From positions 186,001-250,000 of the forward strand of contig PLCN01000019.1 of assembly GCA_003134785.1 (NCBI GenBank): a stretch of DNA of 64,000 bases. Reading direction: 5' to 3'. The number at the start of each line of letters is the position of its first letter. The first letter of the stretch is position 1. Under the pieces are notes generated by a model. The model was given only the letters and a program-made list of their open reading frames with translations, was not told the DNA's origin and ran no database searches. Positions 1 through 64,000 of this stretch are shown in pieces. The translations under genes were made by a program, and so were the position numbers. This DNA comes from Spartobacteria bacterium (GTDB lineage: Bacteria > Verrucomicrobiota > Verrucomicrobiia > Chthoniobacterales > UBA10450).

Positions 1-824
1 CGAAGGTGATGTACCTTTCCAGCGAACTTTTCATCAACGAATTCATCGACGCCATCCAGCACAACAATCTGGTCAAGTTTCGCAAACGTTACCGGCAGGC
101 GGATCTGCTTCTGATCGACGACATCCAATTCCTCGGCGGCAAAGAGCGATCGCAGGAGGAATTTTTCCACACCTTCAATACGCTCTTCGACGGGCATAAA
201 CAGATTGTCCTCTCGAGCGACCGGCCGCCTTCGGAAATTGCGAATCTCGAGCACCGGCTCGTCTCGCGTTTTGAATGGGGGCTCACGGCGGAGTTGCAGC
301 CGCCCGACGTGGAAACGCGCATGGCGATCCTGCGCAAGAAAGCGCACACGCTCGACATCAAGCTTCGCGACGAGACTTTCGAGTTTCTGGCCACGCGCAT
401 TCGCACGAACGTCCGCCGCCTCGAAGGCGCGCTCATGCGCGTCGCGTCGTTCGCTTCCCTCAGCGCCGGCAAAGAGCTGACCAACGAGGTGGTCGAGCAT
501 CTGTTGAAGGATATTCTTCAGGAAGAGGCGCGGCACGCGATCACGATCGAGCAGATTCAGCGGCGTGTGGCGGAACATTACGATGTGCGTCTCGCCGATA
601 TGACGAGCAAGCGCCGGCCGGCCAACATCGCGTTCCCGCGGCAAATCGCGATGTATCTGGCGCGCGAATTGACCAAGGCGTCGCTCAACGAAATCGGCGA
701 CGCTTTCGGCGGACGCGATCACGGCACCGTGCTCCACGCGTGCAAACTCGTGAAGCGCCGCATGCAGGAGCAGGACAACCTTCGGCAAACGATCTCATTC
801 ATCGACAGCGCGCTGAAGCGTTGA
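1..824 (+). CDS. dnaA: Chromosomal replication initiator DnaA (5' end outside window)
   Basis: This is the C-terminal 60% or so of DnaA, the AAA+ protein that opens oriC. The frame is open to the left edge (codons start at base 3), so the true start lies outside. What remains has the Walker B segment LLLIDDIQF, sensor-1 SSDRPP, the RLVSRF arginine-finger motif and the arginine-rich sensor-2 region (RTNVRRLEGAL). It ends in the domain IV helix-turn-helix with the DnaA signature around GGRDHGTVLHACK. Motifs and order are normal. dnaN follows after 83 bp, the common dnaA-dnaN arrangement. No DnaA-box cluster (TTATCCACA-like) is visible in the gap, so the origin, if near, is upstream of the window. 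Confidence 0.97.
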   Translation, partial: KVMYLSSELFINEFIDAIQHNNLVKFRKRYRQADLLLIDDIQFLGGKERSQEEFFHTFNTLFDGHKQIVLSSDRPPSEIANLEHRLVSRFEWGLTAELQPPDVETRMAILRKKAHTLDIKLRDETFEFLATRIRTNVRRLEGALMRVASFASLSAGKELTNEVVEHLLKDILQEEARHAITIEQIQRRVAEHYDVRLADMTSKRRPANIAFPRQIAMYLARELTKASLNEIGDAFGGRDHGTVLHACKLVKRRMQEQDNLRQTISFIDSALKR

Positions 825-907
825 TGATGAATTTCGGCGACGCAGGAAACGAGATTGCGGTTGCCGAATAAAATCGTAAGCCTTACATCTTAGCTTTCCG
901 TACCCGC

Positions 908-2005
908 ATGAAATTCAGCGTCACGAAAGAAAAATTACTCGAAGGTTTAGCGCAGGTGCAGAACGTCGTCAGCACGCGCACGACACTTCCGATTCTTTCC
1001 AACGTTCTATTGCAGGCCAAGGGAAACGAGGTTCATCTAACCACGACCGATCTCGATGTCGGCGTCCGCGGAAGTTTCGAAGCAAGCGTCGAGAAAGAAG
1101 GCGCGACCACGCTGCCGGCGCGACGGCTCTTCACCATTATCCGCGAGCTGCCCTCGAGCGAAGTTCAAGTCGAAGTCGACGGGAAAAACGCCGCGTCGAT
1201 TCGAAGCGGCCAGAGCTTTTTCAAAATCCTCGGTCTGCCCGAAGAAGAGTTTCCGCCCCTGCCGAAGTTCGACAGCGCGAAAGTGATCACGATTCGGCAA
1301 AAGGATTTGCGCGACGGATTGCGGAAAACTTCCTACGCGATTTCGACGGACGAAACGCGCTACGTTTTGAACGGCCTGCTTTTCAGCCTGAAGGAAAACA
1401 AGCTCACGCTCGTGGCCACGGACGGGCGGCGTCTGGCGATGGTGGACATCGAGCTGGAATTTCCGCGCAGCCACGAGGCCGATATCATCGTGCCGACGAA
1501 AGCGGTGACGGAATTGCAGCGGCTGCTGACGGACGATGGCGAAGTGAAAGTCAGTGTCGGCAGCGGCCAGATCGCTTTCGATCTGAACAACACGCTGCTG
1601 GTTTCAAAGCTGATCGAAGGGAATTATCCGAATTATAAGCAGGTCATTCCTTCGGAGACGAAGGAGCGCGTCACGCTCGAGCGCGAGACGTTCCTAAATT
1701 CGTTGCGGCGCGTTTCGTTGCTCGCGAGCGACAAATCGAATTCGATCAAGCTGAATTTCACCAAGAACAATATCGACATCACGGCCAACACGCCAGAAGT
1801 CGGCGAAGCGAAAGAGTCGCTCGCGGTCGTTTACAAGGGCCGGGATTTTTCCATTGCATTCAATCCGGAATTTTTCATGGCACCGCTGCGAGCGCTAACT
1901 GAGGACGAAGTCTTTCTCGATTTGATCGATGAGATGAGTCCCGGCGTGCTGAAAATTCAGACGCCGTTTCTCTACGTGCTGATGCCGATGCGCATTAGCT
2001 CGTAA
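908..2005 (+). CDS. dnaN: DNA polymerase III beta sliding clamp
   Basis: A protein of 365 residues, the normal length for the beta clamp, the ring that tethers DNA polymerase III to DNA. It begins MKFSVTKEKL and ends with the family's typical C-terminal MPMR motif, followed by only ISS. Internal landmarks include TRTTLPILSNVLL near residue 20, FKILGLPEEEFPPLP near residue 107 and GNYPNYKQVIP near residue 237. The ATG at 908 matches the family start; no strong Shine-Dalgarno sequence precedes it. It lies just downstream of dnaA, but recF and gyrB, which often follow, do not; a palindromic repeat and an opposing glycosyltransferase operon come next. Confidence 0.97.
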   Translation: MKFSVTKEKLLEGLAQVQNVVSTRTTLPILSNVLLQAKGNEVHLTTTDLDVGVRGSFEASVEKEGATTLPARRLFTIIRELPSSEVQVEVDGKNAASIRSGQSFFKILGLPEEEFPPLPKFDSAKVITIRQKDLRDGLRKTSYAISTDETRYVLNGLLFSLKENKLTLVATDGRRLAMVDIELEFPRSHEADIIVPTKAVTELQRLLTDDGEVKVSVGSGQIAFDLNNTLLVSKLIEGNYPNYKQVIPSETKERVTLERETFLNSLRRVSLLASDKSNSIKLNFTKNNIDITANTPEVGEAKESLAVVYKGRDFSIAFNPEFFMAPLRALTEDEVFLDLIDEMSPGVLKIQTPFLYVLMPMRISS

Positions 2006-2027
2006 GGGCGTTTTTGCTCAAGCGCGT

Positions 2028-2147
2028 GTCATCCCGAGCCGCGCAGACGGCGAGGGACCTCGCAACTGGCAATGGTGGCCTCCCCGAGGAGTGTGACGGA
2101 ATTTGCATTAGGGAGGTCCCTCGTCATCTACGCGACTCGGGATGACA
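2028..2147. repeat. Family A palindromic repeat, copy 1
   Basis: An imperfect inverted repeat. The left arm begins GTCATCCCGAGC and continues GCAGACGGCGAGGGACCTCG; the right arm is its near complement and ends GCGACTCGGGATGAC. The middle differs from the other copies. It fills the gap between the convergent 3' ends of dnaN and the GT9 operon, so it may fold in RNA and serve as a two-way terminator; that role is inferred. Related copies are at 8105, 16772, 26783 and 47314. Confidence 0.85.
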
Positions 2148-2165
2148 ACCCCGCACCGTCCGCCA

Positions 2166-3080
2166 TCAGTGCTCCATGGCAGTGATCACGCTATCGATAG
2201 CGAGCAAGCGAAGGTTTTTATCCGACGCTTGGATCACGGTCACGTTTTTATTCGGCGGCGCCCACACTGCTGAATCGGTCGGACCGAAAAGCAATATGCA
2301 GCGCGCGCCAACCGCAGCCGCGATGTGTGAAATCCCGCTGTCATGGCCGATGAAGCTCGCGCCTTCGAACAATGCGGCGAGTTGCGGGAGAGGAAGATTT
2401 TTCGCGCATTGGATCGGCTTCTCTTTCCAAGCCGCCTCCAGCAGCCGCACCCGCTCTTCATCCGCTGCGCCAGACACGACGACAACTTTGCGATTAGTTG
2501 CGAATAGATGTTCCCCAAGTTCGCGCCACTTCTCGATCGGCCAGTTTTTTGTTTCGCTGCCGCTGCCCGGATGCAGCGCGATGATGGGATCGATGATATC
2601 GCCCAGGAAATCTCGCGCGAACTCGCGATCCGTTTCCGTTGGATAAATTCTCGCGGCCGGATCTTCCAAATGCAGTCCCAGCTTTTCGAGCGGTCGCGCG
2701 AGTTGACGGGCGGCATGCTCGTGCTCGCTCAACTTTGCTGGGCCCGCGACAAATGACTTGATGCCGCAACGCGTCAGATTGGCCGCAAAGATTCCATCCG
2801 GATCGAAGAGATAGCTCACGATCAAATCAAAGCTGCCGAAGTAATCGCTCAGTTCGAATGGAAGCTCGCCATGCTTCGCGAAGAAGGATGCGAGCGGCCC
2901 ATACTCAATCGAGCGAATCGCGTCCGCGTAATAGCGCTTCTCCGCCAACGCGACGATGTGCGGGTACCCGAGGATCTCGAGACGAGCGTTTGGGAACCGG
3001 TCTCGCAGCAGCTTGATCGCCGGCAGCGTGAGAACGAAGTCTCCGATCGCCCCGCCGCGAATGACGAGAATGCGGTTCAA
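2166..3080 (-). CDS. Glycosyltransferase family 9 (heptosyltransferase-like)
   Basis: A GT9 family protein of about 304 residues, related to ADP-heptose:LPS heptosyltransferases, which transfer heptose to the LPS inner core on the cytoplasmic face of the inner membrane. It shows the N-terminal nucleotide-sugar fold start RILVIRGGAIGDFVLTLP, the mid-protein HPGSGSETKNWP and the C-terminal GHDSGISHIAAAVG motif with DSG and the following His. The acceptor cannot be named. Two starts are possible: GTG at 3098 or TTG at 3080. I prefer TTG, because it begins exactly where family members begin and overlaps the upstream stop by four bases (TTGA). It is the last gene of the miaB operon. Confidence 0.85.
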   Translation of the reverse strand: MNRILVIRGGAIGDFVLTLPAIKLLRDRFPNARLEILGYPHIVALAEKRYYADAIRSIEYGPLASFFAKHGELPFELSDYFGSFDLIVSYLFDPDGIFAANLTRCGIKSFVAGPAKLSEHEHAARQLARPLEKLGLHLEDPAARIYPTETDREFARDFLGDIIDPIIALHPGSGSETKNWPIEKWRELGEHLFATNRKVVVVSGAADEERVRLLEAAWKEKPIQCAKNLPLPQLAALFEGASFIGHDSGISHIAAAVGARCILLFGPTDSAVWAPPNKNVTVIQASDKNLRLLAIDSVITAMEH

Positions 3081-3628
3081 TACCGCGTGACCGCGCACGC
3101 GAGGATGGCCGCGCCGTAGAGCAGAGCGAGACCGTGCGTCAGGCGCCAGCGCGCCGTTGTCCTCGCACTCCAGTTAACCTGGTCGCGCATCAGATACGGC
3201 ATCGTCACCCAAAACAATCCGATGACGATTAACAGATAGGCGAACACCGTCACGAGAAGCCGGCTTGTTTCGCCCCGGAAGAAAGCGGCATCGAGCAGCG
3301 GTTCCGCGGCCAGGAGGAAGAAAATGCCCAGCGCGCGGACGGCGAGAAATTCGTCTACGAATTTCAGGACCAGGAAAAATCCGATCGGAAGAAACATGAG
3401 CAACGGCTTCCGGAACCCGGAGAACTCTCCCATTTCCATGGTTGCGAGAAGCCAGAAGCTCCAAAAGAAATCGATCGTCAAGATGACGACGCCGCCGACG
3501 CGGGAACGAGGCAGGCGCTGGGCGAAACCGCGCGAGAGATCGGGCTTAATCAAGCCGGATACGCTGACGAGCAATAGGAAGAGACCGGCAATGAAACCAG
3601 CTGCCTGGAGCGATAAGTGATAGATCAT
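3077..3628 (-). CDS. Multi-pass membrane protein of unknown function
   Basis: A 183-residue hydrophobic protein with about five or six predicted transmembrane segments (for example around residues 8-26, 46-62, 75-90, 98-112, 125-145 and 165-180). I recognise no family motif. The start overlaps the miaB stop by four bases (ATGA at 3625-3628), and its own stop overlaps the start of the GT9 gene, so the three genes are almost certainly co-transcribed and translationally coupled. A role in the envelope is suggested only by topology and by the glycosyltransferase next to it. Confidence 0.75.
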   Translation of the reverse strand: MIYHLSLQAAGFIAGLFLLLVSVSGLIKPDLSRGFAQRLPRSRVGGVVILTIDFFWSFWLLATMEMGEFSGFRKPLLMFLPIGFFLVLKFVDEFLAVRALGIFFLLAAEPLLDAAFFRGETSRLLVTVFAYLLIVIGLFWVTMPYLMRDQVNWSARTTARWRLTHGLALLYGAAILACAVTRY

Positions 3629-5004
3629 GCGAAAGCCGGAGAGGAGGTTTGCACGAGCGGCGTTCCATACAAGCTGAATCCATTCGCCTGTTGCACGCTG
3701 ACCGGAAAGATTTGACCGACGTGCTCCGGTTCTCCCTCGAAGACGACGATCTTGTTCGTGCGCGTTCGTCCCATGAGCCGCGCGGGATTCGTTCGGCTTT
3801 GACCTTCGCAGAGAATCTCGACCTCGCGGCCAACCAGACGCTCATTAGCCCGGTGCGCGGACGCATCCACCACCGCGAGTAAATCCTGATTGCGGGCTTC
3901 TTTCACGCGTTCGTCTATCTGCGGAATCATCGTGGCCGCGGGCGTGCCGCTCCGGGTCGAGTAGCGAAAAATGAAAGCGTTATCGAATTGAATCTGCTCC
4001 ACCAACTCCCGCGTTTGGGCGTAGTCGTCGTCGTTCTCGCCGGGAAAGCCGACGATCACATCCGTGGTGATGGCGATTTCGTCCCGCGCTTGTCGGATCC
4101 GATCGACCAGCGATCGGTATTTCTCGGCGGTGTAGGGCCGGTGCATCGCCTTCAGAATCCGGTTCGATCCAGATTGAAGCGGGAGATGGACGTGCTCGGC
4201 GAGCTTGGGCAAATCGGCCAGGGCTTGGAGAAGATCGGCACGAAATCCGATTGGATGCGGAGAGGTGAAGCGGAGCCGTTCCAGACCATTGATTTCATGC
4301 ACGGCCTCGAGCAATTGCACGAAAGCGCTCTTGCCCCTCGCCTTCGCAAATTCGTGCCGGCCATAGAGATTCACGATCTGTCCGAGAAGCGTCACTTCCT
4401 TGACGCCGCGCGCGACTAGTTCTCTCACCTCGCGCACAATTTCCTCGATTGAGCGGCTGCGCTCGGCGCCGCGCGTGCGCGGGACGATGCAAAAGGTGCA
4501 ATGCATGTTGCAGCCTTGCATGATGGAAACGAACGCCGTCGCCTGCCGCTGTTTCAGCTCGTGATCGCGAATGGTCTCGGCCGAACCGGATTCTTCCTCA
4601 GTGTCGCAAATCGAAAAGCGCGGGTCATCCATTAGCCGCGCCCGTTTCTTTTCGAGCAGTTCTTCAACGTAATCCGCTACGCGATGAAATTTTTGGGTGC
4701 CGACCACGAGATCCAGGTGAGGCATGCCGGCGAAAAGCGCATCACCTCGCGCCTGCGCCATGCAGCCGAGAAAGCCGAAGACGACTTCCGGCCGGCGCTT
4801 TGCGATCTGGCCTAGCATGCCCATTTTTCCCAGCGCCTTCTGATCGGCCATGTCGCGAACGCTGCACGTATTTAAGAGGACGACGTCCGCCTCGGTCTCA
4901 TGCGCCGCGCGCTCGTACCCGCGCGCGACCAGCGAATGAGCGACCTGCTCGGAATCGCGCTCGTTCATCTGGCAGCCGTAGGTTTTGATAAAAAATTTTG
5001 GCAT
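3625..5004 (-). CDS. miaB: tRNA-2-methylthio-N6-dimethylallyladenosine synthase MiaB
   Basis: A radical-SAM methylthiotransferase that adds the 2-methylthio group to isopentenyl-adenosine 37 of tRNA. At 459 residues it has the family length. The N-terminal UPF0004 domain starts KFFIKTYGCQMNERDS and carries the first cluster's cysteines (CQM, NTCSVRD, GFLGCMAQ). The radical-SAM domain has the CxxxCxxC motif in GCNMHCTFCIVPRTRG, and the C-terminus is a TRAM domain. The frame is open further upstream to 5166, but ATG 5004 is the family start; the extra sequence covers a palindromic repeat. It is the first gene of a three-gene overlapping operon. Confidence 0.96.
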   Translation of the reverse strand: MPKFFIKTYGCQMNERDSEQVAHSLVARGYERAAHETEADVVLLNTCSVRDMADQKALGKMGMLGQIAKRRPEVVFGFLGCMAQARGDALFAGMPHLDLVVGTQKFHRVADYVEELLEKKRARLMDDPRFSICDTEEESGSAETIRDHELKQRQATAFVSIMQGCNMHCTFCIVPRTRGAERSRSIEEIVREVRELVARGVKEVTLLGQIVNLYGRHEFAKARGKSAFVQLLEAVHEINGLERLRFTSPHPIGFRADLLQALADLPKLAEHVHLPLQSGSNRILKAMHRPYTAEKYRSLVDRIRQARDEIAITTDVIVGFPGENDDDYAQTRELVEQIQFDNAFIFRYSTRSGTPAATMIPQIDERVKEARNQDLLAVVDASAHRANERLVGREVEILCEGQSRTNPARLMGRTRTNKIVVFEGEPEHVGQIFPVSVQQANGFSLYGTPLVQTSSPAFA

Positions 5005-5054
5005 CGAAGAGCGGAATTGTGACACAGAGCAGCAGAGCGCGCTAGAACGACCGA

Positions 5055-5123
5055 AATGTAGAGACGCTGGTGCCAGGCGCCTAATCACTAGAAACAGGCG
5101 CTTGGCACAAGCGTCTCTACATT
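5055..5123. repeat. Family B hairpin repeat, copy 1
   Basis: Two 28-bp arms (5055-5082 and 5096-5123) are inverted complements at 26 of 28 positions, with a 13-bp loop. The arms read AATGTAGAGACGC and then TGGTGCCAGGCGCCT. It lies between the divergently transcribed miaB and mtnP, where it would be transcribed into a strong hairpin in either 5' leader. A related copy follows folD at 10416. Confidence 0.85.
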
Positions 5124-5165
5124 CGCCTTCCCATTCTCTCGCCCTTTCAGATTTAATTGCGCGCA

Positions 5166-6035
5166 ATGAGTGAAGAAGAACCAGCGATCGGCATCATCGG
5201 AGGGAGCGGCCTTTACCAGATGGAAGGCGTCGAACAACCAACCGAGCAACGCGTCGAGACGCCGTTTGGGGATCCGTCCGATGCGATCGTCGGAGGGCAG
5301 ATGCATGGACGGCAGGTTTATTTCCTGCCCCGGCACGGGCGCGGACACCGGTTGCTTCCGCACGAACTGAATCATCGCGCGAACATTTATGCGCTCCGGT
5401 CCCTCAATGTTCGCTGGATCATTTGCGTGACCGCGGTCGGCAGCTTGCAGGAAAAATATGCGCCGCGCGATGTGTTCCTGCCTTCTCAATTTTTCGACCG
5501 GACGAGCCGGCGCACGGAGCACACATTTTTCGGAGCCGGCATCGCGGCGCATGTGAGCTTTGCCGAACCGATCTCGACGAACTTGCGCCAGATCCTGGCG
5601 GAGTCCGTGCGCGAGCTAGGCGTCAAAGTCCACAACGGCGGAACCTACGTGAACATGGACGGACCGGCTTTTTCGACGCGGGCGGAATCGGAACTGAACC
5701 GCCGGCACGGTTTCGACGTAATCGGAATGACCAACCTCCCCGAAGCAAAGCTGGCGCGCGAGGCCGAGATTGCGCTCGCGACCATGGCAATGATCACCGA
5801 TTACGATTGCTGGAAGGTGGAAGAAGAACCGGTCTCCGCCCACACCGTTTTTGAGCATGTGATCGCGAACGCCGAGACCGCGAAAAAAATCCTGGCCGAG
5901 GTTATTCCGCGCCTTCCGTCCGAACCAAACTGGCCGGAGCATCGGGCCCTCGATTCTGCCCTTGTGACAGAGCAGAAGCTCTGGCCCGCGGCCACGAGAG
6001 AAAAATTAAGGGCTATTTTAGAGCGATTTCCCTAG
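5166..6035 (+). CDS. mtnP: S-methyl-5'-thioadenosine phosphorylase
   Basis: A 289-residue purine phosphorylase of the MTAP/PNP-2 type, which splits 5'-methylthioadenosine into adenine and methylthioribose-1-phosphate in methionine salvage. Visible motifs are the phosphate-binding IGIIGGSGLY at the N-terminus, PRHGRGH near residue 60, NHRANIYALRSL, TAVGSL, and the substrate-pocket block GMTNLPEAKLAREAEI with the Met typical of this family. TTG at 5157 is an upstream alternative, but ATG 5166 fits the family better. No other methionine-salvage gene is adjacent; an amidohydrolase of the MTA/SAH deaminase class is at 20.1 kb. Confidence 0.92.
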   Translation: MSEEEPAIGIIGGSGLYQMEGVEQPTEQRVETPFGDPSDAIVGGQMHGRQVYFLPRHGRGHRLLPHELNHRANIYALRSLNVRWIICVTAVGSLQEKYAPRDVFLPSQFFDRTSRRTEHTFFGAGIAAHVSFAEPISTNLRQILAESVRELGVKVHNGGTYVNMDGPAFSTRAESELNRRHGFDVIGMTNLPEAKLAREAEIALATMAMITDYDCWKVEEEPVSAHTVFEHVIANAETAKKILAEVIPRLPSEPNWPEHRALDSALVTEQKLWPAATREKLRAILERFP

Positions 6036-6087
6036 CGGGGGCGTGGCTCGCAGAGATGAGTCGCAGATAGGCCAACAAAAATCGTAC

Positions 6088-6120
6088 TTGCCAACTGGAA
6101 TTAAAATATAGTAATTATAA
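6088..6120 (+). promoter_or_regulatory. Possible promoter of the small lipoprotein gene
   Basis: An unusually A/T-rich patch in a GC-rich background contains TTGCCA at 6088-6093 and TATAGT/TTATAA-like hexamers at about 6107-6120. The spacing to the best -10 candidate is not ideal, so this is a suggestion only. Confidence 0.3.
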
Positions 6121-6169
6121 AGACCGTCGGCAGAAACCCGACTTTAATGCTTCCACGGAGTTCCTAAAA

Positions 6170-6427
6170 ATGATGACCAAAATTGCCGCTTGTTTGCTCA
6201 CCGTCGGTCTAATGACCGCGTGCGAAACGACTAAAACGACAAAGCGCGAGACACTGCGCGAGATGACCACGCGCTACGCAAGCAACGACAGCGCATCATC
6301 GACCGAACCGGCCCCGCCGGCAGAAGGTCCAGAAGATATCCCAGCCGAACGTCCATCGGATCCGCTTCGGAATCCGGCGCTCGTGCCATCGCCTTTGCTT
6401 CGGACAAACGCGGTCGGCAGCCCGTAA
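6170..6427 (+). CDS. Small predicted lipoprotein of unknown function
   Basis: An 85-residue protein (83 if the second Met is used). The N-terminal signal sequence ends in a lipobox, LMTAC, with the lipidated Cys near residue 18. The rest is hydrophilic, rich in Thr, Ser, Pro and Glu, with a PAPPAEGP linker, and has no recognisable domain. It has one of the clearest ribosome-binding sites in the window: GGAG at 6157-6160, nine bases before the ATG. Likely periplasm-facing and membrane-anchored. Confidence 0.7.
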   Translation: MMTKIAACLLTVGLMTACETTKTTKRETLREMTTRYASNDSASSTEPAPPAEGPEDIPAERPSDPLRNPALVPSPLLRTNAVGSP

Positions 6428-6685
6428 TCGTCCGCCGGTCCGTTTCTAGTTGATTGCGTAGCGCGCCAGCGCCGCGCGGGATGCTAGAATTGCGATTCGT
6501 CGTGCGCGGAAACCGTGATTCGGAGCCGCCGGGAGGCGATTTAGCCATGGTCGGATAAATCGCGCTGGTCGCCAACGGTCCAAACTTCAGGCTCCTGCGC
6601 GCTGCCGGTCTCACAAGTTTGCGATTGAGCGCGCAGCGCCTGCGATTGCTCGTGAAAAAATCTTCCATCCCTGGGGATCGAAACG
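6428..6685. other. Intergenic gap with no recognised feature
   Basis: About 260 bases between the lipoprotein gene and the end of the convergent carboxypeptidase gene. I see no RNA gene, no repeat from the families found elsewhere and no credible coding sequence. The reading frames that cross it lack recognisable protein motifs. Confidence 0.5.
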
Positions 6686-7594
6686 CTACATCCAAAGTCC
6701 CCACGAAAGCAGTGCGGAGGCGTCCTGCCAAACGCCGGCTTTGCTGTCGCCGAGCACGACCACGATAATGTCGCGTCCCGGCCGGGCGCCGCTTGCGATC
6801 AAACAATGGCCCGCCGCTTCCGTGTAACCGGTTTTCATCCCGTTGCAGTATGGCAGCCGTCGCAAAACTTTGTTGGTATTTTCGAGCTGGCGCGTTCGGC
6901 CATTCGCGTATCGGAAAATCAACTGCGGCAGGCAGACGATGGAACGAATGGTAGGGTTTGCGTAGGCGGCCTTGGCTATAATAGAGAGGTCGCGGGCCGT
7001 CGAATATTGGCCAGAAATCGGAAGACCGTTCGGATTCAGGAAATGCGAATGGGTCGCACCAAGCTGGAGCGCTTTTTGGTTCATCACCTCCGCGAACGCT
7101 TCCACGCTTCCGGCCGAATCGCGCGCAAGACAGCGAGCGACGTCGTTAGGGCTTTTCACTAGCAGCGCGCGCAACAAATCGATCCGTTGATAAGTGTCGC
7201 CGGGTTTGATGTTCAGCTTGACCGGCTCGGCCAGAGTATCGACCGCTTCCACCACCACCTGCCGATCAAGAAAACCCCGCTCTGCCACGATGAGTGCGGT
7301 CAATAGTTTCTGCGTGCTCGCCGCGGCTCGTGGCTCGTCCGCGTTCTTTTCATAAAAAATTTCGCCGCTCCGCGCGTCGATCACCATCACGCAGGCCGCA
7401 CGTGTGACCGGGGCAATCTTCGAAAACGTGGGTGGGACTTCAGGAGTCGGCTGGCCTTTTGTCAGCCACGCGGGGGCGTCTGGAATTCCACCGGGACGGA
7501 CGGGCTTGAAATCTTGTTTTGGTTTCGCGGCGATGCAGGACAGCGCAAATAAGATCGTGCAAACGAGTGCGGTCCATTCGCGTGGGCGTCTCAT
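6686..7594 (-). CDS. D-alanyl-D-alanine carboxypeptidase (peptidase S11)
   Basis: A 302-residue periplasmic serine DD-peptidase that trims the terminal D-Ala of peptidoglycan stem peptides. All three active-site motifs are present: SxxK as STQK (near residue 92), SxN as SPN (near 153) and KTG in GMKTGYTEAAG (near 257). A signal peptide occupies the first 22 residues or so. The protein ends soon after the catalytic domain (LSWGLWM), so it lacks the C-terminal beta-domain and amphipathic membrane anchor of PBP5/DacA. It may be soluble or held by its uncleaved signal. Confidence 0.9.
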   Translation of the reverse strand: MRRPREWTALVCTILFALSCIAAKPKQDFKPVRPGGIPDAPAWLTKGQPTPEVPPTFSKIAPVTRAACVMVIDARSGEIFYEKNADEPRAAASTQKLLTALIVAERGFLDRQVVVEAVDTLAEPVKLNIKPGDTYQRIDLLRALLVKSPNDVARCLARDSAGSVEAFAEVMNQKALQLGATHSHFLNPNGLPISGQYSTARDLSIIAKAAYANPTIRSIVCLPQLIFRYANGRTRQLENTNKVLRRLPYCNGMKTGYTEAAGHCLIASGARPGRDIIVVVLGDSKAGVWQDASALLSWGLWM

Positions 7595-7645
7595 GGGCAG
7601 GAACTTAGCGGCAGAATTTTCGGGCGCGCAAGCGATTGAATGCGG

Positions 7646-8032
7646 CTATTTGTCCGATCCGCGCTGAATCAACTCGATCTCGTAGCCTTCCGGCGCATCG
7701 ATGAAAGCAATCGCGCCCTCCTTGCCATTCGGGTGCGGGCCGTCCGAAAGCGGATAACCTTTTTTCGCGGATTCACGCGCGAATTCTTCGATATCCTCGA
7801 CCTCGAAAGCCAGGTGAGTCAGATCCGGACCAACGACGACCGGTCCACTTTCATCGAACTTGCAGATTTCGATTTCTTCTTCGCTGTCGGGCGCCTTGAA
7901 AAAAACCAATTGCGAACCGCGGCCCGAAGTATGGCGCCGCGTTTCCTGCAGACCAAGCACGTCCCGATAGAAGGAAACTGTCTTTTCCAGATCGGTCACG
8001 CGATAGCGAGTGTGGAGAAGCTTCTTAATCAT
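7646..8032 (-). CDS. VOC / glyoxalase I-like protein
   Basis: A 128-residue vicinal-oxygen-chelate fold protein, close to lactoylglutathione lyase (GloA). It has the paired beta-alpha-beta-beta-beta modules: LLHTRYRVTDLEKTVSFYRD at the start, LTHLAFEVEDIEEFA in the middle and DAPEGYEIELIQ at the end. The likely metal ligands are His in LLHTR, Glu in the first module, His in LTHLAF and Glu in YEIELIQ, the glyoxalase I set. Whether it acts on methylglyoxal adducts is not proven; the VOC family is broad. Confidence 0.8.
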   Translation of the reverse strand: MIKKLLHTRYRVTDLEKTVSFYRDVLGLQETRRHTSGRGSQLVFFKAPDSEEEIEICKFDESGPVVVGPDLTHLAFEVEDIEEFARESAKKGYPLSDGPHPNGKEGAIAFIDAPEGYEIELIQRGSDK

Positions 8033-8104
8033 TGCGCCACTAATTGCGCGTGCTGGCGGGGAATTTCAAACGCAAATGGCGCTTTGATGAGAGCGTGCCC
8101 GATT

Positions 8105-8260
8105 GTCATCCCGAGCCGCGCAGACGGCGAGGGACCTCACAATTGTTCGTTCGCCCGCTTGGACAAAGGACACGTTGCTCCTGCTTGCGACGGTCTAGGG
8201 CGCAAGCTAATCCGCCCAGCGAGCGTGAGGTCCCTCGCCGTCTGCGCCGCTCGGGATGAC
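8105..8260. repeat. Family A palindromic repeat, copy 2
   Basis: Both arms match copy 1: GTCATCCCGAGC with GCAGACGGCGAGGGACCTCA on the left, and GGTCCCTCGCCGTCTGCG ending CTCGGGATGAC on the right. The intervening 80 bp include a segment (CAAGCTA then CCGC) also seen in copy 4. It sits between the divergent VOC gene and ubiX, so here it is in 5' regions rather than between 3' ends. Confidence 0.85.
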
Positions 8261-8295
8261 TAGTGTTTGCTCGCCGAATGTGATTCCTTAGGCCG

Positions 8296-8865
8296 ATGAA
8301 ACTCGTCATCGCCGCGACAGGCGCCAGCGGCACGATTTACCTGCAACGCTTGCTCGCGCAAATTGATTGCGCCGCGAACGAGGTCCACCTCGTCCTGAGC
8401 GGCCACGCGAAACAAGTCGCGGCGCAGGAAGTCGACGAGCTGCTCGTTCCATCCGGCGTGTTGGAGCACGGGGAGAACGATCTCAACGTCCCATTCGTCA
8501 GCGGCTCGGCGCGCTTCGACGCCATGGTGATCGTTCCCTGCTCGATGGCAACACTTGGCCGCATCGCGTCGGGATGCAGCGACACGGCGCTTCTGCGCGC
8601 GGCGGATGTTTTTTTGAAGGAACGCCGCAAATTGATCCTGGTGCCGCGCGAAACGCCGTGGAGTTTGATTCATGCGCGGAATGTCGTGACCCTTCTGGAA
8701 GCCGGCGCCATTCTGCTCCCCGCGATCCCGTCGTTCTACAGCCGCCCGGATTCCGTCGAGGCCGTTGCCGATACGGTGGTCTGGCGCATCCTCGATCAAC
8801 TCGGTCTTCCGAATCCTTCCGCCTACCGCTGGCGCGACGGCGCTGCGAACAGACAGCAAAAGTGA
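8296..8865 (+). CDS. ubiX: Flavin prenyltransferase UbiX
   Basis: A 189-residue UbiX/Pad1-type enzyme that attaches a dimethylallyl group to FMN to make prenylated FMN, the cofactor of UbiD decarboxylases. The N-terminal FMN-binding MKLVIAATGASGTIY, the central VPCSMATLGRIASG loop and the C-terminal half with VPRETPWSLIHARN, RNVVTLLEAGAILLPA and PSFYSRP are all typical. No ubiD is visible here. Its stop overlaps the GTG of the acyltransferase gene (GTGA at 8862-8865), so the two are translationally coupled. Confidence 0.94.
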   Translation: MKLVIAATGASGTIYLQRLLAQIDCAANEVHLVLSGHAKQVAAQEVDELLVPSGVLEHGENDLNVPFVSGSARFDAMVIVPCSMATLGRIASGCSDTALLRAADVFLKERRKLILVPRETPWSLIHARNVVTLLEAGAILLPAIPSFYSRPDSVEAVADTVVWRILDQLGLPNPSAYRWRDGAANRQQK

Positions 8866-9506
8866 AGCTCGAAGGCTGGCGCGGGCGCGCACTGATCGAG
8901 TTTGGCTTCGGCTTGTTCCGCCTCTGGGCGCGAACACTTCGTTTCCAGATCGAAGATCCTACGAACGTTGTCGCTCTGGTGCGAGATCAACCGGTTATCT
9001 TCACCATCTGGCACAACCGCCTCTTGATGTTGCCGCCTGTCTTTGATCCTTGTTTCCCCAGCCGGCAAAGTGTCGGCTTGATCAGTGCGAGCCGCGATGG
9101 TGACCTGGTCTCCGTTCTCATCGAACGCTCCGGATACGGCACCATCCGCGGATCGAGCTCGCGCAAGGGCGTGACCGCTTTGCGTCAACTGGTCGAAGCG
9201 CTCGCAGCCGGCATGAACGTCTTAATCACACCCGATGGACCTCGTGGCCCCATCTATGAAGCCAGCCAGGGAGCGGTTTTTGTTGCCCAAAAATCTGGCG
9301 CGCGCGTGGTTCCGATGCACATGGAATACTCGAGTTCCTGGCGTCTCAAAAGTTGGGACCGGTTCTTCATCCCGCGTCCATTCGCGAAGGTGCGAGCTAT
9401 TTTCGGTGCTCCCCTTCAGGTGAAGCGGACTACGACCGCGGAAGAATTCGAGAGGGAACGGCTCCGCCTCCAGGAGGCAATGATGGGCCTGGTGGAACAA
9501 AAATGA
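8862..9506 (+). CDS. Lysophospholipid acyltransferase-like protein (DUF374)
   Basis: A 214-residue LPLAT superfamily protein. The motif order fits DUF374 acyltransferases: FTIWHNRLLMLP with the catalytic His, SASRDGDLVS, RGSSSRKGVTALRQLV, and ITPDGPRGP. These proteins use acyl-ACP or acyl-CoA, often in lipid A or phospholipid acylation at the inner membrane; the substrate here is unknown. The same frame is open upstream to 8367 inside ubiX, but the GTG at 8862, overlapping the ubiX stop by four bases, is the sensible start. Confidence 0.85.
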   Translation: MKLEGWRGRALIEFGFGLFRLWARTLRFQIEDPTNVVALVRDQPVIFTIWHNRLLMLPPVFDPCFPSRQSVGLISASRDGDLVSVLIERSGYGTIRGSSSRKGVTALRQLVEALAAGMNVLITPDGPRGPIYEASQGAVFVAQKSGARVVPMHMEYSSSWRLKSWDRFFIPRPFAKVRAIFGAPLQVKRTTTAEEFERERLRLQEAMMGLVEQK

Positions 9507-9546
9507 GTCGAGCGATCGCCCGAAGCGCAGGTATTAATTCTTAGCG

Positions 9547-10422
9547 ATGCCGAATCTGATCCAAGGCCGAATCATTGCCGAAAAGATTTACGCCGATCTG
9601 CGTGGCGAGATCGCGGAATTGAAAACGCGGGGACTGACGCCGGGCCTCGCGGTCGTCCTGGTCGGCGATAACCCGGCGTCGCGGGCCTATGTGCGCTCAA
9701 AGGACAAGATGTGCCGCGATCTCGGGTTGCATTCGGTGAAGCTCGAATTGCCCGCCGACACGACGCAGGCTCAACTGCTCGCGCGCGTGGAAGAGTTGAA
9801 TCGCGATCCGGCGATCCACGGAATTCTCGTTCAATCGCCGCCGCCGAAACAAATCGATGAAGCAGCGATTGTCCGTGCGCTCGATCCGGCGAAGGACGTT
9901 GATGGGTTTCATCCGCTGAACGTCGCAAAGCTCGCGCTCGGTGATGAAAGCGGGTTCGTGCCCTGCACGCCGCTCGGCTGCCAGCGTTTGCTGATCGAAA
10001 GCGGAACCGAAATTTCCGGCGCGCACGTGGTTGTGCTCGGTCGAAGCATGATCGTGGGAAAACCACTGGCCCTTTTGCTGATGCGAAAGGGCTGCGGTGG
10101 TGATGCGACCGTGACGGTGGTTCATTCCCGCAGCCAGCGTCTGGCGGAGATCACGCGATCCGCCGACATCTTGATCGCGGCTATGGGGCAGCCGGAATTT
10201 GTTCGCGCGGAACACGTGCGCGACGGCGCCGTCGTTATCGACGTCGGAATCAATCGCGTGGACGACCCAACGATGGAGCGCGGCTATCGGCTGGTAGGCG
10301 ACGTCGCGTTCGGTGAAGTTTCACCAAAAACATCGGCGATCACACCGGTTCCGGGAGGCGTAGGTCCGATGACCATCGCGATGCTAATGTCGAACACGGT
10401 GAAAGCCTGTCGCCAAATGTAG
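9547..10422 (+). CDS. folD: Bifunctional methylenetetrahydrofolate dehydrogenase/cyclohydrolase
   Basis: A 291-residue FolD that interconverts 5,10-methylene-, 5,10-methenyl- and 10-formyl-tetrahydrofolate with NADP. The catalytic YxxxK is present as YVRSK (near residue 52), followed by [10 protein letters not shown], the NADP-binding [14 protein letters not shown], and the signature [14 protein letters not shown] near the end. It lies 40 bp after the acyltransferase gene in the same direction. Its TAG stop is part of the AATGTAGAGGC start of a family B repeat. Confidence 0.96.
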
Positions 10423-10486
10423 AGGCGCTTGTGCCAAGCGCCTGTCTTGGTTTCCGCGTTCACCGCAGCGAGCGCCGCTACATTTT
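10416..10486. repeat. Family B hairpin repeat, copy 2 (degraded right arm)
   Basis: The left arm AATGTAGAGGCGC then TTGTGCCAAGCGCCTGT closely matches the right arm of the copy at 5055. The right arm is reduced to AGCGCCGCTACATTTT. The arm starts inside folD and provides its stop codon, so insertion appears to have occurred at, or redefined, the 3' end of the gene. Confidence 0.75.
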
Positions 10487-10650
10487 CTGCACAATTTTCG
10501 AGGTCAAAACTCTCAGCAGCGCCGGGTCGAATCGTGCCACTTCCAAAAGAGCCGACGTGACGCGCGGGGATAAAACCGCCGCTCGTGCCAGCCGATTGAT
10601 CCACAGTCTTCCGCGATAAAGCTTCGCGTGCGCCGCGGAGTAAGACGCCG
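10487..10650. other. Intergenic gap with no recognised gene
   Basis: The remaining 160 bases between the degraded repeat and the convergent oxidoreductase gene contain no convincing coding sequence or RNA gene. Confidence 0.4.
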
Positions 10651-11559
10651 CTACTTCGCCTTCACCCCGCCCATTACGTTGCGAACAATCGCACCCGCCG
10701 CGAGTTCGCCGGAAGCCATCGCGTAATAAATTCCTTCGCCCGTAAACGGTTCGACCACGCGTGCAGCGTCGCCCACAAGAAAAAGTGCTCGGCGCGCAGG
10801 CGCGATCGGCGCCCGGGTCAATGGAGTGATCGTTCGCCACGAATGTTCGGCCGAAATTCCAAAGCGCGTTTCCGCCCAATTGCGCAGGGCCGCGATCTTC
10901 CGCGGCACACTCACCAGGCAAAGATTCAATTCGCCGTTCCCGACCGGAGCCTGGCCGGAATACCCTTCCGGCAGAAATTGCAGCACGACGCGGTTCCCGA
11001 AATCGTGCGGCAACGGCAGGTGAGTTTGCAACGCCACGCGTTCCTTGGTCCCTCGTGGAATCAGATTGCAGAGCCGGGCAACGGTCGAGTTCCGCCCATC
11101 AGCAGCTATTAGCACGCGCGACTCAAAAGTTTCCTCCGATGCGGTGATCGTCCAATTCTCTCTCCCTGCGTCCGGCGCGGCTAATGCCGTTACCGTCCTC
11201 CCTTCCGAAATACTCGCCCCCAGTTCGCGCGCTCGCCTCATGAGGAGTTGATCGAAGAGGCTGCGCTTCACGGCGATTTCGGCTTCATCGCCAACCGGCA
11301 AGTTGACCGCCAACGTTCGCCCACCGATGCCGATGAACTCGACGCGATCGAGCACTCCGTGCGGCAACATCCGAACGCGCTCGATCAACTGAAGCCGCCG
11401 CAAGATCGGCCAGCACGCCGGGTTCAAGCAATCGCCACAGACTTTTTCGCGCGGAAACTTTTCGCGTTCGAGCAGAAGCGTTCGCAGGCCCGCGTTCGCG
11501 CAAAAAGCAGCGCAACTCGATCCCGCCGGGCCGCTGCCTATGATCGCCACGTCGAACAT
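10651..11559 (-). CDS. FAD-dependent oxidoreductase, geranylgeranyl-reductase-like
   Basis: A 302-residue flavoprotein of the PHBH/geranylgeranyl-reductase superfamily. The N-terminal Rossmann motif is DVAIIGSGPAGSSCAAF, followed by EREKFPREKVCGDCLNP with the Cys-Gly-Asp pattern typical of this group. A second FAD-binding block, LFLVGDAARVVEPFTGEGI, lies near residue 262. These enzymes reduce isoprenoid double bonds or oxidise aromatic rings and secondary metabolites; the substrate here is unknown. It is slightly short for the group (often 330-400 residues) but ends cleanly. Confidence 0.8.
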   Translation of the reverse strand: MFDVAIIGSGPAGSSCAAFCANAGLRTLLLEREKFPREKVCGDCLNPACWPILRRLQLIERVRMLPHGVLDRVEFIGIGGRTLAVNLPVGDEAEIAVKRSLFDQLLMRRARELGASISEGRTVTALAAPDAGRENWTITASEETFESRVLIAADGRNSTVARLCNLIPRGTKERVALQTHLPLPHDFGNRVVLQFLPEGYSGQAPVGNGELNLCLVSVPRKIAALRNWAETRFGISAEHSWRTITPLTRAPIAPARRALFLVGDAARVVEPFTGEGIYYAMASGELAAGAIVRNVMGGVKAK

Positions 11560-11640
11560 GGCCGACTATGTTCCAACCGCGCCGAATGCAGAACGCATTT
11601 TTCACCGCGACGTTCTGACGTAAAATCCTTCGAGCAACGT

Positions 11641-13257
11641 ATGGCTTCGTCCCAAAAAGAAAAACCCGACCTGACAAAAAAAGTGCATGAGGTGCCGCAC
11701 AAACCCGGCGTGTACTTGATGCGCGATCGGTTCAACCGGGTGATCTACGTGGGGAAAGCACGAGACCTGCGCAAGCGCGTCGGCTCCTACTTCATGCCCT
11801 CCAAGCTCGCTCAGGCCGACATCAAGACGCGCGCGATGCTCGATGCGGTCTGGGACTTCGAGACGCACACGGTCCAGAGCGAACCGGAATCGCTTTTACT
11901 CGAAGGCAAGCTGATCAAGGAATACCGGCCGCGCTACAATATTTCGTTTCGCGATGATAAGCGATTCCTCGTTGTGAAAGTAGATCCGACCGAAGAGTGG
12001 CCGCGGTTTCGTCTCGCGCGTTTTAAAAAAGACGACGGCGCGCGTTACTTCGGGCCGTACGCGCATGCCGGTGCGTTGCGGCAGACGCTCAATTTCATGC
12101 GCAAGAAATTTGGTGTGCTCACGTTCGGCCGGGGCTCGCCCACGGAGCGGGAACTAAAATCAGCGACGTATCAGGTTCCAACGCGCCTGAGCGAAATCAG
12201 CGCGGGGCTGTATCGCGAGCGCGTCGCGCAAGCGTGTGATTTTCTGGAGGGGCATTCGCGCGAGATGATCACGGCGGTCGAAGACGAAATGCGCAAGTCG
12301 GCGGACAAACTCGATTTCGAAAAGGCAGCGGAGTTGCGCAACATGCTGGACGATTTGCGCCGCACCACGAAACCGATGCGGCGATTCACGCGGCACAGTT
12401 TGCCGAGCACGATCGATCCGGTGAACGATGTGCAAGCTCTGGGCGATGCGCTCCAACTCACGCGTCTTCCTTCGGTCATGGAATGCTTCGACATTTCGAA
12501 CATTTCCACGACGCACGTCGTCGCCTCGATGGTTTGCTTTCGCAACGGAGTTCCCGACAAGGATAACTACCGCCGATACCGGATTCGGACAGTGGAAGGT
12601 CAGGATGACTTCGCCAGCATGGCGGAAGTCGTTAGGCGTCGTTACTCGCGCGTGCTGCTGGGAATTGCGGAAACCGGAAACCGGAAACCGGAAAGTGACG
12701 AACAAGCGGTGGTATTGACGGCACCAGAGTTTTCACAGGAAACCGCGCAGGAAATTGCCGAGCGCATGGTTTCGGAGGTCTCTCCGCAATCCGAGATCCG
12801 AGATCCGAAATTCACGGCGGTTCGTTTGCCGGATTTGATCATTGTCGATGGTGGCAAGGGACAGCTTTCGTCGGCGTGCCGCGAGCTGCAGCGCCTCGGG
12901 TTGCACGAATTGCCCATCATCGGTCTCGCGAAAGAGTACGAAGAAATTTACCGGCCGGCACGCGCGTTGCCGCTCGTGTTACCGCCGGACTCGGGCGCCT
13001 TGCGTTTGCTCCAGCGCATCCGAGACGAGGCCCACCGCTTCGCGAACACTTATCACCAGCTCTTGATGAAGAAGCGCATCGGCGAAAGCATTCTCGACGA
13101 TTGCCCGGGTGTGAGTCAGAACCGGAAGAATTTGCTGCTGCGCAAATTTGGCTCCGTCAATCGGCTCCGCAAAGCGAGCGTGGAACAGATTGCAGCGACC
13201 GAAGGAATCGGGCCGAAGTTAGCCGAGGACGTTCATCGCTTTCTGGAGCGGCATTGA
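11641..13257 (+). CDS. uvrC: Excinuclease ABC subunit C
   Basis: UvrC (538 residues) makes both incisions in nucleotide excision repair. The order is GIY-YIG nuclease (KPGVYLMRD ... VIYVGKARDLRKRVGSYF, residues 15-95), a UvrB-binding UVR segment (DKLDFEKAAELRNMLDDL), the RNase H-like nuclease (MECFDISN, IVDGGKGQL, DEAHRFAN carrying catalytic Asp/Asp/His) and a C-terminal helix-hairpin-helix pair. Two oddities stand out. The region around residues 160-190, which normally holds the four cysteines of the Fe-S cluster, has none of them. And about 50 extra residues (roughly 341-392) flanked by heptamer repeats are inserted before the second nuclease motif. The start is the ATG at 11641; the frame is open further upstream without homology. 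Confidence 0.93.
   Translation: MASSQKEKPDLTKKVHEVPHKPGVYLMRDRFNRVIYVGKARDLRKRVGSYFMPSKLAQADIKTRAMLDAVWDFETHTVQSEPESLLLEGKLIKEYRPRYNISFRDDKRFLVVKVDPTEEWPRFRLARFKKDDGARYFGPYAHAGALRQTLNFMRKKFGVLTFGRGSPTERELKSATYQVPTRLSEISAGLYRERVAQACDFLEGHSREMITAVEDEMRKSADKLDFEKAAELRNMLDDLRRTTKPMRRFTRHSLPSTIDPVNDVQALGDALQLTRLPSVMECFDISNISTTHVVASMVCFRNGVPDKDNYRRYRIRTVEGQDDFASMAEVVRRRYSRVLLGIAETGNRKPESDEQAVVLTAPEFSQETAQEIAERMVSEVSPQSEIRDPKFTAVRLPDLIIVDGGKGQLSSACRELQRLGLHELPIIGLAKEYEEIYRPARALPLVLPPDSGALRLLQRIRDEAHRFANTYHQLLMKKRIGESILDDCPGVSQNRKNLLLRKFGSVNRLRKASVEQIAATEGIGPKLAEDVHRFLERH
12669..12695 (+). repeat. Heptamer array inside uvrC (GGAAACC units)
   Basis: Three perfect GGAAACC units and a partial fourth, coding for part of the extra segment of UvrC (residues around TGNRK). 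Seven bases is not a codon multiple, so each unit is read in a different frame. Confidence 0.85.
12789..12809 (+). repeat. Heptamer array inside uvrC (ATCCGAG units)
   Basis: Two ATCCGAG units and an ATCCGAA, about 100 bp after the first array and at the other end of the extra UvrC segment (residues SEIRDPK). Confidence 0.8.
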
Positions 13258-14754
13258 TCATTTCGCGCGCGCGAAATCAATGAAGCCGCGTTCAGGAATG
13301 GTTTCGAGCAAGCGAACGCGAAGTTTTTCGCCGACATCCAACCCAGCCTCTCCGCGCACGACCCGGCCCTCGACCGGCGGATTATTGACCCGCACATAGG
13401 TACCTTTCGGGGACGCGCCAGTAACAAGCGCGTCAAATGTTTCACCGATTCGCCCGCTCAAAAACGTGGCGGCGACGATCTTGCGCATAAGGCGCTCGAT
13501 TTTCCGCGCGGCCTTGGCGCGGTCGTTGCAGCGGGCCACGATCTCTTCCAGTTCATCGACTGAGTAAGGCGCCGGCGCGCCAGTGATCGCGGCCTTGAGC
13601 AGGCGTTGCGTGACCAGATCGGGGTAACGCCGGTTCGGCGCAGTGGCGTGCGTGTAATCGTGCACGGCTAAACCAAAATGGCCCTCGGTTTCCTTCCCCT
13701 TGGCAATGACGACGTACTCAGCGGCTCCGATCAGTTTCACGATCGCAAGGGAGAGATCGGCGAAATGCTCGGGATCATCGCGCCGCCGCCGCGCCAGAAA
13801 TCCCGCGAGCGCGACCGCATCTGGCGCGGCGGGAAGTTGCGTCCCCTGTTCGGCTGCGAGGGCGGCGATGCGAGGCCAGCGTTCCGGCGTTCGGACAATG
13901 CGCTGAATTGAAGGAGAACCGCGCGACTCGAGGAAGGTCGCGATGGCGGAGTTCGTGGCCACCATCAGATTCTCGATCAAATCGCGCGCGCGATTCTTTC
14001 TCTCCAGCTGGAGGCCGGTCACGTTTTGCCCTTCCATCACCGGCTGCGGCTCAATCGATTCAAACTCAAGCGCGCCGGCGCGGATCCGCTCTTCATGGAA
14101 TTGTTTCGCGGCGTCAAACTGGAGATGGAGTTGGTCGGCGAGACTCGGCGTGTTCTGCACCAGCTCCGGCGCCTTTCCTTTATTCTCGAGCCAAAGGCCG
14201 GCAGAATCGTAATTGAGCTTCGCGCGATTCCGAACCGTCCCCCTGGAAACGGACGCGGCGCTGACCGTCCCTCGTGCGTCCAGAGTCACATCGACGATCA
14301 CCGCCTGACGATCCTGATCTTGCAACAGTGAGGTCATGTCGTTCGAAATCTCGGGCGGGAAGAGCGGAAAAGTCACGACGCCGAGATAAATGGACATGCC
14401 ATTTTGCGCCGCATGCAGATCGGCCGCCGAGCCTTTTGCCACGAGCGCATCCACGTCCGCGATGCCAAGCAAGATGCGGATGTCGCCATTCGGGCGGCGC
14501 TCGGCAAACTCGATCTGATCGAGATCGCGCGAGGCCGGATTGTCGATCGACGACCAAAGCAATCCTCGCAAATCTGGCGCGGGCGGGTTGGCGCGGAGCC
14601 GATCAGAAGCCTGTTTGATCGCCGGCAATTCTTGCAAGACGGCCTCAGGGAACTCGGGCGAAAACTCGGCCTCGAGCATCGCGTTGCGCGCGAGGAGCGG
14701 AAGATTCGGCCTTCCTCTAACAGATTGATCGCTCACGTTGTTTTCCTTGTCGAC
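13258..14754 (-). CDS. RNB-domain exoribonuclease (RNase II/R superfamily)
   Basis: A protein of about 498 residues with one RNB catalytic domain, a 3'-5' exoribonuclease fold. The metal-binding motif is SIDNPASRDLDQIEF (near residue 75), where the fourth Asp of E. coli RNase II (Asp210) is replaced by Gln; similar DLDQ versions occur in a stand-alone RNB subfamily. Later motifs include VVTFPLFPPEIS, the substrate-channel FGLAVHDYTHATAPNRRYPDLVTQ and a C-terminal S1-like beta region. The typical N-terminal cold-shock domains are short or missing. ATG 14754 is the likely start. It converges on uvrC, the stops being adjacent, and is divergent from the PBP2 gene. Confidence 0.85.
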   Translation of the reverse strand, partial: VDKENNVSDQSVRGRPNLPLLARNAMLEAEFSPEFPEAVLQELPAIKQASDRLRANPPAPDLRGLLWSSIDNPASRDLDQIEFAERRPNGDIRILLGIADVDALVAKGSAADLHAAQNGMSIYLGVVTFPLFPPEISNDMTSLLQDQDRQAVIVDVTLDARGTVSAASVSRGTVRNRAKLNYDSAGLWLENKGKAPELVQNTPSLADQLHLQFDAAKQFHEERIRAGALEFESIEPQPVMEGQNVTGLQLERKNRARDLIENLMVATNSAIATFLESRGSPSIQRIVRTPERWPRIAALAAEQGTQLPAAPDAVALAGFLARRRRDDPEHFADLSLAIVKLIGAAEYVVIAKGKETEGHFGLAVHDYTHATAPNRRYPDLVTQRLLKAAITGAPAPYSVDELEEIVARCNDRAKAARKIERLMRKIVAATFLSGRIGETFDALVTGASPKGTYVRVNNPPVEGRVVRGEAGLDVGEKLRVRLLETIPERGFIDFARAK

Positions 14755-14836
14755 CATGCGGCCACGGCGCACAAGTGATCTGAACGCCGACGCATTTCTG
14801 CTTGTCGATCACGGTCTCGCCACCACAGTTGCCCTT

Positions 14837-16750
14837 GTGAATTTGCCTTGCACCTATTCGTTCCGATTCAGTTGCCTGCTCGCCGCGGGATGGATGGTTG
14901 CGTCCCCGTGCCACGCGCAATCGGAAAGCCCTGCGCCGGCGCCAGGCGCAACGCCGTTCGAAGAAACGATTGTTCCGACCTTTGAGACACAGAAGCTCGC
15001 GCGCACCTACGTTCTGGATATCCCCGCGCCTCGCGGTCAGATCACGGATCGAAACGGACAGCCGCTCGCGCAAAATCGCCTGAGTTACAATCTCGCGATC
15101 AATTACCCGACGCCGCTCGATTTTTCCGACGAGCAATTGCTCAATTTCGCCCGGGAAAGAATCCAGGCGGCCGATAAATTACTTGGCCGGCAGTTGAAGA
15201 TTTCGGACGAGTTGATCAAGCGGCATTACCGGAACCGCGGGATTCTGCCGTTCGAAATCGCGCAAAATCTTAGCACGCAGGAATACGACGATATCAAAGA
15301 GCATTTGCCGGCGGGAGTCACCTTGCGTCCGTTTTACGTGCGGACTTATCCGAATGGGAAGATCGCCGGACAAATCGTCGGCTACAGCGGAAAGACCGGA
15401 CGGAATCCCGACGGGATAATCGACAACCACGAAGTGCTCTGGCCGGAAACCGAGGGACGTGAAGGTCTCGAGCAAACTTTCAACCAGGTCCTGACTGGGA
15501 AGCATGGCGAATACAAAATCACTTTCGACCAGGACGGACGCAAAACCTCGGAGAAGATCGTGACCCCGCCGGTGCCGGGACACACCGTGGTGACCACGCT
15601 CGATCTTCGCCTTCAGGAACTGGCGGAGAAGGCCCTCGCCGCGAAGGCAAAACGCGGCGCGATCGTGGTGGTCGATCCCAACAACGGCGACATTCTTGCG
15701 ATGGCCTCGTGGCCGACCTACGATCCCAACGCATTTACGCCGACAATTTCGACCGAAAAATTCAAGGCATTGCAGGACGATCCGGACATTCCGCTTTTGC
15801 CGCGCGCCTTTCGTTCCTCTTATCCGCCCGGCTCGACCTTCAAGATGACGGTCGGCCTCGCGGCCTTGGAGACCGGCGCGGTTCGCTCCGATGAAGAATT
15901 CGACTGCGTGCCGGCGATCCAGATCGGCAATCTCACTTTTCATAATTGGAAGAAGACGGACCGCGGCCCGTTGAATTTCGTGCAGGCGCTGACGGAATCT
16001 TGCGACACTTGGTTTTATCAGGTCGGCATCAAGACCGGCGCGGAACCGATTCTGGATTGGGCGCAGAAACTCGGTTTCGGCGCGAAATGCGGCATCCCGC
16101 TGCGCGGCGAAGTGGAAGGGCGCGTGCCTAACGACCAGTATATGAAGGCGACGCACGGCCGGAAATTGCTCAACGGCGACATTGCAAATCTCTCGATCGG
16201 CCAGGGCGACACGCAGGTGACGCCGTTACAGATGGCGCAGGCGATGGCGATCATCGGGAACGGCGGGACGTTCTATCAAACGCGGCTCGTGCAACAGGTG
16301 CAGACGGTGGACAACGAGATCGTGACGGCGTTCCAGGTGCGCGAGAAGAAAACGCTGGGGGCGTCGGCTGATACGATGCAGCAATTGCGCACTGGGATGA
16401 TCAATGTGGTGAACGGACCGAACGGCACTGCGCATCAGGCGAGCCTCGATAATGTGGAGGTGGCGGGAAAAACCGGGACGGCGCAGTGGGGACCGAAGAC
16501 GAAGGAACGCACGGCAGCTTGGTTTGCGGGCTTTGTGCCGGCGGAGCATCCGCAGTTGGCGTTCGCCGCACTTTATGAGGGAGATGTCGGAACCAAAGCT
16601 CACGGCGGCACGGCGGCCGCGCCGATGATCGCGATGATTTTGAAAGACGTTTACAAGCAAAATACAAACGCAAACAAGCGGCGGCGGACCGAGCAGGGAG
16701 AAACGCCGATTCCGCGGGCCCAACCGGTGGAAGAGGACGAATCGGATTAG
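14837..16750 (+). CDS. mrdA: Penicillin-binding protein 2 (elongasome transpeptidase)
   Basis: A 637-residue class B penicillin-binding protein that cross-links peptidoglycan during cell elongation. It has a dimerisation domain (IPAPRGQITDRNGQPLAQN near residue 70, RTYPNGKIAGQIVGY) and a transpeptidase domain with SxxK as STFK (Ser333), SxD/N as SCD, and KTG in AGKTGTAQW (Lys545). GTG 14837 gives a short leader and hydrophobic segment ending SPCHAQS; it resembles a signal peptide, whereas MrdA usually has an uncleaved anchor. The frame is open upstream to 14738, overlapping the divergent RNB gene. The usual partners mreC and rodA are not here, so the assignment to MrdA rather than another class B PBP is by sequence only. 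Confidence 0.88.
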   Translation: MNLPCTYSFRFSCLLAAGWMVASPCHAQSESPAPAPGATPFEETIVPTFETQKLARTYVLDIPAPRGQITDRNGQPLAQNRLSYNLAINYPTPLDFSDEQLLNFARERIQAADKLLGRQLKISDELIKRHYRNRGILPFEIAQNLSTQEYDDIKEHLPAGVTLRPFYVRTYPNGKIAGQIVGYSGKTGRNPDGIIDNHEVLWPETEGREGLEQTFNQVLTGKHGEYKITFDQDGRKTSEKIVTPPVPGHTVVTTLDLRLQELAEKALAAKAKRGAIVVVDPNNGDILAMASWPTYDPNAFTPTISTEKFKALQDDPDIPLLPRAFRSSYPPGSTFKMTVGLAALETGAVRSDEEFDCVPAIQIGNLTFHNWKKTDRGPLNFVQALTESCDTWFYQVGIKTGAEPILDWAQKLGFGAKCGIPLRGEVEGRVPNDQYMKATHGRKLLNGDIANLSIGQGDTQVTPLQMAQAMAIIGNGGTFYQTRLVQQVQTVDNEIVTAFQVREKKTLGASADTMQQLRTGMINVVNGPNGTAHQASLDNVEVAGKTGTAQWGPKTKERTAAWFAGFVPAEHPQLAFAALYEGDVGTKAHGGTAAAPMIAMILKDVYKQNTNANKRRRTEQGETPIPRAQPVEEDESD

Positions 16751-16771
16751 CGGTGGGAGCTCTGCGATGTT

Positions 16772-16938
16772 GTCATCCTGAGCCGCGCAGACGGCGAAGG
16801 ACCTCACACTAGCTCTGTGATCACGCAAACCAAGGTGGGCATTATTCAACGTGAGCGCTTCGTGGATCGCGAAGCGCGGTTGCGTGGAATTTCCCTGCGA
16901 CTGCGAGGTCCCTCGCCGTCTGCGCGGCTCGGGATGAC
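16772..16938. repeat. Family A palindromic repeat, copy 3
   Basis: The left arm is GTCATCCTGAGC with GCAGACGGCGAAGGACCTCA, and the right arm is GAGGTCCCTCGCCGTCTGCG ending CTCGGGATGAC. It fills the gap between the convergent PBP2 and aldo/keto reductase genes, the position expected of a bidirectional terminator. The core of about 90 bp is unlike that of copies 1, 2 and 4. Confidence 0.85.
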
Positions 16939-16958
16939 AAGCAAGGATTGGCGCGGCT

Positions 16959-18005
16959 CTACACCGCGGCAGTTTCAGCCGCAGCGGGCAGTTCCATCGT
17001 GCCTTTGAATTTCGGTTCTTCCTGCTCTACTCCGAAATTGTCGGCATACAGCTCGGCAATTTTTTCCAGCTCGTCCGCCGTGAGCGATGGTGAATCGGGC
17101 GCTTTCGCAAATTCGATGAGCTGCGCTTCTTCGTAAATATTTGGCAGCGTCGAGGCGACGCGCTCGTCTTCGAGCAGCCATTGCAACGCCGCCTGACCGA
17201 GCGTTCGATCGGGGCCTTCAAGAAAGCGAAGCCGATCGATTTTCTTAACGCCGTTCAGGAGCCAGCTGCGTGGACGATGACTGCGATGATCGGTCGGCGG
17301 AAAAACCGTCTCCGCCGTGTATTTGCCTTCGAGCATGCCGGAAGAATGCGTGACGCGGATAAGGAACATGGTGTCTTTGCCGGCTTCGGTCGCGGCGTCC
17401 TGCATCGCCCGGCCAGGATGTTGCTCGAGCATGTTGTAAATGTGCTGCAGGCTCGTGACCTCCCGTTCCCGAATACAATTGATGCCTTCGTAAAGCCACC
17501 CGACGGCCGGCCCGAGCGCGATGCCTGAGTAACGAATTTTCCCGCTCGCTTTTAATTTCTCGAGCGTCGTCCAAATGGCGTCGTCGTAAACCTGATCCAT
17601 CCGGATGTTGTGCAATTGCAGGAGGTCGATGCGATCGGTCCTCAGACGTTTGAGCGCGGCATCCGTGGCGCGCAGAATGGCATCGGGTGAAAAATCCTGC
17701 GGAATCTCTCGCTGGCCGCGACCCCGCGTTTCACCATGCGTGACAAAATCGTACCCGACTTTCGTCGCGATCACGATTTCATCGCGCTGCTTTGGAAATG
17801 CCTTCGCGATCAGTTCTTCGCTAAGACCGTTCCCATAAGTATCGGCGGCATCGAATAGTGTGACCCCGAGATCGAACGCCTTGTGCATAAGCGCGATCGC
17901 TTCGCCTTCGGTGAATTGTCCCCACCAGCCGGTCGAGATCGTCCACAATCCGAATCCGACTTCGCTGACGCGCAGATCGGTGTTTTTGTAGGTGCGAAAG
18001 CGCAT
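16959..18005 (-). CDS. Aldo/keto reductase
   Basis: A 348-residue NAD(P)H-dependent oxidoreductase with the (beta/alpha)8 fold. The N-terminus MRFRTYKNTDLRVSEVGFG is typical. The catalytic tetrad is recognisable: Asp and Tyr in LFDAADTYGNG, Lys in VIATKVGYDF and His in LLQLHNI. Near the C-terminus comes the usual LGQAALQWLLEDERVASTLPNIYEEAQL block, which includes cofactor-pocket residues. The start is ATG 18005; the frame is open much further upstream to 18839, but that part is antisense to the CbiX gene and has no homology. The substrate is unknown. Confidence 0.9.
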   Translation of the reverse strand: MRFRTYKNTDLRVSEVGFGLWTISTGWWGQFTEGEAIALMHKAFDLGVTLFDAADTYGNGLSEELIAKAFPKQRDEIVIATKVGYDFVTHGETRGRGQREIPQDFSPDAILRATDAALKRLRTDRIDLLQLHNIRMDQVYDDAIWTTLEKLKASGKIRYSGIALGPAVGWLYEGINCIREREVTSLQHIYNMLEQHPGRAMQDAATEAGKDTMFLIRVTHSSGMLEGKYTAETVFPPTDHRSHRPRSWLLNGVKKIDRLRFLEGPDRTLGQAALQWLLEDERVASTLPNIYEEAQLIEFAKAPDSPSLTADELEKIAELYADNFGVEQEEPKFKGTMELPAAAETAAV

Positions 18006-18060
18006 CGGAGCGAGCTTACCGAGGGAGCAACAACGACGCAACAGAGCCCTTCTGGAATTC

Positions 18061-18124
18061 GACGTTGGACGTTGGACAACCCGCCCGCCGTAGCCTTGCG
18101 GAGGAGGGTTGGACGTTGGACGTT
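18061..18124. repeat. Heptamer repeat cluster (GTTGGAC units)
   Basis: Two short arrays of the heptamer GACGTTG/GTTGGAC (18061-18077 and 18108-18124) enclose about 30 bp of GC-rich sequence (CCGCCGTAGCC ... GGAGGAGGG). They lie in the gap between the divergent aldo/keto reductase and CbiX genes. The flanking text CTTCTGGAATTC resembles the complement of the segment after the gatA array (55988-56015), suggesting one repeat family. Confidence 0.75.
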
Positions 18125-18143
18125 TCTCCTCCTCGTGAATTCC

Positions 18144-18956
18144 ATGATCTCCCGCTCTAACAGTGCGCTTCTCATTGTCGGCCACGGTTCGACCGTGAAT
18201 CCGGACTCGAGCGCCCCGACTCTCAAGCACGCCGCCGAAATTCGACGCCGTGAAATCTTCGCCGATGTGGCGTGTTGCTTCTGGAAGGAAGAGCCAAGTC
18301 TGCGCGACGCGCTTCTCTTCTTCCGCGATGGGACGATCCCCGAAGTCTACGTCGTTCCAAATTTCATCAGCGAAGGTTACTTCACGCGAACGGTCATCCC
18401 CCGAGAACTGGAACTCACCGGACCAGAAACGCATCGAAGCAGCGGCCAGATCTGGAAATATTGCGAACCGGTGGGGAATCACCGAGGAATGACGGAGCTG
18501 TTGCTTCGACGCGCGCACGACGTGGCGCCGGAAATTTCCGAAGCAGAGACCAGCCTCTTGATTGTGGGACACGGCACCAGCTTGAACGATAACAGCGCCG
18601 CAGCGGCCAAGCATCAGGTGGAGAAAATACGCGCGCTCAACCGTTATGGCACCGTGCTGAACGTTTACCTGGAAGAGCCGCCGCTCGTCTCGGATTGGCT
18701 GAAGCTGACTGAGACGCGGAACGTGGTCATCGTTCCGTTTTTTATTTCCGACGGCTTGCATAGCGATGAAGACATTCCCGCGATGCTCGGGATCGACGCG
18801 GCGGACAGACGTTCTACGGGCGCGCCAAGCCAGCTTCACGGGCGTTCACTTTTTTATTCGACGGCGATCGGGACCGATCCGAAGTTTGCCGACGTGATTA
18901 TCGAACAAACGGAGACATTCCGGGCGCAAAGACTCGAGCCGCAATCGGCCTCGTAA
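18144..18956 (+). CDS. CbiX-type chelatase-like protein (two CbiX halves)
   Basis: A 270-residue protein with two copies of the CbiX/sirohydrochlorin chelatase fold. The first half has LLIVGHGSTVN at residue 8 and the second has LLIVGHGTSLNDNS near residue 140; the GHG His is the likely metal-inserting residue. Classic family members insert cobalt or iron into sirohydrochlorin, but no cobalamin or siroheme genes are nearby. The Deinococcus protein DR2241 couples CbiX to a Fe-S domain, and a predicted Fe-S gene lies two genes downstream. ATG 18144 gives a compact N-terminus; the frame is open upstream but crosses heptamer repeats. Confidence 0.75.
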   Translation: MISRSNSALLIVGHGSTVNPDSSAPTLKHAAEIRRREIFADVACCFWKEEPSLRDALLFFRDGTIPEVYVVPNFISEGYFTRTVIPRELELTGPETHRSSGQIWKYCEPVGNHRGMTELLLRRAHDVAPEISEAETSLLIVGHGTSLNDNSAAAAKHQVEKIRALNRYGTVLNVYLEEPPLVSDWLKLTETRNVVIVPFFISDGLHSDEDIPAMLGIDAADRRSTGAPSQLHGRSLFYSTAIGTDPKFADVIIEQTETFRAQRLEPQSAS

Positions 18957-18983
18957 TTTATGCACTCGCAGTTACGGTGAGAA

Positions 18984-19439
18984 ATGGAAGCGACCACCAA
19001 GGAGCTCCAGGAACTTGGCGCCTTTGTCTTGGCGGGGGCGCGCGGCCCTGAGCAATTGTGCGTCGTGGCAGAGATGATCCGCGCCGCGTGCGACTATCGC
19101 TGGGTCGGGATTTACAAGATCAAGCGCGGCGACTTTGTGATCGTGGCGAAAACCGGCAAGTGCCCGCCGGCGTATCCACGCTTTCCGATCACACAAGGGC
19201 TCGGGGGCGCGGCACTGGAGTCGAAGCAGTCGATCATGGTGGCGGACGTCCACAAGGATCCGCGATATTTGCCCACTTTCGGAAGCACGCAGTCGGAGAT
19301 CGTGGTGCCGGTGATTACGGAGGCGGAGAAGGTCGTCGGACTGATCGACGTGGAGAGTGAGAAGCTGAATGCGTTTACGGAAGCCGATCGGGATTTTCTC
19401 GAGCACGCAGCTTTTCTCATTTCGCGTGCATTGAAGTGA
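18984..19439 (+). CDS. GAF domain protein, fRMsr-like but lacking catalytic Cys
   Basis: A 151-residue single GAF domain, starting 27 bp after the CbiX gene. It resembles free methionine-(R)-sulfoxide reductase in size and in blocks such as YRWVGIYKI, FPITQGLGGAALESKQSIMV and EIVVPVITEAEKVVGLIDVES. However, the positions that hold the active-site Cys in fRMsr (the GVCG loop and the HIAC loop) read GLGG and YLPT here. It is therefore probably a ligand-sensing or structural GAF protein rather than an active reductase. It overlaps the next gene by four bases (GTGA), so the pair is co-translated. Confidence 0.75.
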   Translation: MEATTKELQELGAFVLAGARGPEQLCVVAEMIRAACDYRWVGIYKIKRGDFVIVAKTGKCPPAYPRFPITQGLGGAALESKQSIMVADVHKDPRYLPTFGSTQSEIVVPVITEAEKVVGLIDVESEKLNAFTEADRDFLEHAAFLISRALK

Positions 19440-20104
19440 ACGGCCTCGCGCAGAAAATCGCGCTGGCAAAATGGATGGTCGCGGGTCTTCGGCGAATCGG
19501 GCAGATTTCGATCACAGTGAGAAAAGACGGGGCTTTCTCCCTGACTCACCGCGAAGATACAGCGCGAGATGACTTCACGGCGTATTCGGCGGTGGAGGAT
19601 GCAGCCGAGATCGCTCGCTTCGATGACGCCGGAAAATATCGGCCGTTGAAAACGGCCCCGAATCTGCGCCATGGATGGCAGTTGATGATCGGCGACCTGT
19701 CTGGCCTGCGCCTCGCGCTCGATCTTTTTTACCCGGGGCGACTCGCCGCGTTTCTTGCGGAGGAAAATGGACTCTTGGAAACGACACCGTTGCGCGAGAG
19801 CCTTGAGCGCCAGTCAGGCATGTATCGAGCGGCCGCAAAGATTCGCGATGAAGAAGCGGATAAGCTGGTGGGCAATTTTTGCCGGTCGGATGGCGGGTGC
19901 TTGCGCACGATTCTTTGGAAACGGGATGGGGAGGGAGCGATCGCGTCAACGCAGTTGCCGCCTGAGAAATTTGATCCGCAGCATGATCAGACTGGTTTGG
20001 CCGAGGCCGTAGTCCCGTTGCTTTGCCAGGAAGCTTGCAACCTACTCGTGGCCGAAGCGCGCAAGATGGTGAAATCGGAGGGCGTCGCGTCCCCGGCGGA
20101 ATAA
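19436..20104 (+). CDS. Predicted Fe-S protein, DR2241 C-terminal-like
   Basis: A 222-residue protein starting at a GTG that overlaps the GAF stop. Four cysteines form a C-x5-C (FCRSDGGCLR, near residue 148) and a C-x3-C (LCQEACNLL, near residue 197), spaced as in Fe-S binding sites. The first half (RKDGAFSLTHREDTA, FDDAGKYRPLKTAPNLRHGW) resembles the stabilising domain next to the 4Fe-4S domain in Deinococcus DR2241. The match is from memory of the family and its CbiX association, not from a search. The operon order CbiX, GAF, this gene, amidohydrolase supports a shared function. Confidence 0.55.
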   Translation: MNGLAQKIALAKWMVAGLRRIGQISITVRKDGAFSLTHREDTARDDFTAYSAVEDAAEIARFDDAGKYRPLKTAPNLRHGWQLMIGDLSGLRLALDLFYPGRLAAFLAEENGLLETTPLRESLERQSGMYRAAAKIRDEEADKLVGNFCRSDGGCLRTILWKRDGEGAIASTQLPPEKFDPQHDQTGLAEAVVPLLCQEACNLLVAEARKMVKSEGVASPAE

Positions 20105-20135
20105 TGGGACAGGACGGAACGTGTCCCTCCAATTT

Positions 20136-21341
20136 ATGATCATTCGTTCCCGCTATATCGTCCCGATGGACGGAGCGCCGATCGAGGATGGGGCGGTCGC
20201 GGTCGCGGGAAACCGAATTGTGAGCGTGGGACGGTTCGAAGATGTCAAAGCCCCGCGCGATGCTGAGGTCCTGGATCTGGGCGACCAGATTTTGCTGCCC
20301 GGATTGATCAATGCGCATTGCCATCTCGATTACACCATGCTGCGCGGCAAGATTCCGCCATCGTATTCCTTCTCGGAATGGATTCGCGCGATCAATGCTG
20401 AAAAGGCAACGCTGACGGCGAAGGATTACGTCGAATCGATTAAGGAAGGCTTTGCCGAGGCGCAAAACTTTGGGACGACGACAATCGTCAACCTGACCGC
20501 GTTCCCGGAACTGATCTCGGAGATCGAAGAGCCAATCCGGACTTGGTGGTTCGGGGAATTAATCGATGTTCGAAATCCGGAACAACCGGAAAGAATCGTC
20601 GACCTTGCAATTCACTCGCTAAAGTCCGCGAGGCATTGGGGCCTGGCGCCGCATGCGCCGTTCACGTCCTCGGCCCGTTTGTATGCGCGGTGTGAAGAGA
20701 TTGCCCGGCATGAAAAAGTCCTGCTGACGACCCATCTGGCGGAATCGCGCGAGGAGATGCAGATGTTCCGCCAGGCAGACGGGCCGGCCTTCCATTTCTT
20801 GAAAAACATCGGACGCCCGATGGATGATTGTGGAGGCAAGAGCCCGCTTGAATACCTGATTCAAGCGGCGGTCCTAGATGAGAATTGGATCGTCGCTCAC
20901 TTGAATGAACTCACCGAAGGCGACTTCGACCTCCTGGCGCGCGCCCGGAAATTTCACGTCGTGCATTGTCCGCGGAGTCACACATTTTTCGGGCATGCAC
21001 CATTCGCGCTGAAGAAACTGCGCGCGCTCGGTTTCAACATCTGCCTCGGGACTGACAGTCTGGCGAGCAACTCGAGTCTGAGTCTTTTTTCTGAAATGCG
21101 GGAACTACTGCGCAAGGAGCCGTGGATTTCACCGTGCGAAATTCTGGAGATGGCAACGGTGAACGCAGCGCGCGCCTTGGGGCAGGCGCATTCACTTGGA
21201 AAAATCCGCGCCGGATTCAGCGCGGATTTAGTCGCCATTCCTGTCGTGCCATCGGGAAGGGATTTGGTCGATGCCATCGTCGCATTCGAGGGAAAGATCC
21301 CCTGGATGATGGTGAAGGGCGAGACATCAAGCCCTCGTTAG
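20136..21341 (+). CDS. Amidohydrolase (MTA/SAH deaminase or chlorohydrolase type)
   Basis: A 401-residue metal-dependent hydrolase with a (beta/alpha)8 barrel. The metal ligands are visible: HxH in PGLINAHCHLDYT (near residue 62), His in LAPHAPFTSSARLY, His in LLTTHLAESREEM and Asp in LGTDSLASNSSLSLFSEM. This set is typical of the cytosine deaminase, TrzN/AtzB and MTA/SAH deaminase group, but the exact substrate cannot be told. GTG 20121 is an alternative start; ATG 20136 (MIIRSRYIVPMDG) fits the family. It follows the Fe-S protein gene by about 30 bp and probably belongs to the same operon. Confidence 0.85.
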   Translation: MIIRSRYIVPMDGAPIEDGAVAVAGNRIVSVGRFEDVKAPRDAEVLDLGDQILLPGLINAHCHLDYTMLRGKIPPSYSFSEWIRAINAEKATLTAKDYVESIKEGFAEAQNFGTTTIVNLTAFPELISEIEEPIRTWWFGELIDVRNPEQPERIVDLAIHSLKSARHWGLAPHAPFTSSARLYARCEEIARHEKVLLTTHLAESREEMQMFRQADGPAFHFLKNIGRPMDDCGGKSPLEYLIQAAVLDENWIVAHLNELTEGDFDLLARARKFHVVHCPRSHTFFGHAPFALKKLRALGFNICLGTDSLASNSSLSLFSEMRELLRKEPWISPCEILEMATVNAARALGQAHSLGKIRAGFSADLVAIPVVPSGRDLVDAIVAFEGKIPWMMVKGETSSPR

Positions 21342-21397
21342 GATTCTCGTTTTTGCTTTCCTTTTCTCAATTGTGAAATACTCTCCGCCCTGCGACT

Positions 21398-22768
21398 ATG
21401 GCTAAGATCATCATTATAGACGACGAGCCCGCAATGGTGGAGGTTATCGTGACGCTCTGCCGGGAAAAAGGGCATCAGGTTTTCCCCTTCAATTCCGCAC
21501 CGAAAGCGATAGAGCAACTCGACACCATCGCGCCGCAGGTGGTCATCGCAGACATCAAAATGGAGACAATGACGGGCTTCGACGTGCTCCGGCACGTTCG
21601 CGAGCACCACCGCCAGACCGCGGTCATTTTGATCACGGCCTACGCGTCGGTCGAAACCGCAGTCGAGGCGATGAAGATGGGCGCGTACGATTACGTGACG
21701 AAGCCATTTAAGATCGACGAACTGCAAATGACGGTGCAGCGGGCGCTCGATTACCAGGCGGCCTTGCGCGAGAACGTTTATCTCCGCAAGGAACTAAAAA
21801 ATCGCTATCGCTTCGAAAACATCATCGGCACGAGCCGAAAAATGCAGCTGGTCTACAACCTGATCAATAAAGTCGCCGACACCGACAGCACGGTTTTGAT
21901 CCAGGGCGAAAGCGGAACCGGCAAGGAACTCGTGGCGCGCGGCTTGCATTTCAACAGCAACCGGCAGCATCATCCCTTCGTCGCAATCAATTGCAGCGCG
22001 CTGCCGGAAAATTTACTCGAGTCGGAATTGTTCGGGCACAAGAAGGGGTCGTTCACCGGCGCGGTTGCGGACAAGCGCGGACTCTTCGAGGAGGCGAACC
22101 TCGGCACGATCTTTCTCGACGAAGTCAACTCGATGGCACCGCCGTTGCAGACCAAGCTTCTCCGAGTTCTCCAGGAACGCGAAGTTCGGCGCGTCGGCGA
22201 CAACAAAAGCATTCCCGTAAATGTTCGCGTCGTCGGCGCAACCAACGAGGTCCTCCAAGGCAAGATGAAGGACGGATCATTCCGCGAGGATCTTTATTAT
22301 CGGCTCGCGGTTATTCCCGTGGAGATCCCGCCGTTGCGCGAGCGGCTCGAAGATGTGCCGTTGCTGGTGAACCATTTTTTGCAAAAGCAGGCCAGCGCTT
22401 CCGGCGGTGAGCCGAAGAAGATCGATCCGCAAGCGGTCGATATTCTCTGCCACTACGATTATCCCGGCAATGTGCGCGAACTCGAGAATGCGATCGAGCG
22501 CGCCTGCGCCCTGTGCGAAGAGGACATGATTTTGCCGAGCGATCTCCCGCCGCAAATCGTGGCGGCGGCCCAAGGCGAAAAAGCCGAGCAGGCGATCGCT
22601 GCGATGCCGGTGGGTCAAACGCTCGACGAATTCATTCAGCAACAAGAGCGCGGATACATCGACGCGACGCTCAACCATTGCGGTGGTTCGCGCGAAAAAG
22701 CCGCGAGCATGCTCGGCATCAGCATGGCGACGCTTTATCGGAAAGTGGAACCCAAGAGCAAGAAGTAG
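21398..22768 (+). CDS. Sigma-54-dependent response regulator (NtrC/AtoC type)
   Basis: A 456-residue three-domain transcription activator. The receiver domain (residues 1-120) has the acidic pair in IIIDDEP, the phospho-accepting Asp in VVIADIKM and Lys in VTKPFK. The AAA+ domain (residues 140-375) has Walker A GESGTGKEL, GSFTGA (a variant of the sigma-54-contacting GAFTGA loop) and Walker B GTIFLDEV. A Fis-type helix-turn-helix is at the C-terminus (GGSREKAASMLGISMATLYRKV). It would activate RNA polymerase bearing RpoN, whose gene is 1.6 kb downstream. No sensor kinase is visible in the window, so its signal is unknown. Confidence 0.93.
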   Translation: MAKIIIIDDEPAMVEVIVTLCREKGHQVFPFNSAPKAIEQLDTIAPQVVIADIKMETMTGFDVLRHVREHHRQTAVILITAYASVETAVEAMKMGAYDYVTKPFKIDELQMTVQRALDYQAALRENVYLRKELKNRYRFENIIGTSRKMQLVYNLINKVADTDSTVLIQGESGTGKELVARGLHFNSNRQHHPFVAINCSALPENLLESELFGHKKGSFTGAVADKRGLFEEANLGTIFLDEVNSMAPPLQTKLLRVLQEREVRRVGDNKSIPVNVRVVGATNEVLQGKMKDGSFREDLYYRLAVIPVEIPPLRERLEDVPLLVNHFLQKQASASGGEPKKIDPQAVDILCHYDYPGNVRELENAIERACALCEEDMILPSDLPPQIVAAAQGEKAEQAIAAMPVGQTLDEFIQQQERGYIDATLNHCGGSREKAASMLGISMATLYRKVEPKSKK

Positions 22769-22852
22769 CCGCTTCTTCCTTCCACTCGGAGGAACGTGCT
22801 TCCCCACGTCCCACTTCTTGCCTCCGGCGTCGAACTCTGGAAGGATCGGCGA

Positions 22853-23713
22853 ATGGATTCCGGATTCGACATCTGGCCACCAATTAGGCGTGTCTCGATT
22901 GCCTTGTTCAATTTTTCCGTCGGCTGTTTGATTGCCTCCACTCTCTGCGCCACCGAGCCATCAGCACCGACTACGCGTGAAATGGAGCGCATCAATTGGA
23001 TGGAATTTCGCGAATGGATTCCGGCCAGGATCAACACCGTCCTCCTGCCGCTCGGCACCATCGAACCGCATGGCGTGACCGCGAACGGCGCCGACATTCT
23101 GGCGCCCGTCGCCATTGCCAAAGAGATCGCGCCCAGAGTAAATGCGATGATCGCGCCCGCCATTCCGTATGGATTCACCGGCGTGATGGATGCGTATCCC
23201 GGCGCCTTCACGATTCCCGAAGATGCTTACCGCGCCTATGTCCGAGCTGTCCTCGTCGGATTGGCGAAAAACAAATTCAAAAACATCATCCTGATTAATG
23301 GGCACGGCGGCGGACAGACCTCCATCCTGACCGCGCTGGCCCAGGAGGTCGGCCGCGAAACCAGCACGCGTATCCTCGTGGTGAATTGGTGGTCCTATTG
23401 CACCGACGTAACCATCGAGGTCTTCGGCGAAGATGGAGGCCACGCGGCCGAGAACGAGAACGCCTTCATCATGGCGATCGATCCGTCACTGGTTCATCGC
23501 GAGCGTTACAATCAGGACATGGTGACGGCGAATCCTTCACCCGGCACCTGGAGCGCATACCCGAACCCATCCAGCATTACGCTTTACAAGGAAGGACAGG
23601 GCTATCCGAAATTCGATCTCGCGAAAGCGAAAACCTATTTCGCCAAGGTGAACGAGAAGCTGACGAAATTGATTCAGGAGACGATCCGCAAGTGGGATCT
23701 GGCCGGCCTTTGA
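22853..23713 (+). CDS. Creatininase-family hydrolase with signal peptide
   Basis: A 286-residue protein of the creatinine amidohydrolase/MftE superfamily. Metal-site motifs are VLLPLGTIEPHGVTANGAD near residue 66, INGHGGGQTS near residue 145 and GEDGGHAAENENAF near residue 200. Unlike the usual cytoplasmic members, it starts with a basic region and hydrophobic stretch (RRVSIALF ... IASTLCATEP) that reads as a cleavable signal peptide, so it is probably exported. ATG 22853 was chosen over the upstream ATG at 22796 because the signal sequence follows it. Substrate unknown. Confidence 0.82.
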   Translation: MDSGFDIWPPIRRVSIALFNFSVGCLIASTLCATEPSAPTTREMERINWMEFREWIPARINTVLLPLGTIEPHGVTANGADILAPVAIAKEIAPRVNAMIAPAIPYGFTGVMDAYPGAFTIPEDAYRAYVRAVLVGLAKNKFKNIILINGHGGGQTSILTALAQEVGRETSTRILVVNWWSYCTDVTIEVFGEDGGHAAENENAFIMAIDPSLVHRERYNQDMVTANPSPGTWSAYPNPSSITLYKEGQGYPKFDLAKAKTYFAKVNEKLTKLIQETIRKWDLAGL

Positions 23714-23734
23714 CCAAAGCCTCACTGCCGAACG

Positions 23735-24019
23735 TTAACTCCGTTTCGTGTAAATCTTGATTTCGTTGGCGGCTTTTTCCAGCGCATCCAACTGCTCCAG
23801 AGTCGCCGCTTGTTTCCGAAGCGTCTCCTCATTCGCCGCCTTCATCTCCTGCAACAGTTTCATTGCGGCCTGGAGCGAACCGTCGTCGGGCGTAGCCGGC
23901 GCCGGTGCCTTTGACGTCGTCGGCGTCATGGCCGGAACAATTACGGGCATCGGCGACTGCGCCGACACCACGCCGCCCAAGGCGACGAGCACGAGGAAAG
24001 ACAAAGTTGCGGCGCGCAT
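23735..24019 (-). CDS. Small secreted coiled-coil protein of unknown function
   Basis: A 94-residue protein: signal peptide (cleavage likely after VVSA), a Pro/Thr/Ala-rich linker, then about 45 residues of predicted amphipathic helix with heptad-like leucines (AAMKLLQEMKAANEETL ... EQLDALEKAANEI). I do not recognise the family. It begins one base after the stop of the next gene upstream, which encodes a similar small protein, so they form a two-gene operon. The start at ATG 24019 removes an unlikely 12-residue upstream extension. Confidence 0.65.
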   Translation of the reverse strand: MRAATLSFLVLVALGGVVSAQSPMPVIVPAMTPTTSKAPAPATPDDGSLQAAMKLLQEMKAANEETLRKQAATLEQLDALEKAANEIKIYTKRS

Positions 24020-24020
24020 C

Positions 24021-24254
24021 TTATCGGCCTCCCCGGCTGGAATAAATTCGTGCAACTCGAATTGCCTCCGCCACCAGGGCTAGCTTCTCGTCAATCTTCG
24101 CCTGGTTTTCCGCGATCAGGGCCTGTTGGCCCTGCACTTCCTTAATAAGGACGAGAACTTGCGCCGGCGCTTGGCGCGCGTCCGGGGCCTCCGCCGCGAG
24201 GCCGCTGGCGAGCAACCCCAACGAAAGAGTGACAATGAGAGCTAGGGATTTCAT
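24021..24254 (-). CDS. Small secreted helical protein, partner of the preceding gene
   Basis: A 77-residue protein with a signal peptide (MKSLALIV to about residue 21, cleavage after LAA) followed by one helix (AQVLVLIKEVQGQQALIAEN ... LALVAEAIRVARIY). It is the same design as the next gene in the operon but is not clearly homologous. Both would sit in the periplasm and might pair through their helices. It is transcribed away from rpoN, which starts about 130 bp away on the other strand. Confidence 0.6.
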   Translation of the reverse strand: MKSLALIVTLSLGLLASGLAAEAPDARQAPAQVLVLIKEVQGQQALIAENQAKIDEKLALVAEAIRVARIYSSRGGR

Positions 24255-24381
24255 AGTTGAAAATCGATTCGCCTCTGTGGAGAGCAAGTCGTATTCCCAC
24301 CGAATTTCGCGCATGTCGCGAGGGCACGCGGCGCGGTAATTGCTTGCCTTTAGCCCACTTTACCGCGTAGCCTCCGTAACC

Positions 24382-25803
24382 ATGGCCGGCCCCGGGATGC
24401 ACCAATCGCAGAACCTCTCGCTTCAGCAGGTCCTTGCGCCCCAGCTCCAGCAAAGTCTGCTTATTCTTCAGGCGCCGCTGCTCGAGCTCCGGAATCTCGT
24501 CCAGCAGGAAATGGAAACCAACCCAGTCCTGGAAGAACTCGCGACCGAACCGAACGCGGACGGCACGGAAGAACCGCCTACACCAACGGCGGACGAGGAG
24601 TTCAAAGCCGAGTTTGATCAGCTCGCGAAGCTGGATGACGAGTGGCGCGATTACATGGCGCAATCGGGGAGCTACACCGCTCGTTCGCAGGACGAAGACG
24701 AAAAGCGCCAGTTCTTCTTCGATTCGATTGCGACCCAGGAAACGCTGCAACAACATCTCATGGGCCAGCTCAACCAGGCGCCGCTTGATGCCGACGATCG
24801 GAAAACGGCGGAGCTGATCATCGGCAACATTGATGACAACGGATTCCTCCAGGTCACGCCCGAGGACATGTCGCTCAATACCGGCATCGCGCAGGAGGAT
24901 TTCGAGACGATGTTGTTGCTCATCCAAAGTTTTTATCCGCCCGGCGTCGGCGCGCGCGACCTGCGCGAGTGCCTGCTCATCCAGCTCAAGCGCGAGGGAA
25001 AAGGAAACAGCCTGGAATACAAAATCATCCAGGACCACATGCAGGACCTGGGCAAGCGGCGCTTCCCGGAAATTGCGCGCCGCATGGGCATCAGCGTCGA
25101 GCAAATCCAGAAGTGCGCGAACAACATCGCGTCACTCGATCCACGACCCGGCCAGATTTTCGCAGCCGCGCCACAAAATTACGTGCTGCCAGATGTGACC
25201 GTCGAGAAGATCGACGGCGAATACCAAGTCATCCTGAACGGCGAACAAATCCCGCACCTGCGCATCAGCAACACTTACAAGGACATCATGTCGCAGGATG
25301 GCAACGGCAGTGAGGTGAAGGATTACATCCGGGACAAAATCCGCAGCGGCAAATTCCTGATCAAATCAATCCATCAGCGGCAGCAAACGATTTCGAACAT
25401 CGCGCACCAGATTGTCCTGCGGCAAAAGGAGTTTCTCGATCACGGCACCGCGCATCTGAAACCGATGACCATGGTGCAAATCGCCGATATCGTCGGAGTG
25501 CATGAGACGACCGTGAGTCGCGCCATCTCCGGAAAATACATGTCCACGCCTCAGGGCGTTTTCGAGATGAAATATTTTTTCACGCCCGGCTATCAAACCT
25601 CCAGCGGCGAATCGATGAGCAACACCAGCGTGAAAGAAGCCATCATGGACCTGGTCAAAGACGAGGATTCTGGCTCACCCTTGAGCGATAAAGAGATTGT
25701 CGAAATCCTGAGCGACCGCGGCATTCCCATCGCCCGCCGCACCGTGGCGAAATACCGGACCGAACTGAATATTCTGCCAAGCAACATGCGGCGGAAATAC
25801 TAA
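24382..25803 (+). CDS. rpoN: RNA polymerase sigma-54 factor
   Basis: A 473-residue RpoN. The N-terminal glutamine-rich activator-interacting region I (QNLSLQQVLAPQLQQSLLILQAPLLEL, here read in pieces) is followed by an acidic linker. Next come the core-binding domain, the helix-turn-helix with HETTVSRAISGKYM, and the RpoN box ARRTVAKYR near the C-terminus that reads the -24 promoter element. ATG 24382 or the Met five codons later could be the start. With the NtrC-type regulator upstream, the window carries both halves of a sigma-54 system. Confidence 0.96.
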   Translation: MAGPGMHQSQNLSLQQVLAPQLQQSLLILQAPLLELRNLVQQEMETNPVLEELATEPNADGTEEPPTPTADEEFKAEFDQLAKLDDEWRDYMAQSGSYTARSQDEDEKRQFFFDSIATQETLQQHLMGQLNQAPLDADDRKTAELIIGNIDDNGFLQVTPEDMSLNTGIAQEDFETMLLLIQSFYPPGVGARDLRECLLIQLKREGKGNSLEYKIIQDHMQDLGKRRFPEIARRMGISVEQIQKCANNIASLDPRPGQIFAAAPQNYVLPDVTVEKIDGEYQVILNGEQIPHLRISNTYKDIMSQDGNGSEVKDYIRDKIRSGKFLIKSIHQRQQTISNIAHQIVLRQKEFLDHGTAHLKPMTMVQIADIVGVHETTVSRAISGKYMSTPQGVFEMKYFFTPGYQTSSGESMSNTSVKEAIMDLVKDEDSGSPLSDKEIVEILSDRGIPIARRTVAKYRTELNILPSNMRRKY

Positions 25804-25838
25804 GCATTTTGGATTTTAGATTTCCGATTTTGGATTGA
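25804..25838. repeat. Heptamer array after rpoN (GGATTTT-like units)
   Basis: Five 7-bp units: GCATTTT, GGATTTT, AGATTTC, CGATTTT and GGATTGA, immediately after the rpoN stop codon. The units are degenerate but the 7-bp period is clear. Confidence 0.75.
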
Positions 25839-25860
25839 AAGCGGCCGCTGCTGTCCCAAT

Positions 25861-25888
25861 CCGCGTTTCATCCGTGTCTATTTGTGGC
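25861..25888. repeat. Family F half-element
   Basis: A single arm, CGTTTCATCCGTGTC then TATTTGTGGC, related to the inverted repeats flanking the GxxExxY gene (44041 and 44473) and to the empty pair at 46218. No opposite arm is visible nearby. It lies just upstream of the DciA-like gene. Confidence 0.65.
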
Positions 25889-25903
25889 TAAAATTTTCTC
25901 CTC

Positions 25904-26263
25904 ATGAACTCCAACCTCCGCGCCGCCGTCATTGCCGAGTGGCGCGGACTCCCCGCAAACAAAACGCGACCCGATCGCTGGCAGGCTCCGGCAGATCTCC
26001 TTCCGAAGCTCATGCAGCAGCTCGGGTTGAGCGAGCGTTTGCGCGAAAGCGAAGTTATCGATGCCTGGAAGACAATCGTCGGGGAATTTATCGCCGCGCA
26101 TTCCTGCCCGGTGAGCCTGCGCGCCGGAGTTCTTTCTGTGCGCGTCCTGCAACCGGCTTTGCATTACCAATTCGAGCAAATCTCCAAGGCTGAGATTTTG
26201 CGCAAGCTGAAGCAACGCTTCGGCGCGAAGATCATTCGCGAAATTCGATTCCGCGTTGGCTGA
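25904..26263 (+). CDS. DUF721 / DciA-like protein
   Basis: A 119-residue protein of the DUF721 family. Members related to DciA help load the replicative helicase DnaB in bacteria without DnaC. The conserved block is seen: a helix leading to VIDAWKTIVGEFIAAHS with the family Trp, followed by the KH-like strand-helix region LRAGVLSVRVLQPALHYQFEQ. A role in replication is inferred from the family. It is followed by the MOSC gene with a 19-bp gap. Confidence 0.75.
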   Translation: MNSNLRAAVIAEWRGLPANKTRPDRWQAPADLLPKLMQQLGLSERLRESEVIDAWKTIVGEFIAAHSCPVSLRAGVLSVRVLQPALHYQFEQISKAEILRKLKQRFGAKIIREIRFRVG

Positions 26264-26282
26264 CTTTTTCGCCCTCGATCCC

Positions 26283-26777
26283 ATGCAGATCCGCCAAATC
26301 TTCATTTCGTCCGGTCACAATTATTTCGGGCACCACGGACGCGCGGCGGATGACTTCCCGTTGGTCGAAGTGCCGCGGATCGACTGCGTGGCCGGCCATG
26401 GAATTCGCGGTGATCGCTTCTTTGATTACCGGGAGAATTACAAAGGACAGGTTACGTTCTTCTCTGCCGAAGTCTTCGAGAAGCTGGGGCGGCATTTTGG
26501 CCTAACGAGTAAGTCACCCGGCGTGCTGCGGCGAAACGTCATCGTCTCCGGCATCGATTTGAACGAATTGATTGGCGAAGAGTTTGCCATCCAAGGCGTT
26601 CGCTTTCATGGAACCGGTCATTGCAAGCCCTGCTATTGGATGGATCAGGCGTTCGCACCCGGCGCCGAGGATTTTCTCGAAGGGAATGGCGGATTGCGCG
26701 CCGAGATCCTGACCGACGGCACCATTGCCGTGGGCGACGCGCAGCTCGTTCTCGCGGAACCGCGGCTGATTTCATAA
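26283..26777 (+). CDS. MOSC domain protein
   Basis: A 164-residue MOSC (molybdenum cofactor sulfurase C-terminal) domain. The expected features are GHGIRGDRFFDY near residue 40, VLRRNVIVSGIDLNELIG near residue 82 and GTGHCKPCYWMDQ near residue 112, the last carrying two cysteines of which one is the usual conserved MOSC Cys. Such domains bind or transfer sulfur or the Mo cofactor, and stand-alone members include YiiM-type reductases. No Moco enzyme gene is nearby. ATG 26283 was preferred to an upstream TTG at 26256. Confidence 0.82.
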   Translation: MQIRQIFISSGHNYFGHHGRAADDFPLVEVPRIDCVAGHGIRGDRFFDYRENYKGQVTFFSAEVFEKLGRHFGLTSKSPGVLRRNVIVSGIDLNELIGEEFAIQGVRFHGTGHCKPCYWMDQAFAPGAEDFLEGNGGLRAEILTDGTIAVGDAQLVLAEPRLIS

Positions 26778-26782
26778 TGCGT

Positions 26783-26940
26783 GTCATCCCGAGGCGCGCA
26801 GACGCCGAGGGACCTCGCAATTGCTCCCCCCGTTTGCTCGCGCCAAAGGGCAGGTCGTTTATGGTAACGGCGCCGTGGGGCGCAAGCTAGCCCGCACTGC
26901 GGGTGTGAGGTCCCTCGCCGTCTACGGGGCTCGGGATGAC
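26783..26940. repeat. Family A palindromic repeat, copy 4
   Basis: The left arm is GTCATCCCGAGG with GCAGACGCCGAGGGACCTCG, and the right arm is GAGGTCCCTCGCCGTCTACG ending CTCGGGATGAC. It lies between the 3' ends of the convergent MOSC and dehydrogenase genes. The core shares the block around CGCAAGCTA with copy 2. Confidence 0.85.
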
Positions 26941-27016
26941 ACGCTGTTGCGGCGCGTTTTTTCCACGCGCCCGAGCGCACTCTCGATCTTCCCAACGGCA
27001 AACATTCTCGTAACTT

Positions 27017-27907
27017 CTACGGCCCTGACTGCTCGGTCCGTCGGCCTGTGAACGTTAGCTCGGCAATCCCGGATTTATCCAATTCTCCCAACCCGGAGGC
27101 AACCATCCGGTCGTATTGCGCCTTCGTTTCGCGCGCGAGCGGAAGATCGAGTCCGTTCTCCTCCGCAAGCTGAAGGGCGATGCCGCTATCCTTGGCCGCA
27201 TGCGCCGCCGAAAAGAAACAAGCGTGATCCCGATTTTGCATGTCTTCCCCATCCGTTTGGAGAACACGTGACGCCGCGCCGGTTTGGGAAAACACTTCAC
27301 GCAACATCGTGAGATCGAGTCCAAGCGCTTCGCCCAACCCAAGCCCTTCCGCGAGTCCGGCGGTGTTAATGTTCATCACCATGTTGACCAGCGCTTTTAC
27401 CTTCGCCGCCTCGCCGCTCTTGCCGATGTAGCGCAGCGACGCGCTCAGCTCTTTCAGGATCGGTTCCGCGCGCTTGAAGTTTTCTTCGTGGCCGCCGCAC
27501 ATCAAATAAAGCGAACCCTCGCGTGCCTGCGTGATGCTGGAAGCCATGCAAGCCTCCAGCGACGCCGCGCCAGCCGCTTTCGCCAGTCTCTCGATTTCGA
27601 CATGGATCTCCGGCGAGACCGTGGCGCAATTGATAAATAATTTTCCCTCCGCGTTCGCCAGCAGGTTGTCCGCACCGGTAAAGATTTCCCGCATGGCCGC
27701 ATCGTCGGTCACGATGGTGAAGATCACGTCGGCCCCCGCGCTCACATCTCCGAGAGTCGGGCTGGCGGCACATGTGAGTTCCTGTGCGAGCGAAGTCGCC
27801 GCCGCGCGGTTCACGTCGAAAACCGCAGTGACGTGAAACCCGCGATCTTTCAATCGGCGCGCCATGTTTGCCCCCATTCTGCCTACGCCAACGAAACCGA
27901 TGTTCAT
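27017..27907 (-). CDS. Beta-hydroxyacid dehydrogenase (3-hydroxyisobutyrate dehydrogenase family)
   Basis: A 296-residue NAD(P)-dependent enzyme. The Rossmann start MNIGFVGVGRMGANMARRL is clear, followed by the substrate-loop region FINCATVSPEIHVEIERLA. The catalytic Lys lies in GEAAKVKALVNMVMN near residue 170, and the C-terminal all-helical domain with HAAKDSGIALQLAEENG is typical. Related enzymes reduce succinic semialdehyde, glyoxylate or tartronate semialdehyde, or oxidise 3-hydroxyisobutyrate; the exact one is unknown. It begins 11 bp after the stop of the HTH-MBL gene and is probably co-transcribed with it. Confidence 0.9.
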   Translation of the reverse strand: MNIGFVGVGRMGANMARRLKDRGFHVTAVFDVNRAAATSLAQELTCAASPTLGDVSAGADVIFTIVTDDAAMREIFTGADNLLANAEGKLFINCATVSPEIHVEIERLAKAAGAASLEACMASSITQAREGSLYLMCGGHEENFKRAEPILKELSASLRYIGKSGEAAKVKALVNMVMNINTAGLAEGLGLGEALGLDLTMLREVFSQTGAASRVLQTDGEDMQNRDHACFFSAAHAAKDSGIALQLAEENGLDLPLARETKAQYDRMVASGLGELDKSGIAELTFTGRRTEQSGP

Positions 27908-27918
27908 GCTCTTTCCTT

Positions 27919-28743
27919 CTATCGATCCTGCGTAGCAAAAAACGGATTGTCGCGTTTTTCTTTCCCGACCGTGGTGAGCGGTCCATGCCCGGGGCAAACG
28001 ACCGCCTCGTCCGGCAGCGTCAGGATTTTCTCCCGATTGTTTCGCAGAGCATCTTCGTAGGAAACATTTCCACCGCCCATCGAACCGGCAAAAAGTGAAT
28101 CGCCCGCGATTGCGAGCGGACGGGAAAGTCCGGTGACGACATACGTCATTCCGCCTGGTGAATGACCCGAGGTCAGGCGAGCCTCGATTTTCAGTGACCC
28201 AATCCGAAAGCGTTTCCCTTCGGCGATTGCCTCCGCGTCCTCTTCCGCTTCGAGCTCCGAAATGTAAACCGGTGCACCGGTCACCTTCTTAAGCCGTCGC
28301 AAATCCGCTACGTGATCCGGATGCGCATGCGTAAGCAAAATCAGTTTCACACGCAGATTCTCCTTCTCGATTCGCCGCAGCATTCCACCACAATCCGCCC
28401 CGGTATCAAAAGCCATTGCTTCATGCGCGCCTGGATCCCAGACAAGGTATGCATTCACGGTCATATCGCCGTAGGCCGTGTTGAATTGAGCGAGGCCTTC
28501 GATGTCGCCAATCGATTCCGGATTCCATTTTCCGGCGGCTAACTTGCGAAGAGCGCCCGCATCCAGCTTCAAAACGGAAGCCACATGCTCGATTGCGGCG
28601 TCATCAAAATCTCCGTCGCGAAGCTTTCGTATTCCTTCCGCGCTTACTCCGGATCTTTCCGCCAGCCGACTATCCGAGATACCCAAACCGCGCTGCGCTT
28701 TTCCTATGACGTCGGAAACGTTGTCTTCTAGTGGGATGGACAT
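27919..28743 (-). CDS. HTH - metallo-beta-lactamase fold fusion protein
   Basis: A 274-residue two-domain protein. Residues about 8-70 read as an XRE-type helix-turn-helix (SDSRLAERSGVSAEGIRKLRDGD, here cut in two: SDSRLAERSG and VSAEGIRKLRDGD), followed by VASVLKLDAGALRKLA. Residues 85-270 form a metallo-beta-lactamase hydrolase resembling glyoxalase II, with THAHPDHVAD, GHSPGGMTYV, AGDSLFAGS and the final CPGHGPLTTVG supplying the metal ligands. The HTH may sense or bind DNA, or be a scaffold only. Adjacent beta-hydroxyacid dehydrogenase and shared direction suggest a small metabolic operon. Confidence 0.8.
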   Translation of the reverse strand: MSIPLEDNVSDVIGKAQRGLGISDSRLAERSGVSAEGIRKLRDGDFDDAAIEHVASVLKLDAGALRKLAAGKWNPESIGDIEGLAQFNTAYGDMTVNAYLVWDPGAHEAMAFDTGADCGGMLRRIEKENLRVKLILLTHAHPDHVADLRRLKKVTGAPVYISELEAEEDAEAIAEGKRFRIGSLKIEARLTSGHSPGGMTYVVTGLSRPLAIAGDSLFAGSMGGGNVSYEDALRNNREKILTLPDEAVVCPGHGPLTTVGKEKRDNPFFATQDR

Positions 28744-28786
28744 GCGTTACTAAAATGCGAGGCAGCCCGATGTCGAGCAGCTTCGT

Positions 28787-28918
28787 TCTGGGGAGCGCAC
28801 GCGGCTCGCATGCCGCAGTCGGCGACTCGCCGACTGGCCTTTATGTTTTGCAAAATTGAAGAAGGGAGATTTTGGCGAGTCGCCAAAATCAGCACGCGAG
28901 TCGCGTGCGCTCCCCAGA
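28787..28918. repeat. Family C inverted repeat, copy 1
   Basis: Outer arms TCTGGGGAGCGCACGCG and CGCGTGCGCTCCCCAGA form a perfect inverted pair, and inner stems around GGCGACTCGCC and GGCGAGTCGCC add further pairing. The right arm lies inside the 3' end of lipB and encodes its last nine residues. The other copy is in the 5' end of pbpC at 38657. Confidence 0.85.
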
Positions 28919-29551
28919 CAAATCATTGAGGCGCCGCGGCGCAATCTTCTCAACGCGTGAAGCGACGTCCGCGACCGATCGGTCCGTTCCAGTTTCTCTT
29001 TCAATGGAAGTCATCGTCACGTTTGCGATGCCGCAGGGAACGATCTGATCGAAGGGCGTGAGATCGCCGCAAACATTCAGGGCGAATCCATGCATCGTGA
29101 TCCAGTGCCGCACACCGACGCCAATCGAGGCGATCTTTCGATTCTCAACCCAAACCCCCGTCAAAGCAGGCCGCGTCGTCGCCGCGATTCCGACTTCGTC
29201 CAGGGTTTCGATCAACAACGCTTCAAGCCAGCGCAGATAACGGTGGAGATCCTGCCCGCATTGGCGGAGGTCGATAATTGGATAGCCGATGAGTTGGCCG
29301 GGACCGTGATATGTCGCCTGCCCCCCGCGATTGATCGGGAAGAGCGGATGCGGAAGATGCGCAACGTCCCGGAGACTCGATTGGTCCGGCGTGCGCCCGA
29401 TCGTGTAAACCGGCTCATGCTCCAACAAGAGTAGCTCGTCGCCTAACAAGTGGTCTTCTCGTTTTTCCGCGACAAGTTTTTCCTGTAATGCCAGGGCGTC
29501 CGCGAAGGCGACTCGTCCGAGCCAGCGAACGGACAACGCGCCGTCGCTCAT
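28889..29551 (-). CDS. lipB: Octanoyltransferase LipB
   Basis: A 220-residue enzyme that transfers octanoate from acyl-carrier protein to lipoyl domains in lipoic acid synthesis. Typical motifs are LLLEHEPVYTIGRT near residue 45, RGGQATYHGPGQLIGYPI near residue 78, IASIGVGVRHWITMHGFALN with the catalytic Lys position just before IASIG, and the nucleophile Cys in IVPCGIANVTMTS. The last nine residues (SGERTRLAC) and the stop are encoded by a family C repeat, so the natural C-terminus has been replaced or extended. The start overlaps the ruvC stop by four bases. lipA is not in the window. Confidence 0.93.
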   Translation of the reverse strand: MSDGALSVRWLGRVAFADALALQEKLVAEKREDHLLGDELLLLEHEPVYTIGRTPDQSSLRDVAHLPHPLFPINRGGQATYHGPGQLIGYPIIDLRQCGQDLHRYLRWLEALLIETLDEVGIAATTRPALTGVWVENRKIASIGVGVRHWITMHGFALNVCGDLTPFDQIVPCGIANVTMTSIERETGTDRSVADVASRVEKIAPRRLNDLSGERTRLAC

Positions 29552-30051
29552 ATCCGCGCGCCACCCGGCACTCCGAGCCGGGCGGCCTCTTGCGAGCGCA
29601 GATGCGTCAGTCCGATCGCGAGCGCGTCGGCGGCATCGGCCGCGGGTGTCTCAGTTAATCCCAGCAACGCGCGAATCATAAACGCCACCTGGTTCTTGTC
29701 CGCGCTTCCCCGACCGACCGTCGCCTGCTTGATCCGCTTCGGCGCGTATTCGAAAACGGGCAGTCCCCGTTCCGCCGCCGCGAGAATGGCCGCGCCACGC
29801 GCGGCGCCGAGCAGAATCGCCGTCTTATAACTCTGCACGTAGATCACCGATTCGAGCGCGCAACAATCAGGCTCATGCGCGTGAATTAACTCCGCGAGCC
29901 GATCGCGGATCGCGACCAGGCATGAGGATGAGCGAAGCGTCGTCGCATTATGAATGACGCCGAAATAAAGCGCGCGTGGCTTTCCGCCGTTGGCATCGAT
30001 CACCGCCACGCCCGTATTGCGCAGCGACGCATCGATCGAGAGAACGCGCAT
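29548..30051 (-). CDS. ruvC: Holliday junction resolvase RuvC
   Basis: A 167-residue RuvC endonuclease that cuts four-way recombination junctions with RuvAB. The RNase H-like acidic active site is present: Asp in VLSIDASLRNTG at the N-terminus, Glu in CALESVIYVQ near residue 67, and the Asp pair in ADAADALAIGLTH near residue 140. ruvA and ruvB are not adjacent. It starts four bases after the DUF4337 gene and overlaps lipB, making a three-gene operon DUF4337-ruvC-lipB. Confidence 0.92.
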   Translation of the reverse strand: MRVLSIDASLRNTGVAVIDANGGKPRALYFGVIHNATTLRSSSCLVAIRDRLAELIHAHEPDCCALESVIYVQSYKTAILLGAARGAAILAAAERGLPVFEYAPKRIKQATVGRGSADKNQVAFMIRALLGLTETPAADAADALAIGLTHLRSQEAARLGVPGGARI

Positions 30052-30055
30052 CAAA

Positions 30056-30583
30056 TCAATGCGCCAGCCAGCCGAGAACGAGGAAAACCATGCCGGCTAA
30101 TCCGAAGACAAGGCTGACAAACCAGAATCGACGTCTCTTGGTCAGCGCGGAAATCGCCGCAATCGCGATCGCGATCTGAAACATCGTGACGCTCCCTGCG
30201 AAAACCTCATGCTTCTTAAAACTAGATTTCGCCTCCGCCTGAAGGTGATTGGCCTTGTGCTCGATTTTCTCTTGGTCCTCCTTGTATTGGGCTGCTTTTT
30301 CCTTGTCCCGTTCCGTTGCTTCCGACGCTAGCGTCGTCTTCGCATCCAGGATCGCGGCCTTAATGCTCTTGGCTTGATAGTAGCCCCATTGATCGGACGC
30401 CTCGATCTGACTCATCATCGCTTCGTTGGCATGTTGTCCCGAGAGCAAACCGGAGATCGCCGCGAGCACGGCGAGAATCGCCGTACTCAACGCCACCCAC
30501 GAAATCCAGGAAGGACCGCCATGCTCCGCGTGATGATGAATTTCTTCCTGCAGATGCTCGAGTGGCACTTCGGCTTCTTCCAT
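30056..30583 (-). CDS. DUF4337 membrane protein
   Basis: A 175-residue protein with one N-terminal transmembrane segment (about residues 27-48), a long charged helical region rich in Lys, Glu and Ala (residues 70-120), and two C-terminal transmembrane segments (about 128-146 and 152-172). The layout and the HANEAMMSQIEASDQWGYYQ block, here shortened to QIEASDQWGYYQAKSIK, match DUF4337. The function is unknown. It is the first gene of the operon with ruvC and lipB. Confidence 0.75.
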   Translation of the reverse strand: MEEAEVPLEHLQEEIHHHAEHGGPSWISWVALSTAILAVLAAISGLLSGQHANEAMMSQIEASDQWGYYQAKSIKAAILDAKTTLASEATERDKEKAAQYKEDQEKIEHKANHLQAEAKSSFKKHEVFAGSVTMFQIAIAIAAISALTKRRRFWFVSLVFGLAGMVFLVLGWLAH

Positions 30584-30633
30584 GGATCGAGTCTAAGTTT
30601 CGCCACAGCGCGTTCAAGGAGGAACTCATCGCC

Positions 30634-30727
30634 GTAGCCGCTTCGCTAGGCGAAGCGCCGGGAGTGAAATTCGGAACTGACGCCACCCACCTTCGCCTTG
30701 CTCCGGCGTGGCAAGGGCGGCTGCTAC
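30634..30727. repeat. Family E repeat (GTAGCCGCTTCGC), copy 1
   Basis: The left side reads GTAGCCGCTTCGC with a small inner palindrome (CGCTTCGCTAGGCGAAGCG), and the right side ends GGGCGGCTGCTACAG. It lies between DUF4337 and queA, and its TAG, read on the minus strand, is the queA stop codon. Confidence 0.75.
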
Positions 30728-31773
30728 AGGATCAGGTTCAAATCGCCAAACTCGTGCCAGAGATATCGTTGCTCGATCGCCTCGTTATAGGCCGCGTGAA
30801 TTTTTTTCGCGGCGACGAATGCGCTGAGCAGATCGAGATGACTGGCTTCCGGTTCGTGCAGGCCCGTGAGAAGGCCGTCGACAGTTTTCAGTCCATGCCC
30901 CTCGGCGATATGCAAACGGGTGTAGGCATGGGCCGGCTTCACCTGGCCATCCGCTTTCGCGATCGATTCCAGAGCGCGCACCACCGTCGTTCCCACCGCA
31001 ATGATGCGGCCGCCGCCCGCACGCGCATTGTTGATTTTCTTCGCGGCAGCTTCGCTCAGAAAATATTCTTCCTCAGAGGCGGGATGCGCGCGGTCGAGTT
31101 CATCATCGAGATATGACGACAGGCCGGTGTGCAAAACGAGATAGGCAAAATCAATTCCAGCGCGGCGCAGCTCGAAGAGCGACCTCCAGGTAAAGGCGCG
31201 GCCGGCTGACGGCATCTCCGCAGAGCCCGGTTCCTTCGCGTAAACGGTCTGGTAATAATCCAAATCCCAAGGCGCGGAGACGTATTCGTAACGAACGGGC
31301 TGCCCGATTCGATAAATCAAATCGATCAACTCAGTGCCGGTTTTGGAGAAACGAATTTTCCACAGGCGCGGAATCCGCACATCGCGATCAAAGACTTCGC
31401 CGGTCAATTCCGGCGAGAAATCGACCTGCATTCCCGCGCGCAAGCCGCAACCGAAGGGATCCCCTGCTTTGCAAACCAGGAGCGCGAGCCAGGTATCGTC
31501 GGGGAGATGCTGGGCGAGACGCACCTGAATGCAGGGGCCGTGTTTCGTGCAACACGCCTCGAGCGACGCCGGCAAGGTGCGGCTGGAATTGAAAACCAGC
31601 AGGTCGCCTTCGCGCAAGAACTCCGCGAGCTGCTCGAACTTCGTATGCTGAACCGCGCCGGTTTTCCGATCGATCACGAGCAGCCGCACTTTATCGCGAC
31701 CGAGACCGCGGCGTTCCGGCGGCTCCTTCGCGCTCAGCTCATCCGGCAGGGTGAAACTAAAAGGCGCGGGCAT
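30724..31773 (-). CDS. queA: S-adenosylmethionine:tRNA ribosyltransferase-isomerase
   Basis: A 349-residue QueA that makes epoxyqueuosine at tRNA position 34 by adding the ribosyl moiety of SAM to 7-aminomethyl-7-deazaguanine. The start FTLPDELSAKEPPERRG is typical, as are VFNSSRTLPASL, the central YQTVYAKEPGSAEMPSAGRAF (here YAKEPGSAEMPSAGR), and IIAVGTTVVRALES near the C-terminus. The gene ends in a family E repeat that provides the TAG stop. It is followed upstream by an SDR gene 20 bp away in the same direction. Confidence 0.94.
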   Translation of the reverse strand: MPAPFSFTLPDELSAKEPPERRGLGRDKVRLLVIDRKTGAVQHTKFEQLAEFLREGDLLVFNSSRTLPASLEACCTKHGPCIQVRLAQHLPDDTWLALLVCKAGDPFGCGLRAGMQVDFSPELTGEVFDRDVRIPRLWKIRFSKTGTELIDLIYRIGQPVRYEYVSAPWDLDYYQTVYAKEPGSAEMPSAGRAFTWRSLFELRRAGIDFAYLVLHTGLSSYLDDELDRAHPASEEEYFLSEAAAKKINNARAGGGRIIAVGTTVVRALESIAKADGQVKPAHAYTRLHIAEGHGLKTVDGLLTGLHEPEASHLDLLSAFVAAKKIHAAYNEAIEQRYLWHEFGDLNLIL

Positions 31774-31794
31774 CCGTACGTCTCCGCGAATTGC

Positions 31795-32544
31795 TCAGAC
31801 TTTGAGCTCCGCCTTCCAGTCTTCCTGCGCTCTCAAGCGTTTCCCGGTCGTTCCTTTCGCTTCGTCGCTGGCAAGAAAAACGAAGACGCCCGTCACCGTC
31901 GCCGGATCGCTCCATTTGCTCGGGTCTTCCTCCGGCTCGGCCGCGCGATGCATTGCCGTGTTCATGTTCCCGGGATCAACCCAGTTCACGCGCACACCGG
32001 TCTCCTCCAGCTCCGAGGCCCACGTCTGCGACATTCCTTCCAAACCGAATTTTGAAATTCCGTATGCGCCCCAGCCCGGATAACCAGTCGAACCTGCATC
32101 GCTCGTCACGTTAATAATCGAGCCGCCGTTTTCGATCATCGCCGGCAAGACATTCCTGGTCAGTAGGAATGGATCGATCAAATTCGTGTTGAGGACGTTT
32201 TGGAAATCTTCCAGCGGATAATCGAGCAGGTACGGCATCGGCGACGGGCCGATGGTCGAGGCGTTATTGACGAGCACGTCGAGCCGCCCGCCGAATGCAT
32301 CCAGCGTGGTCGCGATTAGCCGCTCGATATCTTTCGGCTTGCTGACATCGGCTTCAACGGCGAGGACGTTTGTCTCGGGCGCGAGGTTGCGAATTTCGTC
32401 GCGGACGCTCCGGACCGCATCGCCATGCCGCGCGGAAAGCGAGAGGCCGGCCGCGCCTTCACGCGCGAAAGCGAGAGCGAGTTCACGGCCCAATCCCTGG
32501 GACGCGCCGGTAATCATGATGTTTTTCCCGCTGAGATTGTTCAT
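31795..32544 (-). CDS. Short-chain dehydrogenase/reductase
   Basis: A 249-residue classical SDR. It has TGASQGLGREL for cofactor binding, VNNAST after the fourth strand, the active-site Ser in INVTSDAGSTG and the YxxxK motif as YGISK. The substrate is unknown. ATG 32544, with a GGAAA run four bases before it, was preferred over a TTG three codons earlier. Confidence 0.88.
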   Translation of the reverse strand: MNNLSGKNIMITGASQGLGRELALAFAREGAAGLSLSARHGDAVRSVRDEIRNLAPETNVLAVEADVSKPKDIERLIATTLDAFGGRLDVLVNNASTIGPSPMPYLLDYPLEDFQNVLNTNLIDPFLLTRNVLPAMIENGGSIINVTSDAGSTGYPGWGAYGISKFGLEGMSQTWASELEETGVRVNWVDPGNMNTAMHRAAEPEEDPSKWSDPATVTGVFVFLASDEAKGTTGKRLRAQEDWKAELKV

Positions 32545-32699
32545 CGTTTCCAAGCTAACTCGCGCTCAAAAAAAGCCAATCCGCGACGCGACTGTCATTT
32601 CATTCTTCCACTGATTTCCCGGGGTCGATACGTTCCGATGATGACGTGCAAGCCCCTGGGAGCTGAACGTCTCTATGTCTGCGCCTCAGGGCGCTACTT

Positions 32700-35600
32700 A
32701 TGCTCGAATTTTTTTGGCCGCTAATCCGCCCATTCGCGTGGCTCGCACGGTTGTTGAGAAAGATTGCCCGTACCCTTTTCGGCCAACTCTCCTGGACGCC
32801 GCCGCATTGGCTCCAACGCGGCTTTGTTCGATTCCATCTTTATCGCCGGGCGCACCCACTCCTGGTCGCCGGCGGAGTTCTTCTCGTGCTGCTGCTCGCG
32901 AGCGGATCGCTTTGGACCTGGCGCTGGTATCAACGCCAGCCCAAACCGCACAAGGTTTATGCGACGGTCGCGCCGATTCCCGTCACGCCGCTCGAGAAGG
33001 AACTAAAGTTTCCCTCGCTTTCGATCGAGTTTTCCGAGCCTGCAGCGCGCCTGGAAGACCTGAAGAATCCGGCGCTGCAACATGTCCGGCTCGAGCCGGC
33101 CACCGCTGGCACTTGGAAGTGGAACAACGATCGCTCGCTCACCTTCGCGCCGACACAAGACTGGCCGGCCGATCGCAAATTCCGGATCATTTTCGACCGG
33201 GATCTTTTTCCGTCGCACGTTCGGATGGACAAGTTTGAATATGAAGCCTCCACGCCCCCTTTCCGCGCGGAAATCAAGAGCGTGATTTTTGCCGAAGACG
33301 CCAAGGAGCCTGGAATCCAGCGTGTCATCGCCACGGTTGACCTGACGCACGCCGTCGATCCCGGCGAGCTGGACAAGCATGCCGCGCTCAACATGATCGG
33401 CGGGTCGAACGTCTTCGCGCCTAGCGACCCGGCTCCGCACTTTTCGATCGTCTACGGGCTGCACAATCGCCAGGCCTTCATTCGCAGCTCACCCATCGTG
33501 CTGCCAGCAGCCGAGGATTGGATACGGGTCACGATCGACAAGGATCTCCGCACTGCGCAGGGCGGCGCGGAAACCAAGGAAGCCGTCGAGCAAAAGACGC
33601 TGGTGCCTTCGAAGGAGACCGCGTTCAAGATCAAGTCGATCGACGGCAGCATCGTTCGCAACAAAGAGGGCGAGCCGGAGCAAATCCTCAATGTCGAAAC
33701 CAGCGCGGATATCAACACCACTGAATTGGCGAAGGCGCTGCACATCTACCTGTTGCCGAAGCGTGAGCCGGCAAAGACCGAGACGTCAACTGAGGAAGAA
33801 TCCAGCAGCGAAAACTCAAGCGAAGAAACGCCCACTGAATCCAGCGATGAAAGCGCGGAGAAGGAGACCTCCGCGAAGCCGGACGAGGAAGAAAGCGGCA
33901 ACGCCGAGGATGGAGAACAAACCGAGGAGAAATCCGGCGAAACAAAATGGGCGAACGCCGACGAGGTCACCGACGAAATCCTCGAGCAAGCGACCGTGGT
34001 TAAGTTCACGGTGATCCCGACCGAACAGGAATTTTCCCGCGAGCATCATTTCAAATTCAAACTCGAAGGCGACGGACAGCTCTATGTGCGAATCGATAAG
34101 AATCTGCGGGCGCGAAGCGGCTACGATCTCGCCGAGAATTTCACCAACGTTTTTTCCGCGCCGGAGTTGCCGCAGGAAATCGACATCCAGGGCGATGGCG
34201 GCCTGCTCGCCTTAAGCGGCGAACGCAAACTCTCGATCCGGTCGCGCGGCGTGCCGGTGATCAAGTTTGAAATCGATCGCGTCCTCTCGACGCAGATCAA
34301 CCATCTGGTCAGCCAGACTGAAGGCGAATTTCAGGCACCGGAATTCAAGCACGGTTCTTTCGATCAGGACAACATCTCGCGCATCGCGCGCGAGGACCAG
34401 ACGATCAGTCTGCAAAACAAATGGAAGGCCAACTATTCGGCCTTCGATTTCTCCCAGTATTTGCAAAAGCCATCGGACGGCGGCAGCGAGCGCGGTCTTT
34501 TCTTCGTTAAAGCCAGAGGCTGGGATCCGGTCACGAAGAAATACATCAAGTCGGCGACTGCCACTCGCTTCATTCTCGTCAGCGATCTGGGCCTGCTCAT
34601 CAAGAAGAACGCCGATCACACCAGTGACGTTTTCGTCGCGTCGATCAAAACGGGCGATCCGGTCGCCGGCGTGACGGTCGAGCTGCTCGGCCGAAACGGG
34701 ATCGCCGTCCAAAGCGCGAAGACTTCCGCCGACGGACGCGTGACGTTCGCCTCAGTCGACAAGAACGAGCATGAAAAAAAGCCGGTCGTTTACGTCGCGC
34801 GGCTGGGTGAAGACATCAGCTTCATTCCGTATGCGCGTGATGATCGGATGCTGAATTTCTCGCGCTTCGACGTCGATGGCGTGACCAAAGTCCTGGCGGA
34901 AGATCTGGATGCTTTCGTCTTCACCGACCGCGGCGTCTATCGGCCCGGCGATGAAATGCACATCGGCCTCGTGATCAAGCAGCGAAACTGGCAGGGGCGG
35001 CTGGCCGGTCTTCCTGTGGAGATGGAAGTGATCGATTCGCGCGCGGTCACGGTCCAGACGAAGAAGCTCGCCCTGCCGGCCGTTGGGTTCGCTGAGGTCA
35101 GCTACACCACTTCCTACGAATCACCGACCGGCGAATACAGCGTCAACGTCTATCTCGTGAAGAACAACAAGCGTTCGACGCTGCTCGGTTCAACCACCGT
35201 GAACGTGAAAGAGTTTCTGCCCGATCGCATGAAGATCGAGACGCGGCTTTCGAAAACATCCGTCCATGGCTGGGTCGATCCGAAGGATATGCGAGCTTCA
35301 ATCACACTCGCGAATCTTTACGGAACGCCGGCCACGGACCGGCGAGTCAAGAGCCATGTCGAGCTTTCGCCAGCCGGCTTTTCCTTTCCCGAATTCCGCG
35401 ACTACAGCTTTTACGATTCGCTCTTCGACGAAAAGAAGGAGCGACAACAGCAAACGGTGGATCTCGGCGAACAACAGACGAATGCCGATGGTGGCGCGGA
35501 TTTCGACTTGCAGCTCGATCGTTTTGCCGACGCCACCTACTCGATGCAGTTCTTCGCCGAAGCCTTCGAGGGCGAAGGCGGCCGCAGTATTACCGGGCAG

Positions 35601-38600
35601 GCGTCTGTCCTCGTATCCGCGCTACCCTACGTGGTCGGTTACAAGACCGACGGCAATCTGAGTTACATCAACGCGAACACACCGCGCGCCGTTGATCTGC
35701 TCGCGGTCGATCCGCAACTGAAACGCATCGCTCTCGAGAACGTCACGCTGGAAGTGATCGCGGAGGAACACGTCTCGGTGGTGGCGAAGAAAGAGAACGG
35801 CAGCTACGGATACGAGTCGGTCTTGAAGGAACGGATCGCGAAGTCTGAGAAGATCGCCATCAGTCCGGACGGATTGCATTATCAGCTGCCGACGAACGAT
35901 CCCGGCGATTACATCGTCGAGCTCCGCGATGATGGGGGACGCAAGGTGAGTCGGATTCGTTTCTCGGTCGTCGGCAGCGGAATCGTAAAGCGGGCGCTCG
36001 ACAAAGATTCGGAGCTGCAGGTGAAACTCGCGCGCACGCAATACAACAGCGGCGAGGAAATCGAGATCAGCATCACCGCGCCCTACGCCGGCAGCGGTCT
36101 GATCACGATCGAGCGCGACAAGGTCTACGCGCTGCGCTGGTTCAAAACCGATGCCGCCAGCAGCGTGCAAAAGATCAAGGTGCCGGATGGTTTCGAGGGC
36201 AGCGGCTACATCAACGTCGCGCTGGTTCGCGCGCTCGATTCGAAGGAAGTTTTCACCAGTCCGCTCAGCTATGGCGTGGTGCCGTTCACCGCGAACATCG
36301 AGAAGCGGCGACTGAAGGTCGATCTGCAAACGGCGGCGATCGCGAAACCGGGCGAGCCGTTTCACATTAGCTACAAGACGGATCGGCCGTCGAAGATCGC
36401 GGTCTTTGCGGTCGATCAGGGCATCTTGCAGGTGAGCGATTACAAGCTGCCCGATCCACTTGGATTTTTCTTCCGCAAATGCGCGCTCGGGGTTGAGACC
36501 GCCCAGATCATGGATTTGATCATGCCGGAATTTTCGATTCTGCGCTCGATGTCCGCGTTCGGCGGCGATGGCGATAATCCCAAGCAGTTGAATCCGTTCA
36601 AGCGCGTGACGGAAAAACCGGTGGTGTATTGGTCGGGCATCGTTGATGCCGATACCACGGCGCGCGACGTGATTTACAACGTGCCGGATTACTTCAGCGG
36701 CACGCTCACGGTCATGGCGGTGGCGGTGGCTGATGACGCAACGGGCGCTGCGCAACGCGATGCGCTGATCCGCGGACCGTTTGTTATCACGCCGAGCGTG
36801 CCGGTTCTGGCCGCGCCGGGCGACGATTTCGAAGCCGGCGTGACCGTCGCGAACAACGTCGAAGGTTCGGGCCAAAACGCGGAGGTGCAGATTAGGGCCG
36901 AAAGTTCGGAGCACGTGCAAATCGTAAAGGCGCCGTCGCAAACGCTTCGAATCTCCGAAGGACGCGAGCAAACTACGGCGTTCTCCGTCCACGTGAACGA
37001 CAAGCTCGGCTCGGGCACGATCACGTTTATCGCCACCGCCGGTGGGAAGGAATCGCGGCTGCGTTCGACCATTAGCGTACGGCCGCCAATGACGTTCATG
37101 ACGCAGGTGCGCAGCAACAGTTTCACCAAAACCAGCGTCGACGTGCCCACGACGCGCGAGATGCATCCGGAATTCCGCAAGCTCATTGCTTCCGTCTCCG
37201 CGCTGCCGCTTGGCCTCGCCCACGGGCTCGATGTTTATCTAAAAGAATTTCCGCACGGCTGCAGCGAACAGATCACGAGCGCCGCCTTTTGTCGCCTGGT
37301 TCTCGCCAACGAAGCTGATTTCGGATTGGACCGGAAAGAGGTGAACGCGCAACTCGAAAACGTTTTTGCCGTTTTGCGCCGGAGACAAAACGATCAAGGC
37401 GCCTTCGGTTATTGGGGGCCGGAGAAGGGCGCGGGCATCGACTTCATGTCGGTCTACGCCATGCATTTTCTGATCGAAGCGAAAGCAACCGGCTTCGCGC
37501 CTCCGCCCGAGATGTTCGCGAGCGGCCTGCGCAATTTGCAGGCTATGGTCGCGAAGGAACCTGCGAGTCTCGATGACGCGCGATCGGTCGCCTACGCCAT
37601 TTACCTGCTCAGCCGTGAAGGCGTCGTGACCACGAATTACATTCTGAATCTGCGCGATTATCTCGAGAAGAATTTCGCGAAGGAATGGCCCTCCGATCTC
37701 ACGGGCGTCTATCTCGCGGGCGCGCTCCATATTCTGAAGAAGGACGATGACGCCGGGAAGCTGATTGCACGTTATCGGATCGGCCAGCACGATCCGAAGC
37801 AGATCACCGATTTCTACCAACCGCTCGGCGCCGATGCCCAATACGTCGCAATCCTGGCGCGGGAATTCCCCGCGCGATTGAAGAAACTTTCCGCCGCGGA
37901 ATTCGAAAACATCGTGAAACCGGTGAGCGAGGGCGGATTCAACACCTTATCGGCGGCGTATGCCGTGCTCGCACTAAAATCGTATTCGCAAATGGTCGCG
38001 CAGCATCCGCCCGAGTTGACGATCGAGGAAATCGACAAAGCCAAAAAAGCGAAGCGCCTAACGAGTGGAACAAAGCTGCTCCAAAGCGCGAACTTCTCGG
38101 GCGATGCGGCCACGCTGCGTTTCCGCAGCGCGACGACTCTCACTCCACCCGGAGCATTCTTCCAAGTTATCGAAGCTGGATTCGATCGCCAGCTTCCCGC
38201 CAGGACACTGAGCGATGGCTTGGAGGTTTACCGCGAGCTGCTCGATAAAGATGGCAAGCCGGTCACGACCACGCAATTGGGTGACGTGGTAACCGTCCGG
38301 CTCCGCGTCCGGAGCTTGCGGCCCGAATCAATCACTAACGTTGCGATCGTCGATCTCCTGCCCGGTGGTTTTGAAGTTGTCGGGTCGTCGTTGTCGCCGG
38401 GAATCTCGTCGATCAAAGGCGTGGATTACGTCGAGGTCCGCGAAGATCGCGCTGTGTTTTTTGCAACGGTTCCGGCGGAGACGCTCGAAATCACGTACCA
38501 GATCAAATCGTGTAACCGCGGAAGTTTCGTCGTACCGCCGGTCTTCGCGGAATCGATGTACGACCGCAACGTGAAAGCGCGCGGCTTGGGCGGAAAGATC

Positions 38601-38615
38601 AGCGTAACGAAATAA
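32700..38615 (+). CDS. Bacterial alpha-2-macroglobulin family protein
   Basis: A 1971-residue protein of the bacterial alpha-2-macroglobulin family, periplasmic protease traps that form covalent bonds with attacking proteases. The thioester motif is present as GCSEQ, with Cys1521 and Gln1524. A transmembrane helix at residues 57-76 (LLVAGGVLLVLLLASG) anchors it, in place of the lipobox of the E. coli YfhM protein. Residues 359-417 are a low-complexity Glu/Ser/Thr segment. Several macroglobulin-like beta domains come before the bait and thioester regions. pbpC follows after 16 bp, the same pairing as yfhM-pbpC in E. coli, suggesting joint guarding and repair of peptidoglycan. Confidence 0.92.
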   Translation: MLEFFWPLIRPFAWLARLLRKIARTLFGQLSWTPPHWLQRGFVRFHLYRRAHPLLVAGGVLLVLLLASGSLWTWRWYQRQPKPHKVYATVAPIPVTPLEKELKFPSLSIEFSEPAARLEDLKNPALQHVRLEPATAGTWKWNNDRSLTFAPTQDWPADRKFRIIFDRDLFPSHVRMDKFEYEASTPPFRAEIKSVIFAEDAKEPGIQRVIATVDLTHAVDPGELDKHAALNMIGGSNVFAPSDPAPHFSIVYGLHNRQAFIRSSPIVLPAAEDWIRVTIDKDLRTAQGGAETKEAVEQKTLVPSKETAFKIKSIDGSIVRNKEGEPEQILNVETSADINTTELAKALHIYLLPKREPAKTETSTEEESSSENSSEETPTESSDESAEKETSAKPDEEESGNAEDGEQTEEKSGETKWANADEVTDEILEQATVVKFTVIPTEQEFSREHHFKFKLEGDGQLYVRIDKNLRARSGYDLAENFTNVFSAPELPQEIDIQGDGGLLALSGERKLSIRSRGVPVIKFEIDRVLSTQINHLVSQTEGEFQAPEFKHGSFDQDNISRIAREDQTISLQNKWKANYSAFDFSQYLQKPSDGGSERGLFFVKARGWDPVTKKYIKSATATRFILVSDLGLLIKKNADHTSDVFVASIKTGDPVAGVTVELLGRNGIAVQSAKTSADGRVTFASVDKNEHEKKPVVYVARLGEDISFIPYARDDRMLNFSRFDVDGVTKVLAEDLDAFVFTDRGVYRPGDEMHIGLVIKQRNWQGRLAGLPVEMEVIDSRAVTVQTKKLALPAVGFAEVSYTTSYESPTGEYSVNVYLVKNNKRSTLLGSTTVNVKEFLPDRMKIETRLSKTSVHGWVDPKDMRASITLANLYGTPATDRRVKSHVELSPAGFSFPEFRDYSFYDSLFDEKKERQQQTVDLGEQQTNADGGADFDLQLDRFADATYSMQFFAEAFEGEGGRSITGQASVLVSALPYVVGYKTDGNLSYINANTPRAVDLLAVDPQLKRIALENVTLEVIAEEHVSVVAKKENGSYGYESVLKERIAKSEKIAISPDGLHYQLPTNDPGDYIVELRDDGGRKVSRIRFSVVGSGIVKRALDKDSELQVKLARTQYNSGEEIEISITAPYAGSGLITIERDKVYALRWFKTDAASSVQKIKVPDGFEGSGYINVALVRALDSKEVFTSPLSYGVVPFTANIEKRRLKVDLQTAAIAKPGEPFHISYKTDRPSKIAVFAVDQGILQVSDYKLPDPLGFFFRKCALGVETAQIMDLIMPEFSILRSMSAFGGDGDNPKQLNPFKRVTEKPVVYWSGIVDADTTARDVIYNVPDYFSGTLTVMAVAVADDATGAAQRDALIRGPFVITPSVPVLAAPGDDFEAGVTVANNVEGSGQNAEVQIRAESSEHVQIVKAPSQTLRISEGREQTTAFSVHVNDKLGSGTITFIATAGGKESRLRSTISVRPPMTFMTQVRSNSFTKTSVDVPTTREMHPEFRKLIASVSALPLGLAHGLDVYLKEFPHGCSEQITSAAFCRLVLANEADFGLDRKEVNAQLENVFAVLRRRQNDQGAFGYWGPEKGAGIDFMSVYAMHFLIEAKATGFAPPPEMFASGLRNLQAMVAKEPASLDDARSVAYAIYLLSREGVVTTNYILNLRDYLEKNFAKEWPSDLTGVYLAGALHILKKDDDAGKLIARYRIGQHDPKQITDFYQPLGADAQYVAILAREFPARLKKLSAAEFENIVKPVSEGGFNTLSAAYAVLALKSYSQMVAQHPPELTIEEIDKAKKAKRLTSGTKLLQSANFSGDAATLRFRSATTLTPPGAFFQVIEAGFDRQLPARTLSDGLEVYRELLDKDGKPVTTTQLGDVVTVRLRVRSLRPESITNVAIVDLLPGGFEVVGSSLSPGISSIKGVDYVEVREDRAVFFATVPAETLEITYQIKSCNRGSFVVPPVFAESMYDRNVKARGLGGKISVTK

Positions 38616-38631
38616 TTTCGGATACCGGAAA

Positions 38632-41082
38632 GTGAAATTCACGGTTCGCAAGAAATTCTGGGGAGCGCACGCGCCTCGCGTGCTGGCGAGGGCGCCTCGC
38701 CCTCGCGAACTTTTTACTGCCTCGGCGCCACTCGCTCGCGGAGAAGATTGTTTCGGCGAGGCGCCGAAACCAGCACGCGAGGCGCGTGCGCTCCCCAGAC
38801 ATCCCGTGCTTCGCCGCTGTTTCTATTTCGCGCTTCTCGTCCTCATTCCTTGTCTAATCTGGCTCTTCCTCCCCAAGCCGCCCTTGCTCAAACGAATCGA
38901 TTTTTCCACGCGGATGCGCGATCGAAACGGCAACGTTCTCCGCGTCACGCTCACAGCGGATCAGCAGTATCGAATCTGGACGCCGCTTCGCGAGATCTCA
39001 CCGTCACTGATCAACGCAACGGTCCGATTCGAGGACAAATATTTCGGACAGCATCCGGGCGTGAATCCGGTGCCGCTCTTCCGAGCCGCCTGGAACTTGG
39101 TGCGCTCCGGCAATTTACGGGCCGGCGCTTCGACGATCACGATGCAACTCGCGCGGCTGCGGTTTCATCTCCGCACCCGCACGCTTGGCGGAAAACTTCG
39201 GCAGATCCTCTACGCGCTTGAGCTCGAGCGTCATTACTCGAAGAACGAAATCCTCGAGGCCTACCTTAATCTTGCGCCGTACGGGCGGAACATTGAAGGC
39301 GCCGGCGCCGCGAGCGAGATCTACTTTGGCAAGACCGCCCTCCGTTTGAGTGGTCCGGAAGGTCTCGCGTTGAGTTTGATTCCGCAAAGTCCAACGCGCC
39401 GGGCGCTGATTGCCGGAAAGGAAAACGAAGTGCTCACCGCCGCGCAACAACGTCGATCCGCCCGCGTGGCCGACCAGGATGCACGGGAGATGTTTCGCCC
39501 CGAAGCACGGCCGAGAACAGAGTTGGTCGCTCCGCATTTCGTTCAAGGCGTGCTCGCCGGTAAAACGAATCGGGCGGAAATAACGACAACGCTCGATCTT
39601 TCGCTTCAACAAATTTTGGAGCGGCGCGTCACTGATTACATCGCGCAGAATCGCCAGCGTGGAATCGAAAACGCGTCGGCCCTGCTGATCGATTTCCAGA
39701 GCATGGAAGTGCTCGCTGATGTCGGGTCCGCCAATTTCTCGAACAAAGAAATTCAGGGGCAAGTCGATGGAACGCGACGCCCGCGCTCGCCCGGCTCGAC
39801 CTTGAAGCCGTTCGTTTATGCGCTGGCGCTCGATCAGGGACGTATTCACCCGCTGACCTTGCTCAAGGACGCACCACGCAGCTTTGGGGATTACAATCCG
39901 GAGAATTTCGATCGGGAATTTCTCGGGCCGATCCGCGCCTCGGACGCTCTCGCGCGCAGCCGCAATGTGCCGGCCGTCACTCTCGCCTCGGAGTTGGCGC
40001 ACCCGACTTTGTACGAATTTCTTCGCGAGGCCAATGTTTCGCTGCCGCACCCTGAATCGTACTACGGCCTCGCATTGCCGCTCGGCGGCGCTGAAGTAAC
40101 GATGGAAGATTTGGTGCGCCTTTATGCGACGCTGGCGAATGGCGGCCGATTCCAGGCGCTTCGCCGCTTACTGCACGAACCGCCGGGCCCCAGCCGACGA
40201 CTGCTCACGCCGGAAGCAGCTTTTCTCACGCTCGAAATGCTCGGGCAAATTCCGAGACCGGGAATGACGAACACCGATTCAAGCCAGCGCGCACAAGTAT
40301 TCTGGAAAACAGGCACGTCGCATGGATTTCGCGATGCCTGGTCGGTCGCGGTCTTCGATCATTATGTGCTGGCAGTTTGGATTGGCAATTTCGATGGACG
40401 CAGAAACCCTGCGTTCATCGGCCGCACCGGCGCCGCGCCGCTTCTATTTCAAATGATCGACGGCTTGCGCGCGAGCCAGCCCTCACATGCTGAACCGCAT
40501 TTGCCTCCTCCCGGATCGAACTTAAAGCGCGTGGAATTCTGTTCGGTCTCCGGTCAGCTGCCGGGCCCGTCGTGTCCGCATCGAACGGAAAGCTGGTTCA
40601 TCCCGGGCATCTCCCCGATCACGACTTGCGATGTCCATCGCGAGGTGTTGGTGGATGCGGCGACAGGTTTGCGCGTGGACCAGGACGATGGCACGCGCGT
40701 GTTGAAACGCGAGGTCTACGAATTTTGGTCGTCGGATTTACTCGCGCTCTTTGATCGAGCCGGCGTTCCGAGAAAGTTGCCACCGCCCTTTTTGCCGGCA
40801 ATCGGGAATGACCTTCTCGCGCGCAGTGGCCATCCGCCCAAAATCAATTTGCCCGCGAATGAGATGACGCTCTCACCGGCGTCCACAACCACGCCAGGAA
40901 TTCCCCTTCGAGCCGAAACCGAAAGCGGCGTGAGAAAACTCTACTGGTTTGCCGACAAAACATTTATCGGCGCATGCGAAGCTCACGAGGTCCTTTGCTG
41001 GAAACCAACGCCCGGGGTTTATCAACTCACCGCGCTGGATGATCACGGACGCTCAGGGTCGCGCTCGGTGACATTGCGGTGA
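38632..41082 (+). CDS. pbpC: Penicillin-binding protein 1C
   Basis: An 816-residue bifunctional class A penicillin-binding protein. The glycosyltransferase domain has VRFEDKYFGQHPG (Glu134) and GASTITMQLARL. The transpeptidase has SxxK as STLK (Ser389), SxN in RSRNVPAV and KTGTS at Lys559. A C-terminal BiPBP_C domain follows. If translation starts at GTG 38632, residues 9-56 are encoded by a family C palindromic repeat. A GTG at 38806, directly after the repeat, gives a neater product with a short leader and the membrane helix (FALLVLIPCLIWLFL), so the true start is uncertain. It is co-directional with the alpha-2-macroglobulin gene. Confidence 0.9.
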   Translation: MKFTVRKKFWGAHAPRVLARAPRPRELFTASAPLARGEDCFGEAPKPAREARALPRHPVLRRCFYFALLVLIPCLIWLFLPKPPLLKRIDFSTRMRDRNGNVLRVTLTADQQYRIWTPLREISPSLINATVRFEDKYFGQHPGVNPVPLFRAAWNLVRSGNLRAGASTITMQLARLRFHLRTRTLGGKLRQILYALELERHYSKNEILEAYLNLAPYGRNIEGAGAASEIYFGKTALRLSGPEGLALSLIPQSPTRRALIAGKENEVLTAAQQRRSARVADQDAREMFRPEARPRTELVAPHFVQGVLAGKTNRAEITTTLDLSLQQILERRVTDYIAQNRQRGIENASALLIDFQSMEVLADVGSANFSNKEIQGQVDGTRRPRSPGSTLKPFVYALALDQGRIHPLTLLKDAPRSFGDYNPENFDREFLGPIRASDALARSRNVPAVTLASELAHPTLYEFLREANVSLPHPESYYGLALPLGGAEVTMEDLVRLYATLANGGRFQALRRLLHEPPGPSRRLLTPEAAFLTLEMLGQIPRPGMTNTDSSQRAQVFWKTGTSHGFRDAWSVAVFDHYVLAVWIGNFDGRRNPAFIGRTGAAPLLFQMIDGLRASQPSHAEPHLPPPGSNLKRVEFCSVSGQLPGPSCPHRTESWFIPGISPITTCDVHREVLVDAATGLRVDQDDGTRVLKREVYEFWSSDLLALFDRAGVPRKLPPPFLPAIGNDLLARSGHPPKINLPANEMTLSPASTTTPGIPLRAETESGVRKLYWFADKTFIGACEAHEVLCWKPTPGVYQLTALDDHGRSGSRSVTLR
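38657..38799. repeat. Family C inverted repeat, copy 2 (in pbpC 5' region)
   Basis: The outer arms TCTGGGGAGCGCACGCG and CGCGTGCGCTCCCCAGA match copy 1 exactly, and the inner stems GGCGAGGCGCC-like are related to it. The frame from GTG 38632 stays open through it. It could be part of pbpC or part of its leader. Confidence 0.85.
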
Positions 41083-41084
41083 AG

Positions 41085-41196
41085 CTTCTGTAGCCGCTTC
41101 GCTATGCGAAGCGTGAGAGCGCCGCTGAAGACAATCGAGGCTGAGCATTCGTCGTTGGCCGAACTCACGCCGCCCACAGGGCGGCGGCTACAGAAG
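41085..41196. repeat. Family E repeat, copy 2
   Basis: The left side is CTTCTGTAGCCGCTTCGC with the inner palindrome CGCTTCGCTATGCGAAGCG, and the right side is GGGCGGCGGCTACAGAAG. It begins two bases after the pbpC stop and may act as its terminator. Confidence 0.8.
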
Positions 41197-41239
41197 CGCT
41201 CGACATTTCAAGAAGCTGCGGATTATCACAGGGTAATGG

Positions 41240-41968
41240 TTGATTCCGCAGCCGCCGGCACTGGTCTGTCAGATTTGCAAGCAACCGATATCGCCGCAAA
41301 ACGGCACGATCGGCGAGGTGGTCCGTCCATCGCTTTCAGCCTTCATCAAAAAGAAAGACCCGGCGTGGGACGGTAAGGGTTTTATCTGCTTCGACGATCT
41401 CGGGAAGTTCCGCCGGGATTACGTGAAGGAAGTCCTGGAGGACGAAATTGGTGAGCTGTCGGCGCTCGATCAGGAGGTCGTCGAAAGCCTGCAAGCGCAC
41501 GAAATTCTCTCGAGCGATATCAGCAAGCAGTTCGAGAAGAAACTCACCTTCGGCGAGCGGCTTTCCGATACCATCGCGGCCTTTGGCGGGAGCTGGACTT
41601 TCATCATCTTCTTCAGCGTCGTCCTGCTGCTCTGCATCCTGATCAACAGTTTCATTTTGGCGACGCGAGCATTTGATCCCTATCCGTACATCTTGATGAA
41701 TTTGGTTCTCTCCGCACTCGCAGCGCTGCAGGCGCCGGTCATCATGATAAGCCAAAATCGAGGCGAGGCGCGAGATCGTGCGCGCGGTGAAAACGATTAC
41801 AAGGTCAATCTAAAAGCCGAGCTCGAAATCCGGCACCTCCACGAAAAAATCGATCACCTGCTTCGCCGCCAGTACAACCGCCTTTTCGAGATTCAACAGA
41901 TCCAAATAGAGCTGCTGGAAGAGCTGACCCGCAAGAGCGAGAAGACGCCGCCTGCTCCCGCCACGTAG
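41240..41968 (+). CDS. DUF1003 membrane protein with an N-terminal zinc-like cysteine site
   Basis: A 242-residue protein. Residues 1-60 hold CQIC and a later single Cys (GFICFDDL), suggesting a partial zinc site. The DUF1003 region begins at FGERLSDTIAAFGGSW and contains two transmembrane helices (about residues 118-140 and 150-165) flanking RAFDPYPYILMNLVLSALAA, cut here as FDPYPYILMNLVLS, then MISQNRGEARDR. A C-terminal coiled coil follows (LHEKIDHLLRRQ). The start is a TTG at 41240, since no ATG or GTG gives a better N-terminus. The function of the family is unknown. Confidence 0.75.
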   Translation: MIPQPPALVCQICKQPISPQNGTIGEVVRPSLSAFIKKKDPAWDGKGFICFDDLGKFRRDYVKEVLEDEIGELSALDQEVVESLQAHEILSSDISKQFEKKLTFGERLSDTIAAFGGSWTFIIFFSVVLLLCILINSFILATRAFDPYPYILMNLVLSALAALQAPVIMISQNRGEARDRARGENDYKVNLKAELEIRHLHEKIDHLLRRQYNRLFEIQQIQIELLEELTRKSEKTPPAPAT

Positions 41969-42032
41969 CGAAATCGTCCATTCGCTATATTTCCATTGAA
42001 GAGCGTGGGGCAACACCGGAGCGTTACGCCCG

Positions 42033-44033
42033 ATGTCCCGCGAATACACGCTCCAGCGCGCCCCGCACGCGACCGCGATCAACATTGATTACGCGTCGGA
42101 GCTGAACGAGCAGCAGCTTGCGGCGGTGACGGCTTCGCCCGGGCCGCTGCTGGTGATCGCCGGGGCGGGCAGCGGGAAGACGCGCACCTTGACTTATCGC
42201 GTGGCGTATTTGCTCGAGAACGGCATCGATCCGCGGAATATTCTGCTGCTCACTTTTACGAACAAGGCCGCCCGGCAGATGGTCGAGCGCGTAGCTAATC
42301 TCTTGCCGGTGGATTCAAGCGGGTTGTGGGGCGGTACCTTTCACTCGATCGGAAATCGGATGCTGCGCCGGCATGGGAGTGCCCTGGGGTATTCGAGCGG
42401 ATTCAGCATCATGGACCGCGAAGATCAAAAAGATCTCATCAACACGGTCGTGGCGGCTGCCGGGATCAATCCAAAAGAGATGCGATTCCCGAAAGGCGAT
42501 GTCCTCGCGGAGATTTTTAGTTTTGTCATCAACACGGAGACGCCGATCGATGCGTTGCTCGCGGAAAAGTTTCCGTATTTCCTGCCCCTGCTCGAGCAGA
42601 TCAAGGACGTGCACGCGCGCTACGAAAAAAAGAAGAAGTCCACGAACTCGATGGACTTCGACGATCTGCTCGAGAAAACGCTCCGGATGTTGAAAGAGCA
42701 CGAAGAGATCGCGGCCTTTTACCGGCGTCAGTTCCAATTCATTTTGGTCGATGAATATCAGGACACGAACAAGATCCAGGCTGACTTCATCGACACGCTC
42801 GCCTCGGAGCATCGCAACGTGATGGTGGTGGGCGACGACGCGCAATCGATCTATTCGTGGCGCGGCGCGAATTTCAAAAACATTCTGGCCTTTCCGCAGC
42901 GCTATCCGGACGCGCAGGTCTTCAAGATCGAGATGAATTATCGGAGCGTGCCGGATATTCTCCGCGTGGCGAATGCCGCCATCGCCGCGAACGTGCAGCA
43001 ATTTCGCAAGCAACTGAGCGCCACGCGACCTACGAATTCAGTCAAGCCGGGCGTCGTGGGACTGAACGACGGCAGCGAGCAGGCGCAATTCGTGGCCCAA
43101 AGGATTTTGGAACTGCGCGACGAAGGCGTGGACCTGAACGAGATCGCGGTTTTGTATCGGGCGCATTACCACGCGATCGAATTACAGCTCGAACTTTCGC
43201 GGCGTGGAATTCCCTACGTGATCACGAGCGGCGTTCGGTTCTTCGAGCAGGCGCATGTGAAAGACGTGACGGCATTCATCCGGTTCATCGCGAATCCGCG
43301 AGATGAAGTTGCGTTCAAACGGATGGTAAAATTGCTGCCCGGGATCGGGGGAAAAAACGCGGACAATCTTTGGCGCGCGTGGGAAGGCAAGTTGAACGAG
43401 CATGGAGACATCATCTCGTGGAGCGAGCGACTCCTGGCGATGGCCGTCGGCGCGAAATCGAAGAAATCGTGGGAGCAGCTCGCGCACACGCTCGATGAAA
43501 TTGCGCCGGGCGGACAGCCGAACCCGCCGTCGGAAATGATCACGTCGATCGTGGAAGCGGTTTACGACGACTACGCGAAAGCGAATTTCACCAACTACGA
43601 GCTGCGCCGGGAAGATCTGAACCAGCTCGCGGCTTTCGCGCGCCAGTTCAAGGATGTGCACGAATTTCTTTCCCAGCTGGCGCTGATCAGCAATATCGAT
43701 GCGGAGCCGGCCTTGGATCAAAACGCGGACAATGAAGCGGTCAATCTGTCATCGGTGCATCAGGCGAAGGGACTCGAGTATCACACAGTCTTCGTGATCT
43801 GGCTGACCGACGGAATGTTCCCGAGCGCGCGCTCACTCGAAACGCGCGATGCGATCGAAGAAGAACGCCGGTTGTTCTATGTCGCGATCACGCGCGCGCG
43901 CGACGAGCTTTATCTAACGTATCCGCACATGCGCCTGAATGCGGGTTACGGCGACATGTTCCAGCGGCCTTCGCGTTTCCTCAAAGAGATTCCGACGCAA
44001 CTGGTTGAGGACTGGCAGGTCCGGCGTGGTTGA
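42033..44033 (+). CDS. UvrD/PcrA-type DNA helicase
   Basis: A 666-residue superfamily 1A helicase, a 3'-5' DNA translocase used in repair, plasmid replication or fork restart. Motifs in order: Q-motif region LNEQQLAAV, Walker A GAGSGKTRTLTYRVA, motif Ia TFTNKAARQM, Walker B VDEYQDTN, motif III GDDAQSIYSWRGA, motif IV MNYRSVPDIL, motif V VHQAKGLEYHTVF and motif VI VAITRARDELYL. The length fits PcrA/UvrD/Rep rather than RecB. The partner cannot be told from context. The GxxExxY cassette begins eight bases after the stop codon. Confidence 0.93.
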   Translation: MSREYTLQRAPHATAINIDYASELNEQQLAAVTASPGPLLVIAGAGSGKTRTLTYRVAYLLENGIDPRNILLLTFTNKAARQMVERVANLLPVDSSGLWGGTFHSIGNRMLRRHGSALGYSSGFSIMDREDQKDLINTVVAAAGINPKEMRFPKGDVLAEIFSFVINTETPIDALLAEKFPYFLPLLEQIKDVHARYEKKKKSTNSMDFDDLLEKTLRMLKEHEEIAAFYRRQFQFILVDEYQDTNKIQADFIDTLASEHRNVMVVGDDAQSIYSWRGANFKNILAFPQRYPDAQVFKIEMNYRSVPDILRVANAAIAANVQQFRKQLSATRPTNSVKPGVVGLNDGSEQAQFVAQRILELRDEGVDLNEIAVLYRAHYHAIELQLELSRRGIPYVITSGVRFFEQAHVKDVTAFIRFIANPRDEVAFKRMVKLLPGIGGKNADNLWRAWEGKLNEHGDIISWSERLLAMAVGAKSKKSWEQLAHTLDEIAPGGQPNPPSEMITSIVEAVYDDYAKANFTNYELRREDLNQLAAFARQFKDVHEFLSQLALISNIDAEPALDQNADNEAVNLSSVHQAKGLEYHTVFVIWLTDGMFPSARSLETRDAIEEERRLFYVAITRARDELYLTYPHMRLNAGYGDMFQRPSRFLKEIPTQLVEDWQVRRG

Positions 44034-44040
44034 TTTTTTG

Positions 44041-44502
44041 GCCACGGATTGACACGGATGAAACACGGATAGGGAGATGTTGGAAATCGACGACGAACAT
44101 CCGAGCAAGTTGCTCCACCGCGATATTACCGAACGGATTATCGGAGGCGCATTCGAGGTGCACGGCGAACTTGGATATGGATTTCTCGAACGTGTTTATG
44201 AGCGGGCACTGCAAGTGGAGTTAATCCGACGCGGGTCCGCTGTGGAAATCGAAAAGCGCGTGCAGGTCCGTTACAAGGATGTCGTAGTCGGCGATTATGA
44301 TTCTGATTTGATTGTCGATGGGTGCGTGCTCGTCGAGTTGAAAGTCAATCCTCAGTATGATCGCCGCGATGAGGCGCAGCTCCTTAATGTGTTGAAGGCA
44401 ACTGGGATCAAGGTCGGGCTTCTCGTCAATTTCGGGCGGACAAAAGTCGAGTACAAGCGCCTCGTCTTTTAAATCCGTGTTTCATCCGTGTTCATCCGTG
44501 GC
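44041..44502. mobile_element. Inverted-repeat-bounded GxxExxY cassette (462 bp)
   Basis: Two 30-bp arms, 44041-44070 (GCCACGGATTGACACGGATG then AAACACGGAT) and 44473-44502, are inverted complements at 28 of 30 positions. The GxxExxY gene fits between them with six bases to spare on the left and its stop touching the right arm. No target-site duplication is evident. An empty pair of similar arms at 46218-46296 and a half arm at 25861 show that the arms occur without the gene. Mobility is inferred from this layout. Confidence 0.65.
44077..44472 (+). CDS. GxxExxY protein (PD-(D/E)XK-like)
   Basis: A 131-residue member of the GxxExxY family, named for the motif seen here as GFLERVY (near residue 35). 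The later block DSDLIVDGCVLVELKVN carries the Asp and Glu-x-Lys pattern of a PD-(D/E)XK nuclease fold, and DEAQLLNVLKATGIKVGLLVNFG completes the family signature (shown in two parts: DEAQLLNVLK and GIKVGLLVNFG). The family's biological role is unknown. The gene is sealed between near-identical inverted repeats that reach its start and stop, which argues that gene and repeats move as one. Confidence 0.85.
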   Translation: MLEIDDEHPSKLLHRDITERIIGGAFEVHGELGYGFLERVYERALQVELIRRGSAVEIEKRVQVRYKDVVVGDYDSDLIVDGCVLVELKVNPQYDRRDEAQLLNVLKATGIKVGLLVNFGRTKVEYKRLVF

Positions 44503-44517
44503 TGAACTTTCCCCTGC

Positions 44518-46218
44518 ATGAATTTGTCGCCCGAGAAGAAAATCGCGGGAGTGCTGGCGCCGCTTTTCGCCTTGCGGACGGAGACAGATCTGGGCGTCGG
44601 CGATCTGGAGGCGTTGCGGCAGTTCATCGATTGGGCGGCGGCGATAGGGTTCAAGATCGTCCAGCTCCTGCCCATCAATGAAATGGGAGGCGACCATAGT
44701 CCGTACAACGCGATCAGTGCGGTGGCGTTGGAGCCGACCACGTTGCATCTCGCGCCCGGATCGCCGGTGGATCTCTCGCAAGAGGACTATGATGAGGTCA
44801 TCGCGCAAAACGATCTCGAGAAGTTGCGGAAAGGGCCGGTTAAGCACGATCGCGTTCGCAGTTTGAAAATCGATCTGCTGAAAAAATCCTTCGCAAATTT
44901 TTCGCGACGGGCCGACGAGGACGGCGCCTACACAACCGCGTTTGATGCTTTCTGCGAAACGGAAGCAGCGTGGCTGGTGGATTACGCGTTCTTCCGCGCT
45001 CTCATGGGAGAAAATGGCAACAGGGAAACCTGGGACCAATGGCGCGAGGAACATCGCACGGCGGATTCGGCGCGGGATTGGCTGGCGGCGCAATCTCCCG
45101 AGAAGCAGGCCTGGTTTGATGAACGTGCCAGATTCTATCGTTACGTGCAGTGGATCGCTCACTTACAATGGACGGCGATCAAATCGTACGCCGAGGAGCG
45201 CGGCGTTGGGCTGATGGGCGACATTCCGTTTGGGGTCAATTACTACAGCGCGGATGTTTATTCGCGCCGGGATGAATTCGCTTTGGATTGGTCCGGGGGT
45301 GCGCCGCCCGAGCCGTATTTCAAGGACGACGAGTTCACCCAAAAGTGGGGGCAGAACTGGGGAATTCCGCTTTATCGCTGGGACGTGATGCGAACGCGAG
45401 AGCTCGCCTGGTGGCGGCAACGAGTCCGCGGCGTGCGAAAGATTTTCCACGTCTTCCGGATCGATCACGTACTCGGCTTTTACCGGATCTACGCGTTCCC
45501 CTGGCGACCGGTGCTCAATCCGGAATTTCTCGCGCTCTCTTGGGACGAAATGCGTGAACGAACCGGCGGGGCGATTCCGCAATTCTATCCACGGGATGAT
45601 GCCACGTGGGAAAACTGCGAAGCGAATCGCCGCGAAGGCGAAGATTACTTGCGAGCCGTGCTGGAGGAGTCGGGCGAGACACGGGTGGTCGGTGAAGATC
45701 TCGGCACGGTGCCGGACTACGTGCGGCCGAGCTTGCATTCGTTAGGCGCGGCTGGATTCAAAATTCCTCAATGGGAAGTGAAACACGGGCGCGTGACGCG
45801 CGGCGAAGATTATGAGCACTTGTCGGTGACCACTTACGCGACGCACGATCACAAACCGGTCCGCGCCATGTGGGACGAGGCCCAGGATAAGACAGCGGCG
45901 ACGCAGGATCAGGCGCGGGAGGATCTGCGGAAGATCGCCGAGTTTGCCGGGATCGAGCCGCGCGAAGGACTCGATTATTTGCGCGATTTCTATCCAGCGA
46001 TCATGAGCGCCCTGTTCAAAAGCAATGCCTGGATTGCAGTAGTCATGATCACCGATCTGCTCGGACGCAAGGATCGGTTTAACGTTCCGGGCACGGCGTC
46101 AAATTCGAACTGGAGCCGGCGAATGCAAAAGACGGTGGCGGGTTTGGACGCGAGCCCTGCGATCCGAAAGCGCCTCGCGGTCATTCGTGAACTTCTGGAG
46201 AAGACGCGGAGAATCTAG
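44518..46218 (+). CDS. malQ: 4-alpha-glucanotransferase (amylomaltase, GH77)
   Basis: A 566-residue GH77 enzyme that moves alpha-1,4-glucan segments between maltooligosaccharides in glycogen or maltose metabolism. The N-terminal LLPINEMGGDHSPYNAIS is typical. The catalytic residues are in FRIDHVLGFYRIY (Asp nucleophile), VVGEDLGTVP (Glu acid/base) and YATHDHKPVRAMW (Asp stabiliser). It is a bacterial-type short MalQ without extra N-terminal carbohydrate domains. The start lies 15 bp after the right arm of the GxxExxY cassette; the stop codon TAG overlaps the first base of another family F arm. Confidence 0.93.
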   Translation: MNLSPEKKIAGVLAPLFALRTETDLGVGDLEALRQFIDWAAAIGFKIVQLLPINEMGGDHSPYNAISAVALEPTTLHLAPGSPVDLSQEDYDEVIAQNDLEKLRKGPVKHDRVRSLKIDLLKKSFANFSRRADEDGAYTTAFDAFCETEAAWLVDYAFFRALMGENGNRETWDQWREEHRTADSARDWLAAQSPEKQAWFDERARFYRYVQWIAHLQWTAIKSYAEERGVGLMGDIPFGVNYYSADVYSRRDEFALDWSGGAPPEPYFKDDEFTQKWGQNWGIPLYRWDVMRTRELAWWRQRVRGVRKIFHVFRIDHVLGFYRIYAFPWRPVLNPEFLALSWDEMRERTGGAIPQFYPRDDATWENCEANRREGEDYLRAVLEESGETRVVGEDLGTVPDYVRPSLHSLGAAGFKIPQWEVKHGRVTRGEDYEHLSVTTYATHDHKPVRAMWDEAQDKTAATQDQAREDLRKIAEFAGIEPREGLDYLRDFYPAIMSALFKSNAWIAVVMITDLLGRKDRFNVPGTASNSNWSRRMQKTVAGLDASPAIRKRLAVIRELLEKTRRI

Positions 46219-46296
46219 CCACGGATGAACACGGATTTTCACGGACAAAAGAGGGGTCTTTTCAAAATCCGTGTTTCATCCGTGTTCATCTGTGGC
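46218..46296. repeat. Family F inverted repeat without gene
   Basis: The left arm GCCACGGATGAACACGGAT (46218-46236) faces the right arm ATCCGTGTTTCATCCGTG then TTCATCTGTGGC (46267-46296), with a 30-bp spacer. The arms match those around the GxxExxY gene. It separates malQ from mdh and could also form a hairpin terminator. Confidence 0.8.
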
Positions 46297-46306
46297 TAAA
46301 TAAATT

Positions 46307-47290
46307 ATGAACTCACCCATTAAAGTCGCGATCACTGGGGCTGCCGGGCAGATTGGTTATGCGCTCGTTTTTCGCGTGGCGTCAGGCGCGATGTTTGGTC
46401 TGGACCAGCCGGTCGCGTTGCACTTGATCGAAATCCCAGCCGGCTTCGAAGCGCTCAAGGGGGTTGTCATGGAATTGGATGATTGCGCTTTCCCGCTGCT
46501 GAAAAATGTCGTCGCCACGACCGATCTCGATGAAGGGTTTCGGGATGTGAATTGGGCGCTGCTCGTGGGGAGCGTCCCGCGCAAGGCCGGGATGGAGCGG
46601 AAGGATTTGCTCGGGATCAACGGCAAGATCTTCATCGGTCAGGGACAGGCGATCGAGAAGAATGCCGCGAGGGATGTCTGCATTCTCGTGATCGGAAATC
46701 CGTGCAACACCAATTGTTTGATCGCGATGAATAATGCGAAATCGATTCCGCGGGACCGCTGGTTTGCCATGACGCGGCTGGATGAAAATCGGGCGAAGGC
46801 GCAGCTCGCGCAGAAAGCCGGCGTGGATGTCACCGAGGTGACCAACATGACCATCTGGGGGAACCACTCGGCGACGCAGTATCCCGATTCCTACAACGCG
46901 AAAATCAAAGACCACTCCGCCGCGGAAGTGATCAGCGATGAGTCGTGGCTGAAGGAGACGTTTATTCCGGCGGTGCAACAACGCGGCGCAGCGATCATCA
47001 AAGCGCGCGGTTCTTCCTCCGCGGGGTCGGCCGCGAATGCGATTGTGGATACGGTGCGATCGCTCACCACCGATACGGCGGAAGGCGATTGGCATAGCGT
47101 CGCGGTTTGCTCGGATGGCAGCTACGGCATCGAGGAAGGATTGATCTGTTCGTTTCCGGTGCGCAGGCGCGGCGGGAAATGGGAGATCGTGCAGGATGTA
47201 CCGTTGAATGAATTCGGCCGGGCGAAGACCGATGCATCGGTTGCGGAGTTGAAGGAGGAGAAGGCGCTGGTGGGTGAGCTAATCAGTTAA
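46307..47290 (+). CDS. mdh: Malate dehydrogenase
   Basis: A 327-residue NAD-dependent malate dehydrogenase of the cytosolic-type group, catalysing malate to oxaloacetate in the TCA cycle. The cofactor motif [17 protein letters not shown] starts at residue 10. The substrate-binding and catalytic sites are recognisable: [16 protein letters not shown] (loop Arg), [28 protein letters not shown] and the catalytic His in [11 protein letters not shown]. It follows a family F hairpin. The downstream gap has a family A repeat, then purC on the opposite strand. Confidence 0.95.
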
Positions 47291-47313
47291 GCAATCGCGC
47301 GGAAAAAAGCGGT

Positions 47314-47466
47314 GTCATCCCGAGCCGCGCAGACGGCGAGGGACCTCACGATGCTCAGGCGCTATCGCGTTACGGACGGCGTGTTCCTCGGATGACGCCG
47401 TAATGTTTTTCGAACGGCGGCACTACGGGTGCGAGGTCCCTCGCCGTCGGCGCGGCTCGGGATGAC
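47314..47466. repeat. Family A palindromic repeat, copy 5
   Basis: The left arm is GTCATCCCGAGC with GCAGACGGCGAGGGACCTCA, and the right arm is GAGGTCCCTCGCCGTCGGCG ending CTCGGGATGAC. It fills the space between the convergent mdh and purC genes. The core differs from the other copies. Confidence 0.85.
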
Positions 47467-47478
47467 AGCAAAGACGCG

Positions 47479-48369
47479 CTAAGGCGATTCAGCGCCGATC
47501 AGGCGTTCAAGAGCTTCGTGATATTTTTGCGAGGTCTTTTCAATGATCTCGGCTGGCAGCGATGGCGCGGGCGGCGTCTTATTCCAATCGATCGTCTCGA
47601 GATAATCGCGCACGAATTGTTTGTCGAAACTCGGAGGGCTCTGGCCGGCGACGTATTGATCGGCGGGCCAGAAGCGCGATGAATCGGGCGTGAGACATTC
47701 GTCGATCAAGAGCAACTCGTTTTCGAAAAGGCCGAATTCAAACTTCGTATCGGCCACGATGATCCCGCATTTCGCCGCGTGCTGCCGGCCTGCTTCATAA
47801 ACCTTCAAACTCAAATCTCTGACGCGTTCCGCGACATCGACGCCGAGCAACCGGCAGCATTCCTTCCAATCGATGTTCTCGTCGTGGCCCACATCGTTCT
47901 TCGTGGAAGGAGTGAAGATCGGCTCAGGCAATTGGGACGCGAGCTTCAAGCCTGGCGGGAGTGTGACGCCGGAAGCCGTTCCACTCTTTTGATACTCCTT
48001 CCAGCCGGAGCCGGCGAGATAACCGCGGACGACACATTCGACCGGAAGCGGCTGCGCTTTGCGCACGATCATCGAACGGCCATGTAATTCATGGTGATAC
48101 GGAGCGAGCGCGCGCGGAAATTTTTTGATGTCAGCGGTGATCATGTGGTTTTGCACAAACGTGAAACGCCGGAACCAAAAGGCGGAAAGCTGATTCAAGA
48201 CCGCGCCCTTGCCGGGAATCGGATCGGGAAAAACGACATCAAACGCGGAGAGCCGATCGGTCGCGACGAAGAGCAAGGTGTCGCCGAGATCGAAGACTTC
48301 GCGGACTTTACCGCTGCGGAGTTTTTTTATTCCAGGAAGTTCGAGTGAAGTGATGGGTGCTGGTTGCAT
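47479..48369 (-). CDS. purC: Phosphoribosylaminoimidazole-succinocarboxamide synthase
   Basis: A 296-residue SAICAR synthase, which joins aspartate to CAIR in purine synthesis using ATP. The eukaryotic-like long form is seen, with KLRSGKVREVFDLGDTLLFV, the ATP-site ATDRLSAFDVVFPDPIPGKG (two halves: ATDRLSAFDVVF and PDPIPGKG), VECVVRGYLAGSGWKEY, and TKFEFGLFENELLLIDE near the C-terminus. It is isolated from other purine genes here. The upstream gap with the divergent methyltransferase gene contains a heptamer array. Confidence 0.95.
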   Translation of the reverse strand: MQPAPITSLELPGIKKLRSGKVREVFDLGDTLLFVATDRLSAFDVVFPDPIPGKGAVLNQLSAFWFRRFTFVQNHMITADIKKFPRALAPYHHELHGRSMIVRKAQPLPVECVVRGYLAGSGWKEYQKSGTASGVTLPPGLKLASQLPEPIFTPSTKNDVGHDENIDWKECCRLLGVDVAERVRDLSLKVYEAGRQHAAKCGIIVADTKFEFGLFENELLLIDECLTPDSSRFWPADQYVAGQSPPSFDKQFVRDYLETIDWNKTPPAPSLPAEIIEKTSQKYHEALERLIGAESP

Positions 48370-48426
48370 GAAGTGTTAGGTCTGATTCAAATGAACGTCT
48401 GACGTCGAACTGAAGAATGAGTCAGC

Positions 48427-48461
48427 GTTGGACGTTCGACATTCGGCGTTCGACGTTCACC
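48427..48461. repeat. Heptamer array (GTTCGAC units)
   Basis: Five units in a row: GTTGGAC, GTTCGAC, ATTCGGC, GTTCGAC and GTTCACC. They lie between the divergent purC and RlmI genes and end eight bases before the RlmI start codon, so they are in its leader. Confidence 0.85.
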
Positions 48462-48468
48462 CTTCGCT

Positions 48469-49668
48469 ATGGCCGGCCTTGTCGTCAAACCTCGCGCGCG
48501 CATTTTGCACGGACACGACTGGGTGTTCTCCGGAGAAGTCCTCAAGGCATTTGGAAATCCCGCTGACGGTGAGGTCATTTCGCTCAAAGACGGGAAGGAT
48601 CATTTGATCGGCAGCGCGATTTATAACAGCAAATCGCAGATTGTGGCCCGGCGATTTTCGCGGCGACGACAAGACCTGGACCTCGATTTCTTTCAGCGTA
48701 GAATCGCGCAAGCAACGGAATATCGAAAGCGGCGCGGGGTCGATCTGCGACTCTGCCGGCTGGTCTGGAGCGAGAGCGATGGTTTGCCCGGCATGATCGT
48801 TGATCGCTACGGGGATCACGCGGTCTTGCAAACGCTGACACTGGCGATGGACATGCGGAAAGCCGTCATCGTGGAAGCTTTGAAAGCGGCAAGCGAATCG
48901 CCCGCCTTGCAATCGATCATCGAGCGCAACGACGCGCCGGTCAGGCGGGCGGAAGGGATGGAGTTGCAGGTCGGCGTCCTATTGGGTGAAGCGCCGTCCG
49001 GGCCAGTCGTCATCGAGATCAATGGGACGCCAGAGAGGGCGTCGCTCCAATTGGAGATTGATCTCATGCATGCGCAGAAGACGGGATTTTATCTGGATCA
49101 ATTGGGACATTACGAAACCGTGGCGCGTTACGCGCCGGAGCGGCGGGTGCTGGATTGTTTTGCGAGTCAGGGGGCGTTCGCGCTCGCGTGTGCACGAGCA
49201 GGCGCGACGAAAGTGACGGCGGTGGAAGCGAGCGCGGATAGCATCGCCAGCGCACGCCGAAACGGAGAACGGAACCAGCTTTCGGTCGAGTGGATCGAGC
49301 AGGACGTTTTTCAATTCCTGCGCGCGGCGGAAAAGGCGGAAGCGGAATACGATCTAATTATTCTCGATCCGCCTTCCTTCACCAAAACGAAAGGCGGATT
49401 GCACGACGCGTTGCGCGGGTATCGCGAGCTGCACGTGCGTGCATTCAAGCTCTTGTCGCGCGACGGAGTGCTTGCGACTTTCTCCTGCTCGCATCATGTG
49501 AGTGAAACGATCTTCAACCAGACGATCGCGGATGCGCTCGTCGATGCGCGACGATCGGCGCGACGGTTGCACCGGTTTGAGCAGGCGCTCGATCATCCAG
49601 TCCTTCCCACGTTGCCGGAAACGGAATACTTCAAGGGAGTGCTGCTCGAAATGATGCCCGGCAGATGA
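48469..49668 (+). CDS. Class I SAM-dependent rRNA methyltransferase (RlmI-like)
   Basis: A 399-residue protein with an N-terminal PUA-type RNA-binding domain (residues 1-75, GHDWVFSGEVLKAFGNPADG) and a C-terminal SAM methyltransferase domain. Motif I is VLDCFASQGAFALACARAG near residue 226 and the catalytic-loop motif is ILDPPSFTKTKGG near residue 300. This is the RlmI family, which makes m5C1962 in 23S rRNA in E. coli. The catalytic Cys lies in TFSCSHHVSE. The E. coli position is only presumed to be the target here. The gene is divergent from purC. Confidence 0.88.
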   Translation: MAGLVVKPRARILHGHDWVFSGEVLKAFGNPADGEVISLKDGKDHLIGSAIYNSKSQIVARRFSRRRQDLDLDFFQRRIAQATEYRKRRGVDLRLCRLVWSESDGLPGMIVDRYGDHAVLQTLTLAMDMRKAVIVEALKAASESPALQSIIERNDAPVRRAEGMELQVGVLLGEAPSGPVVIEINGTPERASLQLEIDLMHAQKTGFYLDQLGHYETVARYAPERRVLDCFASQGAFALACARAGATKVTAVEASADSIASARRNGERNQLSVEWIEQDVFQFLRAAEKAEAEYDLIILDPPSFTKTKGGLHDALRGYRELHVRAFKLLSRDGVLATFSCSHHVSETIFNQTIADALVDARRSARRLHRFEQALDHPVLPTLPETEYFKGVLLEMMPGR

Positions 49669-49700
49669 AGGCGCTGAAGTCGAGAACGCGGTGGGCGATA

Positions 49701-49808
49701 ACCAAGGAGGGGCGGTTTACAAACCGCCCATCGTACGGTGCGGGTAAGATGGAAGAGTGAGCTTCGCCAAGAGGAAGGCGGGCGGTTTGTAAACCGCCCC
49801 TCCTTGGT
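49701..49808. repeat. Family D inverted repeat with perfect 29-bp arms
   Basis: The arms at 49701-49729 and 49780-49808 are exact inverted complements over 29 bp (ACCAAGGAGGGGCGGTTTAC then AAACCGCCC). Each arm also contains its own small palindrome, GGCGGTTTACAAACCGCC. It lies between the RlmI-like gene and the next methyltransferase gene. A diverged shorter version is at 56128. Confidence 0.9.
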
Positions 49809-49841
49809 CTTTCTTCCACGTCGCTTGGAGAATGGCGGTTT

Positions 49842-50522
49842 ATGGATTTAACTTCAGAGTTTGCGAAACTGGCGCCGTGGGTCTTCCAGTTTCGAATCGA
49901 TGGCGCTGATTACGGCGGTGGCGTCAGCGCGGTCGGCGATCCGCGAGTCGATCAATTTTTTCGGTTCGCCCCGGGCGCCAAAACAATTTTGGAGCTGGGC
50001 TCGCTGGAAGGGGCACACACTTTCATTCTCGCGGAACGTCCCGGGATACAGCGAGTGCTCGCGCTCGAGGGCCGCGAGCTAAATCTGCGCAAGGCGAGGT
50101 TTGTCCAGGAACTGTTAAAGGTTCCTAACGTGGAATTCGCGCAGGCGAACTTGGAGAGCAGCGACCTCGCCGCGTTTGGAAAATTCGACGCGGTCTTTTG
50201 TTCGGGGCTCATTTATCACCTGCCCGAACCTTGGAAGCTGATCGCCCAACTTCGTTCGGCCGCGCCTACGCTATTTATCTGGACGCATTACGCGCCGGAC
50301 GCGGAAGCGGATGTTGTGCTCGGCGGTTTGCGAGGAAAAATCCACGGAGAAGGCGGCGCCGCGGAACCGCTCAGCGGTATGTCTCCTACTGCCACCTGGC
50401 TGACGTTGGGATCGTTGATCAGCTCGCTCACGACGAGTGGATATGGAAGCGTCCACGTAATCCATAACGACCTCACGCACGCGAACGGGCCGGCGGTAAC
50501 GATCGGCGCCACGATCAATTAG
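49842..50522 (+). CDS. Class I SAM-dependent methyltransferase
   Basis: A 226-residue methyltransferase-fold protein. Motif I is ILELGSLEGAHTFILAE near residue 47, the acidic strand-2 residue follows in VLALEGRELNLRKARF, and the later FDAVFCSGLIYHLPEPWKL corresponds to motifs IV and post-IV. The substrate is unknown. Placed before GT39 and GT8-like genes, it may modify a surface sugar or lipid, but this is inference. The gene after it faces the opposite way, and no operon is implied. Confidence 0.78.
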   Translation: MDLTSEFAKLAPWVFQFRIDGADYGGGVSAVGDPRVDQFFRFAPGAKTILELGSLEGAHTFILAERPGIQRVLALEGRELNLRKARFVQELLKVPNVEFAQANLESSDLAAFGKFDAVFCSGLIYHLPEPWKLIAQLRSAAPTLFIWTHYAPDAEADVVLGGLRGKIHGEGGAAEPLSGMSPTATWLTLGSLISSLTTSGYGSVHVIHNDLTHANGPAVTIGATIN

Positions 50523-50544
50523 TTTTCGGCGAGAGCGATCGCGC

Positions 50545-52179
50545 TCAGTGCTGAGCATTCCCTTTCAAAATGAGGATCCGCTCATCGTTGGTGCGCCAGA
50601 GATAAGGCCTCACGGGTGTCACGACCTGGCCAAAGTCGGCTTGAACTGGCAGAGGCGAGACTTTCGCCTGCCAGCGTTCGCGGTAGGCCGACCAAGCGTT
50701 TGGGTCGCTGGCGTAGCGAAGATCGAAATCACCGGTCACGACGTAATCGAATCGTTGCCGCTCGAGAAGATCCGCAGCTTGGAACCAAGGAATCACTGTC
50801 GCTGTGGCCGCGATCCGTTTCCATTCGGCCGGCAGAATGGAAAGTTCGCGGATGGCGAGGACCGTCTCCTCTTTTGTGGCGTGTTGCCGGAGCCAGTCGA
50901 TCGCCCGAATGCGCGTGTCGATGTGTGGTGTTCGCAGCTGAAGATGACGAAGACTGGACCAGGCCAGCGAAACGGCGACGAACAGAATCAATGCAGGGGC
51001 GACCCAGAAAATGAAGGCCAGACGTCGCTGTGAGCACTCGAGATATTGGCCTAACGAATCGCAGAGCAAGGCGGCGGCGATGCAGAGCGGAGGAACCAGG
51101 GATAAGAGATTCCGGAACGGTTGGAAAGTGGACCAGACCACGGCCGACAAAAGCAGGAGAGCGAAAGCGATCCAGCTCACGGCGACGCCTCGAGTCGACG
51201 CGTTCCAAAACATCCAGATGATCCCGGCAAGTCCGGTGATCATCAGAGGAACGCCGATCTCCCACCCGGAGATTGCCGCGCTCCAATATCCCTGATCGGA
51301 TTTGATCGTTTGATAGAAACTCGCCAGGCCGCGCAACTCTTCGACGATTTTTCCGGAGTGAAGCAGCATCCCCGGGGCTCCGCAGAAAATCCCGGCGAGG
51401 AGGCCCGCGCTCGAGACCAGGATCAGAATCGTCTTCGATTTTTTTGCGACCGGGAGCATCAGGATCGTGACGAGCACCGCAATGAAAACCACGCCGACGG
51501 TGTACTTGGCCGCGCAAGCCAGACCAGCCGCGATCCCGGTGAAGGCAGCACTGCGCCACACCAGCCGATTGTTCGACGCAGCGAGAACGCGCAGCCGCTG
51601 GCAAAAGTAAAGTGTGGTCAGGACAAAGAACGTCCCGACCGTATCGATGATGACGATCGACCCGCGGCTGACCAACGCCGGAGACAAGGCGGTGAAAAGT
51701 ATTGCCAGCAATCCTGCGCGCGAACCGGCGAGGCTCTTCGCCAGCGCCCCAGCCACGATGACCGTCGCGATGCTCAGACATGCAATCACCAGCCGCCCAA
51801 GCCAGATGATATCGGGCGGTGTAACAAGATCGTAGTACTCGCCCAGGTCGGTGTGGAAATCCTGCTCGGCCGGGAAATCCTTCCACAATTTATGATGATG
51901 AAATATCCGGTAGAAAGGAGAGTAAACTTTGATCGCAGCCACGGTGAGGTAGCTCGTCAGCGGTGGGTATGTCGAAAAGGTGGTATCGAAAGTTTTGGAT
52001 TTCAGAATCGTGATCGCGGGATGAAGGATGTGCCCTTCATCGACATAATCAGAGTAAGGGAGACCGGAGGCGATCGGGCCGAGACGCAGGACAGCCGCGA
52101 GCGCGACGAGAACAAGCCACAGAATCGAATCCTTCGCTTTCGGCCGGCGGAGTTCTGGCGCGGGATTCAAGGTTTCCAT
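50545..52179 (-). CDS. Membrane glycosyltransferase, GT39/ArnT-like
   Basis: A 544-residue integral membrane protein with about 10-11 transmembrane helices and a C-terminal soluble part, as in the GT39/GT83 PMT-like family that uses polyprenyl-phosphate sugars. The N-terminal loop after helix 1 has DYVDEGHILHPA with acidic residues in the place of the catalytic Asp-Glu pair. A long loop follows (YPPLTSYLTVA). The donor sugar and the acceptor are unknown. The gene is transcribed toward the methyltransferase gene, the two 3' ends separated by 22 bp. Confidence 0.8.
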   Translation of the reverse strand: METLNPAPELRRPKAKDSILWLVLVALAAVLRLGPIASGLPYSDYVDEGHILHPAITILKSKTFDTTFSTYPPLTSYLTVAAIKVYSPFYRIFHHHKLWKDFPAEQDFHTDLGEYYDLVTPPDIIWLGRLVIACLSIATVIVAGALAKSLAGSRAGLLAILFTALSPALVSRGSIVIIDTVGTFFVLTTLYFCQRLRVLAASNNRLVWRSAAFTGIAAGLACAAKYTVGVVFIAVLVTILMLPVAKKSKTILILVSSAGLLAGIFCGAPGMLLHSGKIVEELRGLASFYQTIKSDQGYWSAAISGWEIGVPLMITGLAGIIWMFWNASTRGVAVSWIAFALLLLSAVVWSTFQPFRNLLSLVPPLCIAAALLCDSLGQYLECSQRRLAFIFWVAPALILFVAVSLAWSSLRHLQLRTPHIDTRIRAIDWLRQHATKEETVLAIRELSILPAEWKRIAATATVIPWFQAADLLERQRFDYVVTGDFDLRYASDPNAWSAYRERWQAKVSPLPVQADFGQVVTPVRPYLWRTNDERILILKGNAQH

Positions 52180-52236
52180 CTGGGCTGCGGCCGATTAAAC
52201 AACAAACACAGGCCGGGGAGAGCGATAAAGGATATT

Positions 52237-52278
52237 CTGTCGCCACCGCCCGCGCTTCGCATGGCGAAGCGGCTACAG
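52237..52278. repeat. Family E repeat, short copy 3
   Basis: A 42-bp fragment: CTGTCGCC, then CGCTTCGCATGGCGAAGCGG, then CTACAG. The central palindrome matches the other family E copies. It lies in the divergent gap between the GT39 and GT8-like genes. Confidence 0.7.
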
Positions 52279-52300
52279 TATCCTAAACCATCCCGAAAAT

Positions 52301-53095
52301 ATGCAGTGGTTTCTCGCGCTCAATGAAGGTTGCCCCGCTTTCGAGCAATATGCGCAGATGGCCCGCGTCGCGATTCATACCGCGTTGCGCTGCACGTCGC
52401 TTCGGCCGCATTTCCTTTATGATGGAGGCGAGAACGATTTCACCCGGTGGCTGCGCGATCGCGAAGTGCCGATCGTTCAATGCAGGACCTCGCTCTCCTC
52501 CGACTTGGTCGACCTGGGCCGGCGCAAGAACGATCCCAATCTCGTCACCGCGCTGCCGGGAATTTTCCTGCGCGTCGAACTGCCGCGGCTGCGGGATTCG
52601 TTAGGCCTGGAGGACCATGTTTTGTATACCGATTGCGATGTGTTTTTCCGCCGCGATCCCGTCGCGGAAATTTCATCCGTGGCCTGCGACTACTTCGCGG
52701 TCGCGCCGGAATTTGCGCTCGATGATTACGAGAACATGAACACGGGCGTGATGTGGATGAATCTGTCCGGGCTGTTGCGTCAGGACGATGAATTCAAAAA
52801 GTTCATCCGGCAGAACATCGATGAACTGCAAAGCGTGGCCTGGGACCAGGGTGCCTACCGGCGTTTCTTTCGCACCAAGGAAGGGGCGGCTCGATGGGAG
52901 AAGTTATCTCCCAAACTAAATTGGAAACCGTACTGGGGCGACTACGCGAATGCGGCCATCGTCCATTTCCACGGGCCAAAACCATTTCAGCGCGACTACA
53001 TCGATTCGCATTTTTCCGAGTTAAAGCACCTGACCGGCGGCAGTTTCGAGGAGCTTTGCGACGTTTGGAAAGAGCTACTCGCTGAAGCGAGCTGA
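52301..53095 (+). CDS. GT8-like glycosyltransferase
   Basis: A 264-residue protein with features of GT-A glycosyltransferases of the GT8 type: a metal-binding DxD as DCD in VLYTDCDVFFR near residue 109, NTGVMWMNLSG near residue 147, WDQGAYRRFF and a C-terminal HFHGPKPF, the second metal ligand region. The N-terminal half is poorly conserved. It probably transfers a sugar from a nucleotide donor; acceptor unknown. It is divergent from the GT39 gene and close to other envelope-glycan candidates. Confidence 0.72.
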   Translation: MQWFLALNEGCPAFEQYAQMARVAIHTALRCTSLRPHFLYDGGENDFTRWLRDREVPIVQCRTSLSSDLVDLGRRKNDPNLVTALPGIFLRVELPRLRDSLGLEDHVLYTDCDVFFRRDPVAEISSVACDYFAVAPEFALDDYENMNTGVMWMNLSGLLRQDDEFKKFIRQNIDELQSVAWDQGAYRRFFRTKEGAARWEKLSPKLNWKPYWGDYANAAIVHFHGPKPFQRDYIDSHFSELKHLTGGSFEELCDVWKELLAEAS

Positions 53096-53217
53096 GCGCG
53101 CGCACTTTTGCAATCTTCTCGGGAAAAATTGTGGAATTCTGAACTTCGCCCGCTAATGTCATCGCAGCCGCGCGCGATCCCCAGGCCTGATCGTGCGATG
53201 CCGCCCGACCGATTGCC

Positions 53218-53847
53218 ATGGCTGAACGAACACGACCGATCGAACAAATGCTGGAGTTAAGCGAAGAAGAAGGGATGTCGCCCGAGCATCTCGATTCCCA
53301 AGTCCAAAAAGCGCAGGAGCAACTTCTGCAGTTGAAGCGGCAGTCGGAGCAAATCGAGAAACAAAAACGCGAACTGGAGGAGCTCAGCCGGCGCCAGGAA
53401 GAATTGGAGCGCGGACGAGCCGAGATGACCGACAAACTTTCGCGCTCGCTGGTGATTCTCGAGCGCGAAGGATACGATTCGCAAAAGAAACTCGAGCAGA
53501 TCCGGACGACGCATGAAAGTTTTACCCAGCATTTGGCGTTGCTCGAGGCGATCGAACCGAAGAGCTGGAATCCCGCCGAGCTGCCGAAGGAATTGAGCCG
53601 TGCGCTGAGCACGGTGGACGACGCGCGGACGGAGTTCAGTCAGCAACGAAGCCGACTCGAAGCCGGAAACAGCGATCAATCGGCGGACCTCGATTTGCCG
53701 GAAACGTCATCGGGCCTTTCCGGAATCGGTGGCGGAAAAACATTCGCTCAATGGGTGGGGATCGGTTTCGCGGTCACGCTGCCGTTGATTATTTTTGGGA
53801 TTATCGCGCTCCTGGTTTTTTTCTGGATGACCGCGAAGGGTCAGTGA
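53218..53847 (+). CDS. Tail-anchored coiled-coil protein of unknown function
   Basis: A 209-residue protein with no signal peptide, a coiled coil from about residue 25 to 115 (AQEQLLQLKRQSEQIEKQK and onward), a flexible Ser/Gly-rich linker, and a single C-terminal transmembrane helix (about residues 181-203, GIGFAVTLPLIIFGIIALLV). The layout suggests a cytoplasmic rod anchored by its tail. I do not recognise the family. The next gene, starting six bases after this one's stop, encodes a smaller protein of the same design. Confidence 0.7.
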   Translation: MAERTRPIEQMLELSEEEGMSPEHLDSQVQKAQEQLLQLKRQSEQIEKQKRELEELSRRQEELERGRAEMTDKLSRSLVILEREGYDSQKKLEQIRTTHESFTQHLALLEAIEPKSWNPAELPKELSRALSTVDDARTEFSQQRSRLEAGNSDQSADLDLPETSSGLSGIGGGKTFAQWVGIGFAVTLPLIIFGIIALLVFFWMTAKGQ

Positions 53848-53853
53848 TTCCGC

Positions 53854-54219
53854 ATGCGCCGCCGTACGCCCAAAGCCGGGACGCCGCTCAACCAGAAACA
53901 GGAAGAACTCGCGCAGCGCGAATCGCAGCTGCGCGGCGAAATGGAGAAACTCGAGCGCATGATCGCGGAAGCGCCGCGCGTGGCCGAGGAAACGACTCGC
54001 CGACAGCGCGAGGAATTGCTAATGCGCGCGAGTGAAGGCCGCAGCCGACTCGATGTTTCGGTCGCGCTGCAGGACAAGCGCTGGGGCGATGATAGCCGGG
54101 TCAAGGGTAGACGCGTCTCGCTCCGGAAGGAACGGCGCGAAGGCCGGATCGTTTTTCTGGTGCTGGTCATCGCGCTTTGCGTCGCGGTCATCTGGCTGGT
54201 GAGCCATTTCCGTTTTTAG
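53854..54219 (+). CDS. Small tail-anchored coiled-coil protein of unknown function
   Basis: A 121-residue protein: basic start, coiled coil (about residues 14-60, QKQEELAQRESQLRGEMEK), basic region, then a C-terminal transmembrane helix (about 97-118, IVFLVLVIALCVAVIWLV). Together with the preceding gene it forms a pair of membrane-tethered rods. gatC follows after 10 bp, so all four genes may be one operon. Function unknown. Confidence 0.7.
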   Translation: MRRRTPKAGTPLNQKQEELAQRESQLRGEMEKLERMIAEAPRVAEETTRRQREELLMRASEGRSRLDVSVALQDKRWGDDSRVKGRRVSLRKERREGRIVFLVLVIALCVAVIWLVSHFRF

Positions 54220-54229
54220 CGGAACGCAA

Positions 54230-54520
54230 ATGTCAGAGACTGTTGAACTCGACGTGGCCCACGTCGCGAAACTGGCACGGCTCAATCTGACGGAAGAGGA
54301 GACAAAACTTTTCCAGGCGCAGTTGGGTCGCGTGCTCGAGTACGCGGAGAAGTTGCGAGAGCTGGATACGACCGACGTGGAAGCCGCCGCGCATGCTGTC
54401 CCGGTCTTCAATGTCTTCCGCGAAGATGAGCCGCGCAGTTGGTTGACCGCGGAGGAAGCGCTGAGCAATGCGCCGCGGCAAGCCAACGGTCTTTTCATCG
54501 TCACGAAAGTCGTGGAATGA
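54230..54520 (+). CDS. gatC: Aspartyl/glutamyl-tRNA amidotransferase subunit C
   Basis: A 96-residue GatC, the small subunit that wraps and stabilises GatA and GatB in the transamidosome, which converts Glu-tRNAGln (or Asp-tRNAAsn) to the amidated form. Family motifs: DVAHVAKLARLNLTEEE at the start, LGRVLEYAEKLRELDT, and VFREDEPR near residue 65. The stop overlaps the gatA start by four bases (ATGA at 54517-54520). Confidence 0.93.
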   Translation: MSETVELDVAHVAKLARLNLTEEETKLFQAQLGRVLEYAEKLRELDTTDVEAAAHAVPVFNVFREDEPRSWLTAEEALSNAPRQANGLFIVTKVVE

Positions 54521-56019
54521 ATGCGGCCGATTTGCCGGCGCTGAACATCGCCGAGCTTCAGCTTCTTCTTCGCCGCCGCGAAATTTCTCCGCGCGAAGTG
54601 CTGGAGGCGCTCCAGTCGCGGATCGCGGAAGTGGAGCCTCGGATTGAGGCGTATCTGTCGATCGATTTCGATGACGCGGTCAAACACGCAGAACGCACCG
54701 ATGTGAGTTTGCCGCTTGGCGGCGTGCCGATTGCGATCAAAGACATCATCAGCGTGGCGGGTCAGCCGTGCACCTGCGCCTCGAAGATTCTGCGGAACTA
54801 TCGGGCACTCTACGATGCCACCATCATTCGAAAACTCAGAGCGGCGGGCGCGATTCCGTTTGGGAAAACGAACATGGATGAATTTGCCATGGGCGCGTCC
54901 ACGGAAAACTCGAGCGTGAAATTTACTCGGAACCCCTGGGACATCTCGCGCGTGCCGGGTGGTTCCAGCGGCGGCTCGGCCGCGGCCGTGGCGGCGGACA
55001 CGGCATTCGGTGCGCTCGGAACCGACACGGGCGGATCGATCCGACAACCGGCGGCACTCTCCGGCGTGGTCGGCGTGAAACCAAGTTATGGCCGCGTCTC
55101 GCGTTTTGGTTTAGTCGCGTTTGCGTCGTCGCTCGATCAAGCCGGTCCGTTGACCAAGACAGTGCGCGACGCGGCGATGGTGATGAACGCGATCGCCGGA
55201 GCAGATCCGCAGGACTCGACTTGTTTGAATGAAGCGGTGCCCGATTACGCCGCTGATCTCGGGCGCGATCTGCGCGGAATCCGGCTCGGTCTGCCAAAAG
55301 AATACCTGATCGAGGGAATCGATCCGCGGGTGAGAGCGGCGATCGACCAGGCGGTCGCGCATTACGACTCGTTAGGCGCGGAAATCATCGACGTGTCACT
55401 GCCGCATACAGAATACGCGATTGCCTCTTATTATATGATCGCGAGCGCGGAGGCCTCGGCGAATCTTGCGCGTTTTGACGGAATGCGTTACGGCCATCGC
55501 GCGGAGAATCCGCGAAATTTGTTCGACCATTACGGGCGGACGCGGGAGGAAGGATTTGGTCCGGAGGTGAAACGGCGCATCATCCTCGGCACCTACGTTC
55601 TGAGCTCTGGATATTACGAGGCGTATTACGCGCGCGCGCAAAAAGTGAGGACGCTGATCCGGCGCGATTTTGCCGAGGCCTTTGCCAACGTTGATGCGCT
55701 CATCTCACCAACATCACCGGTACCGGCATTTCCGCTGGGAGAGAGAAGCGCCGATCCGTTGCAAATGTACTTGGCCGACGTTTTCACGAACGCGGCGAAC
55801 CTCGCGGGCATTTGCGGGATAAGTCTGCCGTGCGGTTTTGCAACGATGGAGAATGGGACACAACTGCCGGTTGGATTGCAGTTGCTGGGGAAAGCGATGG
55901 ATGAAACGCGAATTTTGCAGATCGCGCACGCCTACGAGCAGAGCACGGAGTGGCACAGGCGGCGGCCGCCGCTGGAGACGGGAAACTTCCAACGTCCTAC
56001 GTCCAACGTCCAACATTGA
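54517..56019 (+). CDS. gatA: Aspartyl/glutamyl-tRNA amidotransferase subunit A
   Basis: A 500-residue amidase-signature glutaminase of the tRNA-dependent amidotransferase. The catalytic Lys is in VPIAIKDIISVAG, the cis-Ser in GTDTGGSIRQPAAL and the nucleophilic Ser in RVPGGSSGGSAAAV. The last dozen or so residues (NFQRPTSNVQH) are encoded by a heptamer array, so the C-terminus is repeat-derived. gatB does not follow; the next gene is an opposite-strand glycosyltransferase, so gatB must lie elsewhere. The start at ATG 54517 overlaps gatC. Confidence 0.95.
   Translation: MNAADLPALNIAELQLLLRRREISPREVLEALQSRIAEVEPRIEAYLSIDFDDAVKHAERTDVSLPLGGVPIAIKDIISVAGQPCTCASKILRNYRALYDATIIRKLRAAGAIPFGKTNMDEFAMGASTENSSVKFTRNPWDISRVPGGSSGGSAAAVAADTAFGALGTDTGGSIRQPAALSGVVGVKPSYGRVSRFGLVAFASSLDQAGPLTKTVRDAAMVMNAIAGADPQDSTCLNEAVPDYAADLGRDLRGIRLGLPKEYLIEGIDPRVRAAIDQAVAHYDSLGAEIIDVSLPHTEYAIASYYMIASAEASANLARFDGMRYGHRAENPRNLFDHYGRTREEGFGPEVKRRIILGTYVLSSGYYEAYYARAQKVRTLIRRDFAEAFANVDALISPTSPVPAFPLGERSADPLQMYLADVFTNAANLAGICGISLPCGFATMENGTQLPVGLQLLGKAMDETRILQIAHAYEQSTEWHRRRPPLETGNFQRPTSNVQH
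55988..56015 (+). repeat. Heptamer array at the 3' end of gatA (TCCAACG units)
   Basis: Four units in a row: TCCAACG, TCCTACG, TCCAACG and TCCAACA. They are translated as the end of GatA. The following text ACTCCAGAAGAGC is the near complement of the segment beside the 18061 array. Confidence 0.85.
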
Positions 56020-56105
56020 ACTCCAGAAGAGCGGCAGGCGAGTTCGACCACGAATTGGGTGGATCGAGCGGGCCGCATCGTGGCCAACTACGAAGCGCCG
56101 GTTTC

Positions 56106-56891
56106 TTAACGACGATCGACAGGGGGACAAGGGGCGGTTATTTCCAAATCGGCGCTCGAGGGCGGTTTGGAAACCGCCGCTCCTTGAGGGTGAACTTGAG
56201 TTCCGCGACGGAAAGGCATTCGCGATGCCGCCGCGAGCCAGCGCAAGGCAAAGCGCAACGCGACGCTCGGACTCATTTTCGATGTACCACGGGCGCGATC
56301 GCGAAAGACGATGGGAATTTCGAGGACACGAAGTTGTTTGCCGCCCTGAACGATCGCTTCGAAGGCGATCTTAAAGCCGGTCGCGGCTGGAGTGAATTCC
56401 AGCAGAGAGGTCTTTCGCATCGCAAAAAAACCGCACATCGAATCGTGCACTCCGGTGAGCGGATACGCGATGCCCGCCGCGATGCGCGACATAATCTTGC
56501 GCCAGACCGGCCAGCCGGGCGTTGATGCGCCAGGCACGTAGCGGCTGCCAATGACCATGTCCGCGGTTCCCTCCAAAATGGGAAGCACCAGCTCGGACAA
56601 TTTCTCCGGCGGATGGCTCAGGTCGGCATCCATCACGACGAGAAGATCGCCTTTGGCGGCGCGCGCTCCGGCAATGACGGCGCCCGAAAGTCCGAAGACC
56701 GGACTGTTGCGCTCGATCAAACGCACCGGAGCAGAAGTGGAAAAAGCGCGAATGCGTTCGCGCGTGCCGTCGGTGGAACCATCGTCCACAAAGACGATTT
56801 CATCCGGCGCGGGCTGACATTGCAGAATGCGACCGAGAAGCGGTTCGATGTTCTCGAACTCATTCAGGGTCGGGATGATCACTGAAATCAT
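56106..56891 (-). CDS. Glycosyltransferase family 2, DPM1-like
   Basis: A 261-residue GT2 protein related to dolichyl/polyprenyl-phosphate mannose synthases. It starts MISVIIPTLNEFENIEPLL, then has EIVFVDDGSTDGT, the DxD in VVMDADLSHPPEKL and a later GVHDSMCGFFAMRK. The C-terminal 28 residues or so (after FRRGTQVHPQ) are read through a family D repeat and look added. No transmembrane helices follow the catalytic domain, unlike GtrB-type members. Its start overlaps the stop of the upstream remnant (ATGA). It may supply polyprenyl-linked sugar to the GT39 enzyme; that is inferred. Confidence 0.85.
   Translation of the reverse strand: MISVIIPTLNEFENIEPLLGRILQCQPAPDEIVFVDDGSTDGTRERIRAFSTSAPVRLIERNSPVFGLSGAVIAGARAAKGDLLVVMDADLSHPPEKLSELVLPILEGTADMVIGSRYVPGASTPGWPVWRKIMSRIAAGIAYPLTGVHDSMCGFFAMRKTSLLEFTPAATGFKIAFEAIVQGGKQLRVLEIPIVFRDRARGTSKMSPSVALRFALRWLAAASRMPFRRGTQVHPQGAAVSKPPSSADLEITAPCPPVDRR
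56128..56186. repeat. Family D repeat, short diverged copy
   Basis: A 59-bp hairpin: CAAGGGGCGGTTATTTCCAA facing GGCGGTTTGGAAACCGCC then GCTCCTTG. It resembles the 49701 element but is diverged and shorter. It lies inside the 3' end of the GT2 gene. Confidence 0.7.
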
Positions 56892-57180
56892 GGGCTGAGG
56901 CCAGCCTTGTCAGACGACTGGAACGTCGCGCGGATCACGCTCTGTGGTTTATCGCTCACACCGAGATAAATTCTGCCGACATATTCACCCAGGATGCCGA
57001 GGAGCACCAGTTGCGTGCCGGAAAGCAGCGGCATCGCCGCCATGAGTGAGTTCCAGCCGGTCGGCCTTTTGTTCAACATGCGTTCGAGCACCACATCGAT
57101 CACGGCGAGAAAACCGAGCGCGCTCGGGATCATCTCGTCCCGGCTGCCGTCATTCACCAAGATCAGCGTGTTTGCTTTCG
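56888..57180 (-). pseudogene. Glycosyltransferase family 2 remnant (N-terminal stub joined to C-terminal membrane part)
   Basis: The frame reads TLILVNDGSRDE, the motif near the start of GT2 enzymes, and then directly continues into SALGFLAVIDVVLERML and LLSGTQLVLLGILGEYVGRI, the C-terminal transmembrane pair of GtrB-type GT2 proteins. The 200 or so residues of catalytic core that should lie between are absent. This looks like an internal deletion. The stop overlaps the start of the intact GT2 gene downstream, so the old operon order survives. Confidence 0.7.
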
Positions 57181-57395
57181 TTAACGCCGGTAAATTCGCC
57201 TGCGGAAAATTTTTCGCACCACGCTCAGCATGCCTCCGCTGCCACATCCCGCGTCGAGCCGCGAAAAATGTGGCGAAGCCGGTTCGATCGCAGTAGCCAC
57301 ATGCTGGCGCAACACTTGGACCACCAATAAGTGGTCCTGGACGAGCGCATAATCTCGTGTTCGTAGGAGACATCGCCGCGTTTTGGCATTCAAGA
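57181..57395 (-). pseudogene. Frameshifted fragment of a SAM-dependent methyltransferase
   Basis: Across changing frames on the minus strand one can read YEHEIMRS, then VQDH, YWW, VLRQHVATAIEPASPHF and LDAGCGSGGMLSVVRK, then NFPQANL. This is the N-terminus of a class I methyltransferase up to and just beyond SAM motif I, broken by at least two frameshifts and truncated by the junction to the GT2 remnant. The rest of the methyltransferase is missing. Confidence 0.6.
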
Positions 57396-57548
57396 ACGAC
57401 GCGTAACTTGCCGCGCGGCCAATTTTTCGAAATGACTTGTCAAGAGTGGTTCCCCTTCGTTACGGGATGATCTGTCCAATCGGGCTCGATCATATGCGAA
57501 CGAATCGTTTTGCCAGTCTTATCTTACCCCCGAAGAAACGAACTTCCC

Positions 57549-57554
57549 GGGGGG
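57549..57554 (+). promoter_or_regulatory. Ribosome-binding site deciding a GTG start
   Basis: A run of six G residues (GGGGGG), six bases before GTG 57561, supports that start over the upstream in-frame TTG at 57510. Confidence 0.5.
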
Positions 57555-57560
57555 AACGTA

Positions 57561-59336
57561 GTGGAACAGGGTGACGCCAAGTCGAAACCCCCAGCCGAAC
57601 ATCCTCGAAACTGGCTCGCGATTACCCTGATCGCTGCCGCGGCGCCGCTCGCCTTTCTCATCTACCTGCTTCAACGATATGCCGTCGATGTTCCGGCTTG
57701 GGACGACTGGGAGATGGTCCCGATCATCGCGCGCGCGCGCACAGGTCAGTCCTTCCTGCAGGACATCCTCCAGCAACAACAGGAAGCGCACACCGTCATT
57801 CCCAAACTGCTCGTGGTCCTCTTCGCGGGTTTTGGCCATTGGCATCTGACTTACGAAATGGCACTTTCCGTTTTCTTCTCGACGGCGACTGCGGCTGGAA
57901 TTTATTTCCTGCTGCGACAATCGGTGCTCGGACCGCGCGCCATCGCCATCGGCCTTCTCCTCGCCGCTCTCCTCATTTTCGCTCCCACCTATTACGAAGT
58001 CTGGCTGACCGGCTCGGATTTCAGTTCGTTCCTGCCGGCATTCTGGCTCGTCGCCGCGCTCGTCGTCGCTGGCACGAAGCTATCGATCACCAAAAAATTT
58101 ATCTGCTGCGCGATTTTCTCGATCGCCGGCAGTTTCAGTCTGGCGAATGGTCTGCTGCTTTGGGCGGTTACTTTTCCGTTGCTGCTGTTCACTGACGAAG
58201 TTCCTCGATGGAAAAGGTGGCTTCTGTTTTGGATCGTCGCCGGCGCACTCTGCGTCGCGGCTTATTTTTGGGATTATCAAAAGCCTCGCGATCTTCCTCT
58301 CTTTGCCCCCGCCGTTTCGCCGATCGATTATTTCCAATACGTTTTCATTTTTCTCGGATCGGCCCTGGTCTGCGCGGGTAAAGGGTCGTCGATCACGATG
58401 GCGGCGATTCTCGGAGCGAGCGGATTGGTCCTTTTCTGTGGCGCCCTTTGTTTCGCATTCTCGCGCCGAAAAAATCGCGAATTCCTCCGGCGGACACGGC
58501 CTTGGTTTGCGCTGGGATTTTACGCTATCGGCAGTGCGTCTCTCGCCGCCTTTGGGCGAGTCGGTTACGGAACAACGCAGGCGTTGCAATCGCGTTATGG
58601 ACCATTCGCGCTTTATCTGTTCGTCGCACTCATTGGACTGGCGATTGTTATCCACGCCGAATCAGCGCCGCGGCGAAATCCGCTAGCACGGCCGATCTGG
58701 ATCTCGGCCCTGGCTCTCCTCGCGCTCGGTTTGCTCATCCCGTATGCATTTTGTGCCGCCGCTGGTGTTGCCGCGATACGAGCGGGATCGGCTAATAACT
58801 GGTTGGGACGCTCCGCGGTCCTCTTTAGTCGCGCGCTCAACACCGGCAGCACAATTAAGAAAACGATTTATCCCTCACCGCTGATTGTGCGTCGCGACGC
58901 AATGGTCCTGGATAATTTGGGCCTGATCCGCCCAGCCCTGATCAAGACCGATAATGTTTCATCGATCCATCATTGGGCGGCCGACGGCCGGAATGCGACG
59001 GGTTGGTGCGAATCCATCGCGCCGAAAGGGAATGATATGCTGGTCGCCACCGGTTGGGCGGTGCTCAACGCGGCGGGCCGTCCGGCTGACGGCGTGGTCC
59101 TCACCTACGAATATCCGGAGCGCAATTGGGTCTTCTTCGCGATGTCCGATGGGATCTCACCCCGGCCCGATATCGCGGCGCGATTCCATAACCGCGACCA
59201 GTTCTGGAGCGGATGGGAAGCGACGTTCCCGCGCAGTGCGTTTCCTGCCGGCGCGCGGATTTCAGCGTGGGCGATCGATAGCGAACACGCCGCGATCTAC
59301 CGCCTGGATAACCATTTCACGGACGAGCATTTCTAA
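57561..59336 (+). CDS. Large multi-pass membrane protein of unknown function
   Basis: A 591-residue protein with about 10-11 transmembrane helices from residue 20 to 430 and a soluble C-terminal domain of about 150 residues. After helix 1 comes VDVPAWDDWEMVPI, where acidic residues occupy the position of the catalytic Asp in GT-C membrane glycosyltransferases. A GT-C role would fit the glycan-type neighbours, but I recognise no family signature. The C-terminal part (EYPERNWVFFAMSDG ... FPRSAFPAGARISAWAID, cut here) may be a beta-sandwich. The start is GTG 57561, backed by a G-rich ribosome-binding site. Confidence 0.65.
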   Translation: MEQGDAKSKPPAEHPRNWLAITLIAAAAPLAFLIYLLQRYAVDVPAWDDWEMVPIIARARTGQSFLQDILQQQQEAHTVIPKLLVVLFAGFGHWHLTYEMALSVFFSTATAAGIYFLLRQSVLGPRAIAIGLLLAALLIFAPTYYEVWLTGSDFSSFLPAFWLVAALVVAGTKLSITKKFICCAIFSIAGSFSLANGLLLWAVTFPLLLFTDEVPRWKRWLLFWIVAGALCVAAYFWDYQKPRDLPLFAPAVSPIDYFQYVFIFLGSALVCAGKGSSITMAAILGASGLVLFCGALCFAFSRRKNREFLRRTRPWFALGFYAIGSASLAAFGRVGYGTTQALQSRYGPFALYLFVALIGLAIVIHAESAPRRNPLARPIWISALALLALGLLIPYAFCAAAGVAAIRAGSANNWLGRSAVLFSRALNTGSTIKKTIYPSPLIVRRDAMVLDNLGLIRPALIKTDNVSSIHHWAADGRNATGWCESIAPKGNDMLVATGWAVLNAAGRPADGVVLTYEYPERNWVFFAMSDGISPRPDIAARFHNRDQFWSGWEATFPRSAFPAGARISAWAIDSEHAAIYRLDNHFTDEHF

Positions 59337-59364
59337 AAGCGCCCCGCAGCGCGGATCAGGTGCA

Positions 59365-60132
59365 CTACCGCAAGCCCGTACCCCAGCGCCGATGGAGAAA
59401 TCGCTCGATCGGCGCGAAGACGATTTTGTCCGTGAGCAACCCGATCAAAACAATGACGAACATCACGCCAATCACCTGGTCCATCGCGTGCAGTTCGCGT
59501 CCGTAATGCAGGAGATGTCCAAGACCGAACCCGGTCAAAATGGTCACGTAAATCTCGGCCGCCATCAGTGATCTCCAGGCGAACGCCCAACCTTGTTTCA
59601 TGCCGCTGACCAGGTAGGGCAGCGACGCGGGCAGGATGACCTTCGTCCATTTGTGCAAGCCGCGCGATCCCATCGTCCGCGCAGCGCGCGCGTAGATCGG
59701 CGGAATGTTGCGCACGCCAGTATCGGTCGCGATCACAACCGACCAGACCGTTCCCATGATCACGACGAACAACATCGCGCTTTCGGTTTGGCCAAACCAA
59801 AGCAAGGCGAGCGGGATCCAACAGACACTCGGCAAGGTCTGTAATCCCAGCGCCAGAACCCCGATCGTGTCTTCGACAAATTTCGACGCCGACGTGAGCA
59901 GCCCGAGCGGCAACCCGATCGCGATGCCAATCAAGTAACCAACGAGGAGTCGGCGCACCGTTACGCTCGTGGCCTGGAGCAACGTTCCGTCCCGCGCCGC
60001 GCCCAGAAGATATTCGCCGACACTTTGCGGCGACGGCAACAAAATCGGCGACCAAATTTTTAGCTGCACGATCACCGACCAAATCGCCAGCAAGATAAGA
60101 AAAAATATCGTGGCCAGGAGCGCGCGTTTCAT
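59365..60132 (-). CDS. ABC transporter permease, SsuC/TauC type
   Basis: A 255-residue inner-membrane permease of the nitrate/sulfonate/taurine importer family, with about six transmembrane helices. The cytoplasmic EAA loop is seen near residues 150-175 (ARTMGSRGLHKWTKVILPASLPYL, here noted by its GSRG and LPASLPYL parts). It starts on the last base of the ATPase stop codon (TAATG), so the three transporter genes are translationally coupled. The substrate could be a sulfonate, nitrate or a thiamine precursor. Confidence 0.9.
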   Translation of the reverse strand: MKRALLATIFFLILLAIWSVIVQLKIWSPILLPSPQSVGEYLLGAARDGTLLQATSVTVRRLLVGYLIGIAIGLPLGLLTSASKFVEDTIGVLALGLQTLPSVCWIPLALLWFGQTESAMLFVVIMGTVWSVVIATDTGVRNIPPIYARAARTMGSRGLHKWTKVILPASLPYLVSGMKQGWAFAWRSLMAAEIYVTILTGFGLGHLLHYGRELHAMDQVIGVMFVIVLIGLLTDKIVFAPIERFLHRRWGTGLR

Positions 60133-60935
60133 TATTCCGACACCTCCCCGGTCGAGTGGCCTTTGAGCGCGCGTGTGATTTCGCCCGCGTGCTCGGCTAA
60201 CTGAATGCTGTTGATATCGCGCGGCCGCGGGAGCGGGATGTCGAATTGCTCGCGGATGCGGCCGGGATTGCGCGAAAACAAAATCACGCGATCGGCGAGG
60301 CAGACCGCTTCGCGCACGTTGTGCGTGACGAACACGATTGTCTTGCGCCGCTTTTGCCAGATCCGTTGGATGTCGCTGTAAAGTTGCTCGCGGGTGAGCG
60401 CGTCGAGCGCGGCGAAAGGCTCATCCATCAGCAAGACGCGCGGATTCGGCGCGAGCGCGCGGGCCAGGGCTACGCGCTGTTTCATTCCGCCGGAAAGCTC
60501 ATGCACGTGCGCGGCCGAGAATTTTTCCAGGCCGACCAATTGAATAAAGAACTTCGCGACCTCGAGGCGTTCCTTGTTCGTTAGGCCAGGCTTGAGTTTC
60601 AACCCGAACATGACGTTCCCGGTAACGTCGAGCCACGGGAAGAGCGCGGATTCCTGAAACATGACGAGCCGGTGCCGGCCGGGATTGAGCACCGGTTCGT
60701 TATCGGCCGTGACCGTTCCCTGATCCGGCACCTCGAGGCCCGAGATGATATCGAGCAAGGTGGATTTGCCGCAACCGCTCGGCCCGACCAGACAAACGAA
60801 TTCGCCTTCGCCGATGTTGAGCGAAACATCATCCAGCGCGTGCACCGTCTGGCGCGTGGTGCGAAACCACTTCGAGACATGGTCTACGATGAGCTTCGCC
60901 GGAGGCGGCCCAACTAACTCCTCCTGGAGGGACAT
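60132..60935 (-). CDS. ABC transporter ATPase, SsuB/TauB type
   Basis: A 267-residue ATP-binding subunit. Walker A is GPSGCGKSTLLDI near residue 46, the Q-loop is MFQESALFPW, the signature is LSGGMKQRVALARAL, Walker B is VLLMDEPFAALD, and the H-loop His lies in IVFVTHNVREAV. It shares one base with the binding-protein stop (TGATG) upstream and one with the permease start downstream, giving a compact operon of binding protein, ATPase and permease. Confidence 0.93.
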   Translation of the reverse strand: MSLQEELVGPPPAKLIVDHVSKWFRTTRQTVHALDDVSLNIGEGEFVCLVGPSGCGKSTLLDIISGLEVPDQGTVTADNEPVLNPGRHRLVMFQESALFPWLDVTGNVMFGLKLKPGLTNKERLEVAKFFIQLVGLEKFSAAHVHELSGGMKQRVALARALAPNPRVLLMDEPFAALDALTREQLYSDIQRIWQKRRKTIVFVTHNVREAVCLADRVILFSRNPGRIREQFDIPLPRPRDINSIQLAEHAGEITRALKGHSTGEVSE

Positions 60936-61900
60936 CAGGGTTTCTCGAACAACTTCGAAAGATCAGGCGCGCTCTTGATGAAGCCGGCTTTCATCGAGTT
61001 CTGCATAAAACTCTCGACCGAGGCGCGCGGGACTTCGGCCGTGAACACAATCCGCTTCCACGATTGCGCGATCAGGTCCGGTGCCATATCGCTTTTGGTT
61101 TCCGCGAGCAGTTCGGCGCGCACCAGCGTCTGGGCTTCTTCCGGATTCTTCACCATCCACTCCGTCAACTCGGCGTGCGCTTGAGTGAACTTCTTCGCCA
61201 GATCGCGATGTTCCGCGAAGAACTTCACGCTCGAAACCAAAACGGTGGTGGCGACATCTTTTTCATCCACGAGAATTTTGCCGCCGGACTCGCGCTCGAG
61301 CCGTGAGACCCACGGTTCCACCGTCCACACCGCATCGACTCTTTTTTGCTGGAACAACGACAGTTGATCGGGATTTTGCGTCGGCAAGACCTGTGCATCG
61401 CCACCGAGCTGCGTGATCTTAAGACCGCCCGCCGTCAACCACGCGCGACAGGAAATATCCTGCGTGTTTCCCAGTTGCGGCGTGGCAATTTTCTTCCCGC
61501 GAAAATCCGCGGGCGTTTTCAGGTTTTGGTCCGGTTGGACCACGAGCGCCGCGCCGCCATTCGCGGCTCCGGCGATCATTCGGACTTCGTCGCCGTTCGA
61601 TCTCGCATAAGCATTCAAGGCGGGTCCGGGCCCGACATAAGTAAGATCGATCGACTGCGCGAAGATCGCTTCCATCGCGCTCGGCCCGGCATTGTAAACG
61701 AACCACTCGATCTTGGTCCCTGGACCGAGCCGCTCTTCAAACCAGCCTTTGCCTTGCCGCGAAAGATTATGCGCCACGAGCGCCTGGGCGTGAGTGATAT
61801 TTGGAAAGTGCCCGACGCGCAGGACAGCATTATCGGCCGCGTCCACAACGCTGGTGAAAGCAAACGCGACGGACGCAATCAGCAGAGGAATTGTTTTCAT
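60935..61900 (-). CDS. ABC transporter substrate-binding protein, SsuA/TauA type
   Basis: A 321-residue periplasmic binding protein: signal peptide (MKTIPLLIASVAFAF, cleavage near VVDAA), then RVGHFPNITHAQALVA, FVYNAGPSAMEAIFAQSIDL and the family GKKIATPQLGNTQDI block. Fold and context match nitrate/sulfonate/bicarbonate binding proteins, but the ligand is unknown. No sulfonate monooxygenase (ssuD) or nitrate-reductase gene is in the window. ATG 61900 gives the proper signal peptide; the frame is open eight codons further upstream. Confidence 0.88.
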   Translation of the reverse strand: MKTIPLLIASVAFAFTSVVDAADNAVLRVGHFPNITHAQALVAHNLSRQGKGWFEERLGPGTKIEWFVYNAGPSAMEAIFAQSIDLTYVGPGPALNAYARSNGDEVRMIAGAANGGAALVVQPDQNLKTPADFRGKKIATPQLGNTQDISCRAWLTAGGLKITQLGGDAQVLPTQNPDQLSLFQQKRVDAVWTVEPWVSRLERESGGKILVDEKDVATTVLVSSVKFFAEHRDLAKKFTQAHAELTEWMVKNPEEAQTLVRAELLAETKSDMAPDLIAQSWKRIVFTAEVPRASVESFMQNSMKAGFIKSAPDLSKLFEKP

Positions 61901-61932
61901 AAGTCTTTCGTAGCTCAGTAGCAAAAACCCGC

Positions 61933-64000
61933 TTATTTTTGAATTTCTATTTTCCCCAATCCGGCAACCTCGAGCTGTTGATTCAGTAAGGGAAGGTCCT
62001 GCTCTTCGATCGCTCGCCAGCGTTGGATTATCGATTGGGATTCACGTTGAAGGTCAGCGACCGCCGTCCGGACGACTGGCGTACGCGCAGCATCGAATTC
62101 CTGGATGGTCCCAAATAGCGTTCCCAGTTTTTCCAACAATTCCAGGCTCAGCGTGGCCCTCTCCCGACGGCTCGGCGGACCGGCGATTTCCTGCAATTTC
62201 TTTTTCAGAGCGTCGAGCTGCGCCGTAACTGCGTTTTGCCCGGCGCGTTCTTTCGCCTTTTCGATTTCCGTGCTCAACCGACCGAGGCCGTTGTTTACTG
62301 TTTCAAGCGCTGGCCGGATTTCATAAAGCGCTTTGCTCAGCTCAAACTGTTGCGCCAGATCCGCCGGGGAAGCTTTCACGCGAGGATCGATTTTCACCGA
62401 GAGCGGCTGCGTATAGCTCTTTCCGTTCACCGTTAAGATAGCTGAATAGTCGCCGGGCGTTACCCAGGGGGAAGTCGGTTCCGGGGCCGTGTTGTGAGGC
62501 ACCGCCGTCATCGGATATTCCGGTTCGATGCCGGGCACAGGCGCATAGTGCATGTCCCACAGAAAACGGTGCAGCCCGCGCTCATTGGATAACCTTTGCG
62601 GCGGCCGGACCCAGTACGCTGGAATCTTCAGGTTCGGATCGATGGGCGGAACTGGGTCAACACTCGAATAGCGCCGGACGACATTCCCCTTCCCGTCTTT
62701 GATCTCGAGCGTGATCGCGCCGGCAGCATTCTTGCCCAGATAGTAATCAATCATCGCACCGTCCGGCGGGTTCTCTCCGGCCGGCTCGTCCGGCGGTATC
62801 GGTGTGTCGGTGTTCAAACTCGCCCGCACGCGCAATCCGGTTTGCGGCTTGAAGAGAATCGGTTCTTCATCGCTCGTCACCAGCTGACGCAACGGCGTGA
62901 TATTATCCAAAATCCAAAACCCGCGCCCGTGCGTCGCGACCGCGATGTCGTCGTCTTTGATGATCAAATCCCGCACCGAAGTCGCGGGCATGTTCAGCCG
63001 CAACGGCTGCCAGTTGTCACCGTCGTCCCACGAGACGTAAACCGCCCGTTCCGTGCCGGCGAACAACAGGCCTTTTCGCTGCGTGTCTTCGCGCACGACG
63101 TTCACCGTTTGTCCGCCGGGGATTCCTTTTACGATCTCGCTCCACGTCTTGCCGTTATCATGGGTCCGGTAAATGTGCGGCCGCATATCGTCGAGCCGGA
63201 TCGTGTTTACGGCGGAGTAAGCTGTGTTCGCGTCGAAGTGTCCGGCGTCCATCAGCGAAATTTTTTGCCAGGCGGAAATCTGCGGCGGCGTGACGTCCTT
63301 CCAATTCTTGCCGCCGTCGGCGGTTACGTGAATCAGACCGTCGTCCGTGCCGGCCCAGATTCGGTTCACGTCGAGAGGTGAAGGCGCAACCGTGTAAATG
63401 ACGGCGCGCGGTGTCGGTTGCGCGGTCGGCTGCGAGCGATACTTGCCGACAGTTGGCGGAATCTCAAAAGTCTTGCGCGTCAGGTCCTGGCTGATCTGCT
63501 CCCAATTCTGTCCGCCATCGCGAGTTTTCCAGAGTGTGTTGGCGGCGAAGAAAAGCAGGTGCGGATCGACCGGAGAAAAAATTACCGGCTGAGTGCGCAG
63601 CATCCGAAACTCGGGCGAGCGAAATGGTTTCGGCAGGATATTCTGCGCTTGTCCGGTGCGGCGATCGTAGCGCGTCAGCTTGCCGCCGTAGACAAAATCC
63701 GGATCGAGCGGATCGGGCGCGGCGTAGCCATATTCTTCCACCGCGACCGGATGCCAGTCGCGGAATGTAATCTCGCCGTCCTGGCCGCGGCTCGAGATGC
63801 AAACCGAACCGCTCTCCTGCTGGCCGCTGCACAAACGATACGGAAACGCATTATCCGCGCTGACGTGATAGAGCTGCGCCGTGGATTGATTGAACCATGA
63901 ACTCCACGTTTCGCCGCCGTTGACGGTGACGATCGCGCCCTGGTCGCTCGCGAGCAGGATGATCGCGGTGTTGTTCGGATTGACCCAGACGTTTTGATAA
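61933..64000 (-). CDS. BNR/Asp-box beta-propeller protein, VPS10/sortilin-like (5' end outside window)
   Basis: The frame is open to the right edge, so about 689 residues of the C-terminal part are visible. Asp-box repeats (S/T-x-D-x-G-x-x-W) occur four times: KTRDGGQNW, TADGGKNW, THDNGKTW and SWDDGDNW, and a fifth may be VNGGETW near the edge. They belong to a beta-propeller like VPS10/sortilin and GH74-type proteins. After the propeller comes a beta domain (DYSAILTVNGKSYTQPLSVKI) and a C-terminal helical bundle (KAKERAGQNAVTAQLDALKK, part). These proteins are usually secreted; binding or hydrolase function is unknown. Confidence 0.8.
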   Translation of the reverse strand, partial: YQNVWVNPNNTAIILLASDQGAIVTVNGGETWSSWFNQSTAQLYHVSADNAFPYRLCSGQQESGSVCISSRGQDGEITFRDWHPVAVEEYGYAAPDPLDPDFVYGGKLTRYDRRTGQAQNILPKPFRSPEFRMLRTQPVIFSPVDPHLLFFAANTLWKTRDGGQNWEQISQDLTRKTFEIPPTVGKYRSQPTAQPTPRAVIYTVAPSPLDVNRIWAGTDDGLIHVTADGGKNWKDVTPPQISAWQKISLMDAGHFDANTAYSAVNTIRLDDMRPHIYRTHDNGKTWSEIVKGIPGGQTVNVVREDTQRKGLLFAGTERAVYVSWDDGDNWQPLRLNMPATSVRDLIIKDDDIAVATHGRGFWILDNITPLRQLVTSDEEPILFKPQTGLRVRASLNTDTPIPPDEPAGENPPDGAMIDYYLGKNAAGAITLEIKDGKGNVVRRYSSVDPVPPIDPNLKIPAYWVRPPQRLSNERGLHRFLWDMHYAPVPGIEPEYPMTAVPHNTAPEPTSPWVTPGDYSAILTVNGKSYTQPLSVKIDPRVKASPADLAQQFELSKALYEIRPALETVNNGLGRLSTEIEKAKERAGQNAVTAQLDALKKKLQEIAGPPSRRERATLSLELLEKLGTLFGTIQEFDAARTPVVRTAVADLQRESQSIIQRWRAIEEQDLPLLNQQLEVAGLGKIEIQK

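Follow-up and report, generated by a model that had tools for sequence, protein, structure and literature searches.

GxxExxY genes lie between short inverted repeat arms in many bacterial phyla, and the arrangement points to a mobile repeat system of a new kind that is run by a nuclease. Flanking inverted arms are found at 167 of 200 GxxExxY loci, the other 33 being under the arm threshold, and are a general hallmark of the family. The arm motif tracks the type of the GxxExxY protein and not the genome or the site. Arms of a given type are also dispersed as gene-less pairs. GxxExxY genes and arms together are probably a two-part mobile repeat system, similar in organization to REPIN/RAYT but run by a PD-(D/E)XK protein.

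The window, a 64,000 bp stretch of the genome of a Spartobacteria bacterium, contains a complete unit of 462 bp at positions 44041–44502. Two inverted 30 nt arms, 28/30 (93%) complementary, are separated by 402 nt. The left arm (44041–44070, forward strand) consists of three tandem CACGGAT units with a period of 10–11, and a similar arm is present in orthologues of relatives. Six bases (44071–44076) separate it from the ATG at 44077 of the GxxExxY gene (44077–44472, forward strand), which encodes a PD-(D/E)XK nuclease-like protein of 131 aa. The right arm, an inverted copy (44473–44502, reverse strand), begins directly after the stop codon TAA at 44470–44472. The unit is preceded by a UvrD-like helicase gene (42033–44033) and followed by the 4-alpha-glucanotransferase gene malQ (44518–46218) and the lactate/malate dehydrogenase gene mdh (46307–47290). 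The malQ–mdh spacer holds a gene-less arm pair (46218–46296), which folds into a single long REPIN-like hairpin (−26.2 kcal/mol, z −8.5), compared with 0 to −0.3 kcal/mol for three single window arms folded alone. A lone right arm is at 25859–25888 (reverse strand), and its left partner was not found nearby. The original prediction, made from the letters of the window, had described near-identical inverted arms enclosing the gene, with the six-base gap and the contact with the stop codon, as well as facing arms with no gene between them at 46218–46296; both descriptions are confirmed. The solo arm that it placed at 25861 is also real, with a coordinate two bases off.

The window protein is a member of TIGR04256 (GxxExxY; 124 bits, cut-off 35) and of PF13366 (PDDEXK_3; 117.4 bits, cut-off 22). 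These are its only profile matches, and no match to an HUH transposase was obtained. The GxxExxY motif comprises residues G35, E38 and Y41 (44179–44199, forward strand); in alignment A1 of 28 sequences G35 and Y41 are invariant and E38 is conserved at 90% or more. The expected PD-(D/E)XK catalytic residues are D77 and E87-x-K89 (44305–44343, forward strand), which we take to be catalytic from knowledge of the family. D77 and K89 are invariant both in A1 and in A3, an alignment of 72 sequences. Position 87 is E in at least 90% of A3 and in less than 90% of A1, where some sequences have D. Q101 and Y105 are conserved at 90% or more in A3, and the set D77, (D/E)-x-K, Q101 and Y105 resembles that of RecB/Cas4-type nucleases. 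Conservation of H29–E38 in A3 is by construction, because the cross-phylum loci were selected by the scan motif H[RS]xLGPG[FL]LE.

The AF2 model of the protein (pLDDT 91.1, pTM 0.83) has as its closest solved fold SSO0001 (4ic1; VIA Z 9.7, 3.1 Å over 98 residues), a Cas4 protein. Further VIA rows, at Z 6–8, include lambda-type exonucleases, Hjc and restriction enzymes mixed with some unrelated rows, which is a common range. Foldseek also ranks 4ic1 first (E 1.8e-3, prob 1.00) among solved structures, none of which reaches E ≤ 0.001. Sequence searches of solved structures lend no support, the best match having E 1.1 with the window protein and E 0.38 with A1 (endodeoxyribonuclease I, 1m0d). The window protein models as a Cas4-like PD-(D/E)XK nuclease, with the core fold and the conserved D...(D/E)xK residues. 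The likeness to Cas4 and RecB-like nucleases lies in the fold and in the residue set; the differences are that the window protein is only 131 aa long and has a single cysteine, which leaves no set of Fe-S cluster cysteines, and that its neighbours are uvrD-like, malQ and mdh, with no cas genes. Ratios of dN/dS are 0.02–0.16 in six of 12 pairs, the remaining six having saturated dS and being excluded from the range. This shows purifying selection on GxxExxY genes in the measurable pairs.

Arms were called where inverted arms score at least 14, with the 3′ end of the open reading frame included in the scan. An earlier form of the scan without the 3′ end gave 46 of 62 loci at a score of at least 13 and missed right arms that are inside the reading frame. 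Among 58 genomes, those of the window and its relatives, GxxExxY genes are found in 48, with 175 tabulated matches; 119 of these were examined, mostly from the stronger ones among the matches listed. Inverted arms are present at 58 of 62 loci (60 fetched and two from the own genome), compared with 4.6% of 744 swapped-flank pairs. A second set in relatives has them at 49 of 57 loci, which brings the relatives to 107 of 119. A cross-phylum set consists of 80 loci from a scan of a genome collection and one viral contig. It was kept by the scan motif given above and hence samples the GxxExxY family unevenly, and it has inverted arms at 60 of 81 loci, compared with 2.7% of 810 swapped-flank control pairs. 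Record titles in this set name Proteobacteria, Acidobacteria, Planctomycetes, Chloroflexi, Bacteroidetes, Cyanobacteria, Spirochaetes, Nitrospirae, Chlorobi and others. When the gene position is shifted by 650 bp within the same loci, the resulting pseudo-genes have arms in 0 of 121 cases. A control with malQ gave arms at four of 27 loci, each of which represents the type-A arms of neighbouring units. The possibility raised with the original prediction, that such arms never flank other GxxExxY genes, therefore does not hold.

Arms are built of tandem units. The mean best self-match at shifts of 7–12 is 0.62 vs 0.42 in shuffled arms (158 arms), and a rough template of the unit matches 669 times in arms and 303 times in shuffled arms. 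The units read toward the gene at 136 of the 167 loci and away from it at 17, with 14 ties. On inspection, roughly half of the away-reading loci carry ACAGGAT- or ACGGAAT-like arms in a shifted register, and a few others are genuinely reversed.

The relation between arm motif and protein type was examined at 165 of the 200 loci, those with arms scoring at least 14 and an intact protein. An orthologous place is defined by a tblastx match of the flanks, which short contigs can hide; among gene pairs at non-orthologous places by this measure, arms are common to 12 of 12 pairs with at least 80% protein identity, to 81% of 36 pairs at 70–80%, to 27% of 193 pairs at 60–70%, and to 1% or less of pairs below 50%. 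Among 117 pairs of paralogues in the same genome, 0.9% have arms in common. When arms are permuted within genomes, the observed rho of 0.186 compares with a mean of 0.018 and a maximum of 0.113 (500 permutations; 3623 pairs). There are 341 pairs with similar flanks, and the 64 of these with protein identity below 50% have no arms in common; thus different types occupy the same spacers. The match between arm and protein shows that a gene and its arms travel together. Recognition of the one by the other goes beyond this result; co-variation of arms and protein is expected from common descent of the unit alone as well. At the level of single residues, the columns that co-vary most with the arms are T18, F26, R39, N104 and A108. 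They do not clearly exceed joint label shuffles: the top observed z is 8.2 vs a maximum of 6.3 in five shuffles with 47 representatives, 7.2 vs 7.7 with 31, and 4.6 vs 22.4 with 17.

The genome that contains the window is 4.39 Mb in 25 contigs. The arm pattern TCCGTGTNNATCCGTGGC, with up to one mismatch, has 38 matches in it and the reversed-pattern control has 0, so the arm matches exceed chance. The arm loci tallied comprise at least 18 gene-less pairs, at least five lone arms and one pair that encloses the gene, the first two counts being lower bounds, as some weaker single arm matches were left out. Sixteen of the 18 gene-less pairs are 60–97 bp in size and two are 179 and 232 bp. A genome-wide search for the arms had been suggested with the original prediction, and it reveals this dispersal. 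A stricter pattern for whole pairs was discarded as too strict, with matches in three of 58 genomes and zero in the own genome. A second GxxExxY gene of the own genome has other arms, with CGCGAAT units instead of CACGGAT.

Type-A arms, counted per genome by the TCCGTGTNNATCCGTGGC pattern, are found mainly in the window's own family, represented here by 37 genomes. Extra type-A arms number 1–36 in the 14 genomes of the family that have a type-A gene and 0–17 in the 23 others (Mann–Whitney p 2.5e-4), where the gene class includes intact, shortened and decayed genes and one genome, G030, was judged from coordinates only. Three genomes (G003, G021 and G031) have 17, 12 and 17 type-A arms, and their GxxExxY matches include no type-A gene; the link between arms and gene is therefore not strict. 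A reciprocal test was made with ten genomes reached via ten named loci. Geothrix-type arms number 58, 34 and 29 in the three genomes that have this gene type, and the remaining seven have 0; Flavobacterium-type arms number 30, 27, 47 and 43 in the four genomes with the matching type and 0 in the other six. The reversed patterns of both types have 0 matches throughout the ten genomes. This test compares clades and is thus confounded by clade history, as arms confined to a clade for other reasons would look alike. Geothrix fermentans DSM 14018 displays eight elements of ∼240 bp with common arms and a common interior at eight places, as well as eleven short pairs with the same arms as its gene unit, these 19 elements having been chosen by arm spacing. 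For type C, an arm pattern has 0–10 matches per genome, which by eye follow type-C genes only loosely; it is not used as support here.

For 12 arm-pair sites the two flanks were joined and compared with eight congeneric genomes, and 20 matches were retrieved. A 97 bp pair of the own genome (contig C8, position 53270) is missing in all six congeners read at this place, where two genes are nearly adjacent instead. One arm pair of genome G001 is missing in G000, G003 and G005. Other arm-pair sites are less clean because the relatives carry different spacer sequence. Flanks of 12 G001 arm sites match an arm site of the own genome in seven cases and not in five, and those of eight G003 arm sites match in five (two of them, L314 and L317, weakly) and not in three. 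At the edges of 12 pairs, examined over 25 offsets, a target-site duplication of 4–9 bp is found in 0 of 12; a 3 bp direct repeat is present at best in one of 12 pairs and a 2 bp repeat in four of 12 at one offset; a duplication of 2 bp is possible. A target-site footprint, expected in the original prediction, is thus not evident at 3 bp or more in these 12 pairs.

Among 30 malQ loci, 26 upstream spacers are readable, the own included, and four (G022, G032, G033 and G048) are not judgeable. The uvrD–malQ spacer holds the gene unit, intact, shortened or decayed, in 11 of the 26: G000, G001, G002 (with no recognised end of uvrD), G009, G010, G011, G017, G019, G025, G027 and G035, with the own genome included in the count. 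The other 15 spacers are empty or filled by small genes or by palindromic repeats of other kinds. G001, G029 and G017 have the gene-less pair of 46218–46296 at the same malQ–mdh site, and others retain remnants of its right arm; the pair is ancestral in the family. Since relatives have both at the corresponding sites, the gene unit and the gene-less pair are old and inherited, and the gene unit of the window is still intact. The original prediction had read the full, empty and solo arms of the window as a series left by mobilisation; on these grounds, recent excision or mobilisation is rejected as the origin of that series. Its proposed comparison of relatives gave a divided answer, in that some arm pairs are occupied in one relative and empty in another and the window unit itself is old. 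The unit is not fixed at its place in all relatives, as it is absent from the 15 spacers. Whole type-A gene units are also found outside the uvrD–malQ spacer, at L127 in G004 and L260 in G029.

The following working of the system is proposed. GxxExxY genes and their arms would form a two-part mobile repeat system like that of RAYT and REPIN, with another enzyme. An arm consists of two to four tandem units of 9–11 bp, roughly C-R-C-N-R-A-K plus a spacer of 2–3 nt, and the units, one helical turn apart, are a plausible array of protein-binding sites. Two inverted arms bound either the nuclease gene, as a full unit, or a short variable spacer, as a gene-less pair of mostly 60–100 bp. The Cas4-like PD-(D/E)XK protein may recognise its own arm type by binding the tandem units and may cut or process the arm-bounded DNA or its hairpin. 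Gene-less pairs would be copied to new sites as a result, and the gene would mostly stay at its inherited site. We infer binding and cleavage of the arms by the protein, as well as a causal role of cleavage in their spread. In a broader form, GxxExxY proteins would serve as enzymes for a class of mobile repeats that extends across bacteria and is convergent with RAYT/REPIN; the nuclease would read the 9–11 bp units in its own arms and bring about the copying to new sites of DNA between such arms, for the most part without the gene, and arm specificity would have diversified by type; this wider statement has perhaps an even chance of being correct.

Other explanations are each improbable. GxxExxY might be a host nuclease with another job, for example the processing of palindrome hairpins, with the arms as a substrate that is removed or repaired and not spread. 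The long hairpin of the gene-less pair would suit such a role, as would a fold that resembles Holliday junction resolvases and Cas4/lambda-type exonucleases, and genes that are vertically kept at some sites with low dN/dS where measurable. However, this leaves unexplained the position of the gene inside an arm pair at 167 of 200 loci, the abundance of arms in genomes with the matching gene and their absence from those with other types, and it is considered unlikely. A slightly less likely explanation is that the arms are terminators or regulatory sites useful to the host, with pairs kept for that reason and the gene merely autoregulated by its arms. Many Geothrix pairs are by inspection bounded by A- and T-runs in the manner of bidirectional terminators, and the gene-less pair is a strong hairpin. 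Yet 12 type-A pairs inspected have no consistent adjoining T-run, the arm motif tracks the nuclease type and does not occur in genomes with other types, and a regulator site needs no inverted copy past the stop codon.

The least probable explanation, and a rather remote one, is that the arm-bounded DNA is moved by a different transposase, for instance a Y1/RAYT enzyme, with the GxxExxY gene as a passenger. The own genome does have eight Y1_Tnp matches, seven of them over the cut-off, and one of these loci (L340) has a lone type-A arm ∼1 kb from the gene. However, type-A arms are at the ends of 0 of the eight Y1_Tnp genes, and a Y1 transposase that drives type-A arms is rejected on this count. 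Four of these loci (L339, L340, L342 and L344) have inverted repeats of other sequence, and arms matched to a passenger's own type in many groups are not expected. The PD-(D/E)XK protein as the agent of a REPIN/RAYT-like system is the preferred reading.

RAYT genes mostly stay at one inherited place. In the RAYT literature, the enzyme gene is described as flanked by cognate repeats, with short hairpin doublets dispersed without the gene, and species with several repeat families as having repeat-specific enzymes and enzyme–repeat co-evolution (PMC3116915, PMC8266576, PMC3733652). The GxxExxY system resembles this in having the gene between cognate repeats (167/200 loci) and gene-less inverted doublets dispersed in the genome, at least 18 in the own genome, with the one pair folded giving a hairpin of z −8.5. 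It differs in its enzyme, PD-(D/E)XK nuclease-like where RAYT is an HUH Y1 tyrosine transposase, and in its repeat, as the GxxExxY arm is a row of direct 9–11 bp units that is unfolded alone whereas a REP is itself a palindrome. With no HUH match and single arms that are not hairpins, the GxxExxY system is therefore not a member of REPIN/RAYT. A homing-like system had also been suggested in the original prediction; nothing points to homing, and the REPIN/RAYT-like arrangement fits better.

MITEs are short terminal-inverted-repeat elements with several copies and presence/absence sites. The arm pairs are likewise short, bounded by inverted repeats, multi-copy and variable in presence between relatives, but show no evident target-site duplication of 3 bp or more at the 12 sites examined, and the candidate enzyme is neither a DDE nor an HUH transposase. 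TIRtrons similarly have a small gene between terminal inverted repeats and form moderately abundant repeat families, but their TIRYTs are HUH tyrosine transposases (PMC3733652). In the literature searched, which left curated database texts and subscription journals outside, GxxExxY is mentioned in two papers and PF13366 in one, in each case only in passing, and the arm strings were not found. Combinations of RAYT, REPIN and nuclease gave no comparable PD-(D/E)XK case among the matches listed, and an earlier remark elsewhere is possible.

If the proposed system is correct, it would provide a first role for the widespread GxxExxY family, account for one class of the palindromic repeats seen across many phyla, and represent a second, unrelated enzyme type for the REPIN-like way of life. 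The predicted DNA target is written on both sides of each gene, and the system is thus directly testable. A nuclease family with targets that can be read from genomes would be useful for studies of DNA recognition.

PADLOC anti-phage defence models gave no match at E ≤ 1 (two proteins), and PHROGs gave matches at E > 0.2 only. With the window protein as the only query, relatives are found in 0 of 50,697 phage records and eight of 72,556 plasmid records, which counts against the proposed system. Viral contigs have none with this query and one with alignment A2.

At the protein level, residues 18, 26, 39, 104 and 108 of the GxxExxY protein encoded in the window (window 44128-44400) display the strongest covariation with bases 5 and 7 of the repeated unit that makes up the arms; in the stricter sets, this covariation shows no excess over label shuffles. 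These residues are only a lead to those that may recognise the arms.

Arrangements of the gene and its arms vary. Units at six loci (L119, L130, L133, L139, L146 and L163) appear to lie between gyrB and gyrA, judging by the flanking peptides. In several of these units the right arm is within the open reading frame and encodes a C-terminal tail, e.g. NPVNPGNPV. A single open reading frame of ∼310 amino acids with two GxxExxY domains is found at locus L159 (genome and contig G050:C66) and in G057:C40, and locus L285 (G028:C339) has a pair of adjacent GxxExxY genes, each surrounded by similar CGCGGAT arms. A GxxExxY gene with inverted arms is also carried by an IMG/VR contig classed as viral (L258).

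Geothrix fermentans DSM 14018, the genome of locus L203, has eight elements of ∼240 bp that are bounded by GxxExxY-type arms (L347-L354). Their interior is conserved and is itself largely palindromic.

The source genome of the window has both RAYT-like and GxxExxY systems. Four of its Y1_Tnp (RAYT-like) genes, at L339, L340, L342 and L344, have inverted repeats of their own that are unrelated to the GxxExxY arms.

In relatives whose uvrD-malQ spacer does not have the GxxExxY unit, this spacer often contains other palindromic repeats instead (L089, L092-L095, L101, L103, L105, L107-L109 and L117), of the types AATGACGAA, CATTCCGAGCGAAG, CACAAAGGACACGAAG and CCACAGATTTCGCAGATT. By eye, part of these resemble the arm types of other GxxExxY genes; for the remainder, we know of no gene to go with them. 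Another repeat family, dispersed-looking, is represented at window 47313-47467 by a 35-nt inverted repeat (TGTCATCCCGAGCCGCGCAGACGGCGAGGGACCTC), 97% complementary, with 85 nt between the copies. Similar sequence is found in the malQ-mdh spacers of some relatives.
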